Position numbers and translations under genes: made by a program. Source: Iodobacter sp. (GTDB taxonomy: Bacteria; Pseudomonadota; Gammaproteobacteria; Burkholderiales; Chitinibacteraceae). From it: a stretch of 58,622 nucleotides of DNA. This document shows positions 1 to 58,622 of this stretch, one piece after another. The notes beneath the pieces were generated by a model. The model searched no databases. It had not been told where the DNA came from and was given only the letters and a program-made list of their open reading frames with translations. The stretch covers positions 1-58,622 of the forward strand of contig NZ_JANXSO010000044.1 in NCBI RefSeq assembly GCF_025352645.1. The letters are read 5' to 3'. Within the stretch, counting starts at the first letter, position 1; each line of letters begins with the position of its first letter.

Positions 1-92
1 CCATGTTGCTTGGCGATCGTTTTAATACCTGCTTCGCCCGTTAAATATTGCTGAACGGCAGTAAGTTTGAATTGCATTGTGTACTTGGACAT
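1..92 (-). CDS. IS3-family transposase OrfA, N-terminal fragment (partial)
   Basis: The visible 30 residues begin MSKYTMQFKLTAVQQYL and continue with TGEAGIKTIAKQHG. This is the start of the helix-turn-helix DNA-binding domain of OrfA proteins of IS3-family elements, which bind the terminal repeats and are fused to the OrfB integrase by programmed frameshifting. The gene leaves the window at base 1, so neither its integrity nor OrfB can be judged. The start codon sits about 50 bases inside the terminal repeat, as usual in this family. Confidence 0.75.
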   Translation of the reverse strand, partial: MSKYTMQFKLTAVQQYLTGEAGIKTIAKQH

Positions 93-141
93 AAAAACAC
101 CCCAAAAATGGACGGGTGTCCAACTTTTGGGGTGCAGTTCA
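1..141 (-). mobile_element. IS3-family (IS150-like) insertion sequence, left part cut by window edge
   Basis: Reading the minus strand, the element begins at about 141 with TGAACTGCACCCCAAAAGTT, the kind of terminal repeat seen in IS150-group IS3 elements, followed by a small orfA start at 92. The element therefore runs leftwards out of the window. Its end lies only about 30 bases downstream of the tilS stop codon. The target duplication cannot be checked because the other end is not visible. Confidence 0.8.
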
Positions 142-171
142 CTTTGGGGCTTTTTTATGCCCGCTCAGCAC

Positions 172-1512
172 TCACAGCAAGCGCCACAGAGGCATAAACC
201 CAGCTTCGCCCTCGGCCCTAAACACGCTTGCCACACCCAAGCCTGGCACCGCAGCCAATACCCCATCTAGATAAATAAGCGGGTTAGATTGCCTTTGCCA
301 TGGTGGCATTTTCGCTTCTTGGTAAAGCTGTTTTAAAGCGCGGCTTGGGCCGTCTTTAACTAGCCGTAATGATTCGCCCCCCAAGCGAGGACGCAATTCC
401 AACACCGCTTGGTTAAGCCGTTTTGCCGCGATACCCTGCTCACTGGCTTGCCAGCTGAGCACCCCATGCCACGCATCCACCTTAGATTGCATCACCCAAG
501 GCAATGCAAGCGCCTGACCAATTAGGATTTGCGATGAAGTGATAAAAAGCCGGTGCTGATAGCGCCGAATCGCACGATCACGCCAATGCAAAGCGGGCTG
601 AGCATCCTCGCCCGCAGCAAACGCCACCCGCAGCAATTCCTCAAAAGCCCGCGTATCCAGCTGCAAACCGTGGCGAGTCAACCAATAACGCAAAACATTA
701 CGTAAGCGCAGCGGCGATAAAGCCACGCGCAAATCGAAAGCATCACCCTGCACTGCATGCTCTAAATCCCCAGCAGCAAGCTCCTGCAACAAATCATCTG
801 CCTCTGCCGCGTGCTGCGCCACCCGAGCCAAGGTAGCACTTGCACTAGGCCACACCGTTTCTAACTGGGGAATAATTTGATTACGTAAAAAATTTCGATC
901 GTAGCGCGAATCCTGATTGCTTTCGTCCTCGATCCACTCCAAACCATATTGCTTGGCGTAATCGGCTAGATCCTGCCGAGTAAAATCCAATAAGGGGCGC
1001 AAAATACCCATCTGCGTATTTTGCATACGCCACTCAGGCATGGCCGCCAAACCACGCAAGCCGCTTCCGCGTAGCAAATTGAGAAGCACCGTTTCTGCCT
1101 GATCATTTTTATGCTGAGCCAAAAGCAGCACATCGCAAACTTGCCGCTCAAAAGCACCATACCTTGCTGCCCGTGCCGCGCCTTCGACACCCATTCCTGC
1201 ATAGGGCAAGAGCGAAACCCGCTCCACCGCGCACTCCACATCCAGCCGACTACATAGCGCTTGTGCAAACTGCGCCCAAGCATCGGCATTAGCCGATAAA
1301 CCGTGGTGAACATGAATGGCACGCAGCACAAATCGCTGCTGGCATAAACCAGCCAACAAATGCAGGAGTACAACTGAATCGAGCCCTCCTGATAAACCCA
1401 CACAGAGAGTGGGCTTATCAGGAGGGCTCATGGAAAACAAGCGGCGTTCGAGTATTTGCTCTACCCGCAGCGACAATGCATCAGGAAACAGACTCTTCCT
1501 TAAACTTGCCAT
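172..1512 (-). CDS. tilS: tRNA(Ile)-lysidine synthase TilS
   Basis: Cytosolic ATP-dependent enzyme that attaches lysine to C34 of the CAU-anticodon tRNA-Ile, switching its decoding to AUA. The 446-residue protein has the PP-loop SGGLDS at residues 41-46, followed by HVHHG and the [21 protein letters not shown] segment typical of the N-terminal catalytic domain, then the TilS substrate-binding and C-terminal domains ([11 protein letters not shown] near residue 375). The start at 1512 overlaps the accA 3' end by 32 bases, indicating translational coupling; an alternative ATG at 1431 would leave only 13 residues before the PP-loop and has no clear ribosome site. accA followed by tilS is a common betaproteobacterial order. 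A 21-bp inverted repeat lies inside the PP-loop coding region. Confidence 0.95.
1381..1429. repeat. 21-bp near-perfect inverted repeat inside tilS
   Basis: Bases 1381-1401 and 1409-1429 are reverse complements apart from one position, separated by 7 bases. In the tilS mRNA (minus strand) the one non-identical pair is a G-U wobble, so a fully paired 21-bp stem with a 7-base loop is possible. It encodes residues around SPPDKPT and GLSGGLD, just after the internal ATG at 1431. Both strands read similar peptides here, a direct consequence of the symmetry. Confidence 0.85.
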
Positions 1513-2449
1513 AACTCATCGCTCGCTCAAATCTTGCATCTAACAGCTCATCTATCGACTTAGCTTGCAAGTTTTTCAAAGCATCGGCTAAGTTTTTTCT
1601 CATCGTTACCATCATTTGCTGATAATCACGGTGAGCGCCGCCTAAAGGCTCAACAATCACCTTATCGATGATATCCAGCGTTTTTAAGCGATTAGCGGTA
1701 ATCCCTAAAGCTTCAGCCGCCTCGGGGGCTTTTTCTGCGGTTTTCCACAGAATAGACGCGCAACCTTCAGGCGTAATCACAGAGTAAGTGGCGTACTGCA
1801 ACATCTGCACCACGTCTCCCACCGCAATCGCTAAAGCACCGCCTGAGCCGCCTTCACCAATAACAGTACAAATCACCGGAATACGTAACTTGGCCATTTC
1901 AAACAGATTACGACCAATCGCCTCTGATTGCCCGCGCTCTTCAGCGCCAACCCCCGGATAAGCCCCTGGGGTATCGATAAAGGTAATCAGCGGGATATTA
2001 AATTTTTCCGCCAGCTTCATCAGGCGTAAAGCCTTGCGATAGCCTTCTGGACGCGGCATACCAAAGTTACGGTACTGCCGATCTTTAGTATCTCTACCCT
2101 TTTGATGCCCAATCACCATGACTGATTGGCCATTAAAACGGGCCAAGCCACCCACAATCGCTGCATCATCAGCGTAGCTTCGATCACCATGCAGCTCTTC
2201 AAAATCAGTGCACAGTGCCTTAATATAATCCAAGGTATAAGGCCGCTGCGGATGGCGGGCCACCTGCGAAATCTGCCAAGTTGCCAATTTTGAGTAAATT
2301 GTCTTGGTTAATTCTCGGCTCTTTTTTTCGAGATGGCCAATCTCTACAGAAATATCAACGGCGGAATCGTCTTGAACGAAGCGCAATTCTTCGATTTTGT
2401 TTTCAAGCTCCGCGATCGGCTGCTCGAAATCGAGGAAGGTCGTTTTCAT
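1481..2449 (-). CDS. accA: Acetyl-CoA carboxylase carboxyltransferase subunit alpha
   Basis: The alpha half of the carboxyltransferase, which with AccD moves the carboxyl group from biotin-BCCP to acetyl-CoA to make malonyl-CoA for fatty-acid synthesis. The protein begins [20 protein letters not shown] and contains the family blocks [62 protein letters not shown] and [11 protein letters not shown]. At 322 residues it matches the usual 315-325. The ORF could extend upstream to 2533, but the ATG at 2449 is preceded by AGGAGA at good spacing and matches the family N-terminus. It is followed by tilS with a 32-base overlap. Confidence 0.97.
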
Positions 2450-2588
2450 GCTGCTCTCCTGCTGCGCGCGACTAATGACAGCCTTAAAGTAGGCTGCCCG
2501 AAAAATTCGTGGATCATACAGCAAGCAGAGCAAGCACCCAAGATACTCATACCGCTAAGCACCACTAAATAGCTATAAATTTGAAAAA

Positions 2589-3005
2589 TTAACTACGAAA
2601 CACAATATCGGCGCGGATACCTACTTTCTGCAAAGCCTTACGGCTCTTGATGTTGAGCACTACAGGCGCTTGGGTATTTGCAGAAATTTCACGACCTTCT
2701 TCTAAAGGGCGCGAGAGCAAAAGTAACAAAATTGCATCGGCGGCATCTTCCAACTCAAGCAAAGCACACTCTTCATCGCTTAGCTCCACTTCATAGCTCA
2801 GGCCCAGATGCTCCACCTGCACTAGGCTAAAGCTTAAATCTGCATCATCCAGAGACTGCAACCAGCGCACACGCGGATTAAGCTGCTCTTCATGCAGCAG
2901 CTTATAGCGCGTGCACTTTTCAAAGCCTGGCATCCCCAAAGGGAAAGTCAGCACCGTTTCCGGATCAATATCTATCTCGCCAAAACGGGTATTTAATGTT
3001 TGCAT
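2589..3005 (-). CDS. fliW: Flagellar assembly factor FliW
   Basis: FliW binds flagellin and, when free of it, the RNA-binding regulator CsrA, so that flagellin translation is coupled to export. The 138-residue protein starts MQTLNTRFGEIDIDPETVL and shows the family signature FPLGMPGFEKCTRYKLL, then LSFSLVQ and the C-terminal VVLNIKSRKALQKV block. The upstream ATG at 3044 would add 13 unlikely hydrophobic residues. In many genomes fliW sits beside csrA or flagellar genes; here neither neighbour is flagellar, so it appears to be an isolated locus. Confidence 0.9.
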   Translation of the reverse strand: MQTLNTRFGEIDIDPETVLTFPLGMPGFEKCTRYKLLHEEQLNPRVRWLQSLDDADLSFSLVQVEHLGLSYEVELSDEECALLELEDAADAILLLLLSRPLEEGREISANTQAPVVLNIKSRKALQKVGIRADIVFRS

Positions 3006-3476
3006 GATCTGAGCCTGTAGAAAGTTAAAAAACAATATATACAACTAAAGCAACAACCAGCGTAAGACATTACTCTAGTTTATTCTGGGATATGACTTCC
3101 AGCAGCGTTTATGTTGAGCTACCTGCTTATGCACTGGGAGGTGGCTTATTCAGGCCGTACTTAAAAACCAAACTTGCAGACTAAATCAAAAAAATTGAAT
3201 ACGCTCTTCATGCCCAGAAACATCACCACTCTTGCCCCGCAAGTAAATGCTTATTATAGGCCAGATATCGACTCATTTTTTTAGAAGGCACTAAAGGAAA
3301 TGCTGATCAAATCAATAAATTAACTAATTTGTTGATATCGGCCACATGGTCTGCCGTCATTATTAGAGTAAGCCCATAAACCCAGATACGCTAAAGTAAT
3401 TAGTCATAGCTAGCGATTGGAAAAACCTAGTGCCAAACCAAGAGGGGGAATTATCTAGCCCCTTATAAATTAATAC

Positions 3477-3499
3477 CTGATTATGCCTCTTGCTCAGTA
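3477..3499 (+). repeat. Short dispersed repeat (GATTATGYCTCTTGCTCA type)
   Basis: A 20-25 base sequence centred on GATTATGCCTCTTGCTCA recurs at about 18498-18521 and 37425-37447 with one or two differences. All three copies are intergenic and within about 100 bases of a larger palindromic repeat. No function is known to me. Confidence 0.5.
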
Positions 3500-3558
3500 A
3501 CACCAATGTCAATAATTTTTTTAGAACCGCACTTTGTTTTTGTAAGCTGGATAAAACC

Positions 3559-3927
3559 TAACTCTATCAACTTAAGCAATATGCCATTCGTAGGGTGGGT
3601 GCAACCTTTGATCGACGTTGAAAAAGACGCGGGTTTCGCTCCAATCCTATCAACTTAAGATTTAACCAACATGTAGGGTGGGCAAGGCGGTTTATCTTGC
3701 CCACGCGGATACGCGGCGTGGGCAAAAAACGCGCCCACCCTACAATGTTTTAAATGCTTGCAATAGTGCAATCCAAGTTGAAGCCTGTGTAACAATTAAA
3801 ACATTCCCCTTAAGTTGATAGGATTGGGTTTCGCTCGCCCTACGATGTTTCAACGCTTGCAATAGATAGATCTAAGTTGATCGCCTAAGGTTTAACGATC
3901 AACAGCGCCATTAAGTTGATAGGGTTG
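3559..3927. mobile_element. Outer inverted-repeat element (MITE-like), interrupted by a second copy
   Basis: The ends (3559-3575 and 3911-3927) are inverted repeats related to CAATCCTATCAACTTAA, with two differences between the two ends. The element is flanked by the perfect direct repeat GGATAAAACC at 3549-3558 and 3928-3937. Removing the inner element and its duplicated target leaves 174 bases, exactly the length of the copy at 21881-22054. Its interior carries the palindromic core beginning GTAGGGTGGGTGCAAC. The inner element sits in the middle of this core. There is no coding capacity. Confidence 0.85.
3642..3826. mobile_element. Inner inverted-repeat element (MITE-like), 185 bp, nested
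   Basis: Perfect 18-bp terminal inverted repeats CAATCCTATCAACTTAAG (3642-3659) and its complement (3809-3826). They are flanked by the perfect 10-base direct repeat GGTTTCGCTC at 3632-3641 and 3827-3836. The core palindrome begins GTAGGGTGGGCAAGGCGG (3673 onward) and differs from the core of the outer copy. A right-hand part of the same subtype occurs at 9880-10032. The nesting shows it transposed after the outer copy. There is no ORF, so mobility needs a transposase supplied elsewhere. Confidence 0.88.
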
Positions 3928-3937
3928 GGATAAAACC

Positions 3938-4441
3938 CGCGAATAATCCTCAATAAACACAAGTATTTCACCCAATATGCGCTATTTATGATGAATGTGA
4001 GCAAGAAGCATAATCAGGAATTAATATGTCAGACTATTTATCAATTGGCACTGAGCCAGCAAGCGCATGATGCTAACTACCAGCAAAAATGCAATTAATC
4101 TAAAATATCATCACCATAGTAATTCTGCTTTAAATATCTGTCACTTTACAAAATCACAGCAAATAAGCCAAAAAAATCCTAAATATTTCTCCTAGGGATT
4201 CAAGGTATAAAGCGGATTACCTATATACAGCACAATGCCGTTGTATTATAAATCACGCCCTAAACAAATGACTCTGCGCACCGCCGCAGATAAATTCCAT
4301 CTATTTTATGGAAAATAAACCGCAGTTCTTTAAATAGCCATAATACTTTGGCTGTATAAAAATAATAATTCTGGCGTTTATCTCTACCATTCAATTTATT
4401 GTTAAATAAATCATCACCTTAAATACCCCAAAGGAAATAAT
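3938..4441. other. Gene-free AT-rich interval before the loiP-like gene
   Basis: About 500 bases with no convincing reading frame, RNA gene or repeat. It presumably holds the promoter of the M48 peptidase gene, but no clear -35/-10 pair could be singled out. Confidence 0.4.
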
Positions 4442-5200
4442 ATGAAACTACGTGCCCTTGCCCTTAGCGGCCTGTTTACCTGCTTACTTGCCCCAGCTGC
4501 ATCGGCCTTTGATTTAGGCGGCTTAATGAAAGCAGGCGAACAAGCCCTGCAAGCAGCTACCTTATCTGATGCCGATGTAAAATCGCTGGCAAATCAAGCC
4601 TGTGTACAAAGCGATTCTGAATCATCCATTGCTCCAGCCAAAAACAAATACAGCAAACGCTTGGATATTATTGCTAAAAAACTAGGCAGCGATATCAATG
4701 GCCAGCCCGTTAATTACAAGGTTTACCTAACTAAAGATGTGAATGCATGGGCCATGGCCAATGGCTGCATCCGTGTTTACAGCGGCCTGATGGATTTAAT
4801 GACAGACGATGAAGTGATTGGCGTACTGGGCCACGAAATGGGCCACGTCGCACTGGGCCACAGCAAAAAAGCCATGCAAACTGCCTACGCTGTTACAGCA
4901 GCACGCACCGCAGCAGGCTCGGCGGGCAATGCCACCGTAGCTCAATTAAGCGGCTCTAATCTAGGCGAGTTTACTGAAAGCCTTGTAAATGCTCAGTTCT
5001 CGCAATCGCAAGAATCTGACGCAGATAATTTCTCTTTTGATGTATTAACTCAGAAAAAATTAAACCGTGAAGCCTTGGCTTCAGCCTTCCAGAAGCTAGA
5101 AAAGCTGGGTGGCGGCGAGCACAGCATGCTCAGCTCGCACCCTGCATCTGCAGATCGCGCTAAAAACATTCAAGCAAAAATTGAAAGCAGCAAGAAGTAA
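4442..5200 (+). CDS. loiP: M48-family zinc metalloprotease, LoiP (YggG)-like
   Basis: Predicted periplasmic zinc protease of the M48 family. In E. coli, LoiP is an envelope protease linked to low osmolarity and cell-envelope quality control. The 252 residues align along the whole length with LoiP as I recall it: SDADVKSLANQAC, INGQPVNYKVYLTKDVNAWAMANGCIRVYSGLMD, the zinc motif HEMGH (131-135), QSQESDAD with the third zinc ligand, and SSHPASADRA near the end. The N-terminus is a signal peptide ending ASA (residues 20-22). Unlike the E. coli lipoprotein it has no convincing lipobox; Cys14 sits in LFTC, which does not fit. A terminator follows directly. Confidence 0.85.
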   Translation: MKLRALALSGLFTCLLAPAASAFDLGGLMKAGEQALQAATLSDADVKSLANQACVQSDSESSIAPAKNKYSKRLDIIAKKLGSDINGQPVNYKVYLTKDVNAWAMANGCIRVYSGLMDLMTDDEVIGVLGHEMGHVALGHSKKAMQTAYAVTAARTAAGSAGNATVAQLSGSNLGEFTESLVNAQFSQSQESDADNFSFDVLTQKKLNREALASAFQKLEKLGGGEHSMLSSHPASADRAKNIQAKIESSKK

Positions 5201-5210
5201 GCATTAATCA

Positions 5211-5238
5211 GGGGATGGCCTTGGCCATCCTCTTTTTT
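5211..5238 (+). terminator. Rho-independent terminator after loiP-like gene
   Basis: GGATGGCC and GGCCATCC form a stem at 5213-5230 followed by TCTTTTTT. It lies 13 bases after the stop codon of the M48 gene. Confidence 0.85.
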
Positions 5239-5289
5239 ATTGCCCTACAAAAACGAACACAGCAGTATCCTACCTAAGCAAACACCACA

Positions 5290-5760
5290 TCAAACCGCCA
5301 GATACGTCTCAAACTTACTTCTAAAGATTGAAAAAAAGCTTCTTACATTGCGAATATTCGATTGCGTAGCAAACAGGCGATGGGCTAGCTGGTGATAAGC
5401 ATTCATATCTGCCACCTGAATAATCAGCACAAAATCTGGCCCCGGCGAAACGCGATAGCACTGCTGCACCGCAAACTCCCCTGCAGCTAGTTTTTCGAAT
5501 TCCAGCATCTTTTCCGTGGTCTGAATATCCAGCGTGATTTCTACAATCGCGGTTAAGCCTGCGCCCACTTTATCTGGGGCAAGGATGGCAACCTGCTTGG
5601 CAATCACGCCCTCTTCCCATAAACGCTTAACCCGCCGCAAACAGGTAGGCGGCGAGGCGTGAACTTTAGCGGCCAAATCTTGATTACTGAGAGAAGAATC
5701 TTGCTGTAATTGTTGCAAGATACGCTTATCCAGCTCATCTAATACCGTGATCGATGTCAT
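5290..5760 (-). CDS. Lrp/AsnC-family transcriptional regulator
   Basis: A 156-residue regulator with an N-terminal helix-turn-helix (LDELDKRILQQLQQDSSLSNQDLAAKVHASPPTCLRRVKRL, about residues 7-50) and a C-terminal RAM/Lrp ligand-binding domain (GAGLTAIVEITLD through the VSPGPDFVLIIQVADMNAY segment). Such proteins bind amino acids and assemble into octamers that wrap DNA. The gene is divergent from glmS across about 240 bases and may control itself. No neighbour identifies its amino acid or target, so a specific name is not justified. Confidence 0.9.
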   Translation of the reverse strand: MTSITVLDELDKRILQQLQQDSSLSNQDLAAKVHASPPTCLRRVKRLWEEGVIAKQVAILAPDKVGAGLTAIVEITLDIQTTEKMLEFEKLAAGEFAVQQCYRVSPGPDFVLIIQVADMNAYHQLAHRLFATQSNIRNVRSFFSIFRSKFETYLAV

Positions 5761-5896
5761 AAAAATTCACAATTATCATAAATATGAAATAAAAATTTAC
5801 AAAAACAGATGGCAATCTATTTATTTCATAATACATTAAATTTTGAAAGATATATTCACATCAAACCATTTAGGATGAAAAGATTGCTCCATACAT

Positions 5897-5961
5897 GATG
5901 TAGGGTGGGTGCAACCCGCGTCTTTTCAGCATTGCTCGCGAGGTACGCCCGCCCTACATGA
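5897..5961. repeat. Solo palindromic core repeat upstream of glmS
   Basis: ATGTAGGGTGGGTGCAACCC at the left is answered by GCCCGCCCTACAT at the right, making a hairpin of about 65 bases. The same core is found inside the inverted-repeat elements at 3559, 14654 and 21881, but here no CAATCCTATCAACTTAAG ends are present. It lies about 40 bases upstream of the glmS start codon, between glmS and the divergent Lrp gene. Confidence 0.75.
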
Positions 5962-6000
5962 TTTACAACCTTTTCATTTATCTTATCCTCCGAGGTTTCT

Positions 6001-7818
6001 ATGTGCGGTATTGTCGGTGCAGTTGCCCAGCGTAATATCACCCCTATTTTGTTAGAAGGGCTTAAACGGCTTGAATACCGTGGCTACGATTCCTGCGGCG
6101 TGGCCTTGCATGTGGATGGCAAGCTACAACGCTCGCGCAGCACCTCCCGCGTGACCGAGCTGCAAGCGCAAATCGATCAGAGCGGCTTGGCAGGCTTTAC
6201 CGGCATTGCCCACACCCGCTGGGCCACCCACGGCGTGCCTTCTTCCGCCAACGCTCACCCGCATTTCTCGCGTGAGCGGATTGCGCTGGTGCACAACGGC
6301 ATTATCGAAAACCATGAAGAGCTACGCGCCGAGCTAACCGCAGCCGGCTATGTATTTGAAAGCCAAACCGATACCGAAGTGATCGCGCATCTGATCGATC
6401 ATCTTTATCAAGGCGATTTATTTGCTTCCGTACAGCAAGCCGTCAAACGCCTGAGCGGCGCTTTTGCCATTGCCGTATTTTGCCGCGACGAGCCGCACCG
6501 TGTGGTAGGTGCGCGTTTAGGATCGCCACTGATTGTGGGCGTTGGCCAAGGAGAAAACTTCTTAGCATCGGACGCCATGGCTATCGCAGGCACCACGGAT
6601 CAAATTATTTATCTGGAAGAAGGCGATGTGGTTGATCTGCAATTACAGAAATGCTGGATTGTAGATAGCGAAGGCAAACCCGTGACGCGGGAAGTACGCA
6701 CCGTGCAAGCCCACAGCGGCGGCGCAGAGCTAGGCCCTTACCGCCACTATATGCAAAAAGAAATCTTTGAGCAGCCACGCGCCATTGCCGACACGCTAGA
6801 GGGCGTAGCCAATATCATGCCTGAGCTATTTGGCGATAAAGCTTACGGCATCTTCAAAGAAATTGATTCGGTACTCATCTTGGCCTGCGGCACCAGCTAT
6901 TACGCAGGGCTAACCGCCAAATACTGGATTGAATCCATCGCCAAAATTCCGGTGAATGTAGAAATCGCCAGCGAATACCGCTATCGCGATAGCGTGCCCA
7001 ATCCTAAAAGCCTAGTCGTCACCATCAGCCAGAGCGGCGAAACCGCCGACACCCTCGCCGCGCTAAAGCACGCCAGAAGCTTAGGTATGCCGCACACCCT
7101 TACCGTGTGTAATGTGTCCACCAGCGCTATGGTGCGCGAATGCGAGCTAGCCTATATCACCCATGCAGGGGTAGAAATCGGTGTGGCATCAACCAAAGCA
7201 TTTACCACCCAGCTGGCCGCATTATTCTTACTGGCGCTTTCTTTAGCCCAAGTAAAAGGCTTACTCAGTGACGAGCAAGAAGCCGAGCACATCAAAGCCA
7301 TGCGCCACCTGCCAGTCGCCATCAGCGCCGTGCTGGCGCTAGAGCCACAAATCATTGCATGGGCCGAGCAATTTGCCAGCAAAGAAAACGCCCTTTTCCT
7401 AGGCCGTGGCCTGCACTACCCTATTGCCCTAGAAGGCGCGCTTAAGCTCAAAGAAATCTCCTACATCCACGCCGAAGCCTACCCCGCTGGCGAGCTAAAA
7501 CACGGCCCGCTGGCGCTGGTCACCAAAGAAATGCCTGTGGTTACCGTAGCCCCTAACGACACCCTGATCGAAAAACTAAAATCCAATATGCAAGAAGTAC
7601 GCGCCCGAGGCGGCGAGCTATATGTATTTGCCGACGCCGATTCCCGCATCACCGCCAGCGAAGGCGTCCACGTCATCCGCCTACCCGAACACTACGGCCT
7701 ACTCTCCCCCATCCTACACACCGTGCCCTTACAACTACTGGCCTACCACACGGCACTAGCACGCGGGACGGATGTAGATAAGCCTAGGAATTTGGCGAAG
7801 AGTGTTACGGTGGAGTGA
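6001..7818 (+). CDS. glmS: Glutamine--fructose-6-phosphate aminotransferase (isomerizing)
   Basis: Makes glucosamine-6-phosphate from fructose-6-phosphate and glutamine, the entry step to UDP-GlcNAc for peptidoglycan and LPS. The 605-residue protein begins MCGIVGAV, with Cys2 as the glutaminase nucleophile once Met is removed, followed by [21 protein letters not shown] and [12 protein letters not shown] of the N-terminal glutaminase domain. Two SIS sugar-isomerase domains follow ([74 protein letters not shown]), ending [12 protein letters not shown]. Length is standard. GAGG precedes the ATG. No glmS ribozyme structure was recognised in the leader. Confidence 0.97.
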
Positions 7819-8031
7819 GGGGGATTAAGTGATTTTTATGTATTGTCCTTGAGAAATAGAAGTGCTTTTATACTTCGTTTTTTTTAAAACTAAGGGGTAG
7901 TTTCTGGCTGTAACCCGCATCCAGACTAGAAATAGTACTCTTTTATTTCCAAGGACTTTTACAATATAGCGCTCTCATCATTACCACCCTCAATCCCACT
8001 ATTTTTTTGCAGTTTCAATATCGCCAAATCC
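7819..8031. other. Interval between glmS and IS3 remnant
   Basis: About 210 AT-rich bases with no recognisable gene, terminator or full repeat. It probably represents the deleted or scrambled 5' side of the IS3 remnant. Confidence 0.4.
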
Positions 8032-8277
8032 TTGGTAGTGCAACTATTGCGCCAACTTCAATTAGCTTATATTCAGCCAGGTAATCCACAACAGAATGCA
8101 TATATCGAGCGTTATAATCGAACGGTACGTTATGAATGGCTGGCCTGCGATGACTTTGAAAGCCTCGCTGAAGTACAAGAAACCGCAACGCAATGGCTTG
8201 GGACTTACAATAACGAACGTCCGCGTATGGGATTGGGCGGCATCACCCCGAAACAAAAACTGGCATTACATGCCTAG
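8032..8277 (+). pseudogene. IS3-family transposase OrfB, C-terminal remnant
   Basis: The readable frame carries YIQPGNPQQNAYIERYNRTVRYEWL and later YNNERPRMGLGGITPKQKL, the last third of an IS3-family OrfB integrase including the catalytic-glutamate region (QNAYIE). The first two thirds, with the two catalytic aspartates, are missing, and no OrfA is seen upstream. It cannot transpose. The remaining element end is at 8292-8316. Confidence 0.85.
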
Positions 8278-8291
8278 CCTCTACTTTTAAG

Positions 8292-8316
8292 TGAACTTAA
8301 AAATGGGGGGATTACC
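8292..8316 (+). repeat. Right terminal repeat of the IS3 remnant
   Basis: TGAACTTAAAAATGGGGGGA followed by TTACC, 14 bases after the OrfB stop codon. This resembles the outer end of IS3-family elements. No matching left end is visible, which agrees with a one-ended deletion. Confidence 0.65.
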
Positions 8317-8349
8317 CAGCACCTTACTTTTACGTTAGGGATCGCAAAA

Positions 8350-8856
8350 ATGCACAGACTCGCCAGCGCAAGTGATTTCGCATCGGTCTACTCGATCTAC
8401 ATGCACGAGGAAGTAGTGCCATTCCTTGGCTTCGATCCACTGTCCAAGGAAGAATTTGAGCCAATTTTCGCATCGCTGGTGCGCTCAAACGGCTTCTTCG
8501 TAGTTGAGCTCGGAGGCGTAGTGAAAGGCTTCTACCGTGTCACAAAACATGAAGGTCGGGCAAATCACTCGGCCTATTTAGGAACACTTGCAGTTTCACC
8601 AGATGAGAAGGGCTCGGGTTTCGCTTTCAGCATGATGACTGAAGCGATCAAAAACCTAAGTGCAAAAGGCATTCTGCGAGTCGAGCTCATGCTTGAGGCC
8701 GACAATCCGCGGGCATTGGCTTTCTACAAGAAACTCGGCTTTATTCAGGAGGGAATCATGCGATCCGCTTATAAACGATCTAACCAAGCTCATTACATAG
8801 ATGAGCTCTTTCTTGCCAAGTTGCTCCAGCCATTGCTTGGAGGCAGTAATGTCTAA
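8350..8856 (+). CDS. GNAT-family N-acetyltransferase
   Basis: A 168-residue acetyl-CoA-dependent acetyltransferase. The GNAT fold is shown by GVVKGFYRVTKHEGRANHSAYLGTLAVSPDEKGSGFAFSMMTEAI (strands 4-5 with a modified acetyl-CoA loop) and VELMLEADNPRALAFYKKLGFIQEGIMRSAYKR (strand 6 and the NPRALAFYKKLGF motif). The pyrophosphate loop EKGSGFA departs from the usual Q/RxxGxG/A. The substrate is unknown. It starts 34 bases after the IS3 remnant end and overlaps the next gene by 8 bases, so the two are co-transcribed. It probably belongs to an acquired block. Confidence 0.85.
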   Translation: MHRLASASDFASVYSIYMHEEVVPFLGFDPLSKEEFEPIFASLVRSNGFFVVELGGVVKGFYRVTKHEGRANHSAYLGTLAVSPDEKGSGFAFSMMTEAIKNLSAKGILRVELMLEADNPRALAFYKKLGFIQEGIMRSAYKRSNQAHYIDELFLAKLLQPLLGGSNV

Positions 8857-9289
8857 CCCTTCCATTGAGCAGCCCCTCACCGGCAGAACGCTTCAAGCTA
8901 CATCACATGAATCCGAATGCGAGGCGATTCGTTCAATCGAGCGAACGCGGCTTACAGCTTTAGTAGAAGGGAATATTAAAGATGCAAGGCCAATTCACGC
9001 CTCTGAATTTCAGCTGATTACGCCCATCGGAATGACTCTCTCCAAGGATCAATACCTTGGCGCAATTTCCGCTGGTGTTCTCAAGTACCACGCATGGGAT
9101 CCGAAGCACATCGATGTGCGCCTGAACGGCCCAGTGGCCGTCATTCGGTACCAGTCCAGCATGGAGGTCACCTTTGGACCGCATTACATTCCACGCACCG
9201 AGTACTGGCACACCGATATTTACGAGAGCTCTGAAGACACATGGCAAATCGTGTGGTCGCAAGCAACAGAGATAAGGCCCGTTGATTAG
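8849..9289 (+). CDS. NTF2-like / DUF4440-type small protein
   Basis: A 146-residue protein with the SnoaL/NTF2-like pattern: RSIERTRLTALVEGNIKDARPIHASEFQLITPIGMTLSKDQYL, a central VRLNGPVAVIRYQSSMEV strand and a terminal TWQIVWSQATEI strand. Family members include small enzymes and ligand-binding proteins, so function is undetermined. The chosen ATG at 8849 has GGAGG 6 bases upstream and overlaps the end of the GNAT gene; the longer frame from 8801 would read through the acetyltransferase C-terminus. There is no signal peptide. Confidence 0.75.
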   Translation: MSNPSIEQPLTGRTLQATSHESECEAIRSIERTRLTALVEGNIKDARPIHASEFQLITPIGMTLSKDQYLGAISAGVLKYHAWDPKHIDVRLNGPVAVIRYQSSMEVTFGPHYIPRTEYWHTDIYESSEDTWQIVWSQATEIRPVD

Positions 9290-9418
9290 AAGCTCAAAAG
9301 CGAGTTCACCACACACATTACCTAGCCCATCGCTTTGAGCGAGGCAGCCAAAATGTGCGTATTTGGGTTCCTTGCGCTGCGCTACGGCCCCCTCTCAACT
9401 CACACAATAGGAACACTC

Positions 9419-9883
9419 ATGGACGTCCAAATTGTTACATTCCCTGAAACAAAGGTTGTTGCCGTTGAGCATCTCGGGCCGCCTGCACTTGAATACGATA
9501 CGGTGCGAAAGCTAGTCGCTTGGAAGCTAGAAAACCGACTACTGGATCAATTGAAGTATCGAAGCTACGGCATCCACTACACAAACCCACTCATCACGCC
9601 GCCTTCCGATCACCGCGTAGATTTCTGCCTTTCTTTTGATGAAGACGTTGGCCCCAATCCTTACGAGATTCGAAATATGGTCATCCCAAGCCTGCGTTGC
9701 GCTTTTGCACGGGACATTGGCTCCCGATCAAACAATAAAGCCGCCATCTATCTCCATGAAACTTGGTTGCCCCAAAGCGGCGAATCACCCAGTGATTTCC
9801 CCATCTTTTTCCACTACGTCAACGTTGGCCCAAATGTGCGAGAAGAGGAAATGATAACCGATGTCTACTTACCATTGAAGTAG
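9419..9883 (+). CDS. GyrI-like small-molecule-binding domain protein
   Basis: A 154-residue stand-alone GyrI/SbmC-like effector-binding domain, beginning MDVQIVTFPETKVVAVEHLG and ending in the characteristic ITDVYLPLK strand. Such domains bind hydrophobic small molecules, often as the C-terminal half of AraC regulators, and stand-alone versions can protect gyrase or hydrolyse toxins. The start has AGGA about 8 bases upstream; the frame extends to 9335 without a better site. The stop codon TAG (9881-9883) lies within the first bases of a truncated repeat element, so the 3' end may have been altered by that insertion. Confidence 0.8.
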   Translation: MDVQIVTFPETKVVAVEHLGPPALEYDTVRKLVAWKLENRLLDQLKYRSYGIHYTNPLITPPSDHRVDFCLSFDEDVGPNPYEIRNMVIPSLRCAFARDIGSRSNNKAAIYLHETWLPQSGESPSDFPIFFHYVNVGPNVREEEMITDVYLPLK

Positions 9884-10032
9884 GGTGGGCAAGGCGGTTT
9901 ATCTTGCCCACGCGGATACGCGGCGTGGGCAAAAACGCACCCACCCTACGATGTTTTAAATGCATGCAATAGTGCAATCCAAGTTGAAGCCTGTGCAACA
10001 ATTAAAACATTCTCCTTAAGTTGATAGGATTG
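9880..10032. mobile_element. Left-truncated inverted-repeat element (same subtype as 3642-3826)
   Basis: These 153 bases match 3673-3826 with about six substitutions and one single-base gap, ending in the perfect right terminal repeat (10015-10032). The first 31 bases, including the left terminal repeat, are absent, and the junction falls on the stop codon of the GyrI-like gene. Confidence 0.85.
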
Positions 10033-10070
10033 GGTTTACCGGTGAGTTCTCTATTTTTTTAAAAAATTAA

Positions 10071-10085
10071 TAGACGACCGGTCTA
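10071..10085. promoter_or_regulatory. Operator-like inverted repeat, copy 1
   Basis: TAGACGACCGGTCTA: TAGAC and GTCTA arms around a 5-base centre, about 235 bases upstream of the DJ-1-like gene. The second copy, 134 bases downstream, matches at 13 of 15 positions. The form resembles sites bound by TetR-family repressors; no regulator gene is adjacent. Confidence 0.5.
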
Positions 10086-10204
10086 CTTTATAATATAGTT
10101 CACGACATCAAGAAAGCACCAGATAATTTACAGTGAAGTTCTAGCTAGCAAAACCTAGCACACAAGTAATTGATTACAGAAAGCAGATCATTATTTATAA
10201 AATG

Positions 10205-10219
10205 GACGACTGGTCTACT
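10205..10219. promoter_or_regulatory. Operator-like inverted repeat, copy 2
   Basis: TGGACGACTGGTCTA, 102 bases before the start codon of the DJ-1-like gene. It is near-identical to the copy at 10071-10085. Two spaced copies suggest cooperative or looped repression of the downstream gene. Confidence 0.5.
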
Positions 10220-10321
10220 AATTTAACAAGAAATCATCTGTTCACTACACAGACCATTTTTATGCAGCAGGCCAGCTAAGTAGCAGCCTGATACTTACCC
10301 CACTACCGATCAGGATCTAAT

Positions 10322-10999
10322 ATGAAACTATTAATTGTGCTTACCTCCCACGACCAACTGGGCAACACCGGCGAAAAGACAGGCTTTTGGCTAGAAGAAT
10401 TAGCAGCACCTTACTATGTATTTAAAGATGCTGGCGTAGCAATGACACTGATCTCTCCGCTGGGTGGCCAGCCACCACTTGATCCTAAAAGTGATGATCC
10501 TTCCGCTCAAACTGAGGCCACTTTACGCTTTAAGGCCGATCCTGCAGCGCTAAGCATTCTGGCGAATACTTCTAAATTAAGCGATGTTGTGGCTACTGAT
10601 TTTGATGCGGTATTTTATCCAGGCGGCCATGGCCCATTGTGGGATCTGGCTGAAGATACGCATTCTATTGCGCTGATCGAAACCATGTTGGCCAGCGGCA
10701 AACCCGTGGCAGCGGTATGCCATGCTCCTGGCGTATTCCGCCACCCTAAATCCGCCAATGGCCAATCAGTTGTTGCTGGCAAAAAGGTAACGGGCTTTAC
10801 CAATACCGAAGAAGAAGCGGTTGGCCTAAGTAAGGTGGTGCCATTCTTAGTGGAAGATATGCTAAAGCAAAATGGTGGCAGCTATTCTAAGCAGGCCGAT
10901 TGGATGCCTTATGTTGTCAGCGATGGCTTGCTCATTACCGGCCAAAACCCTGCGTCATCCGAGCCTGCTGCACGTGCACTGATGGCTTTACTGGCCTGA
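10322..10999 (+). CDS. DJ-1/PfpI-family protein (type 1 glutamine amidotransferase-like)
   Basis: A 225-residue class I glutamine-amidotransferase-like protein of the DJ-1/PfpI superfamily, close in layout to the Hsp31-like proteins. The nucleophile elbow is AVCHAPG with Cys133, and a Glu in the FWLEELAAPYY segment (about residue 25) is placed to assist it. GTTFxNTEE-like residues (TGFTNTEEEAVGL) and the late TGQNPASS motif agree. Relatives act as glyoxalase III, deglycases or chaperones against reactive carbonyls, but which applies here cannot be read. A terminator follows. Twin operator-like repeats upstream suggest an electrophile-responsive repressor, which is inference. Confidence 0.88.
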   Translation: MKLLIVLTSHDQLGNTGEKTGFWLEELAAPYYVFKDAGVAMTLISPLGGQPPLDPKSDDPSAQTEATLRFKADPAALSILANTSKLSDVVATDFDAVFYPGGHGPLWDLAEDTHSIALIETMLASGKPVAAVCHAPGVFRHPKSANGQSVVAGKKVTGFTNTEEEAVGLSKVVPFLVEDMLKQNGGSYSKQADWMPYVVSDGLLITGQNPASSEPAARALMALLA

Positions 11000-11049
11000 T
11001 CTATTCGGCACAATTTTAAACTTGCATTCATCCGCTTAAATCTCTCCCT

Positions 11050-11105
11050 GCGCAGCCTCTTTGGCATGGCTTTATGCCATAACACGGGGCTGCGCCTCTT
11101 TTTAT
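11050..11105 (+). terminator. Rho-independent terminator after the DJ-1-like gene
   Basis: GCGCAGCC (11050-11057) pairs with GGCTGCGC (11088-11095), with an inner GGCAT/ATGCC stem in the loop, followed by CTCTTTTT. Confidence 0.8.
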
Positions 11106-11130
11106 AAAACCAAAGATGCCCAGATTAGCG

Positions 11131-11290
11131 TCCTACGATACCTATTCCCGCGTGGGCAGCGCTGCCCTTGGCTGAGCGTCAGCCATACTTACACGGACCT
11201 TTGCTCGGCTAGAGCCACTACAAGATCAACTGACCACGCTTATCTGCCATGAAATGGGCAAAGATATCTGCAACGCAAATGATGAAGCTG
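11131..11290 (+). pseudogene. Possible scrap of an aldehyde dehydrogenase gene
   Basis: One frame, with an internal stop, reads LTRTFARLEPLQDQL then TTLICHEMGKDI. This resembles the helix of NAD(P)-dependent aldehyde dehydrogenases where the EMGK motif follows a leucine-rich segment. Nothing before or after looks like the rest of the enzyme, and no start or full domain remains. The match is short, so this call is tentative. The remaining bases up to 11516 hold no convincing gene. Confidence 0.3.
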
Positions 11291-11516
11291 GAGGCTCCAC
11301 CCAAAGAGGGCCATATTTTGCCAGTGAGGTGGCCACAGGCTGCAGAACCCGCTGCAAAAGTCGACCGCCTGATTCACTTCAATTCATTTCATGCCGCGAT
11401 CTTGACGCAAATTTGCAGCAACTTAAACCGCTCGCACAAAAATCCACATCGCCAATGCGCAACTAGCCTTTCTAATAAAACAAGCTAAAGTAAATAAAAA
11501 TGCGCCTCTGGAGCCG

Positions 11517-11957
11517 ATGATGCTTAAACCACTGCAAGAATGGATTTGCGATAGCTGTGGCAAAACCATTACATCCCCTGATGAGGGCTATGTGATTTGG
11601 CAGCACGACAGTAATCAGCATGATTTTGATTTCAGAATCATCCATAAATTTGTTTGCGAACCGCCCTCTTATCCCTCCTCCGTGCCACTGAAAGATTTTT
11701 TAGGCACCAAAGGCAGCACCTACTTACTTTCGTTTATTAGCCTAGGCAAAATCAAAGCGCGTGGCCAATATCGCAATTATTGCCATGTACTTAATTTCGA
11801 CGAATTTGTCGATTTATATCGCCGTGTACAAATCCCTTATTACGAAGAAGCACGCACAAAATTTAACAATCCTCAATTATTAGCAGATATGGAAGACGCC
11901 AGCGAAGTACATCCTTATCAAGAAGACGTACTCAAACAGATTATTGAAAAATATTGA
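11517..11957 (+). CDS. Hypothetical protein with an N-terminal CxxC pair
   Basis: A 146-residue soluble acidic protein I do not recognise. It begins MMLKPLQEWICDSCGKTI, where the CDSCG pair looks like half of a zinc ribbon; later HKFVCEP could supply further ligands. The middle (LKDFLGTKGSTYLLSFISLGKI) is followed by an acidic helical tail ending VLKQIIEKY. The first ATG has GGAG only 3 bases upstream, so the second ATG at 11520 is an equal candidate. No signal peptide or membrane segment is present. It stands alone between decayed genes. Confidence 0.65.
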   Translation: MMLKPLQEWICDSCGKTITSPDEGYVIWQHDSNQHDFDFRIIHKFVCEPPSYPSSVPLKDFLGTKGSTYLLSFISLGKIKARGQYRNYCHVLNFDEFVDLYRRVQIPYYEEARTKFNNPQLLADMEDASEVHPYQEDVLKQIIEKY

Positions 11958-12061
11958 GGTAGTTTTTCAATAACCTAGCAGATTGAAACATCTTAGAACT
12001 AATGACCAAAGTTGCTATGATTGCCCTATTACTCCCCAAGCTAAAGCTAGCCATAAAAGCG

Positions 12062-12079
12062 CAAGCCTGATCAGGCTTG
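12062..12079. repeat. Perfect 18-base palindrome
   Basis: CAAGCCTGATCAGGCTTG is its own reverse complement. It lies about 105 bases after the hypothetical gene and 78 bases before the AraC pseudogene. There is no T-run, so it is not a standard terminator; it could be an operator. Confidence 0.4.
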
Positions 12080-12156
12080 GGCCCATTGCGTGATTTATAC
12101 TGACCGACACATTTTTTTCAAACCTATCATGCATTTCTTGGCTCAAATCATTCCCA

Positions 12157-12980
12157 ATGACCCCATCTCGGCTTGAATATATCGCCCGTTTTAATCGTGT
12201 ACTCGGCTATATCGACCAGCACTTGGATGAAGAATTAAACCTCGATCTGTTGGCGTCGTTAGCCTATTTTTCTCCATTTCACTTTCACCGCATATTTAGT
12301 GCATGGCACGGTGCCACCCTCGCTGAATATATACGCCGCCGCAGGCTGGAGATCGCAGCCTGCCGATTATTACATCGTCAAAATGCAACGGTGCTGGATA
12401 TAGCCCTAGGCTGCGGCTTTGGCTCAGGAGAAAGCTTTAGCCGAGCATTTAGACAGCATTTTGATTGCACACCTAGCATTTGGCAAAAGCGCAAGCCAAG
12501 TCAGGCACGCTTTGATACGTGGAGAGATCATGAATGGACATTTAACCCATTGCCTATATGCGCCAAACTGGCCCCTATGGCCCAGCCATCCCTCCATTGT
12601 GGGGGCGATTTTACACTTGGGCGGTAGACAACAATGTGCCATTAACGGCACGCTACGGCATTCCAATGGACGACCCGTCAATTACAACTCCAGAATTGTG
12701 CCGTTATAATGCCGCATGCGAAGTGGATGCCCATTTTATTGCCCAAGGTGAAATAGCACTTCGAATCCTAGATGGTGGCTTATATGCCAAGCTGGATTTT
12801 ATCGGTACACCCACTGAATGTGGAGTGGCATGGTAACAATTAATACGCGATTGGTTACCAGATAGCGGCTATCAATTAGCTGACCACCCCTGCTTTGAAC
12901 ATTATCTGCCAACAGACTATTGGGATGCCACAACGGGCCATTTCGCTTGCCGAATTTGCCTACCTATTAAGCCCTTATAG
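12157..12980 (+). pseudogene. AraC-family regulator with GyrI-like domain, broken by frameshift and stop
   Basis: The first frame encodes an N-terminal AraC DNA-binding domain with two helix-turn-helices (LDLLASLAYFSPFHFHRIFSAWHGATLAEYIRRRRL and VLDIALGCGFGSGESFSRAFRQHFDCTPSIWQ). Around 12535-12557 the reading moves to another frame, which continues as a GyrI-like effector domain (MRQTGPYGPAIPPLWGRFY, YGIPMDDPSITTPELCRY). A TAA at 12834-12836 interrupts it, yet the same frame goes on with DWLPDSGYQLADHPCFEHYLP to a stop at 12980. Two lesions plus intact flanking homology show a decayed gene. The N-terminal part could still yield a 156-residue protein. Confidence 0.85.
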
Positions 12981-13102
12981 TTTTTCATTGCCTTCCATAT
13001 TGGATTTACTCTCAATTCAATACAAAGCGAATGCATTAACCGTAATCTTATCGCCAATAAGTGATGATTGCGTGGCTGATTTTTAACTAAATTATGCGGC
13101 AT

Positions 13103-13226
13103 AACTTAATTTAAATATTAACGCCATTCGTAGGCGGGTACTAAGCATACAAAGCCCAACATTCTTAATCGTATTGTTGGGCTTCGTTTCACTCAGTGCC
13201 AACCTACAGCAACTCAAATTAAGTTG
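13103..13226. repeat. 124-bp inverted-repeat element with AACTTAATTT ends
   Basis: AACTTAATTT (13103-13112) and its complement (13217-13226) bound a palindromic core that includes AAGCCCAACA and TGTTGGGCTT and a GTAGG start near 13130. It resembles the longer elements in this window in architecture but has different ends and no clear target duplication. Probably another small dispersed element. Confidence 0.55.
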
Positions 13227-13329
13227 CGCTTAAACACTGAAAATAATCTTATTTTTTATTGCCGCTATTTTTAAAAAAAACAATAAAACATGAAATCCAC
13301 TAGACCTTCCGCAACGCTAATTTATTTAT

Positions 13330-13710
13330 GCCGGAGCTACATGGCAGCTCTGCCAACCAGGAGAAGCCAATCCCAGCCAATTTGGCATTTTTTATTTTAG
13401 TGTCTCAGGCTTTATTGCCGCCAATATTATCCGATACATTCTTTCTTTGGCAAAATAGAAGTTTTACCTTGGGATTTTTGGTGGGGCTTATTATCTATTA
13501 ATTTAATTCCCTTCAAAAATTGATAACCGTACATTCTGCGAACTGGCAATCTGCAGCGCTAATTCACATTATTTGTATGTTCTAGATTACAGCCAACAGA
13601 ATAAAGTCGTTGCTTTGCCGCACAATTATGTTGTGCCTGCTCACCAACTATTAAATCCATTTTTGATGCTTGCGGCCTTTTATAAAGTTCCGCTTATTTT
13701 AAAAAAATAA
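13330..13710 (+). pseudogene. Possible decayed membrane-protein gene
   Basis: Several short open stretches in changing frames encode hydrophobic segments (FGIFYFSVSGFIAANIIRYI) and then YVLDYSQQNKVVALPHNYVV continuing to a stop at 13710. No start codon with a ribosome site and no single frame cover the block. It may be a gene remnant, but I recognise no family, and the coding impression is weak. Confidence 0.25.
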
Positions 13711-13736
13711 TAATAAAATTATTAATTTTTATATTA

Positions 13737-14534
13737 TTAATAATTGAGTTGGTTTAAATAATCATAACTTTGCTGAATGCTATCAAATGGCGATATGGCG
13801 GCGTCGTGCTCAACAAAATAATGCTGCACCCCCGCTTGGGAGGATAAAGCGAGCTGCTGCTTCCAATCAATCAGCCCTGGCCCTACTTCGCTCAGCAGTG
13901 GAAACACCTGCTCAAAAGGCACTGGCGCGGCAAAACTCTGTGGCGGACATCTTTTTAACTGCTTTAGGTGCACCAGGGGAAAGCGCCCTTCATGACGCTG
14001 AAAATAATCTTGAGGGCTCTGCCCAGCAAGTGTGATCCAGCATAAATCCAGCTCCATCTTAACTAAATCTGCATCGCACTCTTGCAGTAAGATATCGTAA
14101 GGAAGCACCCCATTTTGCGCGATAAACTCAAAATGGTGATTGTGGTAACAAAACTGAATTCCAGCCCGCTGGCACACCTCCCCCGCCCGATTAAACACAT
14201 CAGCAATTCGCCTCCAGCCATCAGGCTGCCCACGTACTGCGGCATCAACCCAAGGATTAACAAGATACTGGTGCCCCAGCAGCTGCGCGTCTTCAATCAC
14301 CCCAGAAAGTGATGGCCCCAAATCTTGATAAGCAATATGCGCGGCTGGGGCAGTTAAACCCAGCCCTTCTGAAATAGAGCGAATTTCGCTGGGCTTATGC
14401 CCAAAATAACCCGCGAATTCCAGCTCTTTAAAACCAATCGCCGCCACCTTCTCCAGCGTATACCACAAGTCTTTTTGCATTTCTGCACGCAAGGTGTAGA
14501 GCTGCACACCAATCCGCTCTAATTTATGGGCCAT
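13737..14534 (-). CDS. Sugar phosphate isomerase/epimerase family protein
   Basis: A 265-residue xylose-isomerase-like TIM-barrel protein. It begins MAHKLERIGVQLYTLRAEMQ, and shows KELEFAGYFGH, the metal-site region FCYHNHHFEF, LVKMELDLCWITLAGQ and VEHDAAISPFDS near the end, which provide the His/Asp/Glu ligands common to this superfamily. Members act as isomerases, epimerases or endonuclease-like enzymes, and the sugar is unknown. The ATG at 14534 has AAAGGTG upstream; the frame extends to 14555 with no benefit. It stands alone, with no sugar transport or inositol genes nearby. Confidence 0.85.
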   Translation of the reverse strand: MAHKLERIGVQLYTLRAEMQKDLWYTLEKVAAIGFKELEFAGYFGHKPSEIRSISEGLGLTAPAAHIAYQDLGPSLSGVIEDAQLLGHQYLVNPWVDAAVRGQPDGWRRIADVFNRAGEVCQRAGIQFCYHNHHFEFIAQNGVLPYDILLQECDADLVKMELDLCWITLAGQSPQDYFQRHEGRFPLVHLKQLKRCPPQSFAAPVPFEQVFPLLSEVGPGLIDWKQQLALSSQAGVQHYFVEHDAAISPFDSIQQSYDYLNQLNY

Positions 14535-14653
14535 TGATACACCTTTAAAAAACAAGTAGATGACTCACCAAACAATTACACACGATATATAGACGCTTAG
14601 GTTTTAATTAATCTAAGGCAATAAAAAACAAACGACTTAGGGCGGGTACAAGC

Positions 14654-14829
14654 CAATCCTATCAACTTAAGGGAAATATGTTGATCGTTAAATCTTAAGC
14701 AATCAACTTTGATCGATCTATTGCGAGTATTGAAACATTGTAGGGCGGCTGAAACCCGCGTTTTTTTCAGCATTACTCGCGGGTTGCACCCGCCCTACGA
14801 ATGGCAGATTGCTTAAGTTGATAGGATTG
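14654..14829. mobile_element. Inverted-repeat element (MITE-like), 176 bp
   Basis: Perfect 18-bp terminal repeats CAATCCTATCAACTTAAG at 14654-14671 and the complement at 14812-14829. Flanking bases GGGTACAAGC (14644-14653) and GGGTGCAAGC (14830-14839) match at 9 of 10 positions, a target duplication with one later change. The interior has the GTAGGGCGG...CCGCCCTAC palindrome near the right end. The left flank (GGGCGGGTACAAG) itself resembles a core repeat, so the target may have been an older repeat. Confidence 0.88.
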
Positions 14830-14847
14830 GGGTGCAAGCTACTCCCC

Positions 14848-15981
14848 CTAAAACGCCACCGTTTCACAACCATTAAACATCGCAAATTGCTGCAACTTGG
14901 TCCTAAATGGCGTGGCAAAGGCGTCCGGCAGCTCGCCCTCTAGATGAAAGCTGATCACTTCTAAGCGTTTTTCTGGTCTGTGGGCTTTGCAATCGATGCG
15001 GCCAATAAAGCGCTCGCCAAACAAAACCGGTAGGCAAAAATAGCCGTATTGGCGCTTGGCGGCGGGTACATAGCATTCCAGTTTGTAATCAAAGCCAAAT
15101 AATTGTTGCAGACGTTTACGGTGGATCACTGCGTTATCAAACGGCGATAGCAGATGCACGGCGGGGCTAGTGCTTGACGCTTGAACCAGTGCGGCCGTTG
15201 CTGCGTAAGCATTAGGGATGCCACAGCCAGCCAGCGGGCTAATTTCGCCGCTAACAATTTGCGCGGCCAGTAACTCGCGTAGGGTGCTTTTAAGGGCTTT
15301 ATCACCCTGCAAATGGCTAACTTGCTCTAAGGTAACTAGGCCGTGCGCGCGCAGATTGCTGCGCAGCAAATAGGCGGCGTAATCGGCTAAATCTGGCGCT
15401 TGAGTGTTTAAATCTGGCGGCAGGATGCGCTCTTTCAGGTCGTAAATTTTTTCCATGCCGATACGCTGGCTGACCATTAGATCGCCCTGAAAAAATAGCT
15501 TTTCTAGTGCGCGTTTGCCTGGTCCCCAGTTCCACCACGTGCCGCCCTTGGTTTTGTTGCCTTCTAAATCGCGTACCCGCAGCGGGCCTTCATCTCGCAC
15601 TTTTAGCAAAATATCCTGCATCAGCGCTGGGCTAATTTCGCTATGCCAAAATCGCGTACTATCTCTGGCCTCTGCCATGCGGCGCTGTGCAAAGCGATAA
15701 TCACGCATAGGCAGATAGGATGCGGCATGAAACCAGTATTCAAAAATTTGCCGCTCGGCAAGCAGCTGGTTTAAATACGGCGGTTGATAACTGGGCACTC
15801 TGGACCACAGCACATGATGGTGCGCGCGCTCAATTCTAGAAATAGTATCAATCTGCACATAGCCAAGATGCTCAATTGCTGCCAGCGTGCCTTGAATACC
15901 CTCCCCAAAACAGGCTGCGCCAAGTAAGCCTTGCTGTGCTAAAGCTAGGCGTTGTAATTGGAGATTTGTGGGAGTATGCAT
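14848..15981 (-). CDS. YcaQ/AlkX-family winged-helix DNA glycosylase
   Basis: A member of the HTH_42 family, whose E. coli representative YcaQ removes interstrand cross-links and bulky alkylated bases from DNA. The 377-residue protein carries the catalytic QxD motif in GYVQIDTISRIERAHHHVLWSR, then FEYWFHAASYLPMRDYRFAQRRM, three winged-helix stretches, and the C-terminal LLSPFDNAVIHRKRLQQLFGFDYKLE and YGYFCLPVLFGERFIGRIDCKAHR blocks. The start at 15981 matches the family N-terminus; the frame runs up to 16047. A perfect palindrome GAACGATCGTTC lies 16 bases upstream. It is not in an operon. Confidence 0.88.
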   Translation of the reverse strand: MHTPTNLQLQRLALAQQGLLGAACFGEGIQGTLAAIEHLGYVQIDTISRIERAHHHVLWSRVPSYQPPYLNQLLAERQIFEYWFHAASYLPMRDYRFAQRRMAEARDSTRFWHSEISPALMQDILLKVRDEGPLRVRDLEGNKTKGGTWWNWGPGKRALEKLFFQGDLMVSQRIGMEKIYDLKERILPPDLNTQAPDLADYAAYLLRSNLRAHGLVTLEQVSHLQGDKALKSTLRELLAAQIVSGEISPLAGCGIPNAYAATAALVQASSTSPAVHLLSPFDNAVIHRKRLQQLFGFDYKLECYVPAAKRQYGYFCLPVLFGERFIGRIDCKAHRPEKRLEVISFHLEGELPDAFATPFRTKLQQFAMFNGCETVAF

Positions 15982-15996
15982 GGCTAGCCTAAAATA

Positions 15997-16008
15997 GAAC
16001 GATCGTTC
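15997..16008. promoter_or_regulatory. Perfect palindrome upstream of the ycaQ-like gene
   Basis: GAACGATCGTTC, a 12-base perfect palindrome 16 bases before the start codon, placed where a repressor would block the promoter or ribosome. Its form suits a TetR-type operator. No regulator gene is adjacent. Confidence 0.45.
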
Positions 16009-16090
16009 AATAATAGCGCAGAGCAAGGGAGAGTAAAAGAACTTCAAACGTTGATGAGAAGATGCGTTTAGCCATCACAACACCACTCGT

Positions 16091-16120
16091 ACCGCTCAGT
16101 TAACACCATAACTGAGCGGT
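16091..16120 (-). terminator. Hairpin after the lipoprotein gene
   Basis: ACCGCTCAGTTA (16091-16102) and its exact complement (16109-16120) form a 12-bp stem with a 6-base loop, 20 bases past the stop codon at 16141. There is no T-run in the direction of transcription, so termination is plausible but not standard. Confidence 0.5.
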
Positions 16121-16140
16121 TTACGATTATCAATGGGCTA

Positions 16141-16782
16141 TTAGCCAGCGGTGTATTGTTGAATAAATTTCTGCACGGGGGCTGGCCGCAAAAGGGCGTC
16201 TCCCTTACTGCTAAATATTTGCGCTACTTTGTTACGAATAAGCCCCGCTTCCAGCGTGCGATTTTTGCTATCTATCATCAGCCATGCCGTGCCACTTTTT
16301 GTATCTGCGGGGGCTTTGCCCAGCACGTATAAAACGCCATCAGATTGTAGAACGCTCGCCGAGCTCATCAGGGATAAAAACACGGGATGCTCACTATTAA
16401 GTATGTTTTTAAGCTCTGCACTAATGGGGCTTACCGCAGTAAACAGCCCAATATCCTGAGGAAGTTGGCCTTGATACTGCTCTAGCTGCTGCCAACTACT
16501 ATCGCTATTCAGTGCTTTTTGCGCCAACAACACCCCTTTTGCTTTAACGGAGCTGGCGATCTGATTAGCATCTATGCCCAAAGGCTGCAGCACGTCATTT
16601 GCTTGGCCTGCAATCTGCTCAATCGCCCCATCGCTTTGTTTTTTGATTTCTGCACTCACCATGCCCGCAGCCGAAGAAGCGGCCTGTTGAGCGATTTGGC
16701 TGGCTTGATCACAGCCGCTCAGTGCAAGCAGCAGACTGGCAAGGAGTGGTGTGATTATTTTTTGCTTGATTTGAACGGGCAT
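16141..16782 (-). CDS. Hypothetical lipoprotein
   Basis: A 213-residue protein with a lipoprotein signal (basic KQK, hydrophobic core, lipobox LSGC near residue 24). The mature part has a helical segment rich in Ala/Gln, then VKAKGVLLAQKALNSDSSW and a C-terminal alpha/beta portion (LFTAVSPISAELKNILNSEHP, GTAWLMIDSKNRTLEAGLI). I do not recognise a named family; it is presumably anchored in the outer membrane. An upstream ATG at 16794 would add four residues and is equally possible. It lies downstream of the sigma/anti-sigma pair, separated by about 145 bases. Confidence 0.7.
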   Translation of the reverse strand: MPVQIKQKIITPLLASLLLALSGCDQASQIAQQAASSAAGMVSAEIKKQSDGAIEQIAGQANDVLQPLGIDANQIASSVKAKGVLLAQKALNSDSSWQQLEQYQGQLPQDIGLFTAVSPISAELKNILNSEHPVFLSLMSSASVLQSDGVLYVLGKAPADTKSGTAWLMIDSKNRTLEAGLIRNKVAQIFSSKGDALLRPAPVQKFIQQYTAG

Positions 16783-16938
16783 CACTTCGATCATCCACGG
16801 AATTAATCAGAGTAAGAGTAGCGCTTGGAACGTAAGTTTCTGTTTTGAATAAATATTTATGACATTACCACTACAGATGAATCGCCTACGCAGCGCCCAA
16901 CTCACTTCGGCGTTCCCCTCTGCTTATTCATCTAATGG

Positions 16939-17826
16939 TTAACGGCTTATGGGCCGCTGGATTTTCTGTTTTAACTCATCCGGCAAGATGTAATCAGGGT
17001 ACTGCTCATGCCAGCGCTGCCAAGCTTGCTGCGCCGCTGCCTGCTTATCATTTTTTAATAATTCATTAATCGCTTCAGTAAATTTCTTGACCTCATCTGC
17101 TGTAGGCACAGCAGGTGTTTGTAGATCGGCCTCTGAGATAACTTTAGAGCGCGCAAGTGCTGGCTTAGGCGCTGCCTGAATTACGGCGGGCGCTGGGGCG
17201 GAGACTACTGGGGCAGCGGTTTCAGCTCCCATTTTATTGCCTGCAAGGGCTGGGGCGGCGGGCATAACAGACGCAAGGCGTAGTGATTCAGTTTGTGGTT
17301 TTGCACGCTCTGCTGGGGCCAAAGCCTCTTTTGCATCCTTAGTGCTATCCGCCGAGGCAAGCCGCTCGCTATGCTTTGCCTTAGCGTTCTGTTGTACATC
17401 TCGAGCCACCTTTTTTGCTGCGGCTAATGAATCAAGGGGCGAGTGCGGCTTAATTTCTGGGGGTGCGGGCTGGGGCAATGGCTTTGCTGCAGGAGCAGCC
17501 AAGCCTGCCCCCTGATCAAGGCCAGCGCTGATGACTTCTGGCTGAGGAGCGGCTAACTCTGCCGTTGGGCGATTAAGCATCAATAAAGCCGCCAAACACA
17601 CCACCGCAATGCTGGCAAAAGTGCTCACATATCGGGGCTGCCAGCAGGGTGCAAACCAAGCCCGTAGCCGCGCAAATCTGCTTACTGGGGGCTGCACCGC
17701 CTGCTTTGCCGCCAGCAAAATAGCCGCATCCAGCTGGGGATTTACGGCTGGATCTGGCAGGCTACGATAGATGGCGCTTAGCATTGCATCATGCGGCAGG
17801 CCGTCATCCATCTCTGTTTTATTCAT
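16939..17826 (-). CDS. Probable transmembrane anti-sigma factor
   Basis: A 295-residue single-pass membrane protein. The N-terminal about 70 residues are cytoplasmic and helical (DAMLSAIYRSLPDPAVNPQLDAAILLAAK). A transmembrane helix follows (STFASIAVVCLAALLMLN), then a long Ala/Pro/Lys-rich periplasmic stretch, and a C-terminal helical motif ending WQRWHEQYPDYILPDELKQKI. Its ATG overlaps the end of the ECF sigma gene by 8 bases with GGGAGG at good spacing, which is the usual arrangement for a cognate anti-sigma factor. There is no zinc-binding HxxxCxxC motif, so it is not of the ZAS type. The role comes from context. Confidence 0.7.
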   Translation of the reverse strand: MNKTEMDDGLPHDAMLSAIYRSLPDPAVNPQLDAAILLAAKQAVQPPVSRFARLRAWFAPCWQPRYVSTFASIAVVCLAALLMLNRPTAELAAPQPEVISAGLDQGAGLAAPAAKPLPQPAPPEIKPHSPLDSLAAAKKVARDVQQNAKAKHSERLASADSTKDAKEALAPAERAKPQTESLRLASVMPAAPALAGNKMGAETAAPVVSAPAPAVIQAAPKPALARSKVISEADLQTPAVPTADEVKKFTEAINELLKNDKQAAAQQAWQRWHEQYPDYILPDELKQKIQRPISR

Positions 17827-18379
17827 GATCGCCTCCCAAACATTGACGTAATTTATTGATGGCATAACGCACGCGGCTTTTAACGGCCTCTGCGCTACGG
17901 CCCGTAAGCGCGGCTATCTCGCTTAAGCCTAAGTCGTATTCTTCTTTAAATAAAAAGGCTTCGCGCTGCTCTGGCGGCAGCTGGCGTAGGCAATCGCTGA
18001 GCTGTTGTTGCAGCTGCCGGTTGGCTGCCTGTGCTTCTGGCAAGGGGCAATGATCGGGGATATTTGCTGCGGCAGATAAATCATGATCCCACTGGTGACG
18101 CTGATTGCGTCGATACCAATCTACCAAACGGCTATGAGCGATTTCTAGCAGCCAAGTGCTAAATTTAGCCTCTGTCCGGTAGCGCTCTCGCTGACGAATT
18201 AAAGTAAGCCAAACTTCCTGAAACACCTCTTCTCCGCTGGCTGCACTGCCAGTGCTGTGCACCAAAAATCGCAGCAGGCGCTGCTTATGTTGCCGATACA
18301 GCGCAGCAAAAGCGGCCTCGTCGCCATCGCGCCAAGCCAGCATCAGTAAGGTATCGTCAGGCAGAGTGGTAAACGTCAT
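17819..18379 (-). CDS. ECF-type RNA polymerase sigma factor
   Basis: A 186-residue group 4 sigma factor. Region 2 is visible as DEAAFAALYRQHKQRLLRFLVHSTGSAASGEEVFQEVWLTLIRQ and KFSTWLLEIAHSRLVDWYRR; region 4 as LRQLPPEQREAFLFKEEYDLGLSEIAALTGRSAEAVKSRVRYAINKLRQCL. It directs transcription of a stress or envelope regulon, probably released by the membrane protein encoded immediately downstream with overlapping start. The start at 18379 suits the family N-terminus. The YfbK-like gene lies upstream on the same strand, about 380 bases away. Confidence 0.93.
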   Translation of the reverse strand: MTFTTLPDDTLLMLAWRDGDEAAFAALYRQHKQRLLRFLVHSTGSAASGEEVFQEVWLTLIRQRERYRTEAKFSTWLLEIAHSRLVDWYRRNQRHQWDHDLSAAANIPDHCPLPEAQAANRQLQQQLSDCLRQLPPEQREAFLFKEEYDLGLSEIAALTGRSAEAVKSRVRYAINKLRQCLGGDHE

Positions 18380-18497
18380 CGCCCCAGTATATGTTGATAT
18401 GCCCAAAAACCAGCTGACTTTATCTGACGCAAGCCCTGCGTCAGACTACACTGCTTGCACACACATCGTAATGACCACCACCTGAGGCTTAGGGCCT

Positions 18498-18521
18498 TCC
18501 TGATTATGTCTCTTGCTCAAT
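18498..18521 (+). repeat. Short dispersed repeat, second copy
   Basis: TCCTGATTATGTCTCTTGCT plus CAATGA, nearly identical to the copy at 3477 and similar to 37425. It lies just before the solo palindromic core at 18569. Confidence 0.5.
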
Positions 18522-18568
18522 GAACTCTTTGTAGATGGATTTCTTGAGTGCTGGGCTTGGTTTTTGAA

Positions 18569-18634
18569 TGTGTAGGGCGGGTGAAACCCGCGAGCAATAT
18601 TGAATAAATACGCGGCTTTTACCCTCCCTACGAT
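18569..18634. repeat. Solo palindromic core repeat
   Basis: GTGTAGGGCGGGTGAAACCC on the left and ACCCTCCCTAC on the right enclose an AT-rich centre. It has the core of the inverted-repeat elements but lacks their 18-bp ends. It sits between the ECF sigma gene and the VWA gene. Confidence 0.65.
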
Positions 18635-18755
18635 ATTTATAATGAGATTAAGTAAGAGAGCTAATCAGCTAGGTTTTTATGCCAGCCCAAGCAATAACTG
18701 GGCTTAGCCCCAACCTTATAAACTATCTTCCTAGGTTTGCTAAGCATGTATATAG

Positions 18756-20531
18756 CTAATCCCGCCCACTCCCCTCTGCCGCTGGAGTCAGGCTTCTTGC
18801 TAATTTAACTAATTGCAAAAACTCACCCCGATAGCCAAACGCATCGTTGCCACGGGCATTCGCCGCAATCGCTGCGACTTGTGTATAGCCAAAGCCATTT
18901 ATATAGCGGCCATTCCTCAGTATTTGCCCAAAACCTGCCACTGCCGTGGCAAAGCGAAACTCATTACTGGCCTGATTAAAGCTATTTAATACATCACGGC
19001 GCTGTAGCGGGATTTCTATCAGCTGGCTTTTATGTCCATCGGGCGCTTTATAGCGCAGACGTAAAAAGCCAAGCTCATCGCTACTTATGATTTTAGGGGC
19101 GGCTTTTGCCTCATAACGCAGCGGCTCTAGATAGCCGCCTTTACCCGCAAAAGTCACTTCATACAGCGCGGTAACGGTGTGGCCTGCGCCAATATCACCA
19201 GCATCTACCTTATCGTTATTAAAATCTTCACGTTTAAGCTGGCGGTTTTCATAACCAATTAAACGATACTCTTTGACCTGTTCTGGGTTAAATTCGACTT
19301 GGATTTTTACATCTTTAGCCACGATGGCCAGCGTAGAGCTTATTTCATCCACCAGTACTTTCTGCCCCTCATTCAGCGTATCAATATAGTGGTAATTGCC
19401 GTTGCCAATGTCGGCCACCTGCTCCATCAGCGCGTCATTGTAATTGCCAGTGCCAAAGCCTAGCGTGCTCAGCGACACCCCCGCTTCGCGCTGCTTTTCA
19501 ACCATTTCTTTCAGCGCATCAATGCTAGTCACACCCACATTAAAATCGCCATCAGTGGCCAGTAAGATTCGGTTAATTCCGCCTTTAATAAAACCTTGGC
19601 GCGCCATTTGATAGGCAAGCTGAATCCCTGCTGCGCCTGCCGTGCTGCCGCTGGCACGCAGCTGATCAATTGCGCGTTTAATTTGGTTTTTATCCGCGCT
19701 TGGCTGCAGCACCACGCGGGTGCCAGAGGCGTAAGTGACTAAGGAAACGTGATCCCCCGCTTTAAGCTGATCCACCAGTAATTTAAGCGAAGCTTGCAGC
19801 AGTGGTAGTTTATTTGGCTCATTCATCGAGCCGGATACATCCACCAAAAACACCAAATTAGCCACAGGCAGCGCTGCTGCTGTTATGTCTTGCGCCTTAA
19901 TACCAATGCGGATCAGATGCTTATCCACACCCCAAGGCGCGGGGGCTATTTCGGTATGCACCGCAAACGGGCGGCTACTGGCCTGATTGGGATAATTGTA
20001 AGGAAAATAATTAATCATCTCCTCTACCCGCACCGCATCTTTAGGTGGTAGCTGGCCCGCTTGTAAGATACGGCGCACATTGGCGTAGCTGGCGGTATCC
20101 ACATCAATAGAAAAAGTAGAAACCGGCTCCTGCGCCACCACCTTAACCGGCAATTCATCCTGCTTGCTGTAGTTTTCACGATTAGGCTCGGGAGGGGCAA
20201 TCTGATCGACCATTATCGCAGGGCCAACTTGTACACGCGGCGCATTAGTACGCAAATCGTGCCGCCCTGCAGCAAATTTTACCGTGTGCTCTTTAGCTAA
20301 TCTGGAAGACTCAGCCCTTGAATGCACAACAAGGGCTGGCGACGAAACCACTCCCTGCGCCATCTCTGGCGATGGGGCCAGCACCTCAGCCACCGAATGC
20401 GTTTGCTTAGGCTCTTGCTCAAGCGTGCGATCTTTTTCCGTTTGGGCGGGGATCGGTGCAACAGCGGTTTCTGGATGGCTGCTGCAAGCCGTAGCCAGTA
20501 GCAAGCAAGATAGATAGCCGAGGTTTTTCAT
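18756..20531 (-). CDS. VWA-domain lipoprotein, YfbK-like (DUF3520)
   Basis: A 591-residue probable lipoprotein: MKNLGYLSCLLLATACSSHP gives a signal with Cys16. After a linker come the YfbK N-terminal region (STFSIDVDTASYANVRRIL, RVEEMINYFPYNY), a von Willebrand A domain with MIDAS residues DVSGSMNEPNK and ATDGDFNVGV, and the C-terminal DUF3520 region (TVTALYEVTF, LRLRYKAPDG, ATAVAGFGQILR, GFGYTQV). VWA domains bind metal and mediate protein contacts. YfbK-type genes are often found near ECF sigma factors, as here, and I infer an envelope role. The frame extends to 20630, but AGGA precedes 20531. Confidence 0.88.
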   Translation of the reverse strand: MKNLGYLSCLLLATACSSHPETAVAPIPAQTEKDRTLEQEPKQTHSVAEVLAPSPEMAQGVVSSPALVVHSRAESSRLAKEHTVKFAAGRHDLRTNAPRVQVGPAIMVDQIAPPEPNRENYSKQDELPVKVVAQEPVSTFSIDVDTASYANVRRILQAGQLPPKDAVRVEEMINYFPYNYPNQASSRPFAVHTEIAPAPWGVDKHLIRIGIKAQDITAAALPVANLVFLVDVSGSMNEPNKLPLLQASLKLLVDQLKAGDHVSLVTYASGTRVVLQPSADKNQIKRAIDQLRASGSTAGAAGIQLAYQMARQGFIKGGINRILLATDGDFNVGVTSIDALKEMVEKQREAGVSLSTLGFGTGNYNDALMEQVADIGNGNYHYIDTLNEGQKVLVDEISSTLAIVAKDVKIQVEFNPEQVKEYRLIGYENRQLKREDFNNDKVDAGDIGAGHTVTALYEVTFAGKGGYLEPLRYEAKAAPKIISSDELGFLRLRYKAPDGHKSQLIEIPLQRRDVLNSFNQASNEFRFATAVAGFGQILRNGRYINGFGYTQVAAIAANARGNDAFGYRGEFLQLVKLARSLTPAAEGSGRD

Positions 20532-20796
20532 GATGAGTAATCCTGTTAACAAGTGGATGAACACAATATGAAACGCAGGGACTATCTGAAACGGGTTAAA
20601 TATTTTAAAAATATTTTTAAGCGGCCACAAATATTGGCGGCAAGAACATGCAAGTAAAAAACGCCTACTTCTTACTAAAAAACATACACAAAACCACTTA
20701 GTTCAGGTAATTAGCTCATACCTTGCTATGTGAAAATTATTTCAATCAACGTAAGATGCGTTGACATTCACCCTAGCTCATTACAAAGGCTTCCCC

Positions 20797-21753
20797 TTGC
20801 AAATCAAATCTCTCCTGATCTGCTTCACACTGATCGCCCTCGCCGCCTGCGGCAAAAAAGAGGAAAGTGTGAATGCGGCAGAATCTGCAGACAGTGCCCA
20901 AGTTAGCTCCGTAGCAAACACTAAACAAAAAACGGAAAAAAGCGCAGCGCAACTCGGCTCATTGGCAAATAGCCAGACCGATAGCGAACGCAAATTTATT
21001 CGCCATGCAGATGCTAAATTCCAAGTAAAAGATGTATATCAATCAGCACTAGCCATTGAAGATATTACCGCTCAGATGGGTGGTTTTGTTGAGCGCAACA
21101 GCATTCAGTCGCGAAAGGAGCGGATAGAACATGAGAAAATTGGCGATGACAAGCTGCTGCAGCTTACGCAATACGTACTTGATGGTGAGCTGGTTTTGCG
21201 AGTTCCCAGCGCTAAAACGCAGGAATTTCTGCGCCTAATTGCAGCACAGATTGCTTTTCTGGACGAGCGTACCTTTACCGCAAAAGATGCACAGTTCGAT
21301 TTGCTCAGGCAAAAAATGGGGATACATTTAAATCAGCAAACCCAGCAACAGCTTGGCGAAGCGGCAGAGCAAAGCAAAAACCAGCGTACAAAAGCAGAAA
21401 TCATTGTGGCGCAAAACGACAGCACAATGGCCCGTGATGAGGCCATTGTGCGTGAAAAAGAATTCAACGATCAGGTGGCTTTCAGCAGTATCAGCTTGCA
21501 CCTTTATCAGTTGCCACAGCTTAGTAAAACCGAGCTTCCGAATATCGAATCAGCTTTCGCGCAAAGCCGTCCTAGCTTTTTTACTCGGCTGTGGGCAAGC
21601 ATTCAGACGGGCTGGCAAGGGGGGCTAAATAGTATTGTTTTCCTGAGCCAAGCTTGGCCGTTGTGGCTGCTGCTACTGGCATTACTTATCGGGCTTAAAC
21701 GCTATCGCGCCATTCGCCGGGCCCGCGCAGCCAAAGAGCCTATTTCTTCTTAA
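20797..21753 (+). CDS. DUF4349-domain lipoprotein
   Basis: A 318-residue protein read from TTG at 20797, which has AAAGG about 7 bases upstream; an earlier TTG at 20761 lacks such a site. The signal ends in the lipobox LAAC (Cys about 18). The DUF4349 pattern is visible: RKFIRHADAKFQVKDVYQSALAIEDITAQMGGFVERNSI, VLRVPSAKTQEFLRLI, and FNDQVAFSSISLHLYQ. A C-terminal helix (WPLWLLLLALLIGL) and basic tail follow. The function of DUF4349 is unknown; it is divergent from the YfbK-like gene across 265 bases and may share its biology. Confidence 0.85.
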   Translation: MQIKSLLICFTLIALAACGKKEESVNAAESADSAQVSSVANTKQKTEKSAAQLGSLANSQTDSERKFIRHADAKFQVKDVYQSALAIEDITAQMGGFVERNSIQSRKERIEHEKIGDDKLLQLTQYVLDGELVLRVPSAKTQEFLRLIAAQIAFLDERTFTAKDAQFDLLRQKMGIHLNQQTQQQLGEAAEQSKNQRTKAEIIVAQNDSTMARDEAIVREKEFNDQVAFSSISLHLYQLPQLSKTELPNIESAFAQSRPSFFTRLWASIQTGWQGGLNSIVFLSQAWPLWLLLLALLIGLKRYRAIRRARAAKEPISS

Positions 21754-21769
21754 GCCATTTAAATAAACA

Positions 21770-21802
21770 GCAGGGAAATCAATTAAATAAGAATTTCCCT
21801 GC
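21770..21802 (+). terminator. Hairpin after the DUF4349 gene
   Basis: GCAGGGAAAT (21770-21779) pairs perfectly with ATTTCCCTGC (21793-21802), starting 16 bases after the stop codon. It is followed by AAAAATAG rather than a T-run, so it is a weak terminator or a 3'-end stabiliser. Confidence 0.5.
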
Positions 21803-21880
21803 AAAAATAGCTTTAATAATAATTGAATAAACATTAAACGTATTTTATCGCCATATCCCCCTGTTTACTCTCTGCAATTC

Positions 21881-22054
21881 CAATCCTATCAACTTAAGGT
21901 AAATTTGTTGATCGTTAAATCTTAAGCGATCAAATTAGAGTTGATCTATTGCAAGCGTTGAAACATCGTAGGGCGGGTGCAACTCGCGTTTTTTAGCATG
22001 GCTGCGGGCTACACCCGCCCTACGAATCGCAGATTGCTTAAGTTGATAGAATTA
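21881..22054. mobile_element. Inverted-repeat element (MITE-like), 174 bp
   Basis: The left end is CAATCCTATCAACTTAAG (21881-21898) and the right end CTTAAGTTGATAGAATTA (22037-22054), two changes from perfect. It is flanked by the perfect direct repeat TCTGCAATTC at 21871-21880 and 22055-22064. The interior matches the 14654 copy, including TTGATCGTTAAATCTTAAGC and the GTAGGGCGGG...CCCGCCCTAC core. It lies between the DUF4349 gene and the chemosensory operon. Confidence 0.9.
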
Positions 22055-22226
22055 TCTGCAATTCTCTACCTTAATAGCCCATTCATTTGCTTACGACAAT
22101 ACTCAAAAAAAATATGGTTATTCCAAAAAATACTTACTAATTCACCACTCTATATTAGTTAATAGTTTGACACACGAGCAAAGCCAAACTAGCTTGAGTT
22201 ATGCTTTTTCACTTACTTAAGTAACA

Positions 22227-23579
22227 ATGAATAAAGAGAAGCCAATGCAAACGGCCTGGTTTGATGATCTCACTCGCTTAGTCCTAAGCCGCACCGGCAT
22301 TGTTGTGCGTGAGCAGGACAACCTATGCAAAGAGATTGAATCCATCAGCCGCAAGCAGCTAGGACTTAGCCCCGTGGAGTTGCTGGCTGAACTGCAACAC
22401 AGCAAAACAGCATCCAGCCGTGCTTGGCGTGAACTACTGGCCTTCCTTACAGTGGGTGAATCGTATTTTTTCCGCGATGAGGGGCAGTTTAAGCTACTGA
22501 GTGAGCACATTCTGCCCGAGCTACTGGCACAAAATGGCAATAGGCTACGAATCTGGAGTGCGGCCTGCTCCTCTGGCGAAGAGGCTTATTCCATCGCTAT
22601 TCTCATCAGCCAATTACTGCCTACCTTGGCCATAGGCCAGCGGCCGGATATTCAGATAATCGCCAGCGATGTAAACCAGTTGGTGCTAGAGAAAGCCAAG
22701 CAGGGAATTTATAGCGAATGGTCTTTCCGTAGAGTGGATCCAGCCATAAGGAGCATGTATTTTACAAAACAGATAGATGGCTGGAAGATTAATCAAAACA
22801 TACAGCAGATGGTGAAGTTTTATTATGGCAACTTACAAGAAGACTTACTTCCGGCACCAAGCACCCCATTTCATGATTTTGATTTAATTATTTGCCGCAA
22901 TGTATTTATTTATTTTCAAGCTGAAACCGTTAGCCAAATCAGCAGTAAATTTGTTGCCTGCTTAAAGGCCCCTGGCTACTTAATAACAGGCCATGGTGAG
23001 CTAGGCCTACAGGGTGCTAAAGGGCTAGATATAATAAGTATTGATAATTTGCTGGTTTATAAAAAAAATATATTAATGCCACCCACTCCTGTGCTGCAGC
23101 AAATCAATCTAAAACCTCAGGCTCTACCCCCCGCGCTACCGCAAAAAAAACAAGCGCAGCTAAAACCTAAAGCACCCGTGCCCGTTTTTAATGATTTATT
23201 ACAGCAAGCTAAAAAATATGCAAACAACGGCCAATATGAGCTGGCAACAAAAAATAGCCATGAAGCCATCAAGCTGAATCCCGACTCCCCGCAGCCGCAT
23301 TTTGTACTGGCGCAAATTGCCGAAGTGCTCGGCAATCGGGCAGAAAGTAAAACCATACTCAAAAAAGCTTTATATCTAGACCACACGTTTCTCCCTGCTT
23401 ATGTTGAATTATTTAATATTTATATGCATGAAGATAATAAAAAAATGGCAGAAAAAATGCTCGCCAGTGCATTAGATATTGTGCGTTTATTACCAGGCCA
23501 TACACCGGTGACCCTGTATGACGAAACCAGCGCCAGCGAACTACTGCTAATGCTGGAACAGTTTCAAACCAGTTTATAA
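22227..23579 (+). CDS. CheR-type protein-glutamate methyltransferase with TPR domain (WspC-like)
   Basis: Uses S-adenosylmethionine to methylate receptor glutamates. Of 450 residues, about 1-60 form the CheR N-terminal helices, TVGESYFFRD (75-84) and SAACSSGEEAYS (111-122) belong to the SAM-binding methyltransferase domain, and LIICRNVFIYF completes it. A Pro/Lys linker leads to tetratricopeptide repeats at about 320-430 (ATKNSHEAIKLNPDSPQPHFVLAQ). CheR-TPR fusions are typical of Wsp-like and other alternative chemosensory systems, where the repeats mediate partner contacts. AGAGAAG precedes a second ATG at 22245, a credible alternative start. It is the first gene of the operon. Confidence 0.92.
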   Translation: MNKEKPMQTAWFDDLTRLVLSRTGIVVREQDNLCKEIESISRKQLGLSPVELLAELQHSKTASSRAWRELLAFLTVGESYFFRDEGQFKLLSEHILPELLAQNGNRLRIWSAACSSGEEAYSIAILISQLLPTLAIGQRPDIQIIASDVNQLVLEKAKQGIYSEWSFRRVDPAIRSMYFTKQIDGWKINQNIQQMVKFYYGNLQEDLLPAPSTPFHDFDLIICRNVFIYFQAETVSQISSKFVACLKAPGYLITGHGELGLQGAKGLDIISIDNLLVYKKNILMPPTPVLQQINLKPQALPPALPQKKQAQLKPKAPVPVFNDLLQQAKKYANNGQYELATKNSHEAIKLNPDSPQPHFVLAQIAEVLGNRAESKTILKKALYLDHTFLPAYVELFNIYMHEDNKKMAEKMLASALDIVRLLPGHTPVTLYDETSASELLLMLEQFQTSL

Positions 23580-24581
23580 ATGGCGGCGGCAATGAAAGAA
23601 TCAGCGAATTTATATTTTGTATTCAGCCTCAAAAATTCGCTGTACGCCATTGACGCGCTGGCGGTGAATATGACTTTCAGTTTGCCCGCCATTCGCCATA
23701 TGGAAAACGCACCCGCCTATATTGCTGGGGTTATTAATTTACGTGGCAGTATTATTCCGGTCATCGATTTAAATATATTGCTAGGCAAAACACCCCAAGC
23801 AAGAAACTTATCTGATGCCGTGCTGGTAATGCAAAACGAGCAAACCCTGCTTGGTATGATTGTGAATGAAGTACTGGATGTCATCAGTATTTCCAACGAG
23901 CAGATTGATCTTCCACCGCAGCACGAGGAGCAACAATCGGCCTCTTTTGTGTTGGGAATGGCGCGGGTGGATGAGCAAATTATCAGTATTTTGGACCATC
24001 GCCGCCTGATTGCCCGTGAGCTCAACCTTCAAGAATGCAGCGACCCTACACCGGATACCACAAGCGCTAGCGATAGAGTTGTTTTACACAAACGCGCAGC
24101 TGAGCTGATCCGCAAAATAGAGGCCGGTAGCGAAGCAGATAGCCTACAGCTGGCCGTAGTTATATTAGGGCAAGAATACTTTGGTATGGATATTCGGAAT
24201 GTAAATGAATTCACTAAAATTAAAAATATTATCCCACTACCCAATTGCCCGCAGCATGTATTGGGCAATATGAATTTACGGGGCAGTATTCTTACTATTA
24301 TTGATATCCGCAATACACTAGGAATGCATTCTGAAAACTTTACTCATCAGGCAAAAATAGTGGTGAGTTCTGCAGACGACATTCTGGCGGGGATTGCCGT
24401 GGATGATATCGACGATATTGTTCAAATTAGCCAATCCGAAGTAGTGCCTCTGCCCGCATCCGCCCATCCCGATGTCTTACGTTATGTCATGGGAACCGTT
24501 CATTACAACCAAAAAGCCATGACAATTTTAAACTTGCCCGAAATTCTAAAAAACAAAGATTTAGTGGTAAACGAACGCTAG
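23580..24581 (+). CDS. Double CheW-domain coupling protein
   Basis: A 333-residue protein made of two CheW folds. The first (about residues 10-145) has NLYFVFSLKNSLYAIDALAVN, YIAGVINLRGSIIPVIDLN and SFVLGMARVDEQIISILD. The second (about 175-325) has QLAVVILGQEYFGMDIRNVNEF, HVLGNMNLRGSILTIIDIR and VMGTVHYNQKAMTILNL. CheW links receptors to CheA; two tandem domains in one chain could bridge two receptors or kinases. The ATG follows the cheR stop with no spacer, and an internal ATG at 23592 is possible. In Wsp systems two separate CheW proteins are usual, so this fused form may replace both. Confidence 0.9.
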   Translation: MAAAMKESANLYFVFSLKNSLYAIDALAVNMTFSLPAIRHMENAPAYIAGVINLRGSIIPVIDLNILLGKTPQARNLSDAVLVMQNEQTLLGMIVNEVLDVISISNEQIDLPPQHEEQQSASFVLGMARVDEQIISILDHRRLIARELNLQECSDPTPDTTSASDRVVLHKRAAELIRKIEAGSEADSLQLAVVILGQEYFGMDIRNVNEFTKIKNIIPLPNCPQHVLGNMNLRGSILTIIDIRNTLGMHSENFTHQAKIVVSSADDILAGIAVDDIDDIVQISQSEVVPLPASAHPDVLRYVMGTVHYNQKAMTILNLPEILKNKDLVVNER

Positions 24582-24590
24582 GAGAACATC

Positions 24591-26042
24591 ATGTTTGAAG
24601 GGATTAAGCTGAAGTACAGCATTTTGCTGGGCTATATTATGCCGCTGCTACTGCTGATTGTAGTGGGCATTGTGGTTTACAAAAATATCAAGGTGGCGGA
24701 GGAGCAATCCACTTTGGCGGAAACGGCCACCGAGATTGTCGCCAAAGCCAATACCCTAGAGTTTCATGTTTTAGGCATGCAGGCAGCAGCACGTGGCATG
24801 CTGCTGCTTAAAAACGAGAAAGACCATGCTAAGTATCAAGAGCACGCCGCTGATTACACCAAAACCCTCGATTACTTAGAAACTGCAGTACACGACCCTA
24901 AGCAGCGCGAACTCTTAGCCAAAATAAAAGAATTTGGCCGAGCACTTAAAGATATCACCGGCAGTGAAGTCAGCCAGATACAGGAAGGTGCACCAGAAGC
25001 TGCGATGGCAATATTTCGCTCAGGCAAGGCCGCAGGAGTGGGACATGACTTACAAGCGACACTGGATGAATTTCAAAAAAAGGAATTTGAAATAAAAGAC
25101 GAGCGACAAAAATTAGCGGCGGATGCTTTCTCCTCGCTGATTTCTGCCCTGATTTACGGCATTATCCTCGCCATTATCAGTGCCGTGTTGCTTGGCCTCT
25201 TTGTGGCTTCACGCATCACTCGCACCATCAATATGGCAGTCAGCGCCGCCGCCAGCACCTCTAGTGAAATTGCCGCCACCATCGCCCAACACGAGCGCAC
25301 GGCCAACCAACAAGCAGCGATGACCAATGAAATGACCTCCACACTAGAAGAGCTATCCGTGTCATCGCGTCAGTCTTCAGATCAATCGACCAATGCCGCC
25401 GATATGGCAAAAAATGCCAGCAATATGACCGAAGACGGCAGCGAGGCGATACGCCAAGTCGTTGAAGCCATGAATGGCCTGAAAGTAAAAATTGGCGCAA
25501 TTGCCGAGCAAATACTGTCCCTTTCTGAGCAAACGGGGCAAATTGGCACCATTACTGAGCTGGTCAAGGATCTTTCTAACCAGATCAATATGCTGGCTTT
25601 AAATGCCGCGGTAGAGGCAGCAAGGGCGGGCGAGCATGGCAAGGGGTTTTCTGTCGTTGCCGCTGAAGTGCGCAAGCTATCGGTAGAAAGTAAAAAATCT
25701 GCAGAGCAGGCCAAAGGCATTGTGTCAGGCATCCAAAAAGCATCTGACACCACCATTATGCGCACCGAGGAAGGCACACGAAATATTGAAAGCGTGATGA
25801 GCATCGTTGCCAAGGTGAATGATCTGTTTGAATCAATTTCCAGCTTATCCAACCAAGTTTACCAAAGCAGTCAGCAAGGGGCGCTGAACGCAAAACAACA
25901 AACCGCCGCAATTGCCGAAGTGGTTGGAGCGGCCAACACCATGAACGCCGGAGCAAAAGAAACCGCCGCCGGCATCACCCAGACCAAGATCGGAATACAA
26001 AACCTGAACGAGGCCAATAACAAGCTAAAAGCGATTGTTTGA
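24591..26042 (+). CDS. Methyl-accepting chemotaxis protein with CHASE3-like sensor
   Basis: A 483-residue membrane receptor: TM1 at about 10-31, a periplasmic four-helix sensor of about 150 residues (QAAARGMLLLKNEKDHAKYQ is CHASE3-like), TM2 at about 186-208, and a cytoplasmic signalling coiled coil. The tip is conserved: LSNQINMLALNAAVEAARAGEHGKGFSVVAAEVRKLS. After TM2 I see no clear HAMP domain; the chain goes almost directly into the helical bundle. There is no C-terminal NWETF tether, which fits the use of a TPR-bearing CheR. AGGAG precedes the ATG. The ligand is unknown. Confidence 0.93.
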   Translation: MFEGIKLKYSILLGYIMPLLLLIVVGIVVYKNIKVAEEQSTLAETATEIVAKANTLEFHVLGMQAAARGMLLLKNEKDHAKYQEHAADYTKTLDYLETAVHDPKQRELLAKIKEFGRALKDITGSEVSQIQEGAPEAAMAIFRSGKAAGVGHDLQATLDEFQKKEFEIKDERQKLAADAFSSLISALIYGIILAIISAVLLGLFVASRITRTINMAVSAAASTSSEIAATIAQHERTANQQAAMTNEMTSTLEELSVSSRQSSDQSTNAADMAKNASNMTEDGSEAIRQVVEAMNGLKVKIGAIAEQILSLSEQTGQIGTITELVKDLSNQINMLALNAAVEAARAGEHGKGFSVVAAEVRKLSVESKKSAEQAKGIVSGIQKASDTTIMRTEEGTRNIESVMSIVAKVNDLFESISSLSNQVYQSSQQGALNAKQQTAAIAEVVGAANTMNAGAKETAAGITQTKIGIQNLNEANNKLKAIV

Positions 26043-26056
26043 TGGAGTGCCATTCC

Positions 26057-26169
26057 AAACCCAAATCTTGAACCACGGAGTTGAGGAGAACACGGAGTTA
26101 CACGGAGAAATGCAAATCTGGATTTTCTCCGTGATCCTCCGTGTTCTCTGTGGTTCAAGATTTGGGTTT
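26057..26169. repeat. 113-bp inverted repeat inside the chemosensory operon
   Basis: The 24-base arms 26057-26080 and 26146-26169 are complementary with one G-U pair. The inner sequence carries further complementary CTCCGTG/CACGGAG blocks. A related arm (CTCTGTGTTCTCTGTGATTC) occurs at about 43751-43785 inside the siderophore operon. I recall similar sequences as widespread intergenic repeats in bacteria. It separates the receptor gene from the kinase gene and could form a long hairpin in the polycistronic mRNA. Confidence 0.75.
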
Positions 26170-26216
26170 TAACAAGGGCACGCTAAGCCTTGTACGTGGT
26201 AAAGATCGGAGGCCCT

Positions 26217-28517
26217 ATGATTGAAGATAGCGAGATGCGTGATTTATTCCGCATTGAGAGCAGTGAACACCTGCAGGCGATTGAAGATGGCTTACTAAAA
26301 ATTGAGAAAAACCCTGACAACCTAGCCTTATTAGAAGAGCTATTTCGCGAGGCGCATAGCCTGAAAGGCGCTTCGCGCATGCTGGAGCTGTACGATATCG
26401 AGCGGATTTTCCATCGTTTTGAAGATATCTTAGGTAAGGCTCGAACCGGCACATTGCGCATAGCGGTTGAAACCATAGACGGCATGTGCAAATCACTGGA
26501 TGCCATCCGTAAATTAGTCGATGAAGCGGTTAATGGCGGCATTGCCGATGTGGATGTCACCGAAGTACTGGCCTCACTGCAAATACCCGACGACGCAGCG
26601 CCTCCTGCTTCGCAGCCCACTACACCCACCCCCATCAAAGCCTGCGAACCTGCTCCACCGGAGCTCATCACCGCTGTGGACAATCAGCTTGCTGCTGCTC
26701 CAGCAGACGAGACAGCATCACCAGCCGAAGTACTCCCCATACAGCAAGTAGATGAGCTATTTGATGTCAGCAAAGCCATTCTCAGCAGTAAAGCCAATAC
26801 CGAGCAGTTTGTGATTGAAACCATCCGCGTGGAAACCCGTAAGCTAGATATGCTGATGACCCATGCCGGTGAGCTAACCGTGGCCAAAATTCGCATCGCT
26901 AGGCGGCATACCGAGCTAGAAGAGCTGCAAGAAAAATGGGAGCAAATCTACTTAAGCATGAAGAGCTCCGAACAAAAAAAACCGCATTTACTCACGATGC
27001 TGGATCAGTACTCGGGCCATTTAGAAAACTTAGTCAGCGCCGCTTGCGAAGACAGCGCAAGGCTAAATTTTGTAAGCGGCGAGCTAGAAGAAGGCATACG
27101 CACCATACGACTGCTGCCGCTTTCCACCATTTTTAATTTATTCGGGCTCATGGTCAGAAAGCTCTCCCGTGAGCGGGCCAAAGAAGTAGAGCTGCATATT
27201 GAAGGCGGCGATATCACCGCAGATAAACGTATTTTGGAGGAAATGAAAGACCCACTGATGCACATTCTCAGAAACGCAATTGATCATGGCTTAGAGCTAC
27301 CTGCTGAGCGCATCGCCAAAGGCAAACCCGCTGCAGGCCACATTCGGCTGAAAGCTTATCAATCATCTGCCAATATTGTGATCGAGATCGAAGACGATGG
27401 CCGCGGCTTAGATTTGCAAGCCATCAGAAACTCGGCCGCCAAAACGCATTTATGGCGCAGCGAAGAGCTGGCCGCCATGAATGATGAGCAGGTTATGGGG
27501 CTGATTTTTATGCCGGGTTTCTCTACCAGCAGCTTTGTTTCCGATGTGTCTGGGCGGGGCGTTGGCATGGATGTGGTGCGTGCCAATGTAGAAAAACTCA
27601 AAGGCTTGGTTAGCGTCTCCTCTGTGCCAGGCCGCTCGTGCACGATTAATATCAGGCTGCCATTAACACTATCCACTTCACGCGTGCTGATCGTGCTGGC
27701 CAATTCCATAAAATATGCCGTGCCGGTTGAATATGTTTTGAAATCCTATCCCTTGGCCAAAAAAGAGTTATTTAGCGTTGAAGGACATCTGGCCACCATG
27801 TTTGAAGGTAAGGCGGTGGCAGTGGCCAGATTGCTGGATTTACTCCGTTTTAAACGCAATGATTTTGTGCCGCTAGCGCCTGAAGGGCAAAAAGCCGAAG
27901 AATCATCGCCCTGCATTATCATGGAAGCGGGGGGTGAGCGCTTTGGCCTGATCGTCGATGAATTACTTGATGAACAAGAAATCGTTTTGAAATCACAAAG
28001 CGCCCTGCTAAAACATATCAGCGATTTATCCGGCGTCACCATTTTAGGCACGGGTGAAGTATGCATGGTGCTCAACCCGCCTGATTTTGTGACTAAATTA
28101 AAACATCAAGCCAACCAAACCGTCGCTACCAGCAAGCAAGAAACCGAACATAAAAAACAACTGATATTACTGGTTGAAGACAGCCTAACCACCCGTGCCC
28201 AAATGAAGCGGATTTTGGAATCAGGCAATTATGAGGTAGTTATGGCCGTTGATGGTGTAGACGCTTACAGCAAGCTGGATACGCGTCCCTTTGATGCCAT
28301 TGTGAGTGATATCAATATGCCCAATATGGATGGCTTAACGCTGGTGCAAAAAGTAAGAAGCCATAAAAAGCATACCGAGCTGCCTATTGTGCTAGTGACC
28401 ATGCTCTCCACCGAAGAAGATAAAAAACGCGGCATGGAAGCCGGTGCCAATGCCTATATATCCAAAGCCGCTTTCGAGCAAAAACTATTGCTTGATACCC
28501 TCAAAAGACTGGTGTGA
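26217..28517 (+). CDS. CheA-type histidine kinase with C-terminal receiver (WspE-like)
   Basis: A 766-residue hybrid kinase. HPt domain at about 1-115 with phospho-acceptor His47 in FREAHSLKGASRM; an Ala/Pro-rich linker without a recognisable P2 domain; dimerisation helices (VETRKLDMLMTHAGELTVAKIRIARRHTELEE); HATPase with HILRNAIDHGLE, IEDDGRGLD and SGRGVGMDVVRANVEKL; a CheW-like regulatory domain; and a receiver with Asp698 in [13 protein letters not shown]. The receiver can act as phosphate sink or relay. GGAGG lies 5 bases before 26217; the frame's earlier start at 26190 lies close to the inverted repeat and lacks a ribosome site. Confidence 0.93.
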   Translation: MIEDSEMRDLFRIESSEHLQAIEDGLLKIEKNPDNLALLEELFREAHSLKGASRMLELYDIERIFHRFEDILGKARTGTLRIAVETIDGMCKSLDAIRKLVDEAVNGGIADVDVTEVLASLQIPDDAAPPASQPTTPTPIKACEPAPPELITAVDNQLAAAPADETASPAEVLPIQQVDELFDVSKAILSSKANTEQFVIETIRVETRKLDMLMTHAGELTVAKIRIARRHTELEELQEKWEQIYLSMKSSEQKKPHLLTMLDQYSGHLENLVSAACEDSARLNFVSGELEEGIRTIRLLPLSTIFNLFGLMVRKLSRERAKEVELHIEGGDITADKRILEEMKDPLMHILRNAIDHGLELPAERIAKGKPAAGHIRLKAYQSSANIVIEIEDDGRGLDLQAIRNSAAKTHLWRSEELAAMNDEQVMGLIFMPGFSTSSFVSDVSGRGVGMDVVRANVEKLKGLVSVSSVPGRSCTINIRLPLTLSTSRVLIVLANSIKYAVPVEYVLKSYPLAKKELFSVEGHLATMFEGKAVAVARLLDLLRFKRNDFVPLAPEGQKAEESSPCIIMEAGGERFGLIVDELLDEQEIVLKSQSALLKHISDLSGVTILGTGEVCMVLNPPDFVTKLKHQANQTVATSKQETEHKKQLILLVEDSLTTRAQMKRILESGNYEVVMAVDGVDAYSKLDTRPFDAIVSDINMPNMDGLTLVQKVRSHKKHTELPIVLVTMLSTEEDKKRGMEAGANAYISKAAFEQKLLLDTLKRLV

Positions 28518-28518
28518 A

Positions 28519-29571
28519 ATGCAGGCAGCCAAAACGCGCGTATTGTTAGTCGATGACTCCCCCATCGCCATCCGTATTCTGATAAAAATACTGGCGCAGG
28601 CCGCAGATATTGAAGTCATCGGCAGCGCCAGCGATGGCAAGCAAGCTTTAAAAATGATAGCCAGCCTTAACCCCGCCGTAGTCTGCACCGATTTTCATAT
28701 GCCAGGAATGGATGGCTTAGAGCTGATACAAAACATCATGACGCATCATCCTCGCCCTATCCTAGTCATCAGCGTATCGGCGCAGCCAGGCTCAGCTAAT
28801 GTGTTTAAACTACTCGAAGCCGGAGCTTTAGATATTGTCACCAAGCCTAAGCTAGAGCAGGAAGGCATCTATGGTGAAATAGCCCGCGAACTCATCAGTA
28901 AAATCCGCATTCTGGCTGGCGTTCATGTTTTTCGGCGCAAAGCGCCAGGCCAGCTCCTGCCCACCGCTAGCATCTCGGCGCAAAACGATAATCGCCTATT
29001 AATTATTGGCTCATCCACCGGCGGCCCGCAGGCCTTGCTCACCATTTTGTCGCAACTGCCTGCAGATTTTCCCCTGCCCATCGTTTGCATTCAGCATATC
29101 AGCGATGGCTTTTTGCATAACCTGATCTCGTGGCTGGGGGAAAAATGCGCCTTAAACTGCCAGATTGCGCAGGCAGGAACCGCCCCGGTGGCGGGCAATG
29201 TTTATTTTCCACAGGAAAGAATGCAGCTAGAGTTTGATGCTTATGGTCATTTTTTAATCCGCAACAACACCCCTAATAAGGGGCATTGCCCCTCAGTCAG
29301 CACTACAATGCAATCAGCAGCTGAGCAGTTTGGTGACAAACAGATCGCAGTTTTACTGACAGGAATGGGAGATGATGGTGCGGATGGTATGTTAGCAATT
29401 AGTAAGGCTGGAGGAACCACCATTGCCCAGAGTGAAAGCAGCTGCGTGGTTTTTGGCATGCCTAAACAAGCAATCGCGCTAGGAGCGGCCAAACGGATAC
29501 TGGCCTTAGATGATATTGCCCCGCACTTAACCGGCCTGTGCTGCCGTGAAGCTAGGAGCACCGCAAAATGA
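28519..29571 (+). CDS. CheB-type protein-glutamate methylesterase
   Basis: Removes methyl groups from receptor glutamates, opposing CheR and resetting sensitivity. The 350 residues comprise a receiver (VLLVDDSP, Asp58 in [10 protein letters not shown], Lys in VTKP), a linker and a C-terminal esterase with GSSTGGP (Ser166), the His of CIQHISDG and the Asp of [13 protein letters not shown], the three catalytic positions. The ATG lies one base after the cheA stop. The longer frame from 28444 would overlap cheA extensively. It corresponds to WspF in Wsp systems. Confidence 0.94.
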
Positions 29572-32285
29572 GCGCATTGGATAACGGCCCAGTCACTTCA
29601 GTGTTAATTGTTGAAGACAGCGCCATTCAAGCCACCATGCTGAAACGTATTTTGTTGGCGGAAGGCTACCAAGTCTTGCTGGCAAAAAATGGCAGTGAAG
29701 GATTAGAAATAACACGCAATCAACAGCCAGATATTGTAATCAGCGATATCAATATGCCCAATATGAATGGCTTTGAGCTATGCCATCAAATAAAACAAAA
29801 CCCCATCCTACAAGATATTCCAGTTATTTTGCTTACTTCATTAACTGATGTAAAAGACGTGATTAAAGGGCTAGATTGCCAAGCTGATAATTTCATGACC
29901 AAGCCTTATGACACTGGCGATTTACTGCTACGAATTAAATACATGTTGCTTAGTCGGGATATGTATAAAAACTATGAAGAAGCTGAAGGTGTGCCGGTAT
30001 TTTTCTCTGGCGAAAAATACTCAATAAAATCAGATAAGCAACATATTCTAAGCTTATTGCTGTCTATTTATGAAACAGCAGTACAGAACAATAATAAACT
30101 TTTAGAAATGCAGGAGCATATCCGCGCAGCAAATGAGAAACTGGAGCAAAAAGTCGCGACAAGAACCATTGAATTATCTAAAAAAGTAGCAGAACAGCAA
30201 GAAGCAGAAAAAAAAATACTCAGGCTTAATATGGAATTAGAGAGCCGAGTAGAAGAGCGCACTGCACAGTTAAAACTAAGCTATGACGATTTAGAAAAAG
30301 CCCGTGATGCGGCAGAACAGGCCACCAAGGCTAAAAGTGAATTTCTTGCCTCAATGAGCCATGAAATCCGCACCCCAATGAATGCAATTATCGGCCTTTC
30401 GCATTTGGCGCAAAAAACAGATTTAACTGAAAAACAAAGAGACTATATAAACAAAGTGCAAGGTGCTGGCAAGCATTTACTAGGCATTATCAATGATATT
30501 TTAGATTTTTCTAAAATAGAAGCTGGAAAATTAGACATAGAAAACGTTGATTTCTCATTAGAAAAGGTCATGGATAATGTTGCAAATCTGATCAGTGAAA
30601 AAGCCGTTGTCCGAGGTTTAGAATTAGTTTTTGATATTGACCGTGATTTGCCAAAAAACTTAATTGGCGACCCCACCCGCCTTGGCCAGGCACTTATCAA
30701 TTATGCTAATAATGCAGTTAAATTTACCGAACAAGGTGTTATCAAAGTTATTATTAAAGTAAAAGAAAAAACAGAGCATGATGTCTTTGCTTACTTTGCG
30801 GTAAAAGACACTGGCATTGGGCTAAGCAAGGAGCAAATCGGTAAATTATTTCAGTCTTTTCAACAGGCTGATTCCAGCACCACGCGCAAATATGGCGGCA
30901 CTGGATTAGGGCTAGTTATTGCCAAAAAATTAGCCGAATTAATGCAAGGTGATGTAGGTGTAGAAAGCGAGCCAGGCAAAGGCAGTACATTCTGGTTTAC
31001 TGCCCGCTTAGGGATTGCAAAAAACACCACTGCCTTTTTAACCCCAAAGCCTGATTTGCGTGGCCGCAATATCTTAGTTGTTGATGATGTAGAAAGCGCC
31101 CGCGAAGTCATGCACGATTTATTAGCCAGCATGTCATTTAAAGCCACCGCGGTCGATTCAGGCCAAGCCGCATTAGCCGCCATCCGCCAGCAGAATGCGC
31201 AACACACGCCCTTTGATGTGGTGCTTGTCGACTGGAAAATGCCAGAAATGGACGGTCTTACAACGGCGCAGCACATTTTTGCCATGAATTTATCCCCACC
31301 GCCCAAAGTCGTGATGGTGACGGCTTATGACGGTGGCGATCTGCAACCCCAAGCTCAGGCCATTGGTATTAAAAATATTTTAGTTAAGCCGGTGCAGGCT
31401 TCGCAATTATTTGACATGGTGATTCGGGTATTAAGCGATAGCGCAGAAAAAATGGATCGCTATCAGCCTGCCGCAGAAAAACACCCGCAGGATCTGTTTA
31501 AAGGGAAACGTATTTTACTAGTAGAAGATAATGAGTTAAATCAGCAGGTTGCCAGTGAAATATTATCTGCTGCCGGCATCGTGGTGGCGATTGCCGATCA
31601 CGGCGAAATGGCTTTAACTATGGCGCAGGCAGCCATTTACGATGTCATTCTGATGGATATGCAAATGCCCGTTATGGATGGCATCACTGCAACCCGCGAA
31701 ATCAGAAAAATTGAGCGGCTAAGCCGTATTCCCATTCTGGCCATGACCGCAAATGCCATGCAAAGCGACCGAGATAATTGCACCGCAGCGGGGATGAATG
31801 ATTTCATCACCAAGCCCATAGACCCTGACACACTTTGGCAGGTATTACAAAAATGGTGCACCCCTGCCACCGCAGGTCCAGCTGCAGCTCCGCCCCCCGC
31901 TGCTGTCTTGCCCAAACCTATTCCAACCAAGCTGCCATCCCATATTGAAGGCCTGAATGTTGAAGAAGGTTTGCGCCTGTGCATGGGAAAACAAGATCTT
32001 TATTTGTCTATTCTGCGCAAATACACCATTGCACAAAAATCAACCGCCGAAGAAATAAGCGAGGCACTTAAACAAGATGACTGGGCCACTGCCGAGCGCT
32101 TAGCTCATACCTTAAAAAGCACATCAAGCTACGCAGGTGCTGATTTTGTGCAGGAGCTTGCCGCCATGCTAGAAAACGCCCTCAAAAACCATACCAATAG
32201 ACAAGATATAGATAATCTAATCAACACGCTGGGCGTTATTTTGGCGATGTTAATTCAAGAGCTGGAAGTCCAACTCGAGATTTAA
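29568..32285 (+). CDS. Hybrid histidine kinase: REC-HisKA-HATPase-REC-REC-HPt
   Basis: A 905-residue soluble protein with no membrane segment. It has an N-terminal receiver with Asp60 ([12 protein letters not shown]), a coiled coil at about 175-255, HisKA with His265 ([15 protein letters not shown]), HATPase ([20 protein letters not shown]), receiver 2 with Asp555 ([12 protein letters not shown]), receiver 3 with Asp697 ([12 protein letters not shown]), a Pro-rich linker and a C-terminal HPt with His847 ([12 protein letters not shown]). Its ATG overlaps the cheB stop (ATGA), so it is translated with the chemosensory genes. It takes the place that the diguanylate cyclase WspR holds in Wsp operons and probably passes the signal on through its HPt to an unlinked regulator. 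Confidence 0.92.
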
Positions 32286-32329
32286 ACCGCAGGCTACCTT
32301 GCTTGGCTGGATATCCATCATCATTATTT

Positions 32330-32353
32330 GGCGGCCAGATTCCGCGGGCCGCC
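32330..32353. repeat. Hairpin between convergent genes
   Basis: GGCGGCC (32330-32336) and GGCCGCC (32347-32353) pair around a 10-base loop, between the hybrid kinase stop and the multicopper oxidase stop. There is no T-run, so it is at most a weak bidirectional terminator. Confidence 0.35.
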
Positions 32354-32359
32354 ATTACC

Positions 32360-33847
32360 TTACTTCACCAGCACCTGCCCCATCATGCCTTGCCCTTCGT
32401 GCTCCAAAATATGGCAGTGAAACATGCGCAAACCTTTGTGCTGCTGCGTCACTAAAATACGGGCGCTTTGCTGGGGTAGCAGATTAAAAGTATCTATCAA
32501 AGCACGCCATGGAGCGGGGCTGGTTTTGCCTTTGAGCGTGCTATCTATCATTTCAAACTGCATACCATGCAGATGAAATGGGTGATCCATATGCGAATCG
32601 TTAAAGATCTCCCATAACTCGGTATCCCCTACTCGGCTGACAAGATCGACCCGCTGCATATCGTAGCTTTTGCCATTTACCAAAAACTGCATGGCATGCT
32701 GGCCGCCTTCCATGCTCATGGTTTCGCTAAAAACCACCCGCTTTTCAGCCACGGGAATGCGCTTGGGTGGCAAGCTGCGTAAGCGCTCTGGCAGTTTGAC
32801 GCTGCTGCCTTGGGTGAATTGAATGCTGGCCAGCGTAATGTCTTGCTCAGGCGCAACGGCCCCCATTTTATGCCGCTCGTAAGCCATGGCCATTAAACTG
32901 ATTTCACCTTCCACCCCTGCCACAAGCCATTCTGCACGCGACCCTGGTGCTAGCAATAGCTCATCTAGCTGCTGGGCTTTTTCCAACAAACCGCCATCTG
33001 AACCCAGCAGAATGATTTTTCTGCCAGGCATAGCTAGGCGCAGATAACGAGCGCTGCAGGCATTCCAAATGCGCCAGCGCTGCGCTTCCCCCACTTTAAT
33101 TAGCGGCTGGCGCTGGCCATTAACTAATACAAACTGCCCTTCTCGGCCATTCATCCAGTCATTCATGCTGTTGTCTGGAATGCTGCCATCGGCAGCGAGT
33201 TTTAGATCAGAGATCACCAAATGCTGCTCGGGCAGATACGCCAGCACATCGTTTTTAGCCCGCACAATAAATAGCCCAGCTAAGCCGCGATAAACTTGCT
33301 CCGCCGTATCCCCATGCGGGTGCGGGTGATACCAATACGTGCCTGCGCAGCCCTTAGGCAGCGTAAATCGATACAGCCGCTCGCCCCCTACCGGCACCGC
33401 ATCTTGCGGGTTGCCATCTTGATCAGATGGCACCGGCAAGCCGTGCCAGTGCACCGTGGTGGGCTGAGCTAACTTATTAATAAAGCGAATCTCTACGCTA
33501 TCGCCCTCAAAAGCCTCAATCAGCGGACCAGGGATATGCTGGTTATACGCCCATACCGTGGTCTTTTTACCTGGCAGCAGCTCTACTTCATAAGGCTCTG
33601 CCGTGAGTGTTGCGGCCACCACACCTTTTTTGGAGCTAAGATTAGGCAAGCGATATAAAGCAGCATGGGGCTGGCCAGCTGGCAGCGCATCGGCGGCCAG
33701 CTGCGGTAGATTATCTGCCGCTATTTTCAAAGGCACACTCGGCATTTGGCTATGCGCGCCATGCTGCATGGCAGCCCAAAGCGGCTTTGATATCAGCGCA
33801 AAGCCTGCTGATACAAGGCTGGCGTGTAAAAAATGTCTGCGATCCAT
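32360..33847 (-). CDS. Periplasmic multicopper oxidase (laccase/CueO-like)
   Basis: A 495-residue cupredoxin-fold oxidase. The N-terminus MDRRHFLHASLVSAGFALIS carries a twin-arginine motif, so it is exported folded by Tat. All four copper-ligand blocks are present: TVHWHGLP, YWYHPHPHGDTAEQ, HPFHLHGMQFEM and MFHCHILEHEGQGMMG, which build the type 1 site and the trinuclear cluster. Oxidation of Cu(I), and hence copper tolerance, is the likely role given the DUF411 and small metal-binding genes just upstream in the same direction. There is no long Met-rich insert as in E. coli CueO. Gap to DUF411 is 11 bases. Confidence 0.92.
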   Translation of the reverse strand: MDRRHFLHASLVSAGFALISKPLWAAMQHGAHSQMPSVPLKIAADNLPQLAADALPAGQPHAALYRLPNLSSKKGVVAATLTAEPYEVELLPGKKTTVWAYNQHIPGPLIEAFEGDSVEIRFINKLAQPTTVHWHGLPVPSDQDGNPQDAVPVGGERLYRFTLPKGCAGTYWYHPHPHGDTAEQVYRGLAGLFIVRAKNDVLAYLPEQHLVISDLKLAADGSIPDNSMNDWMNGREGQFVLVNGQRQPLIKVGEAQRWRIWNACSARYLRLAMPGRKIILLGSDGGLLEKAQQLDELLLAPGSRAEWLVAGVEGEISLMAMAYERHKMGAVAPEQDITLASIQFTQGSSVKLPERLRSLPPKRIPVAEKRVVFSETMSMEGGQHAMQFLVNGKSYDMQRVDLVSRVGDTELWEIFNDSHMDHPFHLHGMQFEMIDSTLKGKTSPAPWRALIDTFNLLPQQSARILVTQQHKGLRMFHCHILEHEGQGMMGQVLVK

Positions 33848-33858
33848 ATCAACAGCCT

Positions 33859-34278
33859 CTATTCAATCGAAAAAAGTTTAGGTTCTGCCGACTGGCCCAG
33901 CGCATAAATCTTTAAGCTACCTTTGATTTCTGGCCCCATTCCAGGCGAATTTTGCGGCATGCCAGGCGCGCTAATACCGGCAATTTGCGGTTTTTCTTTG
34001 AGTAATTTATGAATCGCCGCCACCGGCACATGGCCTTCTACCGTGTATTGGCCGATGCGTGTGGTATGGCAGCTGGCCAACTGTGCCGAGCCATATTGCT
34101 TTTTAAGGCTAGACATATCCGTGCTATTAACGGCTTTTATTTTAAAACCATTTTTTTCAAGATACTTCACGTACTCCTCGCAGCAGCCACAATGAGGATC
34201 TTTATAAAGGGTGGCATTGATCGCCGCGAAGGCCGGTTGGGAAAGCAAAACCAGCAACACTAAAAATAATTTTTTCAT
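33859..34278 (-). CDS. DUF411 copper-associated periplasmic protein
   Basis: A 139-residue exported protein: MKKLFLVLLVLLSQPAFAA is a Sec signal. The mature chain starts with a thioredoxin-like strand and CGCC (KDPHCGCCEEYVKYLEKNGF), then LASCHTTRIGQYTVEGHVPVAAIHKLLKEKP, typical of DUF411, with Cys/His/Met able to hold metal. DUF411 genes commonly accompany copper-resistance genes. GAGA precedes the ATG at 34278; the frame goes further up to 34341. Likely operon with the multicopper oxidase. Confidence 0.88.
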   Translation of the reverse strand: MKKLFLVLLVLLSQPAFAAINATLYKDPHCGCCEEYVKYLEKNGFKIKAVNSTDMSSLKKQYGSAQLASCHTTRIGQYTVEGHVPVAAIHKLLKEKPQIAGISAPGMPQNSPGMGPEIKGSLKIYALGQSAEPKLFSIE

Positions 34279-34437
34279 GATTAAATCTCTTATAAAACAG
34301 CAAGCTACAGACATGCAGCAGCCCGTTTTGAATAAGCACAAGATGCTATTCCCTAACAGAGCAAACAGCCATTTAGAGCGTAACCGTTCAGGCGAGAGTG
34401 ACCCGCCCTACAAAACATCTCGTGCATAAAGAAGAAA

Positions 34438-34758
34438 CTAGGACGAAGCAACCGCGCCGAAAGTAGGTGGCTTATAAGGAGATTCAAGAGGAGGGTCAGG
34501 CAAAAAATAGACGGGCGCAGCGCTGAAAGCTGGCTGGGTAAGCGTAAAAGCAGCCGTAGAAACCGCATTCGACAAGGCTGGATAATGGCTAATACATGTT
34601 TGCAAGCAGTCTGCCATATCCAGCATGGCAGAGTCCATCTGACACGTTTCATGAGACTCAGCCATGTGGCAAGGCGTGCTAGCGGCAGACGCAAGCCAGC
34701 CTGCCGCATTCAACGACAGTACTGACACTAGCAATAAGAAAAGCCACACTTTTTTCAT
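34438..34758 (-). CDS. Small exported Cys/His protein, possibly copper-responsive
   Basis: A 106-residue protein with a signal peptide (MKKVWLFLLLVSVLSLNAAGWLASA). A short Cys/His/Met-rich patch follows (CHMAESHETCQMDSAMLDMADCLQTC), and the end has DPPLESPYKPP. The pattern resembles small proteins annotated near copper or heavy-metal efflux genes (CopL-like or DUF2946-like), but I cannot assign a family with certainty. It starts at 34758 with AAGAG upstream. The gap of 159 bases to the DUF411 gene may mean a separate transcript or attenuation. Confidence 0.65.
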   Translation of the reverse strand: MKKVWLFLLLVSVLSLNAAGWLASAASTPCHMAESHETCQMDSAMLDMADCLQTCISHYPALSNAVSTAAFTLTQPAFSAAPVYFLPDPPLESPYKPPTFGAVASS

Positions 34759-34902
34759 CTCTTGATTGTAGCACTGCAAGCAAAAACGGGGCATTTGAAA
34801 AATTACACACAACTTAAAAGTGGTTTTACAATTACTTAATCACTGATATTTTGAATGTAAGATAGCCAATATCGCTCCCTCAATCATTTAGGCAATGCTT
34901 GT

Positions 34903-35505
34903 ATGCTTCTCTATGGCAGTACCGAATCTGGCCATTCTTTTAAAATCCGCTCATTCCTTTTGCTTACGGCTACCCCGCATCGCTATCAATGGATTGATCT
35001 CAGCCTAGCTCGGCAGCAACGGCCCGCCGCGTTTATTGCGGCCAGCCCCTTTGGCGAAGTGCCTGTTTTAGTGCATCAAGGTAAGGTGCTCTGCCAATCC
35101 AATGCGATTCTAAGTTACTTTGCCCAGCAAAGTGGCCAGTTCACGGGGGGCAAAGAGCAACAAGCGGCGCTGGAATGGCTAGCTTGGGAGGCCAACCGCA
35201 TCGGCTTTAGCGTGCCCAACTACCGCTTTGCCCTACACTGGTCACCCCAAGCCCCCGAGGTTATGACCTATTTACATGCACGGCTACTGGCCGATCTGGC
35301 AACGCTAGAAGACAAACTAGCTGGCAGAGATTTTTTACTGGCATCAGGGCCAAGCATTGCAGATATTAGCTGCTCGGCCTATTTATTTTGGCTTGATCAA
35401 ATCAGTATTGTAGAAACAGACTGGCCCAATATTAAGCGCTGGCTTAGCGCAATACGCCAACTCCCACACTGGCAGAGCCCTAATATTGCAATGCAAGGCA
35501 TTTAA
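34903..35505 (+). CDS. Glutathione S-transferase family protein
   Basis: A 200-residue GST: thioredoxin-like N-terminal domain (MLLYGSTESGHSFKIRSFLLLT; PFGEVPVLVHQGKVLCQSNAILSYFA with the cis-Pro and the SNAI glutathione-binding turn) and an all-helical C-terminal domain (LEDKLAGRDFLLASGPSIADISCSAYLFWLD, which holds the N-capping box). It conjugates glutathione to electrophiles or serves as a peroxidase; the substrate is unknown. It is divergent from the copper genes and ends before a strong bidirectional terminator. Confidence 0.9.
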   Translation: MLLYGSTESGHSFKIRSFLLLTATPHRYQWIDLSLARQQRPAAFIAASPFGEVPVLVHQGKVLCQSNAILSYFAQQSGQFTGGKEQQAALEWLAWEANRIGFSVPNYRFALHWSPQAPEVMTYLHARLLADLATLEDKLAGRDFLLASGPSIADISCSAYLFWLDQISIVETDWPNIKRWLSAIRQLPHWQSPNIAMQGI

Positions 35506-35532
35506 TAATAAACAGCGGTGTGGATAATGCAT

Positions 35533-35566
35533 AAAGGCCATCATTTAATTAAATGATGGCCTTTTT
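35533..35566. terminator. Bidirectional terminator (32-base perfect palindrome)
   Basis: Bases 35533-35564 are a perfect palindrome with AAAGGCCATCATTTAA as its left half, bounded by A and T runs. It serves the GST gene on the plus strand and the convergent PEP-CTERM gene on the minus strand. Confidence 0.85.
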
Positions 35567-35600
35567 AATACTGCTTTGTGGCAATACGCCAAACCGCAAA

Positions 35601-36098
35601 TTATTTAACTAACTTGTGGCGGCGAGTAGCAAGCAATCCCAATAAACCTAAGCCCATTAAGGCATACGTTTCTGGCTCTGGAACAGGCACGGCTGGCACA
35701 ATACTAAAAGAGCCAGCACCAATATAACCATTTTTTGTACTGGTCTTAAACTGTAGAAAATGCGTGCCAGTTAGATTCGCCAAAGTCAGGCTATTTTCAT
35801 AGTTTTTTTGATTGGTGAATGAATCAAGCTTTACACCGTCTAACCATATACTCACAGACGCAAGCGCTGTTGGTTTATGGGCTACACTGTATGCATTTTG
35901 CACAACAGACCAAGTCAAATAACCTTGATTTAATACAGGCCCAAAATTAATAGAAAAATCAAAGTTACTTGCTTTTGTTACTTTAAAACCACCCGTTGCA
36001 ACACCTTCTTCAAAAGTGACATCAGTAGCAGGTGCAGAAAAAGCTGCTGTGCACGCCATAAACATGGCCCCTGCCATAAGTGTTTTTAATATATTCAT
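35601..36098 (-). CDS. PEP-CTERM sorting domain protein
   Basis: A 165-residue exported protein with signal peptide (MNILKTLMAGAMFMACTAAFSA), a beta-rich middle (FDFSINFGPVLNQGYLTWSVV; LANLTGTHFLQFKTS) and the C-terminal sorting signal VPEPETYALMGLGLLGLLATRRH, which has the PEP motif, a transmembrane stretch and an Arg cluster. Such proteins are cleaved by exosortase and linked to exopolysaccharide. No exosortase or polysaccharide genes are in this window. The body resembles the small FxxFxF-type PEP-CTERM proteins but has no enzymatic motif. Confidence 0.92.
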   Translation of the reverse strand: MNILKTLMAGAMFMACTAAFSAPATDVTFEEGVATGGFKVTKASNFDFSINFGPVLNQGYLTWSVVQNAYSVAHKPTALASVSIWLDGVKLDSFTNQKNYENSLTLANLTGTHFLQFKTSTKNGYIGAGSFSIVPAVPVPEPETYALMGLGLLGLLATRRHKLVK

Positions 36099-36314
36099 TT
36101 ATCAATACCCCTAGAAGTGTTTATAAAGTGACAAACAATATTTCACTTCTGCTCACACAACCATTTACAACAAAGCACAAGCGAACAATCAATATATTAG
36201 TTAATCAAACTCTACAAAACAAACAGGCATCCCTTATTTAGTAAATTTTATCGTATTTAAGTAAATAATTATTGTTTAAATACTAGATAATTAGATAACT
36301 AATTAACTCTTTAA

Positions 36315-37280
36315 TTAATAATTAATAATACCCAATACTACCTTTCCTAAATTACGACTTTCTGTAATATATTGATGGGCTTCGGCTACCTTTTCCCAAT
36401 CAAAAATACAATCAATCGTTATTTTTAAATCGCCAATGGCGATTAAAGGCAGTAATTTTTCACGCAGCGCCGCTGCTAACTCCGCCTTTATGGTCAAAGG
36501 CTGTGCCCTAAGAGTGGAGCCGGTAATACGCTGGCGCTTCATCAGCAGCAAGCCAAGATTTGCTTCAGCGCTCATGCCACGTAGCAAGCCAATCAACACA
36601 ATCTGCCCATCCATATTTAAGCAAGCTTGGTTTTTAGCGAGATAATCACCGCCTACCCCATCCAAAATCAAATCCACACCACCGGCTTCTTTAACAATGA
36701 CAGCAAAATCATCCCGTTGGTAATCCACCACTAGATCAGCCCCAAGCTGGCGGCAGAATTCGCCTTTCAAAGCACCACCTGCCGTGGTGGCAACCCAAGC
36801 GCCCAAATGCTTAGCCAACTGAATGCCTGCCGCCCCTACGCCGCTGGCCCCTGCATGAATCAGCACCCGCTGGCCTGCTTTTAGGCCACCAATTTTGACC
36901 AAATTAAACCATGCGGTCATCCATGCTTCAGGCAGGCTGGCTACATCAGTAAAAGACAGCCCTGCAGGTATTTTCATGGCAAGACTGGTTTCTAAAAGGC
37001 AATATTCTGCATAAGCGCCCCCGCCCACTAAGCCAAATACCTGGTCGCCTAGGGCAAAACCATCAACGCCCTCACCCACAGCACTCACCACACCCGCTAC
37101 TTCTAAGCCCAAGATAGGTGAATCACCTGCTGGGGGCGGATAACGCCCTGCAGCTTGGGCTAAATCTGCCCGATTAATCCCCGCAGCATAAACTTGAATC
37201 AATAACTGCCCAGCCTGCACTTGGGGCTGCTCAGCTTGGCCTAAAGAAAGTAATGATTTGGTCTGGATCACTGCACGCAT
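36315..37280 (-). CDS. NAD(P)H-quinone oxidoreductase, zinc-free MDR family (PIG3-like)
   Basis: A 321-residue medium-chain reductase. The N-terminal GroES-like domain (MRAVIQTKSLLSLG; VYAAGINRADLAQAAGRYPPP; LGLEVAGVVSAVGEGV) lacks zinc-ligand Cys/His. The Rossmann domain has HAGASGVGAAGIQLAK, then VDLILDGVGGDYLAKN and IGLLRGMSAEANLGLLLMKRQRITGSTLRAQ, the last block characteristic of the PIG3 branch. It reduces quinones with NADPH. The start at 37280 fits the family; the frame extends to 37307. It is monocistronic. Confidence 0.9.
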   Translation of the reverse strand: MRAVIQTKSLLSLGQAEQPQVQAGQLLIQVYAAGINRADLAQAAGRYPPPAGDSPILGLEVAGVVSAVGEGVDGFALGDQVFGLVGGGAYAEYCLLETSLAMKIPAGLSFTDVASLPEAWMTAWFNLVKIGGLKAGQRVLIHAGASGVGAAGIQLAKHLGAWVATTAGGALKGEFCRQLGADLVVDYQRDDFAVIVKEAGGVDLILDGVGGDYLAKNQACLNMDGQIVLIGLLRGMSAEANLGLLLMKRQRITGSTLRAQPLTIKAELAAALREKLLPLIAIGDLKITIDCIFDWEKVAEAHQYITESRNLGKVVLGIINY

Positions 37281-37424
37281 AGATAGCCACCTAAATGATG
37301 TAAACAAAATATTGAATCAGCTCATACTGTCACAATGCATTACACAAGCCAAAGAAAAAAGCCCTATATTTGCTGTCAAAAAACTTACTCCATCAGGTTT
37401 AAAGCGCTTTGCTGGCAACAGTTT

Positions 37425-37447
37425 TCCTGATTATGTCTCTTACTCAA
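37425..37447 (+). repeat. Short dispersed repeat, third copy
   Basis: TTCCTGATTATGTCTCTTAC plus TCA, matching the copies at 3477 and 18498. It lies 15-20 bases before another inverted-repeat sequence. Confidence 0.5.
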
Positions 37448-37459
37448 ACCAAGCCATCT

Positions 37460-37563
37460 AAGTACTTGTGCAAAAGTTTTATGGCAAGGCGTCGAAGCCG
37501 CAGGCAGTACAGTTAGTACGACAAGGCAAGACAACGATGCAAGAAAATTTTTGCCTATCTACT
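37460..37563. repeat. Inverted-repeat sequence with AAGTA...TACTT ends
   Basis: AAGTACTTGTGCAAAAGT and AAAATTTTTGCCTATCTACTT bound a core with GGCAAGGCGTCG and CGACAAGGCAAG. The ends and core are only partly complementary. The arrangement is similar to 47311-47417 and suggests another dispersed palindromic family. Confidence 0.45.
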
Positions 37564-37583
37564 TATTGCATGTAGACCAATAT

Positions 37584-37611
37584 GCTGCGCCCTGTTCAGC
37601 TAGGGCGCAGC
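37584..37611. repeat. 10-bp perfect hairpin
   Basis: GCTGCGCCCT (37584-37593) and AGGGCGCAGC (37602-37611) with an 8-base loop, in the 800-base gap before the osmoprotectant operon. There is no T-run. The rest of the gap (37612-38049) holds no gene that I can see. Confidence 0.5.
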
Positions 37612-38049
37612 AAGCCAGTGCTTGCCCCTACATTTTGTTTGTAGACACCGCTGTAAAAAGCAAATTACAGAGCAGAAACATTATCAGCTAGATTGATTTT
37701 TCATCCCCAAACGGCACAAAAAAAGCTTCGCCAATAGTTACAAGTTGCTTCATTTACATTGCTGCCCAGTGTAAGCACATGCTAAAAACTGTCCTCTTCT
37801 AAAAAAATCACTCTGCATACAGCGGTGATCAAGGCCTAAAGCCTTTCGATTTGCACTGACGATATCGCGGCGCTTAGCCACTGATTTTTATCGAAATGGG
37901 TCGTAAAACATCATTACGTCCTCAGCCAGTGCAATCTCCATATGCGATTTTTTAATCGTTAGGGCGCGTTAAGTTTTACTGCATACATGCAGCAAAACCA
38001 GCCTAAGTAAGGCAACCCTCAATTCTTAAGTTGTCACTCTCATCATTGC

Positions 38050-38067
38050 GAGCGGTTTTGACCGCTC
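38050..38067 (+). promoter_or_regulatory. Leader hairpin before the osmoprotectant operon
   Basis: GAGCGGT (38050-38056) and ACCGCTC (38061-38067) form a 7-bp stem with a 4-base loop that ends 6 bases before the AAGGAG ribosome site (38074-38079). It could affect ribosome access or mRNA stability. Confidence 0.45.
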
Positions 38068-38086
38068 TACAAGAAGGAGTATGCAC

Positions 38087-38788
38087 ATGTCTGTGTACCT
38101 AAAACGTGGTGGATTCGTCGTCTTTTTGGCGGCAATCTTCGCTATCATTCAATCGCATCCAGCTTGGCTAAAAACTTACCAGAGCGATCTAATTTACCTA
38201 GGGCAGCAGCATCTGCGCTTAGTTGCTTATTCGATGTTTCTTGCTCTGATTGTTGGGCTACCTGCGGGGGTCATCCTCAGCCGCAGCTGGGCCAAGCGCT
38301 TTGCCGAGCCACTTCTGCAAATCTTTAACGTTGGCAATACCCTGCCCCCACTTGCCGTACTGGCACTGGCCATGGTGCTGGTTGGCATTGGCGATCAGCC
38401 CGCCGTTATCGCCCTTTTCTTAGCCTCGCTGCTGCCCATTGTTCGTAACACTTATACCGGCCTATGTAGCGTATCACCTGCCTTACTGGAAGCCGCCCGT
38501 GGCCTAGGTATGACGCCAAGACAAAGCCTGTATTTTGTTGAGCTACCTAATGCCGCCCCCGTTATTTTGGTTGGAGTACGTATGGCAATGGTGATCAATG
38601 TGGGTACTGTGCCACTCACCTTCTTGATTGGAGCCAGTAGTTATGGCGAGCTGATTTTCCCCGGCATCTTCTTAAATAATCAGACCCAGCTTCTGGTTGG
38701 CGCAGGGGCAACCGCCATTGTGGCCTTGGCGCTTGATCAAGCCATTGCGGGCCTTGGACGCGTCTTTGCCAAACGAGCTGCAAACTAA
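38087..38788 (+). CDS. Osmoprotectant (glycine betaine-type) ABC transporter permease
   Basis: A 233-residue inner-membrane permease of the OpuBB/OpuCB/YehY kind with about six helices and the coupling loop EAARGLGMTPRQSLYFVELPNAAPVILVGVR. The region GNTLPPLAVLALAMVLVGIG is typical of compatible-solute permeases. Start: ATG at 38087 is 7 bases after AAGGAG, while the ATG at 38081 is only 1 base after it. It is the first of four genes encoding an importer; a second permease is encoded downstream, so the membrane part is a heterodimer. Confidence 0.9.
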   Translation: MSVYLKRGGFVVFLAAIFAIIQSHPAWLKTYQSDLIYLGQQHLRLVAYSMFLALIVGLPAGVILSRSWAKRFAEPLLQIFNVGNTLPPLAVLALAMVLVGIGDQPAVIALFLASLLPIVRNTYTGLCSVSPALLEAARGLGMTPRQSLYFVELPNAAPVILVGVRMAMVINVGTVPLTFLIGASSYGELIFPGIFLNNQTQLLVGAGATAIVALALDQAIAGLGRVFAKRAAN

Positions 38789-38800
38789 AAGGAAACTGCC

Positions 38801-39679
38801 ATGAAACAACTTATCATCAGCATCGGCCTTATTCTGGCGGCTAATTTTGCCAGCGCAGCACCGATTCGCTTAGGTAGCAAAGACTTTACCGAGCAGCATT
38901 TACTCTCTGCAATGACTCGCCTCTACCTTGCTGAAAAGGGCTTTGAAGTCACCACCACCACCGATCTGCCCAGCATCATTATGCGTGGCGCACTGGTGAA
39001 TAAGCAGCTGGATATGGTTTGGGATTACACCGGTACCGCGCTGATTGTGTATCACAAGCTTAGCGAAGTGAACCCAGAGCAAAGCTATGCCAAGGTAAAA
39101 GAGCTGGACGTTAAAAATGGCTTGATCTGGCTAAAACCAGCCGCTTTAAACAATACCTACGCTTTTGCGATGCAGCGTAAACGTGCAGAAGAGCTAGGCA
39201 TCACCAATATGTCGGAGATGGTTCAAGCGTTTAATCAGCATAAAGAATGGAAACTGGGGCTAGATATTGAGTTTGCTGGCCGCCCTGATGGCTTAAAGCC
39301 AATGCAGGAAAAATACCAACTTAAATTAGACCGCCCGCAAATGAAGCAAATGAATTCCGGTCTTGTTTACAACGCCATTCGTGATGGCTTTACAGAAGTA
39401 GGGCTGGTTTACTCAACAGATGGCCGAGTAAAAGGGTTTGATCTGCTGGTTGTGGCAGACGATCTGCATTTTTTCCCCAGCTACGCCGCCACACCTGTCG
39501 TTGAAAAAAGCGTGCTAGACGCCCACCCCGGCCTTGAAGAAGCAATGAATACGCTTTCTGCCCTGCTCAATAACGAAACCATCATCACCTTGAACGCAAA
39601 AGTTGATATTGAACACCAGCGTGTTGACGACGTAGCAAGCCAGTTCCTGATGGATCAGGGCCTGATCAAAGGAAAATAA
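38801..39679 (+). CDS. Osmoprotectant ABC transporter substrate-binding protein
   Basis: A 292-residue periplasmic binding protein with Sec signal (MKQLIISIGLILAANFASAA). The mature start IRLGSKDFTEQHLLSAMTRLYLAEKGFEV and the later LDMVWDYTGTALIVYHKL, GLIWLKPAALNNTYAFAMQ, FTEVGLVYSTDGRVKGFDLLVVADDLHFFPSY are hallmarks of the OpuAC/OsmF-type fold, whose aromatic box cages quaternary ammonium groups. There is no lipobox Cys, so it is soluble rather than anchored. It is encoded between the two permeases with a 12-base gap upstream. Confidence 0.92.
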   Translation: MKQLIISIGLILAANFASAAPIRLGSKDFTEQHLLSAMTRLYLAEKGFEVTTTTDLPSIIMRGALVNKQLDMVWDYTGTALIVYHKLSEVNPEQSYAKVKELDVKNGLIWLKPAALNNTYAFAMQRKRAEELGITNMSEMVQAFNQHKEWKLGLDIEFAGRPDGLKPMQEKYQLKLDRPQMKQMNSGLVYNAIRDGFTEVGLVYSTDGRVKGFDLLVVADDLHFFPSYAATPVVEKSVLDAHPGLEEAMNTLSALLNNETIITLNAKVDIEHQRVDDVASQFLMDQGLIKGK

Positions 39680-39680
39680 T

Positions 39681-40331
39681 ATGGAAATCTTTCATTACGC
39701 TTGGGAAAACAGCAGCTTTATTCTAGGGCTTACTCGCGAACACATGATGCTGGTCTCGATCGCCGTTGGCCTTGCCATCGTGATGGGTGTGCCCATTGGT
39801 GTGTTGATTGTGCGGCTGCCCGCGCTCGCCCCTTGGGTGCTGGGCCTTGCTACCGTGATTTTAACCACCCCATCCATTGCACTATTTGGTCTGATGATCC
39901 CGCTTTTCTCACTGATTAATCAGGGGATTGGCTATGTTCCGGCTATTTCGGCGGTGTTTTTATATTCACTACTGCCCATTATCCGCAATACCCATACCGC
40001 CTTGCAGCAGATCGATCCAGGTATTCGCGAATCATGCAAAGGCCTAGGCATGAGCTTTTTTCAGCGCCTGTGCTGGGTAGAGCTACCGCTGGCCGTGCCA
40101 CTGATTTTTGGCGGAATTCGCACCGCCGTGGTGATGAATATTGGGGTGATGGCAATTGCCAGCACCATCGGCGCAGGCGGCCTTGGCCTGTTGATTTTGC
40201 ATGGAATTAGTCAGAGTGACATCCGCCAACTTATCGTCGGCGCAGTGATGATCAGCCTACTCGCCATTGTGATGGATCTCATCCTTAACTGCATCCAGCA
40301 CTACCTCACACCTAAAGGTATCCGCTCATGA
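39681..40331 (+). CDS. Osmoprotectant ABC transporter permease 2
   Basis: A 216-residue permease homologous to the first one in the operon, with GVPIGVLIVRLPALAPWVLGLATVILTTPSIALFGLMIPL and the EAA-type loop RESCKGLGMSFFQRLCWVELPLAVPLIFGGIR, followed by GAGGLGLLILHGIS. About six transmembrane helices. It starts one base after the binding-protein stop and overlaps the ATPase start by 4 bases (ATGA), so expression is tightly coupled. Confidence 0.92.
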   Translation: MEIFHYAWENSSFILGLTREHMMLVSIAVGLAIVMGVPIGVLIVRLPALAPWVLGLATVILTTPSIALFGLMIPLFSLINQGIGYVPAISAVFLYSLLPIIRNTHTALQQIDPGIRESCKGLGMSFFQRLCWVELPLAVPLIFGGIRTAVVMNIGVMAIASTIGAGGLGLLILHGISQSDIRQLIVGAVMISLLAIVMDLILNCIQHYLTPKGIRS

Positions 40332-41449
40332 TTAAGCTCGAAAACCTCAGCAAGACTTTCACCCAAAAAAATGGCCAGAGCATGCAAGCGGTCAATGATG
40401 TGAACCTGCATGTAGAAGAAGGCAAAATTTGCGTGCTGCTCGGGCCGTCAGGCTGCGGCAAAACCACCACGCTAAAAATGGTTAACCGCCTGATTACGCC
40501 TACTTCTGGACGTATCCTCATTAATGGGCAAGATACCCAAGAGATGGACGTGGTCGCGCTGCGCCGCCAAATTGGTTATGTTATTCAGCAGATTGGTCTG
40601 TTTCCAAATATGACCATCGAAGAAAACATCTGCATCGTGCCGCGTCTTTTAGGCTGGGATAAAAAGAAAAGCCGTGAGCGTGCGCGTGAACTCATGGATA
40701 TGGTGGCACTCGATCCTAAGCGCTTTTTAAGCCGCTATCCGCGCGAAATGTCTGGCGGACAGCAGCAGCGTATTGGGGTGATTCGTGCCTTAGCCGCCGA
40801 TGCACCGGTCTTATTAATGGACGAGCCTTTTGGCGCGGTCGATCCAATTAACCGTGAATCCATCCAAAACGAATTTCTGCTGATGCAGCGTAAACTCAAT
40901 AAAACCGTGCTGATGGTTAGCCACGATATCGATGAAGCCATCAAATTGGGTGACAGCATCGCCATCTTTAGGCAGGGTAAAATTGTGCAACACACCAGCC
41001 CAGATCAGCTGCTGGCAGCCCCTAAGGATGAATTTGTTGGCTCCTTTGTAGGGCAGGATCGCACTTTAAAACGCCTGCTGCTGATTAACGCTGGCCAAGT
41101 GTGTGATGGGCAAACCACCATTACAGCCAAACCAAGCACCGAGCTGAAAGAAGCATTTAATTTGATGGATGATAATGATCAGCGTTTTCTGACCATTGTG
41201 GACGAGGCTGGTAAGCCATTAGGTTATGTGACGCGTAAAGAGGCGCGTAATGCAGAAGGAGTATGTGCGGATAAGGTGCATGCTTTTGAAGCAACGGCAC
41301 AAGCCAGCGATAATTTACGTGTGATCTTATCTAAGCTCTATGAACACAATCTAGTTTGGATGCCGATTGTGGACGACGAAAATAGCTATCAAGGTGAAAT
41401 CTCGCAAGACGATATCGCCCGCCACCTCAGCAGCCCAGCAATCGCCTAG
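40328..41449 (+). CDS. Osmoprotectant ABC transporter ATP-binding protein with CBS domains
   Basis: A 373-residue ATPase of the OpuCA/ProV type. Walker A GPSGCGKTT (about 39-47), Q-loop IQQIGLFPNMT, signature MSGGQQQRIGVIRAL, Walker B VLLMDEPFGAVD and the H-loop MVSHDIDEA. The C-terminal about 110 residues contain a CBS region (FNLMDDNDQRFLTIVDEAGKPLGYVTRKEA and LYEHNLVWMPIVDDENSYQGEISQDDI), which senses ionic strength or nucleotides in relatives. It completes the importer. A terminator follows about 60 bases on. Confidence 0.94.
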   Translation: MIKLENLSKTFTQKNGQSMQAVNDVNLHVEEGKICVLLGPSGCGKTTTLKMVNRLITPTSGRILINGQDTQEMDVVALRRQIGYVIQQIGLFPNMTIEENICIVPRLLGWDKKKSRERARELMDMVALDPKRFLSRYPREMSGGQQQRIGVIRALAADAPVLLMDEPFGAVDPINRESIQNEFLLMQRKLNKTVLMVSHDIDEAIKLGDSIAIFRQGKIVQHTSPDQLLAAPKDEFVGSFVGQDRTLKRLLLINAGQVCDGQTTITAKPSTELKEAFNLMDDNDQRFLTIVDEAGKPLGYVTRKEARNAEGVCADKVHAFEATAQASDNLRVILSKLYEHNLVWMPIVDDENSYQGEISQDDIARHLSSPAIA

Positions 41450-41510
41450 CCTATAGCGGCCTGCTAGGCTTACGTTACAACGGCCAAAGCCCGATAGGCT
41501 GCTAACCACA

Positions 41511-41557
41511 AAACCCCCAAGCCGTCGCTTAATCCTTACGGCACTGGGGGGTTTTTT
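41511..41557 (+). terminator. Terminator after the osmoprotectant operon
   Basis: AAACCCCCAAGCCGT (41511-41525) pairs with ACGGCACTGGGGGGTTTT (41539-41556) with small internal mismatches, followed by further T. A strong factor-independent terminator. Confidence 0.85.
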
Positions 41558-41580
41558 GAAATAAATACAATTGGTAAGCA

Positions 41581-41596
41581 TTATCATTCATGATAA
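41581..41596. promoter_or_regulatory. Fur box-like operator
   Basis: TTATCATTCATGATAA is a perfect 7-2-7 inverted repeat. It agrees with the Fur consensus built from GATAAT hexamers. It lies 38 bases before the siderophore reductase start codon, so iron-dependent repression of the iron cluster is very plausible. Confidence 0.7.
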
Positions 41597-41634
41597 GGTA
41601 GAGGCATTGTGAATGCCTAAAGAAGTTTGCCCTC

Positions 41635-42453
41635 ATGAGCCAAGAAGCCACACCTAAAAAAACCCCACGTAGATTGCAAGTCCTAAACAGTGTGCAACTG
41701 ACCCCTCATCTGCAACGCCTCACCTTGGGCGGCCCAGAATTAGAACACTTTCCTAGTGGCAGCAATGGGGCACATATCAAGCTGCTGTTACCACAGCAAG
41801 GGCAAGCACTCACGCTACCTACGGCAGGGCCTAAAGGTTTGATCTGGCCAGCGGCGCAAGATAGGCCTTTAGTACGCACCTATAGTATTCGGCAATTTAA
41901 TGAAGAACGTAAAGAGCTCACCGTTGATTTTGTGATTCATGATGAATATGGCCCCGCCTCTTTTTGGGCCAAGCACGCACAGATTGGCGATGAAGTAGGC
42001 CTTGGTGGCCCTGGTGGCCCTGCACTCTTTAATCCAGATGCCGAGTATTTTTTACTGGCAGGTGATTTATCCGCCCTGCCGCTAATTGCTGCAGTGCTAG
42101 AAATGCTGCCAAACAGCGCTATTGGCCATGCCTTTATCGAAATTCCATCTGAACAAGACCAGCAAATGCTGCAGCATCCGGCAGGCATCAAGTTGACTTG
42201 GTTAATCAGCCCCACACCTAGCTTGCGACTTCCCCAAGCCGTTTTAGCTTTGCCTTGGCCAGAGCAAATTGTGTCCGCCACCGTGGCAGGCGAAGCAAAT
42301 GCCGTGGTATCCATCCGTAATTACCTACGTCTAGAAAAAAAACTAGCCGTCAGTCATTGCTATGCCGTGCCCTACTGGAAAAACCTACACAGCGAAGAGG
42401 CCTATCACGAAGAGCGCCATCGCACCATGGATGAAGTGCTTACCCCCGCTTAA
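41635..42453 (+). CDS. Siderophore-interacting protein (ferric-siderophore reductase, ViuB/SIP family)
   Basis: A 272-residue cytosolic flavoprotein that releases iron from imported ferric siderophores with NAD(P)H. RPLVRTYSIRQFN gives the FAD-binding RxYS motif, GPASFWAKHAQIGDEVGLGGPGGP the following loop, and EYFLLAGDLSALPLIAAVLEMLP the NAD(P)H region with the usual GDLSALP. The C-terminal YRLEKKLAVSHCYAVPYW-like segment (LRLEKKLAVSHCYAVPYWKNLHSEEAYHEER) is typical. It is the first gene of the cluster behind the Fur box. Confidence 0.92.
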   Translation: MSQEATPKKTPRRLQVLNSVQLTPHLQRLTLGGPELEHFPSGSNGAHIKLLLPQQGQALTLPTAGPKGLIWPAAQDRPLVRTYSIRQFNEERKELTVDFVIHDEYGPASFWAKHAQIGDEVGLGGPGGPALFNPDAEYFLLAGDLSALPLIAAVLEMLPNSAIGHAFIEIPSEQDQQMLQHPAGIKLTWLISPTPSLRLPQAVLALPWPEQIVSATVAGEANAVVSIRNYLRLEKKLAVSHCYAVPYWKNLHSEEAYHEERHRTMDEVLTPA

Positions 42454-42512
42454 GCCCCTCCCTTATTTGCAAGCGCAGCATTGGCCCACTATTAACAAGC
42501 GATGACCTCACT

Positions 42513-43490
42513 ATGAATAAAAAATATCTTTTGGCTGGCACTGGATTAGTACTGGCTATCTTGGCTGCATTCAGCTTCAGCCCAAAACAAGCGGTAGAGA
42601 GCCAAGCCGTGGCCCCAGTAGCTATGCACACCGTTACCGATGCAATGGGGCGCAAAGTAAGCCTGCCGCTTAAGCCACAAAGAATTATTGCTTTAGGAGA
42701 GTTTGATTTAGACGCGCTGCTCGCCCTTGGCATTGAGCCCGTAGGCACTAGCAATGGTCGAGGCCAACAAACAGCACCCAATTATTTGCAAACCCTTGCT
42801 GCCAAGGTACCCAGCGTAGGTGCATTTGCCCAGCCCACCATGGATAAAGTGATTGCGGCCCAGCCAGATCTCATCATCACCAGCACCATTAATGATGAAC
42901 AAATTCTAAACCAGCTGCAAAAAATCGCCCCAACCGTGGTTTCAATTAAAAATGGCACCGAATGGAAAGCTGCCTTTAGCCAATTTGCCAGCTATTTAAA
43001 CCGCGATGCGGAAGCCAAGGCCTTTTTAAAGCAATACCAAGAGCGAGCGGATCAACTTCAAGGCAAGCTAGCCGCCCATCAAAATGAAACGGTTAGCATT
43101 GTGCGCTGGAATCCTAAAGGCCCTGGCTATATGTTCAAGGATGCTTTTGCGAGCTTAGTGATCCGCGATTTACAACTCGCCCGGCCCAAAAGCCAAATGC
43201 AAGCTGGTGTAGCGCACTCTCACCCATTAAGCCTTGAAGCCTTGGATCAGATTGATGCCGATTGGTTATTTTTAGGCACGCTTTCTCCTGAAGGCGAAGC
43301 CGCTAATATGCTCAAAACGGTTAAAAATTCCCCTGCATTTGCTCAGCTCAATGCGGTTAAACAAAACCATGTTGTGGTAATTGACGGCTCCTTATGGACC
43401 AGCGCGGGTGGCCCGCTTGCTGCGCTGGCTATTTTGAACGACGTAGAAAAATCTTTGCTTAGCCCCAAAGCATCTCTTGCCAAGCTTTAG
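42513..43490 (+). CDS. Iron-siderophore ABC transporter substrate-binding protein
   Basis: A 325-residue periplasmic binding protein of the FecB/FhuD class III type. MNKKYLLAGTGLVLAILAAFSF is a signal or signal-anchor with no lipobox. The mature chain shows VTDAMGRKVSLPLKPQRIIALGEFDLDALLALGIEPVG, IAAQPDLIITSTINDEQILNQLQKIAPTVV, and the C-terminal ASLVIRDLQLARP and LDQIDADWLFLGTL blocks. It delivers a ferric siderophore to the two permeases encoded downstream. A 324-base repeat-filled gap separates it from the first permease gene. Confidence 0.9.
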   Translation: MNKKYLLAGTGLVLAILAAFSFSPKQAVESQAVAPVAMHTVTDAMGRKVSLPLKPQRIIALGEFDLDALLALGIEPVGTSNGRGQQTAPNYLQTLAAKVPSVGAFAQPTMDKVIAAQPDLIITSTINDEQILNQLQKIAPTVVSIKNGTEWKAAFSQFASYLNRDAEAKAFLKQYQERADQLQGKLAAHQNETVSIVRWNPKGPGYMFKDAFASLVIRDLQLARPKSQMQAGVAHSHPLSLEALDQIDADWLFLGTLSPEGEAANMLKTVKNSPAFAQLNAVKQNHVVVIDGSLWTSAGGPLAALAILNDVEKSLLSPKASLAKL

Positions 43491-43562
43491 CCACTTGAGC
43501 AATCCCCTCAAGCCATCAAAGGCCATAGGCATTCGCTAAGGAAACGCTGATTTATTCAATTT

Positions 43563-43632
43563 CGCCACTCCCGCGCAGACGGGAATCCAGTATTTACGCT
43601 GGACTACCGATCAAAACATTCGGGGATGACAA
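43563..43632. repeat. dRS3-like dispersed repeat
   Basis: CGCCACTCCCGCGCAGACGG then GAATCCAG, with an answering CTGGACTACCGATCAAAACATT and CGGGGATGAC. This is the layout of repeats with an ATTCCC...GGGAAT core that are common in Neisseriales. It is in the gap between the binding-protein and permease genes. Confidence 0.6.
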
Positions 43633-43740
43633 TTTAATCAGAGGCCTGCTCAGCCGTGAGTCCTAACCCAACATTTGGGTTTAAAGAGAATAAAAACACC
43701 AAGAAAACGGCTGAATTTAATACTCACTTTTCTCTGTGAA

Positions 43741-43786
43741 ACTTCGTGCCCTCTGTGTTCTCTGTGATTCAAGACTTGGGTTTTAG
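43741..43786. repeat. Partial copy of the CTCTGTG-type repeat
   Basis: GTGCCCTCTGTGTTCTCTGT followed by GATTCAAGACTTGGGTTTT matches the right arm of the inverted repeat at 26057-26169. The left arm is weaker (TTTGGGTTTAAAGAG near 43675). It ends about 30 bases before the permease start. Confidence 0.65.
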
Positions 43787-43814
43787 TGTACGTAACATCA
43801 GAAGGAAGTTTTTT

Positions 43815-44828
43815 GTGTTGGTTTCTGCCCCCACTCTTGCGCAGCTACTGCGCTGGATGCTCTTATTAACGGCTTTACTACTTTGCCTTGCTTTTTTATC
43901 TTTACTGATTGGTTCAGGCCATTTAGGCATGAAAGAAAGCTTGGCCTATTTAGCTGGCGATAGCCAAGCCCGTGCTAATGAACAATTAAGCATGGTGATT
44001 CAAAGCTTGCGCGCACCACGCACCTTAGCCGCCATTATGGTGGGGGCCTGTTTAGGCAGTGCAGGGGTACTATTGCAAACCGCAACCCGCAATCCACTGG
44101 CAGAAAGTGGCTTACTTGGCGTGAATGCTGGGGCCGCACTGGGCGTGGTCATTGGGATTAGCTTTGCCAATGCGCAAGACGGCTACGCCTATTTGCTCTG
44201 GGCTTTTGGCGGGGCGCTCTTCGGCAATGGCTTAGTGCTGTTGGTGGCCAGCCGTGCCAGTGCACTAAAGCTGGTACTGGCGGGCGTGGCCATCAGCGCT
44301 ACCTTTCAAGGCTTAAGCTCGTATTTATTGCTGAGCAATATTTCGTCTTTCGATCAATACCGCTTCTGGATATTAGGCTCACTCTCTGGAGTGAGCCTTA
44401 GCATGACTCTGCAATTACTGCCGATCAGTGTCTTTGCGCTGCTGCTGGCTTTAATTATGGCAAGGCCCTTATCCGCACTCTTACTTGGCGATGATAGCGC
44501 CCGTGCGCTAGGCCACAATCCCACCTTAACCCGCAGCATTATCGCCCTTACGGTAACACTGATGAGCGGCGTAGCCGTTGCCTTAGCGGGACCGCTGGTG
44601 TTTTTAGGCATTGTTGCCCCCTATGCGGCACGCAATATTGTAGGGCCACGTATTGCTAGCCAAATCTTACTTGCAGCGCTGATTGGTGCTTTGGTCTTAC
44701 TCAGCGCCGACATCTTGGCACGCTTAGTAATTCGCCCCTTTGACTCCCCTGTTGGGGTGATCTTAGCTTTTATCGGCGCACCATTTTTAATCTTGCTAGT
44801 GCGCTCTAGCAAAGTCAGCACAATATGA
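43815..44828 (+). CDS. Iron-siderophore ABC transporter permease 1 (FecCD family)
   Basis: A 337-residue permease with about nine or ten membrane helices. Motifs: SLRAPRTLAAIMVGACLGSAGVLLQTATRNPLAESGLLGVNAGAALGVV, the coupling segment DDSARALGHNPTLTRSIIALTVTLMSGVAVALAGPLVFLGIVAPYAAR, and the end PVGVILAFIGAPFLILLVR. I place the start at GTG 43815, which has GAAGGAAG 6 bases upstream. The frame reaches an ATG at 43746, but that stretch lies in a dispersed repeat and has no ribosome site. Its stop overlaps the next start by 4 bases. Confidence 0.9.
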   Translation: MLVSAPTLAQLLRWMLLLTALLLCLAFLSLLIGSGHLGMKESLAYLAGDSQARANEQLSMVIQSLRAPRTLAAIMVGACLGSAGVLLQTATRNPLAESGLLGVNAGAALGVVIGISFANAQDGYAYLLWAFGGALFGNGLVLLVASRASALKLVLAGVAISATFQGLSSYLLLSNISSFDQYRFWILGSLSGVSLSMTLQLLPISVFALLLALIMARPLSALLLGDDSARALGHNPTLTRSIIALTVTLMSGVAVALAGPLVFLGIVAPYAARNIVGPRIASQILLAALIGALVLLSADILARLVIRPFDSPVGVILAFIGAPFLILLVRSSKVSTI

Positions 44829-45859
44829 TCAATACGCCTCAAACCCATCACGACAGCACGGTGGTTCGCTACCAAGGTTTTTCCTTGCTGCTATCGCACA
44901 GCGCCATTTTTAGCACCATCGTCATCAGCTTAATTTTGCTACTCGCCGTGATCGCCTCTTTGGCACTTGGCTCTACTTTTATTCCGCTGAATGCGGCCCT
45001 GCCCGCTATTTTGGGCCAAGGCAGTCATAGCACACTCTTGCTGGTACAAGAAATCCGCTTACCGCGTATTTTTGCTGGCTTGATTACCGGAACCGCCCTT
45101 GGCACAGCAGGCTGCTTAATCCAAACCATGGCGCGTAATCGCTTAGCTTCCCCTGATTTATTAGGCATTAACAATGGTGCAACGCTGGCGATTATTCTAG
45201 GGCTGATTGTTGGCAATATCTTAGGCAGCTGGTGGCTTGCCCTAATCGGAGCGGCAGGCTGTGCGCTGCTGATTTTTATGCTAGCTGGCCGATGGGGCCG
45301 CCAAGGTTACCGCGTATTGGTAATTGGCCTTGCCATTGCCGTGATGCTGCGCTCAGTGATTGAGCTGCTTATGTCTACCGTTAGCTTACAGCACGCCAGC
45401 ACGCTATATACATGGAGCCTTGGTAGCCTAGTTGGCAGAGGTTATAGCGCATCGCTGCCAGCAGCTTTGGGCCTAACGCTGCTTTTGCCTACCGCACTCT
45501 TGCTCAGCCGCCGCCTTGCCCTATTACGCTTTGAAGAAGGCTTAGCCGCCAGCCTTGGCTTGAATGTGAGCAAAACACAGCTCTTTATTATGCTGCTCAC
45601 CATTGGCCTAGCGGGTTTGGGTGTCACCATTGGCGGCCCTATTGGCTTTATTGCCTTGGCCTCGCCCATCATCGCCAGCCGCTTTGCCGATCCCGCCCAT
45701 ATTCCTATTTTTAGATCCGCCCTGATCGGCGCAATCGTGATTATCTGTGCCGATACACTAGGACGCATCACCAGTAGCCACGCTGAAGTGCCAGTAGGGG
45801 TGATTACCAGCATCTTGGGTGGGCCGTTTTTACTATGGGTTTTGTTGTCAAAACAATAA
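44825..45859 (+). CDS. Iron-siderophore ABC transporter permease 2 (FecCD family)
   Basis: A 344-residue paralogue of the preceding permease: EIRLPRIFAGLITGTALGTAGCLIQTMARNRLASPDLLGINNGATLAIILG, the helical core, EEGLAASLGLNVSKTQLFIMLLTIGLAGLGVTIGGPIGFIALASPIIASRFADP and PVGVITSILGGPFLLWVLLSKQ at the end. Together they form the heterodimeric channel. The ATGA overlap with the previous gene implies coupled translation. The ATPase gene follows 15 bases later. Confidence 0.92.
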   Translation: MINTPQTHHDSTVVRYQGFSLLLSHSAIFSTIVISLILLLAVIASLALGSTFIPLNAALPAILGQGSHSTLLLVQEIRLPRIFAGLITGTALGTAGCLIQTMARNRLASPDLLGINNGATLAIILGLIVGNILGSWWLALIGAAGCALLIFMLAGRWGRQGYRVLVIGLAIAVMLRSVIELLMSTVSLQHASTLYTWSLGSLVGRGYSASLPAALGLTLLLPTALLLSRRLALLRFEEGLAASLGLNVSKTQLFIMLLTIGLAGLGVTIGGPIGFIALASPIIASRFADPAHIPIFRSALIGAIVIICADTLGRITSSHAEVPVGVITSILGGPFLLWVLLSKQ

Positions 45860-45874
45860 AAAAGAGAATTTAAA

Positions 45875-46702
45875 ATGCGTCTGATGGTTGAAAATATTCA
45901 GGTGAGCTATGAGCAGCACGTAGCCGTAGATGGTGTAAGTTTAAGCGTAGCCGCAGGCCAGCTGGCGGTGATTGTTGGACCTAATGGCTGCGGAAAATCC
46001 ACATTACTACGCAGTATTGCCCGCTTACAAAAACCACAAAGCGGCCAAATTTTGGTGGATGGGCAAAATGTTTGGCAACTCTCCCCACGCAAAGCGGCAC
46101 ACGCCATTGCCCTGCTACCACAAAGCCCCATTGCCCCTGAGGGCATCAGCGTGACTGATTTAGTACGCTATGGCCGTCACCCTCATCAAGGCTTATTACG
46201 CCAGTGGTCAGCTCGTGATGAAGAAGTAGTTAACGCCGCCCTACTAAGTACCGACATCCATGATCTAGCCCAGCGCCGCCTAGAGTATTTATCTGGTGGA
46301 CAACGTCAGCGCTGCTGGCTAGCCATGATTTTAGCGCAAGAAGCACCGCTGGTACTGCTGGATGAGCCGATTAGCATGTTGGATTTGGGCCACCAAGTAG
46401 AAGTGCTATCACTGGTAAAAGCGCTCACCCAAACAGGGGTAACGGTGGTCATGGTGCTGCATGATTTAATCGCCGCAGCCCGCTACGCTGATGTGTTAGT
46501 TGCGATGAAAAACGGCAAAATTATTGCCAATGGCCCACCGCGCGAGATCGTCAGCACCGAGCTGGTGCACACACTTTACGGTGTACACGCTGATATTTTG
46601 CAAGCGCCCAGCGATGGCAGTCCCGTCATTGTGCCAACGGCACGTGCCAGCCCACCAGCCAATGCAAGCAAAAAGAAAGTTTCAGAACAGAGTACGCACT
46701 AA
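45875..46702 (+). CDS. Iron-siderophore ABC transporter ATP-binding protein (FecE/FepC type)
   Basis: A 275-residue ATPase with Walker A VGPNGCGKSTLL, Q-loop LPQSPIAPEGISVTDLVRYGRHPHQGL, signature YLSGGQRQRCWLAM, Walker B LVLLDEPISMLDLGHQ and H-loop VMVLHDLIAAARYAD. The RYGRHPHQ block is characteristic of iron/B12 importers. It completes a reductase-SBP-permease-permease-ATPase cluster. No TonB-dependent receptor or siderophore synthesis gene is in the window, so the cognate siderophore is unknown. Confidence 0.93.
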   Translation: MRLMVENIQVSYEQHVAVDGVSLSVAAGQLAVIVGPNGCGKSTLLRSIARLQKPQSGQILVDGQNVWQLSPRKAAHAIALLPQSPIAPEGISVTDLVRYGRHPHQGLLRQWSARDEEVVNAALLSTDIHDLAQRRLEYLSGGQRQRCWLAMILAQEAPLVLLDEPISMLDLGHQVEVLSLVKALTQTGVTVVMVLHDLIAAARYADVLVAMKNGKIIANGPPREIVSTELVHTLYGVHADILQAPSDGSPVIVPTARASPPANASKKKVSEQSTH

Positions 46703-46710
46703 AAAAACAA

Positions 46711-46739
46711 GCTAAGGCGGGTGATTCAGCCGCTTTAGC
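46711..46739 (+). terminator. Hairpin after the siderophore operon
   Basis: GCTAAGGCGG (46711-46720) and CCGCTTTAGC (46730-46739) pair through 10 positions with one G-U, 8 bases after the ATPase stop. There is no T-run, so it may be a 3' stabiliser rather than a terminator. Confidence 0.5.
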
Positions 46740-46854
46740 AATCAATCCAAAGTAACTAAAATGTAACAAATTCTTTAAAAACAGCAAACTAGAGCATAAA
46801 CCAGCCTAAAAAATGACAAATTTGCACGTTTTTAACAAAAAACCAAACAAAGTG

Positions 46855-46883
46855 TTGACAGGATTAGAAAATACAGCAACAAT
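46855..46883 (+). promoter_or_regulatory. Candidate sigma-70 promoter for the small gene at 47063
   Basis: TTGACA at 46855-46860, a 17-base spacer, then AACAAT at 46878-46883 (four of six consensus positions). It would give a leader of about 170 bases ahead of the small ORF. Confidence 0.45.
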
Positions 46884-47024
46884 CCATTCACTAATTTGAT
46901 TGAGCATAACCTTGTAAAGCGAATATTTTTGATTCGCAATGTGTTTGTAGCAGTACTATCCAGCAAGCCTACTCAGCTTTTCTGCAAGTTCTCCCCGAAC
47001 CAGGTGCTCTTCTTTTGGTGCTTA

Positions 47025-47044
47025 GCCATTCAACTTTGAATGGC
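47025..47044 (+). promoter_or_regulatory. Leader hairpin just upstream of the ribosome site
   Basis: GCCATTCAACTTTGAATGGC is a 9-bp inverted repeat with a 2-base centre (an 8-bp stem with a 4-base loop in RNA). It ends 8 bases before the AGGAG that serves the ATG at 47063. Confidence 0.5.
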
Positions 47045-47062
47045 CAATTACTAGGAGCCATC

Positions 47063-47275
47063 ATGGCACAATTTGATTTTATCGTAGAAGCTCGTCCGTC
47101 CACCCGTCACACCGGTATGGAAGGTTGGTATCAAATCGTCGTTTGTCACGGCAAGCAAAAAAAACCAGTTACAGACTGGCAAGCTGCCCCACAAGCTAAC
47201 GACAATAAATTGCACAGCGTTTTAAATAGCGCCGCAGCTTTAGCCAAACAACAGATCCAAGTGCAATTTCATTAA
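47063..47275 (+). CDS. Small protein of unknown function (70 aa)
   Basis: The ATG at 47063 has AGGAG 7 bases upstream, and the frame has ordinary codon use. The protein begins MAQFDFIVEARPSTRHTGME and ends with an amphipathic helix (SVLNSAAALAKQQIQVQFH). It has no signal peptide or membrane helix; a single Cys sits in VVCHGKQKK. I do not recognise a family. A promoter-like sequence, a leader hairpin and a terminator bracket it, so it is probably an independently expressed real gene. The frame also reaches an ATG at 47015, without a ribosome site. Confidence 0.7.
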   Translation: MAQFDFIVEARPSTRHTGMEGWYQIVVCHGKQKKPVTDWQAAPQANDNKLHSVLNSAAALAKQQIQVQFH

Positions 47276-47310
47276 TTATTTGAATAGCACCATCTAATGG
47301 GAATACCAAA

Positions 47311-47417
47311 AAGTCTATCTTTCCACAATAAGACAAGGCGCGTGTTAAAAAATCGACGCTACATATTTTTTAATACACAACGCAATATTATGGCGAAAAA
47401 TAGATTTTTATAGACTT
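47311..47417. repeat. 107-bp inverted-repeat element with AAGTCTAT ends
   Basis: AAGTCTAT (47311-47318) and ATAGACTT (47410-47417) are perfect complements. Inside, AAGGCGCGTGTTAAAAAA partly answers TTTTTTAATACACAACGC. The layout resembles 37460-37563. It lies between the small gene and its terminator. Confidence 0.55.
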
Positions 47418-47426
47418 CCTAATCGT

Positions 47427-47457
47427 AAAAAAGCCCACCGCTGCGTGGGCTTTTGTT
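47427..47457 (+). terminator. Rho-independent terminator
   Basis: AAAAGCCCAC (47429-47438) and GTGGGCTTTT (47445-47454) form a 10-bp stem with a 6-base loop and a T-rich tail, 65 bases before tsaB. Confidence 0.85.
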
Positions 47458-47521
47458 TATCTGCAATATCTAATCACATGCGCATGGTAGAATCTCACCT
47501 TAATTGTTTTTCTGCCTACCC

Positions 47522-48202
47522 ATGCCCTATCTAGCGCTCGACACCTCTACCGAACATCTCTCCCTAGCCATTAGCACCCAGCAAGGCATCGTTACCCGTA
47601 ACTGGCCTGCGGGGCAAAAACATGCCGAGATGATTCTTCCTTGCTTAGCTGCGCTGCTTGAAGAGTGCCAACTTACAATGGAAGATATTCAAGGCATCGC
47701 CTTTGGCAATGGCCCTGGCTCATTCACTGGCTTACGCATTGCCGCGGGTATCACCCAAGGCTTAGCCTTTGCACGTGGCATTCCGGTGTTAGGCGTTTCA
47801 ACCCTAGCCGCCCTTGCGGCTGGCTGCGATGCAAATCAAGTCTATGCCTGCCTTGATGCGCGGATGAATCAAGTCTACTGCGCGGCCTATCGCAAACAAG
47901 ATGGCGTGTGGTCAGAGGTAATCGCCCCTTGTTTAAGCGATCCAGACGCCATCCCCGTACCGAGTGGGGATAACTGGCTGGCAGCAGGTAGCGGCTTTGC
48001 GATGTATGGCGATGCACTTAAAAACAGCCTAGGAACACGCATCAGCAGCATCGATGCCACGCGTTTTCCCCTTGCCAAAGACATCCTAGCCTTAGCCCTG
48101 CCTGATTTTATAGCGGGCAAAGGCTTGGCCGCGCATGAAGCGGAACTGGTGTATTTACGCAACAAAGTCGCGCTCAAAACCCATGAGCGGATAAACAAAT
48201 GA
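47522..48202 (+). CDS. tsaB: tRNA N6-threonylcarbamoyladenosine (t6A37) biosynthesis protein TsaB
   Basis: The partner and scaffold for TsaD and TsaE in transferring the threonylcarbamoyl group to A37 of ANN-decoding tRNAs. The 226-residue protein starts MPYLALDTSTEHLSLAI and has KHAEMILPCLAALLEEC, IQGIAFGNGPGSFTGLRIAAGITQGLAFARGIPVLGVSTLAALA and VYACLDARMNQVYCAAYR, all TsaB hallmarks of the ASKHA fold. Length is typical. Its TGA overlaps the rimI start by 4 bases. tsaB-rimI is a widespread pair. Confidence 0.95.
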   Translation: MPYLALDTSTEHLSLAISTQQGIVTRNWPAGQKHAEMILPCLAALLEECQLTMEDIQGIAFGNGPGSFTGLRIAAGITQGLAFARGIPVLGVSTLAALAAGCDANQVYACLDARMNQVYCAAYRKQDGVWSEVIAPCLSDPDAIPVPSGDNWLAAGSGFAMYGDALKNSLGTRISSIDATRFPLAKDILALALPDFIAGKGLAAHEAELVYLRNKVALKTHERINK

Positions 48203-48651
48203 AACAAGTACGCCAATTAGATGAGCGTGACATCCAAGCGCTGATGCAGCTAGACGCAGCTACCAATTCGCATCCTTGGGTAGATAGCCATTGGCAACAC
48301 TCGCTAAAAGCCGATATTTGCCTAGGTATAGAGGATGAAAACGGGCTCGCCGCCTTTACCGTTGCCATGAAAATGGCCGATGAGGCCGAGCTACTTTTGA
48401 TTGCCGTTAGGCCCGCTTTGCAAGGCCAAGGGCTCGGACAAAATATCTTTAACGCCCTTGTCAAAAAACTACATGGCGCGGGTGCACACAGTTTATTTCT
48501 AGAAGTGCGACAATCCAACCACCGCGCGCGGGATTTTTATGAAAATGCCGGTTTTGCAGAAACCGGTATTCGCCCCGCTTATTACCCCGCGGCCAGCGGC
48601 TCTGGCCGTGAAGATGCTTTGATTTTTGCCATGATGATGGATACGCATTGA
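48199..48651 (+). CDS. rimI: [Ribosomal protein S18]-alanine N-acetyltransferase RimI
   Basis: A 150-residue GNAT enzyme that acetylates the N-terminal alanine of S18. Motifs: VRQLDERDIQALMQLDAATNSHPWVDSHWQHSL at the N-terminus, LLLIAVRPALQGQGLGQNIFNALV (acetyl-CoA pyrophosphate loop QGQGLG), and LFLEVRQSNHRARDFYENAGFAETGIRPAYYP, diagnostic of RimI. ATGA overlap with tsaB and a TGATG overlap with the next gene indicate a translationally coupled trio. Confidence 0.94.
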   Translation: MKQVRQLDERDIQALMQLDAATNSHPWVDSHWQHSLKADICLGIEDENGLAAFTVAMKMADEAELLLIAVRPALQGQGLGQNIFNALVKKLHGAGAHSLFLEVRQSNHRARDFYENAGFAETGIRPAYYPAASGSGREDALIFAMMMDTH

Positions 48652-49496
48652 TGAATCGTCGGGCGCTGATACTAGATGAATTAGGCTTAAGCCCTGTATG
48701 GGTACGTAAGGAGATCTTGGCCGAACTACAAGCCAAGCCTGTTGAGCCTGCGCATGTTGCCGTAGCATCAAATTCACCTGCGCCTCGGCCACAAGGCTTT
48801 TCACCCGTGGCGGTAGCGGCCCATCAAGCCCTTGCCCCGCTGGTTAGCCCCGCTAAATTCACCCCGCCACCAGCCCAAACCTTGCCTGCCAATGACCCCA
48901 TTGAGGACGAGCGTTCACTACGCATTGCCCGCATGAATTGGCAAGAACTCAATGCCGCCGTTAGCACTTGTACCGCTTGCCCGCTTTGCGAGGCAAGGCA
49001 AAAAACCGGCGGGCAAACGGTATTTGGCAGCGGCCCAATGCAAGCTAATATTATGGTGATTGGTGAAGCACCTGACGCAGATGAAGAAACCCAACAAACG
49101 CCATTTTTGGGCGATGCAGGCAAGCTGCTCAACAATATGCTGGCCACGATTGGTGAAGATGAGCAGGTATATAAAACCAATATTCTAAAATGCCGCCCCC
49201 CCAACAAACGCAACCCACAAGCTGCCGAAGTATTACAATGCGCACCCTTTTTAAAGCGCCAAATCGAGCTTATTCAACCCAAAACGCTGCTACTGACTGG
49301 GCGCTTTGCCATGAAAACGCTACTTGAATCAGATGAGCCAGTCAGCGTATTACGTGAAAAGCTACAGCAATACAAGCAGATTCCGCTAGTAGTCAGCTAC
49401 AACCCAAGCTACCTTCTACGTAACTTACCCGACAAATCACGTGCCTGGCATGACATATTACGATTAAAGGCCGCACTAAAAAATAGCCGTCACTAA
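48651..49496 (+). CDS. Family 4-type uracil-DNA glycosylase-like protein
   Basis: A 281-residue relative of [4Fe-4S] uracil-DNA glycosylases. After an N-terminal extension of about 100 residues come Cys107 and Cys110 (CTACPLC), Cys181 and Cys197, placed like the cluster ligands. Motif A reads GEAPDADEETQQTPFLGDAG (138 onward), where family 4 usually has GEAPG. The second motif reads YNPSYLLRN, with Asn251 where the family usually has His (HPSYLLR). The TNILKCRPPNKRNP block is normal. Either activity is altered or the substitutions are tolerated. It is coupled to rimI by TGATG. Confidence 0.88.
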   Translation: MNRRALILDELGLSPVWVRKEILAELQAKPVEPAHVAVASNSPAPRPQGFSPVAVAAHQALAPLVSPAKFTPPPAQTLPANDPIEDERSLRIARMNWQELNAAVSTCTACPLCEARQKTGGQTVFGSGPMQANIMVIGEAPDADEETQQTPFLGDAGKLLNNMLATIGEDEQVYKTNILKCRPPNKRNPQAAEVLQCAPFLKRQIELIQPKTLLLTGRFAMKTLLESDEPVSVLREKLQQYKQIPLVVSYNPSYLLRNLPDKSRAWHDILRLKAALKNSRH

Positions 49497-49593
49497 ACCG
49501 ATTATCTTGTCGCACCACAACAAAATAAAATGGAATTCGCCAGCCTTAAAAATTAAGGTCTAGACTGAATCAACCATCACTATTTAGACCGCC

Positions 49594-50796
49594 ATGCAAA
49601 ATTCATATCACTTGGGGCGACAACCCATTTTAAACCGCCAACAAGAGTTGGTTGCTTACGAATTACTCTTTAGAAACAATAGTCAGCGCAATGAAGCCAT
49701 TGTTCCTGACGATTTTTTAGCCACCCTTGATGTAATTCAGCATGCATTTAGTACCCTAGGCACCAGCAGCGTACTGGGCGATAAACTCGGCTTTATTAAT
49801 GTGAGTGCTGATTTACTATTATCAGATGTTCTAGAGTTACTCCCCCCGCAGCAAGTTGTATTAGAAATATTAGAAACAGTCGAGATTACCCCCTTAATTG
49901 TTGAGCGCTGCATTGCCCTTAAAAAGAAGGGCTTTAAACTGGCTCTCGACGATGTAATTCATTTAAATGATGCTCAGCGCGCCCTATTGCCGCAGATCAG
50001 TTTTGTAAAGCTAGAAGTGCTAGGGATGGCAAAAGCACAAATGAATGTGCTGATTAACGAGCTACGTGCCTATCCTTTACAAATTTTGGCAGAAAAAGTC
50101 GACAATCCAGATCAACATCTTTTATGTATGAAATTAGGCTTTGATCTTTTCCAAGGCTATTACTTTGCCAAGCCAACCATTTTATCTGGCAGCAAACCAC
50201 AGCCTTCTCAAATGGCCTTATTACGTTTACTAGGGTTAATTAATAGCAACGCCGGCAATAGCGATATTGAGATGGCTTTCAAGCACTCTCCCGACTTAAC
50301 CATTAATTTACTTAAGCTAGTTAATTCAGTAGGATCTAGCTCCCCCAAAAAAATAGACAGTATTGCTGCCGCCATTACGGTATTAGGGCGCCGCCAAATG
50401 GGGAGATGGATTCATTTACTCGCCTATGTACAACAATCGGGCAAAGCCATAGGCAGTAATCCACTAGTGCAAACAGCCGCAATTCGTGGCAAATTTATGG
50501 AGCTACTGTCTTTAAAGCAAAAGCCCCATGACCACAGTTTGGCCGATCAAGCATTTATGGTAGGGATGTTTTCTTTAATCGATGTTTTTTTTAATGCGCC
50601 ATTGCAAGAATTATTAGAGCCGCTCAATTTAGCCGATGATGTAAAAGATGCGCTAATGGGCAAAAAAAACGCACTGGGTCTTCTTCTTAGCCAAGCTTTA
50701 TTGGCAGAGGACAGCAACCCAATTAGCAATGCGAATCCACCCTGTGATTTTGAAGCGCTCTTAGCCGCAATGAGCTGGGCGAATGAACTAGGCTGA
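49594..50796 (+). CDS. EAL-like and HDOD domain signalling protein
   Basis: A 400-residue soluble protein. The N-terminal about 200 residues form an EAL-type barrel (GRQPILNRQQELVAYELLFRN; FINVSADLLLSD; GFKLALDDVIHLNDAQRALLPQISFVKLEV; GFDLFQGYYFAKP), with ELL instead of EAL and other metal ligands missing, so c-di-GMP hydrolysis is unlikely. An HDOD domain follows (LLRLLGLINSNAGNSDIEMAFKHSPDLTINLLKLVNSVGSSSPKKIDSIAAAITVLGRRQMGRWI). YuxH-type EAL-HDOD proteins act by binding partners. It is preceded by a 97-base gap and followed by a terminator. Confidence 0.9.
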   Translation: MQNSYHLGRQPILNRQQELVAYELLFRNNSQRNEAIVPDDFLATLDVIQHAFSTLGTSSVLGDKLGFINVSADLLLSDVLELLPPQQVVLEILETVEITPLIVERCIALKKKGFKLALDDVIHLNDAQRALLPQISFVKLEVLGMAKAQMNVLINELRAYPLQILAEKVDNPDQHLLCMKLGFDLFQGYYFAKPTILSGSKPQPSQMALLRLLGLINSNAGNSDIEMAFKHSPDLTINLLKLVNSVGSSSPKKIDSIAAAITVLGRRQMGRWIHLLAYVQQSGKAIGSNPLVQTAAIRGKFMELLSLKQKPHDHSLADQAFMVGMFSLIDVFFNAPLQELLEPLNLADDVKDALMGKKNALGLLLSQALLAEDSNPISNANPPCDFEALLAAMSWANELG

Positions 50797-50810
50797 TTAA
50801 ATTTAAATAA

Positions 50811-50848
50811 AAAAAACACCGCCCATATCCACTATGCCGGTGTTTTTT
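50811..50848. terminator. Bidirectional terminator
   Basis: AAAAAACACCG (50811-50821) pairs with CGGTGTTTTTTT (50838 onward). It lies between the EAL-HDOD gene and the convergent rnk gene. Confidence 0.8.
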
Positions 50849-50859
50849 TACGCCATCAA

Positions 50860-51246
50860 TTATTGGCTGACGCTTAATATTTTTACTTTAACCTCATGAC
50901 CACCTGGTGCAGGCCAATCAATACTCTGCCCTACGGATAAACCCAAGAGGGCACTGCCCACTGGCGCGGTAACGGAAACCTTGCCTGTTGAGCCATCAAT
51001 TTCGTGAGGAAAACATAAAGTCAGCTCAAACTCTTTATTGCTCGGCGTCATTAAAAAACGCGCCGTAGAATGCATCGTCACCACATTATCTGGCATATCG
51101 GCTTGCTCTAGCACGGTGGCACGGCCTAATTCCGCCTCTAATGCCGCTGCATCAGGAAAAGCATCCGCTGGTAGTTTATCCAACAAAGCATAAAGACGAT
51201 CGCAATCTAAAGTCGACACGGTAATCGGGGGCAATGCACTCATCAT
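50860..51246 (-). CDS. rnk: Nucleoside diphosphate kinase regulator (Rnk-like, GreA/GreB C-terminal domain)
   Basis: A 129-residue protein with a short helical N-terminal arm (ITVSTLDCDRLYALLDKLP; AAALEAELGRATVLEQADMPDNVVTMHSTARF) and an FKBP-like GreA/GreB C-terminal domain (ELTLCFPHEIDGSTGKVSVTAPVGSALLGLSVGQSIDWPAPGGHEVKVKILSV). Rnk binds RNA polymerase like Gre factors but its arm is too short for the Gre cleavage function. GGAG precedes a double ATG at 51246/51243. The frame continues to 51270 without a ribosome site. It is monocistronic. Confidence 0.88.
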   Translation of the reverse strand: MMSALPPITVSTLDCDRLYALLDKLPADAFPDAAALEAELGRATVLEQADMPDNVVTMHSTARFLMTPSNKEFELTLCFPHEIDGSTGKVSVTAPVGSALLGLSVGQSIDWPAPGGHEVKVKILSVSQ

Positions 51247-51383
51247 TAGATCTCCAAACCTATCTGCCATGCAGAAATTAATTCAATAAAGAATAAGACT
51301 TGGAAAATAAAAACTAGTTCCCCTTAATGCATAAATCCCCACTTTTCGGCGGGGATTTATAAGTAAGCAATTTATTTAAGCTC

Positions 51384-51884
51384 TTAGTTGCGACGTCTAA
51401 ATAAAGGCACGGGCTGATCCGTGCCGGTTTGATAAGACTCAGCTAAAGCATCTAGGCCTAATAAAGCGTCCTCAATGTTTTTATCGCTATTTACCACAAA
51501 AGCGTTAAATCCACAGCGCTTTAAATAAACAATCGTGTCTTTAAATACATCGCCAAAAGCACGTAATTCGCCCGTAAAGCCATAACGCTCGCGTAATAAG
51601 CGCCCAATAGAAAAACCACGGCCATCTGTAAATGCAGGGAATTCAACCGCAATCAAAGCAAGGCTAGCCGCTTCATTGCCTAGGCTTTCTGGCTCATCAT
51701 CTGGAGCAAACCACACGCCAAACTCACCACGCGTTTGTAACTCTAATTTTTGCGCAAGATACTGAGCCAAAGGAACAATAATTAAACCACTGCTTGGCAA
51801 TACCGCAAAGCTACCGTCTTCTGCATTTCTAAGCAGCTCTGCTTCGCAATCAATAATCGCGTGATCTTTAATAATACGCGCCAT
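51384..51884 (-). CDS. DUF934 protein, sulfite-reductase associated
   Basis: A 166-residue soluble protein of the DUF934 family: LIIVPLAQYLAQ, GVWFAPDDEPESL, LALIAVEFPAFTDGRGFSIGRLLRERYGFTGELRAFGDVFKDTIVYLKRCGFNAFVV. DUF934 genes lie next to cysI-type reductases in many proteobacteria and are thought to help reductive sulfate assimilation. Its ATG shares one base with the reductase stop (TAATG), so translation is coupled. The precise biochemical role is unknown. Confidence 0.9.
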   Translation of the reverse strand: MARIIKDHAIIDCEAELLRNAEDGSFAVLPSSGLIIVPLAQYLAQKLELQTRGEFGVWFAPDDEPESLGNEAASLALIAVEFPAFTDGRGFSIGRLLRERYGFTGELRAFGDVFKDTIVYLKRCGFNAFVVNSDKNIEDALLGLDALAESYQTGTDQPVPLFRRRN

Positions 51885-53545
51885 TATGCCGCCTCCTTCG
51901 CATAAACACGAGTCTTAAAGGGCAGCATACCAATGCGATCAAATACATCAATAAAACGCTCTTCACCCAAGCGGTTTTCTACAAATACATCCATGATCTT
52001 TTCAATCACGTCAGGCATTTGTTCTTGAGCAAATGAAGGCCCCACCACTTTGGCTAAAGTAGCACCATTACCTTGTCGACCACCTAAGGAAACCTGATAC
52101 CACTCAGAGCCATTTTTATCCACCCCTAAAATACCGATATTGCCAATATGGTGATGGCCGCAGGCATTCATACAGCCAGACATATTTAAATCAATTTCAC
52201 CTAAGTCATAAAGGTAATCAAGATTATCAAAGCGCTCTTGAATGGCAATTGCAATAGGAATAGATTTAGCATTGGCTAAAGAGCAGAAATCACCACCTGG
52301 GCAGCAAATCACATCCGTCATCAAGCCGATATTTGGCGTAGCAAAACCAATTTCCTTGGCTTTTTCCCATAGTGCAAATAAATCAGATTGTTTGACATCC
52401 GATAAAATTAAATTTTGCTCATGAGAAACGCGCAATTCACCCAAAGCATAGCGATCGGCTAAATCGGCTACGGCAGCTAATTGCTCACTCGATGCGTCTC
52501 CAGGGGCTGCGCCGTGCTTTTTAAGGCTTAAAGTAACGGCAGCATAACCCGCTTGCTTATGCTTAAATACATTGCGCTCTACCCAACGGCTAAAGGCTTT
52601 GTTATCTAATTGCTGCTGAATAAAGTCAAGATCGTCACCAGCAAAAGAAACATAATCAGGCGTGGTAAAAAAGCCCTGCATCCGCGTCATTTCGGCTGGA
52701 GTTAAAGTCTGTGGCCCGTCTTTTAAAAAGGCCCATTCTGTGGCTACTTTGCTGGCAAATACTTCTGGCGTAAGCGCCTTAACCAAAATCTTAATCCGCG
52801 CCTTATATTTATTATCGCGGCGGCCATAGCGATTATAAACGCGCAATATCGCTTCTAAATAAGTCAGCAAATGAATACAGGGTAAAAACTCACAAATTAC
52901 GCTGCCAATAATGGGCGTTCTGCCCAGGCCACCACCCACAATCACTTTAAAGCCTAATTCACCCGCAGCATTTTGCACCACATTCAGGCCAATATCGTGC
53001 ACCCAAATCGCAGCGCGATCTTCTACAGCCCCATTGACGGCAATTTTAAATTTACGTGGCAAATGGGCAAATTCAGGATGGAAAGTAGACCACTGGCGAA
53101 TAATCTCGCACCACGGGCGGGGGTCAAGCAGCTCATCATGCGCCACACCAGCAAACTGATCGGTGGTGGTATTACGAATACAGTTGCCCGATGTTTGAAT
53201 GGCGTGCATTTGCACCGTAGCCAATTCAGCCAAAATATCGGGGATGTCTTCTAATTTAGGCCAGTTATATTGCAAATTTTGGCGGGTAGTAAAGTGTGCG
53301 TAATCTTTATCGTATTTACGCGCAATTTCTGCTAGCTTCCGTAATTGGGTACTAGTCAGATGCCCGTAGGGAATCGCCACACGCAGCATAGGGGCATGAC
53401 GTTGGATATACAGGCCATTTTGCAGACGCAGCGGGCGGAATTCTTCCTCACTCAACTCTCCCGCTAAATAGCGACGAGTTTGATCACGGTACTGAACCAC
53501 ACGCTGGTCTACGATGCGTTGATCGTAGTCGTCGTAGATATACAT
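51884..53545 (-). CDS. Siroheme [4Fe-4S] nitrite/sulfite reductase (CysI-type)
   Basis: A 553-residue hemoprotein, most likely the assimilatory sulfite reductase (sulfite to sulfide). It starts MYIYDDYDQRIVDQRVVQYRD. The first ferredoxin-like half has RHAPMLRVAIPYGHLTSTQLRKLAEIARKY and GNCIRNTTTDQFAG. The second half has the siroheme/cluster ligands DVICCPGGDFCSLANAKS and MSGCMNACGHHHIGNIG. DUF934 as partner supports sulfite rather than nitrite as substrate, but sequence alone does not prove it. The frame goes three residues further to 53554; the ATG at 53545 matches relatives. Confidence 0.9.
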   Translation of the reverse strand: MYIYDDYDQRIVDQRVVQYRDQTRRYLAGELSEEEFRPLRLQNGLYIQRHAPMLRVAIPYGHLTSTQLRKLAEIARKYDKDYAHFTTRQNLQYNWPKLEDIPDILAELATVQMHAIQTSGNCIRNTTTDQFAGVAHDELLDPRPWCEIIRQWSTFHPEFAHLPRKFKIAVNGAVEDRAAIWVHDIGLNVVQNAAGELGFKVIVGGGLGRTPIIGSVICEFLPCIHLLTYLEAILRVYNRYGRRDNKYKARIKILVKALTPEVFASKVATEWAFLKDGPQTLTPAEMTRMQGFFTTPDYVSFAGDDLDFIQQQLDNKAFSRWVERNVFKHKQAGYAAVTLSLKKHGAAPGDASSEQLAAVADLADRYALGELRVSHEQNLILSDVKQSDLFALWEKAKEIGFATPNIGLMTDVICCPGGDFCSLANAKSIPIAIAIQERFDNLDYLYDLGEIDLNMSGCMNACGHHHIGNIGILGVDKNGSEWYQVSLGGRQGNGATLAKVVGPSFAQEQMPDVIEKIMDVFVENRLGEERFIDVFDRIGMLPFKTRVYAKEAA

Positions 53546-53554
53546 CTGAATCAT

Positions 53555-54032
53555 CCAGAAAAAGGGATAGTGCTATCCGTCGCTGCCAATAAACAGGCAA
53601 CAAAAAGGGTAGATAATCTCGCCACTTGCAGAGATTTCTACCCCTGTACTTGCTCAGCCTGACGAGTAAGCCAATTTATTGTTCCGACTATACCAGTGGC
53701 ACTTTGTAAACTAAATGACTATTTATGAATAAGGTTAGGCCGCAATGTGTATATAAAGCGCGGCCTTGCTGCTTTTAATCTTGCTTTTAGATTAACGCTA
53801 TCGCTATACGCAAAAGCAACACCTTCAGTGCATTAAATTTAGTGAATCTTGCCCCGCAGGCAAATAAAAATTATGCCTTAATAAACAAGCTATTTAACGG
53901 CCGATACCCTAGGCTTATTCCCCTATCCTGCTGTTTATTTTTGGCCCACCTCACCCTGCCCATCGTGATTTATTTACACGGCTCTTGCACGAGGGGTATC
54001 CTCGCATTTCAACCGAACTTTGAATCCTCAGC
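53555..54032. other. Divergent intergenic region between cysI-type gene and pepN
   Basis: About 480 bases with no gene. A hairpin AGGCCGC/GCGGCCT at 53737-53766 (7 bp, 16-base loop) is the only clear structure. Promoters for both flanking genes must lie here, but I could not pick them out with confidence. Confidence 0.4.
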
Positions 54033-56651
54033 ATGACACTCCAAAGCACCCAAATTAATCGCCTCGACTACACCGCACCGGCCTTTTTAATCGACCGCGT
54101 TGATCTCACTTTTGAGCTTGAAGAAAGCCAAACACGGGTCCAATCTAGACTGGTACTGAAGCGTAACCCCGAAGCTGCTGCAGGCCTACCACTGTCTCTA
54201 GTCGGTGAAGAGCTATCGCTTGAATCGATCAAGCTAGACGGCGCACTGCTCAAAACCGATGCCTATAGCGTATCGGCCACCGGCCTTGTGATCGCTACCA
54301 TGCCAGACGAAGCTATTTTAGAAATCGTCACCATTATTAATCCGCTGAGTAATACCAGCCTCAATGGCTTGTATGTATCCAGTGGTAATTTTGTAAGCCA
54401 ATGCGAGGCCGAAGGCTTCCGTAAGATTACCTATTACTTAGATCGCCCAGATGTGATGGCTAAATTTACCACCACCATCATTGCCGATAAGACGCGCTAC
54501 CCTATTTTGCTCTCTAACGGTAATCGCGTAGACAGCGGCCAGTTAGAGAAGAATCGCCATTGGGTAAAATGGGTTGATCCATTTAAAAAGCCCGCCTATT
54601 TATTTGCGCTAGTCGCCGGTAAATTTGTCATGCTGGCTGATCAGCACACCACGCCTAGCGGCCGCCGTGTGGCTTTAGAAATTTTTGTAGAGCCGGGCAA
54701 TCTAGATAAATGCCATCACGCCATGGCGGCGATTAAAAAAGCCATGCGTTGGGATGAAGAGCGCTTTGGTCTGGAATACGATTTAGACACTTATATGATC
54801 GTAGCTACCAGCGACTTTAATATGGGCGCGATGGAAAACAAGGGCTTGAATATTTTCAACACTAAATACGTGTTGGCCAAGCCAGAAACCGCCACAGACG
54901 TTGATTTTGACGGCATTGATGCCGTGGTTGCGCACGAATACTTCCATAACTGGACGGGTAACCGTGTGACCTGCCGCGATTGGTTCCAGCTCAGCTTAAA
55001 AGAAGGGCTAACGGTTTATCGCGATCAAGAATTCTCTAGCGATATTGGTAGCCGCTCGGTTGAGCGTATCAACAATGTAAAAGCACTGCGCGAAATGCAG
55101 TTTGCCGAAGATGCAGGCCCACAGGCACACTCGGTTCGCCCTGAAGCTTACTCAGAAATTAACAACTTCTACACCATGACCATTTACGAGAAAGGCTCGG
55201 AAGTGGTGCGCATGTATGCCACCCTGCTCGGGCGCGAAGGTTTCCGTAAGGGCATGGATTTGTACTTTAAGCGCCACGATGGCCAAGCCGTCACCTGCGA
55301 TGATTTCCGCGCCGCGATGGCAGATGCCAATGGCGTAGATTTCACACAATTTGAAGAATGGTATAAGCAAGCGGGCACACCAGCTCTGGCTATCAGCAGC
55401 CATTACGATGCAGCCGCGCAAACCTATACTTTAAATGTAAAACAAAGCTGCCCAGCGACACCAGGCCAAGCTGAAAAACGCCCTTTCCATATTCCACTGG
55501 CGGTTGGCTTGCTGAATAAGCAAGGCAAAGATCTGCCGCTGCAACTCGCTGGCGAAGCCGCTGCACAAGGCACAACCCGCGTCTTAGAGCTAACACAAGC
55601 TGAGCAGAGCTTCAGCTTTATTAATGTTACGGCGGCGCCTACGCCATCCTTGCTGCGTGATTTCTCTGCGCCTGTGAAGATCAGCTACGCCTACACCGAT
55701 GAAGAGCTGGTGTTTCTGATGGCCAACGACAGCGATGCCTTTAATCGCTGGGAAGCGGCCAACACCTTTGCCACGCGGCTCTTGATAGCGCTTTACGCCG
55801 CTGGCGATGAAAAGCCTTTGGCACCAGCCAGCTTTATCAATGCCCTGCGTAAACTAACTAGCGAAAAAATTGACGCTGCCCTTATCGCGCTGATGCTAGA
55901 GCTACCGCGCGAAAATTACTTGATTGAGCTGATCGATCAAGTAGACCCCTGCCATCTACACTTTGTGCATCGCAGTGTTAAAGCACAAATCGCCCGCGAA
56001 TTGCGCCCAGAGCTGCTGGCTATTTACCAAAAGCTAAATGATGGCGCAATTTACCATTATGAGAACGCCAGCAAACGCAGCCTGAAAAACGTCTGTCTCG
56101 ATTACTTAGCCGAGCTGGATGAGCCTTTAGTCAGCGAAATGCTCAGCAAGCAATATCGTTTGTCAGACAATATGACTGATCGCCTAGCCGCACTCAAAGC
56201 GTTGGTTAACCGCGATGGTGGTGAAGCGCAGCTGGCCGACTTTGCCGTGCAATGGCATGACGACGCGCTGGTGATGGATAAATGGTTTGCCCTGCAATCC
56301 ACCAGCCGCCGCCCAGGCGCGCTAAGCCGCGTGCAAGCGCTGATGGATCACCCCGCGTTTTCAATCAAAAACCCAAATAAAGTACGCGCACTGATTATGG
56401 GTTTCTGCCTGCAAAACGCTCAGCACTTCCACGCTGCCGATGGCTATGGTTATGCTTTTGCCGCAGACCGGATTATCGAGCTAGACAAAATCAACCCGCA
56501 AGTTGCAGCTCGCTTGGCATCCAGCTTTAACCGCTGGAAAAAAATGGAGCCACAACGCCAGCAAATGATGCAGGCCGAGTTGCAACGCATTGCCCAGCAA
56601 GATGATTTATCCAGCGATCTGGCAGAGATTGTGAATAAATCGCTCAGCTAA
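54033..56651 (+). CDS. pepN: Aminopeptidase N (M1 family)
   Basis: A zinc aminopeptidase of broad specificity, the main cytosolic alanyl aminopeptidase in many Gram-negatives. The 872 residues match the E. coli-type length. Motifs: substrate-binding GAMEN at 265-269, zinc site HEYFHN (301-306) with the third ligand Glu in LKEGLTVYRDQEFS, and the catalytic Tyr region TMTIYEKGSEVVRMY. The C-terminal helical domain (from about 540) ends in IVNKSLS. ATG 54033 matches the family start. A strong terminator follows directly. Confidence 0.96.
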   Translation: MTLQSTQINRLDYTAPAFLIDRVDLTFELEESQTRVQSRLVLKRNPEAAAGLPLSLVGEELSLESIKLDGALLKTDAYSVSATGLVIATMPDEAILEIVTIINPLSNTSLNGLYVSSGNFVSQCEAEGFRKITYYLDRPDVMAKFTTTIIADKTRYPILLSNGNRVDSGQLEKNRHWVKWVDPFKKPAYLFALVAGKFVMLADQHTTPSGRRVALEIFVEPGNLDKCHHAMAAIKKAMRWDEERFGLEYDLDTYMIVATSDFNMGAMENKGLNIFNTKYVLAKPETATDVDFDGIDAVVAHEYFHNWTGNRVTCRDWFQLSLKEGLTVYRDQEFSSDIGSRSVERINNVKALREMQFAEDAGPQAHSVRPEAYSEINNFYTMTIYEKGSEVVRMYATLLGREGFRKGMDLYFKRHDGQAVTCDDFRAAMADANGVDFTQFEEWYKQAGTPALAISSHYDAAAQTYTLNVKQSCPATPGQAEKRPFHIPLAVGLLNKQGKDLPLQLAGEAAAQGTTRVLELTQAEQSFSFINVTAAPTPSLLRDFSAPVKISYAYTDEELVFLMANDSDAFNRWEAANTFATRLLIALYAAGDEKPLAPASFINALRKLTSEKIDAALIALMLELPRENYLIELIDQVDPCHLHFVHRSVKAQIARELRPELLAIYQKLNDGAIYHYENASKRSLKNVCLDYLAELDEPLVSEMLSKQYRLSDNMTDRLAALKALVNRDGGEAQLADFAVQWHDDALVMDKWFALQSTSRRPGALSRVQALMDHPAFSIKNPNKVRALIMGFCLQNAQHFHAADGYGYAFAADRIIELDKINPQVAARLASSFNRWKKMEPQRQQMMQAELQRIAQQDDLSSDLAEIVNKSLS

Positions 56652-56666
56652 GCGAGCGTACTGCAT

Positions 56667-56706
56667 AAAAAAACCTCCGGCCCAGCAATGGACGGAGGTT
56701 TTTTTA
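56667..56706 (+). terminator. Rho-independent terminator after pepN
   Basis: AAAAAAACCTCCG (56667-56679) and CGGAGGTTTTTTT (56693-56705) form a stem with a 13-base loop; being symmetrical, it may act on both strands. Confidence 0.85.
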
Positions 56707-56806
56707 TCTGTTTATTGTAATGCCCAGCATTTAATTAAGCATTTTAGGGGCCTAAGGTACAGCGCTTTGCTCTCCCTAGGCTAAGAAAATTATTCCTAGC
56801 CAAATC

Positions 56807-58285
56807 CTAAGCATGCAAATGCACAGCCTGCCGTTGTGGCGCTACCGTGCCCACTGACTTGGATTTTTTCTGCTTACCTGCATAATCAGAAGCAATCAAC
56901 TCAGCAGCAGCAAGCTCGGACAAGCCCTGCTCCACTAGCCACTCCCCAACCATTTTAGCTAATCTATCTAGAGCAATACGGTGGGTGGCGTCGGTATGAG
57001 CGTATAGCCAATCGCTAAACGCCATAAAACGCTCAAATGGTGCATCGCCCAGCAGCACAGGCAGGGTGTTGGCAAAGCGGCCAGAATTAGCAACTAAATC
57101 CCAGTAGCGTGAAAAGCGCACCAAACGCTGCATATTGGCAAAATCAATCAGATCATTGGCCAAAATGGTGTAAGGCGGGTAAGGATCGTACACCATGCCA
57201 AAATCACGGGTATGGCGAATAATCGGCGTGCCGCGCAGGCGCTTTAAAATACCAAACTGAATTTCATGCGGACGCAAAGCATAGAGCTGATCAAAACCAC
57301 GGCCAAAGCTCGCCATATCTTCACCAGGCAAACCGGCAATTAAATCAACGTGTAAATGGGCATGCGAATGTGCCGTCAGCCAAGAAATATTCTCAGCGGC
57401 TTTCTGGTTGTTTTGCTTACGGCTGACCAAGCTCTGCACTTCTGGATTAAAGCTTTGAATACCAATTTCAAACTGCAAAGCGCCAGCCGGAAACTGGCTA
57501 ATGCCCGCTTTTAAGGCTTCTGGCAGATGATCGGGCACTACTTCAAAGTGAGCAAATACAGGGTCATTGGGGTGAGCCGCAATTTTATCCAGAAAGAACT
57601 GCATAATCTTTAAACTGGATTTGATATTCAGATTAAACGTGCGATCCACAAATTTAAACAAACGTGCACCGCGCTGATACAGCGTTTCCATCTCGGCTAA
57701 AAACACATCAAAATCAAACGGCCACGCCGTTTTATCCAGCGCCGACAAACAGAACTCGCACTTAAATGGGCAGCCGCGTGAGGCTTCTACATACAGCGTA
57801 CGGTGGGCAATATCTTCATCGGTGTAAAGAGAATACGGCAGCACCAAGTCATTCAAAGGCGGCTGCACCCCCGCTTGCACTTTCATCAAGGGCTGCGGGC
57901 CATTCAGAATCTGCTGACAAAGCTGCGGCAGCGTGACTTCGCCCCAACCAGTAATCACAAAATCGGCCAGCTTTACAATCTCCTGCTCACCCGTCTCATA
58001 TGAAACCTCTGGCCCGCCAAGAATCAGTTTTATCTGCGGCGCAACGCATTTAAGCATCGCCACCACTCGGCAAGTTTCTTCCACATTCCAGATATACACG
58101 CCAAACCCAATGATTTTGGGCTTCTTCGCCAACAGCTGCTCAACGATCTCGGTAGTCTTCATGCCGATTACAAACTCCGCCAGCTGGGTTTCCCCTTGCA
58201 AATCACCCATATTAGCCAGCAAATAGCGCAGCCCAAGAGAGGCATGGGTATAGCGGGCGTTTAAAGTAGAAAGAATAATCGACAT
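56807..58285 (-). CDS. B12-binding domain radical SAM protein (DUF4080-type)
   Basis: A 492-residue enzyme. The N-terminal cobalamin-binding-like fold (MSIILSTLNARYTHASLGLRYLLANMG; KKPKIIGFGVYIWNVEETCRVV; ILGGPEVSYE) is followed by a radical SAM core with the CxxxCxxC cluster in ASRGCPFKCEFCLSAL, HFEVVPDHLPEAL, ALQFEIGIQSFNPEVQSLVSRKQN and HVDLIAGLPGED. A C-terminal DUF4080-like portion includes the RLRGTPIIRHTRDFGMVYDPYPPYTIL segment. The substrate of this family is not established. The N-terminus lacks a clear DxHxxG cobalamin motif. Monocistronic. Confidence 0.88.
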   Translation of the reverse strand: MSIILSTLNARYTHASLGLRYLLANMGDLQGETQLAEFVIGMKTTEIVEQLLAKKPKIIGFGVYIWNVEETCRVVAMLKCVAPQIKLILGGPEVSYETGEQEIVKLADFVITGWGEVTLPQLCQQILNGPQPLMKVQAGVQPPLNDLVLPYSLYTDEDIAHRTLYVEASRGCPFKCEFCLSALDKTAWPFDFDVFLAEMETLYQRGARLFKFVDRTFNLNIKSSLKIMQFFLDKIAAHPNDPVFAHFEVVPDHLPEALKAGISQFPAGALQFEIGIQSFNPEVQSLVSRKQNNQKAAENISWLTAHSHAHLHVDLIAGLPGEDMASFGRGFDQLYALRPHEIQFGILKRLRGTPIIRHTRDFGMVYDPYPPYTILANDLIDFANMQRLVRFSRYWDLVANSGRFANTLPVLLGDAPFERFMAFSDWLYAHTDATHRIALDRLAKMVGEWLVEQGLSELAAAELIASDYAGKQKKSKSVGTVAPQRQAVHLHA

Positions 58286-58493
58286 GATATAAATCTAGCA
58301 GAAGGCAAAGAGGGGTATTTTACGGGTTAACAGACGCAGAAAGCGATCAAAGCATAGGGAATGCAAAAAATGTCATGCCTCGCCAGCTGTAACTATATAA
58401 AATCAAATCACTCAGAAAAAACAGTGTAGCTATAAATTCAAGAAAAATAGCAGTAAGCAAAACACTGAACTGACAAATATCGAGCCTGTAAAT

Positions 58494-58512
58494 CTTTCTG
58501 TGTAAATGCCTT
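58494..58512 (-). repeat. Probable right terminal repeat of the IS256-family element
   Basis: Read on the minus strand, GGCATTTACACAGAAAGATT follows the transposase stop within 6 bases. TTACACAGA is typical of IS256-family ends. The opposite end is outside the window. Confidence 0.55.
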
Positions 58513-58517
58513 TGGAA

Positions 58518-58622
58518 TTACTGGTGGCCGTTCAGCCGGTCACCAAATTCTATAACGAAACGATTCAGCGCCATCCGCCAGTTTTGAATCGGCATCGTCC
58601 ATTTCTTTGAAGCCTGTTCGAT
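58518..58622 (-). CDS. IS256-family transposase, C-terminal fragment (partial)
   Basis: The last 34 residues of a transposase run into the window edge: IEQASKKWTMPIQNWRMALN followed by RFVIEFGDRLNGHQ and a TAA stop. The KKWTMPI.NW..ALN.F.I.F.DRL pattern is the conserved C-terminus of IS256-family (mutator-type) DDE transposases. The catalytic residues lie outside the window. A matching terminal repeat is just downstream. Confidence 0.85.
   Translation of the reverse strand: MEQASKKWTMPIQNWRMALNRFVIEFGDRLNGHQ

Follow-up and report, generated by a model that had tools for sequence, protein, structure and literature searches.

Near the start of a 58,622-nucleotide stretch of DNA from Iodobacter sp. 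(contig NZ_JANXSO010000044.1; the whole of this stretch is called here the window), two small inverted-repeat elements lie one inside the other, each of them between perfect 10-bp direct repeats. How did this nest arise, and to which kind of mobile DNA do its elements belong? The setting itself is unremarkable, since the profile matches between 172 and 58285 are to ordinary chromosomal genes (TilS, FliW, an M48 peptidase, an AlkZ-like glycosylase, CheR, a hybrid sensor kinase and aminopeptidase N).

Three stacked elements and the order of their insertion

With a length of 185 bp, the inner element (3642-3826) has perfect 18-bp inverted ends and is flanked by the 10-bp duplication GGTTTCGCTC on the left (3632-3641) and on the right (3827-3836). 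The outer element (3559-3927, 369 bp) lies between two copies of GGATAAAACC (3549-3558 and 3928-3937), and its ends are imperfect, with 3 and 2 mismatches to the same 18-mer. As shown below, both are IS4-type MITEs. The preliminary description of this locus had given the coordinates, ends and duplications of the two elements, and all of these proved exact, base for base. It had also pointed out that the outer element, once the inner one and one copy of its duplication are subtracted, leaves 174 bp, the length of the copy at 21881-22054, which carries the exact duplication TCTGCAATTC. The figure is correct, but the coincidence of lengths is partly luck: the end-to-end alignment of the remnant with that copy contains small indels (142 of 177 columns identical), and another copy, at 14654-14829, with perfect ends and the flanks GGGTACAAGC and GGGTGCAAGC (9 of 10 positions alike), is 176 bp long (143 of 176 columns identical). 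These two uninterrupted paralogues represent empty sites for the inner insertion.

A third layer, unnoticed in the preliminary description, encloses both elements. The outer one interrupts an IS1595-related MITE (3476-4018), whose arms CCTGATTATGCCTCTTGCTCA, at 3476-3496 and 3998-4018 (the latter with one mismatch), are bordered by a perfect 8-bp duplication, AATTAATA, at 3468-3475 and 4019-4026. An 8-bp duplication is typical of IS1595. Without the outer element and one copy of the duplication of the latter, the enclosing MITE measures 164 bp and aligns with other copies of 169-171 bp. Its ends are shared with an IS1595-family (PF12762) insertion sequence of the same genome (G000:C136:317-1357), which is 1041 bp long, with a 316-codon open frame and the 8-bp duplication TCAAGGTA on both flanks; the element in the window is instead an interrupted MITE of about 170 bp. 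With IS1595-family ends and an 8-bp duplication, 3476-4018 qualifies as an IS1595-derived MITE. Ends of this type gave 158 matches in the genome and 0 in the control, and among 17 pairs the 8-bp duplication was exact in 6 and had at most one mismatch in 8, compared to 0 and 0.12 for re-paired flanks. The window holds a further copy at 18499-18668, with a GTAG-tagged hairpin at 18572-18631 and a degenerate right end that was placed by eye. Two other observations concern the same family: at 37426-37446 an IS1595-type end (2 mismatches) is followed by different, repeat-like sequence and has no partner at up to 3 mismatches in the window, and locus L366 (G000:C46:68682-69484) is an 803-bp IS1595-family copy in which the transposase reading frame is broken.

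Empty sites were found for the outer insertion as well. At loci L331 (in the same genome, G000), L333 (in G007) and L330 (in G001) the alignment continues across the insertion point, to the left of which it has a 6-base gap; these loci are other copies of the host repeat, not the orthologous place. The preliminary description had proposed that empty sites be looked for in relatives, and at the same place there was none: searches with 3928-5200 and 22055-23579, downstream of two of the sites, revealed no orthologous empty site in the nine genomes of the genus. Of the 8 congeners, 6 yielded the M48 gene and 2 (G007 and G008) the CheR gene, and the DNA upstream of these genes does not align with that of the window, so only paralogous empty sites are claimed here, which differ in sequence from the locus itself. 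The earlier observation was real and its reading as successive transposition is supported, by duplications above chance and by uninterrupted paralogues for both insertions, except that the stack records three insertions rather than two.

Ends, duplications and a full-length partner

The 18-bp end is by no means restricted to this locus. At up to 3 mismatches it has 9 matches in the window, against a shuffle mean of 0.07, and the genome-wide check recommended earlier gave 121 matches in the 4.39 Mb of G000, with 0 for the reversed control. Besides the complete copies, the window carries a truncated inner-type copy (9880-10032), which begins at the hairpin and retains the right end only. The stop codon of a 182-aa open reading frame (9335-9883) falls in the first bases of this fragment, and the C-terminus of the product may have been altered by insertion or deletion.

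Bacterial MITEs are short, non-coding, multicopy elements with inverted ends and target duplications, and they share their ends with insertion sequences. The 33 small paired copies of G000, 95-369 bp long and non-coding, have inverted ends and agree in each of these respects with bacterial MITEs in general (for a review, PMC10969869).

Target duplications were counted in 34 paired copies (the 33 small ones and one full-length element), which are those in the stretches retrieved and a part of all 121 end matches. At 10 bp the duplication was exact in 8 of the 34 and had at most one mismatch in 17. As a null, the left and right flanks of different copies were re-paired, a procedure that keeps the target preference; this gave means of about 0.05-0.06 exact and 0.46-0.48 at up to one mismatch, with maxima of 2 and 4 in 5000. 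The flanking repeats, for which the preliminary description had asked for a comparison with chance across the genome copies, are therefore far above this expectation. Among lengths from 6 to 14, exact duplications occurred at 10 and at no other, so that the target duplication has the constant length expected of a MITE. Seven of 41 candidate pairings (10-bp mismatches 6, 6, 4, 4, 6, 8 and 1) had been dropped, since they span nested or adjacent copies or claim an end that another pairing also uses, and with these kept the count at up to one mismatch is 18 of 41. In G008, where 3 of 16 pairings were dropped on the same grounds (mismatches 3, 4 and 4), 3 of 13 pairs were exact and 7 of 13 had at most one mismatch; the signal was weaker in G007, with 1 of 15 and 2 of 15. 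Both congeners were sampled in 20 chosen regions each, plus the search loci.

These counts bear on the idea that recombination or gene conversion between palindromes, and not transposition, made both the ends and the flanking repeats. Many copies do lie in similar hairpins, and the 17 of 34 pairs that have no duplication at up to one mismatch would fit such a history, as would the unmatched flanks of loci such as L004 and L034, which could be recombinants. Pairs of this kind also imply that many copies are old, rearranged or wrongly paired. However, flanks match far better within a copy than between copies, at length 10 only, and the exact duplications of the copy at 21881 and of locus L024 are unlike the hairpin arm. 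We give recombination very little chance as the origin of these structures.

An insertion sequence with matching ends, another of the checks proposed earlier, is present in the same genome (G000:C114:8214-9493). It is 1280 bp long and has perfect ends that agree with those of the MITEs at 18 of 18 bp, the 10-bp duplication GGATTACCGG and a 382-aa open reading frame that matches Pfam DDE_Tnp_1. Together with the genome-wide duplications, it bears out the claim of a non-autonomous mobile family. In the available part of the study by De Palmenaer et al. (2008, PMC2266710), the IS4 family has duplications of about 10 bp, and its subgroup IS4Sa has CA------T ends, a length of 1150-1750 bp and duplications of 8-10 bp (Table 1 of that study); the element found here has the ends CAATCCTAT, 1280 bp and 10 bp, the last being about one helix turn. 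The Y(2)R(3)E(6)K motif is present as Y250, R253, E257 and K264, and is complete in 75 of the 81 relatives that cover it. The element is thus like the IS4 family (IS4Sa or IS4 subgroup) in its single transposase ORF, this motif, its 5'-CA ends with T at position 9, its length and its duplication, the choice between IS4Sa and IS4 resting on such features rather than on phylogeny. It follows that the 10-bp duplications, called unusually long in the preliminary description, are ordinary, since IS4-family elements characteristically duplicate about 10 bp.

Unlike the IS4 family, most copies here are MITEs and the full-length copy is defective in its catalytic residues: the first Asp (residue 87) and the Glu of YREK are present, and the second Asp is absent, although it is kept in all 81 relatives (of 84) with alignment over that column. 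Its score with the NCBIfam IS4 model NF033592 is 92.9 bits, under the cut-off of 115, which 4 of 4 relatives tested passed (120.5-153.6 bits). The loss of the second Asp suggests that this copy, which has the ends of the MITEs, is itself probably inactive and not autonomous. No second genomic match to the transposase was found in G000 at E 0.001, and with the only full-length copy found lacking this residue, the family is probably now immobile in that genome. The solved structures searched with the transposase gave no meaningful match. Four MITEs compared with the full-length element had little in common with it beyond the 18-bp ends, indicating that they did not arise from it by simple internal deletion.

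The catalytic state of the full-length copy invites a different reading, in which the MITEs owe their mobility to another, more distantly related IS4-type transposase than that of the 1280-bp kind. The copy looks catalytically dead, and G001 encodes other relatives of the transposase, at 48-52% identity. Yet the MITEs and the insertion sequence of the same genome share all 18 bp of their ends, and G008 appears to contain a close relative in multiple copies. There we found 29 matches to the transposase tail, and terminal stretches of about 90-140 bp that are 91-99% identical to the insertion sequence of G000; judging from these tails and terminal stretches, this relative seems to occur in G008 in many copies, which break the assembly. 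A more distant transposase is, in our view, rather unlikely, and a transposase of the 1280-bp kind is the preferred source of mobility.

The preliminary description knew of no account of this family, which holds for the sequences and not for the kind. The 18-bp end sequences had no match in the largely open-access full texts searched; literature searches gave nothing on the family among the matches listed, and hairpin-like strings led mostly to unrelated papers among the matches listed. The plasmid and phage collections held no match to the MITE. The IS4-type MITE family is new and has a preference for a hairpin target, and it belongs to a well-known kind of mobile DNA.

A GTAG-tagged hairpin as target and possible passenger

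The inner element contains a GTAG-tagged hairpin at 3673-3743 (GTAGGGTGGGC ... GCCCACCCTAC). Compared with shuffles, single-strand folding gave z values of -10.2 for the inner element and -8.3 for the copy at 14654-14829. With a loose pattern the hairpin was found in 31 of 33 small IS4-type copies in G000, 15 of 15 in G007 and 13 of 13 in G008, against 5.9, 2.9 and 2.0 in shuffles. With a stricter pattern it was found in 7 of 17 IS1595-type pairs; among these are some that owe the hairpin to a nested IS4-type element and some that are elements other than MITEs. Its arm had 115 matches in G000 (reversed control, 0) and was present in 10 of 61 genomes, with one control match, in G046. Separately, another GTAG-tagged hairpin, at 5900-5957, is flanked by a further inverted repeat (GGATGAAAAG... 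/ ...CTTTTCATTTATC) that looks unlike both MITE families and has no second flank copy among the loci retrieved.

A tagged palindrome at high copy number is what defines GTAG REPs, which have been described together with RAYT transposases (PMC3733652, PMC2817692), as have REP-type repeats within larger palindromes (PMC3733652), in the parts of these papers available. Could the elements be REP- or BIME-type repeats that owe their spread to a RAYT tyrosine transposase, with their 18-bp ends and the repeats beside them as incidental features? The frequency of the hairpin among the small copies would agree with this, and in the accessible part of PMC2817692 REPs of the GTAGGG type are linked with RAYTs in other bacteria. 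However, the Y1_Tnp profile (PF01797) had 0 matches in the genome of the window, and the control matched in 5 of 14 genomes. Duplications of 10 bp, which are strong in these MITEs, would not be expected from transposition of the RAYT type, and the ends match a DDE insertion sequence. A RAYT was accordingly disfavoured as the mover, and we regard it as very unlikely. The hairpin remains like GTAG REPs in its tag and palindrome. It differs from the GTAG REPs and RAYTs described in PMC3733652 and PMC2817692 in that it is harboured by two MITE families unrelated to each other and that the genome gave no match to Y1_Tnp.

The hairpin is also a favoured landing place of the IS4-type elements. As seen from the alignments, both stacked IS4-type insertions are at the same place in a hairpin arm, GTAGGGC-GGGTGAAACC-CGCG. 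Genome-wide, 34 of 108 end flanks in G000 match the arm in exact register at 12 or more of 16 bases and 74 fall below this level, compared to 0-2 when the match is shifted by 1-5 bases and to a window background of 0.00026. The same register was matched by 10 of 34 ends in G007 and 27 of 81 in G008, and by 8 of 17 G008 ends with an interior like that of the full-length insertion sequence, the ungapped test having caught these 17 and missed others on contig ends. For the 108 ends, the best flank match was to the IS1595-related MITE in 20 cases and to the IS4-type MITE in 5 (two of them the ends of the inner element), and the assignment may be exchangeable in a few cases because the hairpin is common to both families. 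A Spearman correlation of 0.97 between ends and hairpin arms across nine genomes was set aside, as the MITEs contain the arm; it mixed mismatch limits (121 for G000, 103 like for like), with the same rank order.

We are thus highly confident that the locus consists of stacked IS4-type MITEs, mobilised in trans by a DDE transposase of their own type, with 10-bp duplications and a hairpin target, inside an IS1595-related MITE. At the level of sequence the ends, the duplications, the order of insertion, the paralogous empty sites and the target register are established. In the mechanism that we propose, short non-coding elements with the ends of the full-length insertion sequence would be moved by its DDE transposase, which would paste them into staggered cuts and so generate the 10-bp duplications, presumably by cut-and-paste chemistry. 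The IS1595-related MITE entered AT-rich DNA first, with its 8-bp duplication; an IS4-type MITE then inserted into one arm of the GTAG-tagged hairpin of that MITE, and a second IS4-type MITE into the equivalent arm of the hairpin in the first. The preference for GGGTGAAACC within the arm would be exerted by the transposase rather than by a host factor. Since both MITE families carry the preferred arm, nesting would be favoured, and with the favoured target inside the elements it is less of a coincidence; it probably arises from the tendency of the family to insert into its own hairpin sequence. This sets the family apart from MITEs in general, as far as the available part of the review goes (PMC10969869): the REP-like hairpin that forms its interior doubles as the preferred target.

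The use of REPs as insertion targets has a precedent in ISRm22, an IS4-family element of Sinorhizobium meliloti (Tobes and Pareja 2006, PMC1525189). In the part of that report available, 9 of its 9 copies on the chromosome lie in REPs, and repeats of 6 bp are given at the axis of the palindrome. Like ISRm22 so described, the element studied here is of IS4 type and strongly prefers a GC-rich repeated palindrome. Unlike it, the duplication is of 10 bp, one arm is used, about one third of the ends are involved and the target is carried by MITEs.

Distribution of the family and its significance

The IS4-type ends were present in all nine genomes of the genus examined, and a single match was found in 1 of 52 others. 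Related transposases, with 36-56% identity, were found at 84 loci, comprising all 80 retained loci, which are mostly proteobacterial, and 4 further ones. When 45 loci were tested (44 of the 80 retained, plus L160), 28 had inverted ends and a duplication, of 10 bp in 25 and of 12 bp in 3, and 17 did not. Plasmid relatives of the transposase reached at most 45% identity among the best 20 of 25 records. The transposases of L160 (G001) and of L073, from a Janthinobacterium MAG, had identical alignment values with the query, which hints at recent transfer. In G008, the ends at loci L283-L287 and L299 are the same but surround another type of hairpin (GTAGGGTGTGCAAGTCG), so that the core differs between species and the ends are kept.

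With three stacked insertions and three intact duplications, the order of events at this locus can be read directly. The stack also suggests a reason why small repeats cluster, namely that the target travels within the element. A broader idea, which we advance tentatively, is that the REP-like GTAG hairpin of the genus may no longer depend on a tyrosine transposase of its own and may be a passenger of two unrelated DDE MITE families and the favoured target of one of them, each copy providing a new landing site; the result would be a self-renewing, self-nesting platform that spares genes. If this were true, REP-like hairpins could persist and multiply without a RAYT transposase. Otherwise, the locus leads to a well-documented family of IS4-type MITEs, with ends in nine of nine genomes of the genus and a target preference defined at base resolution.
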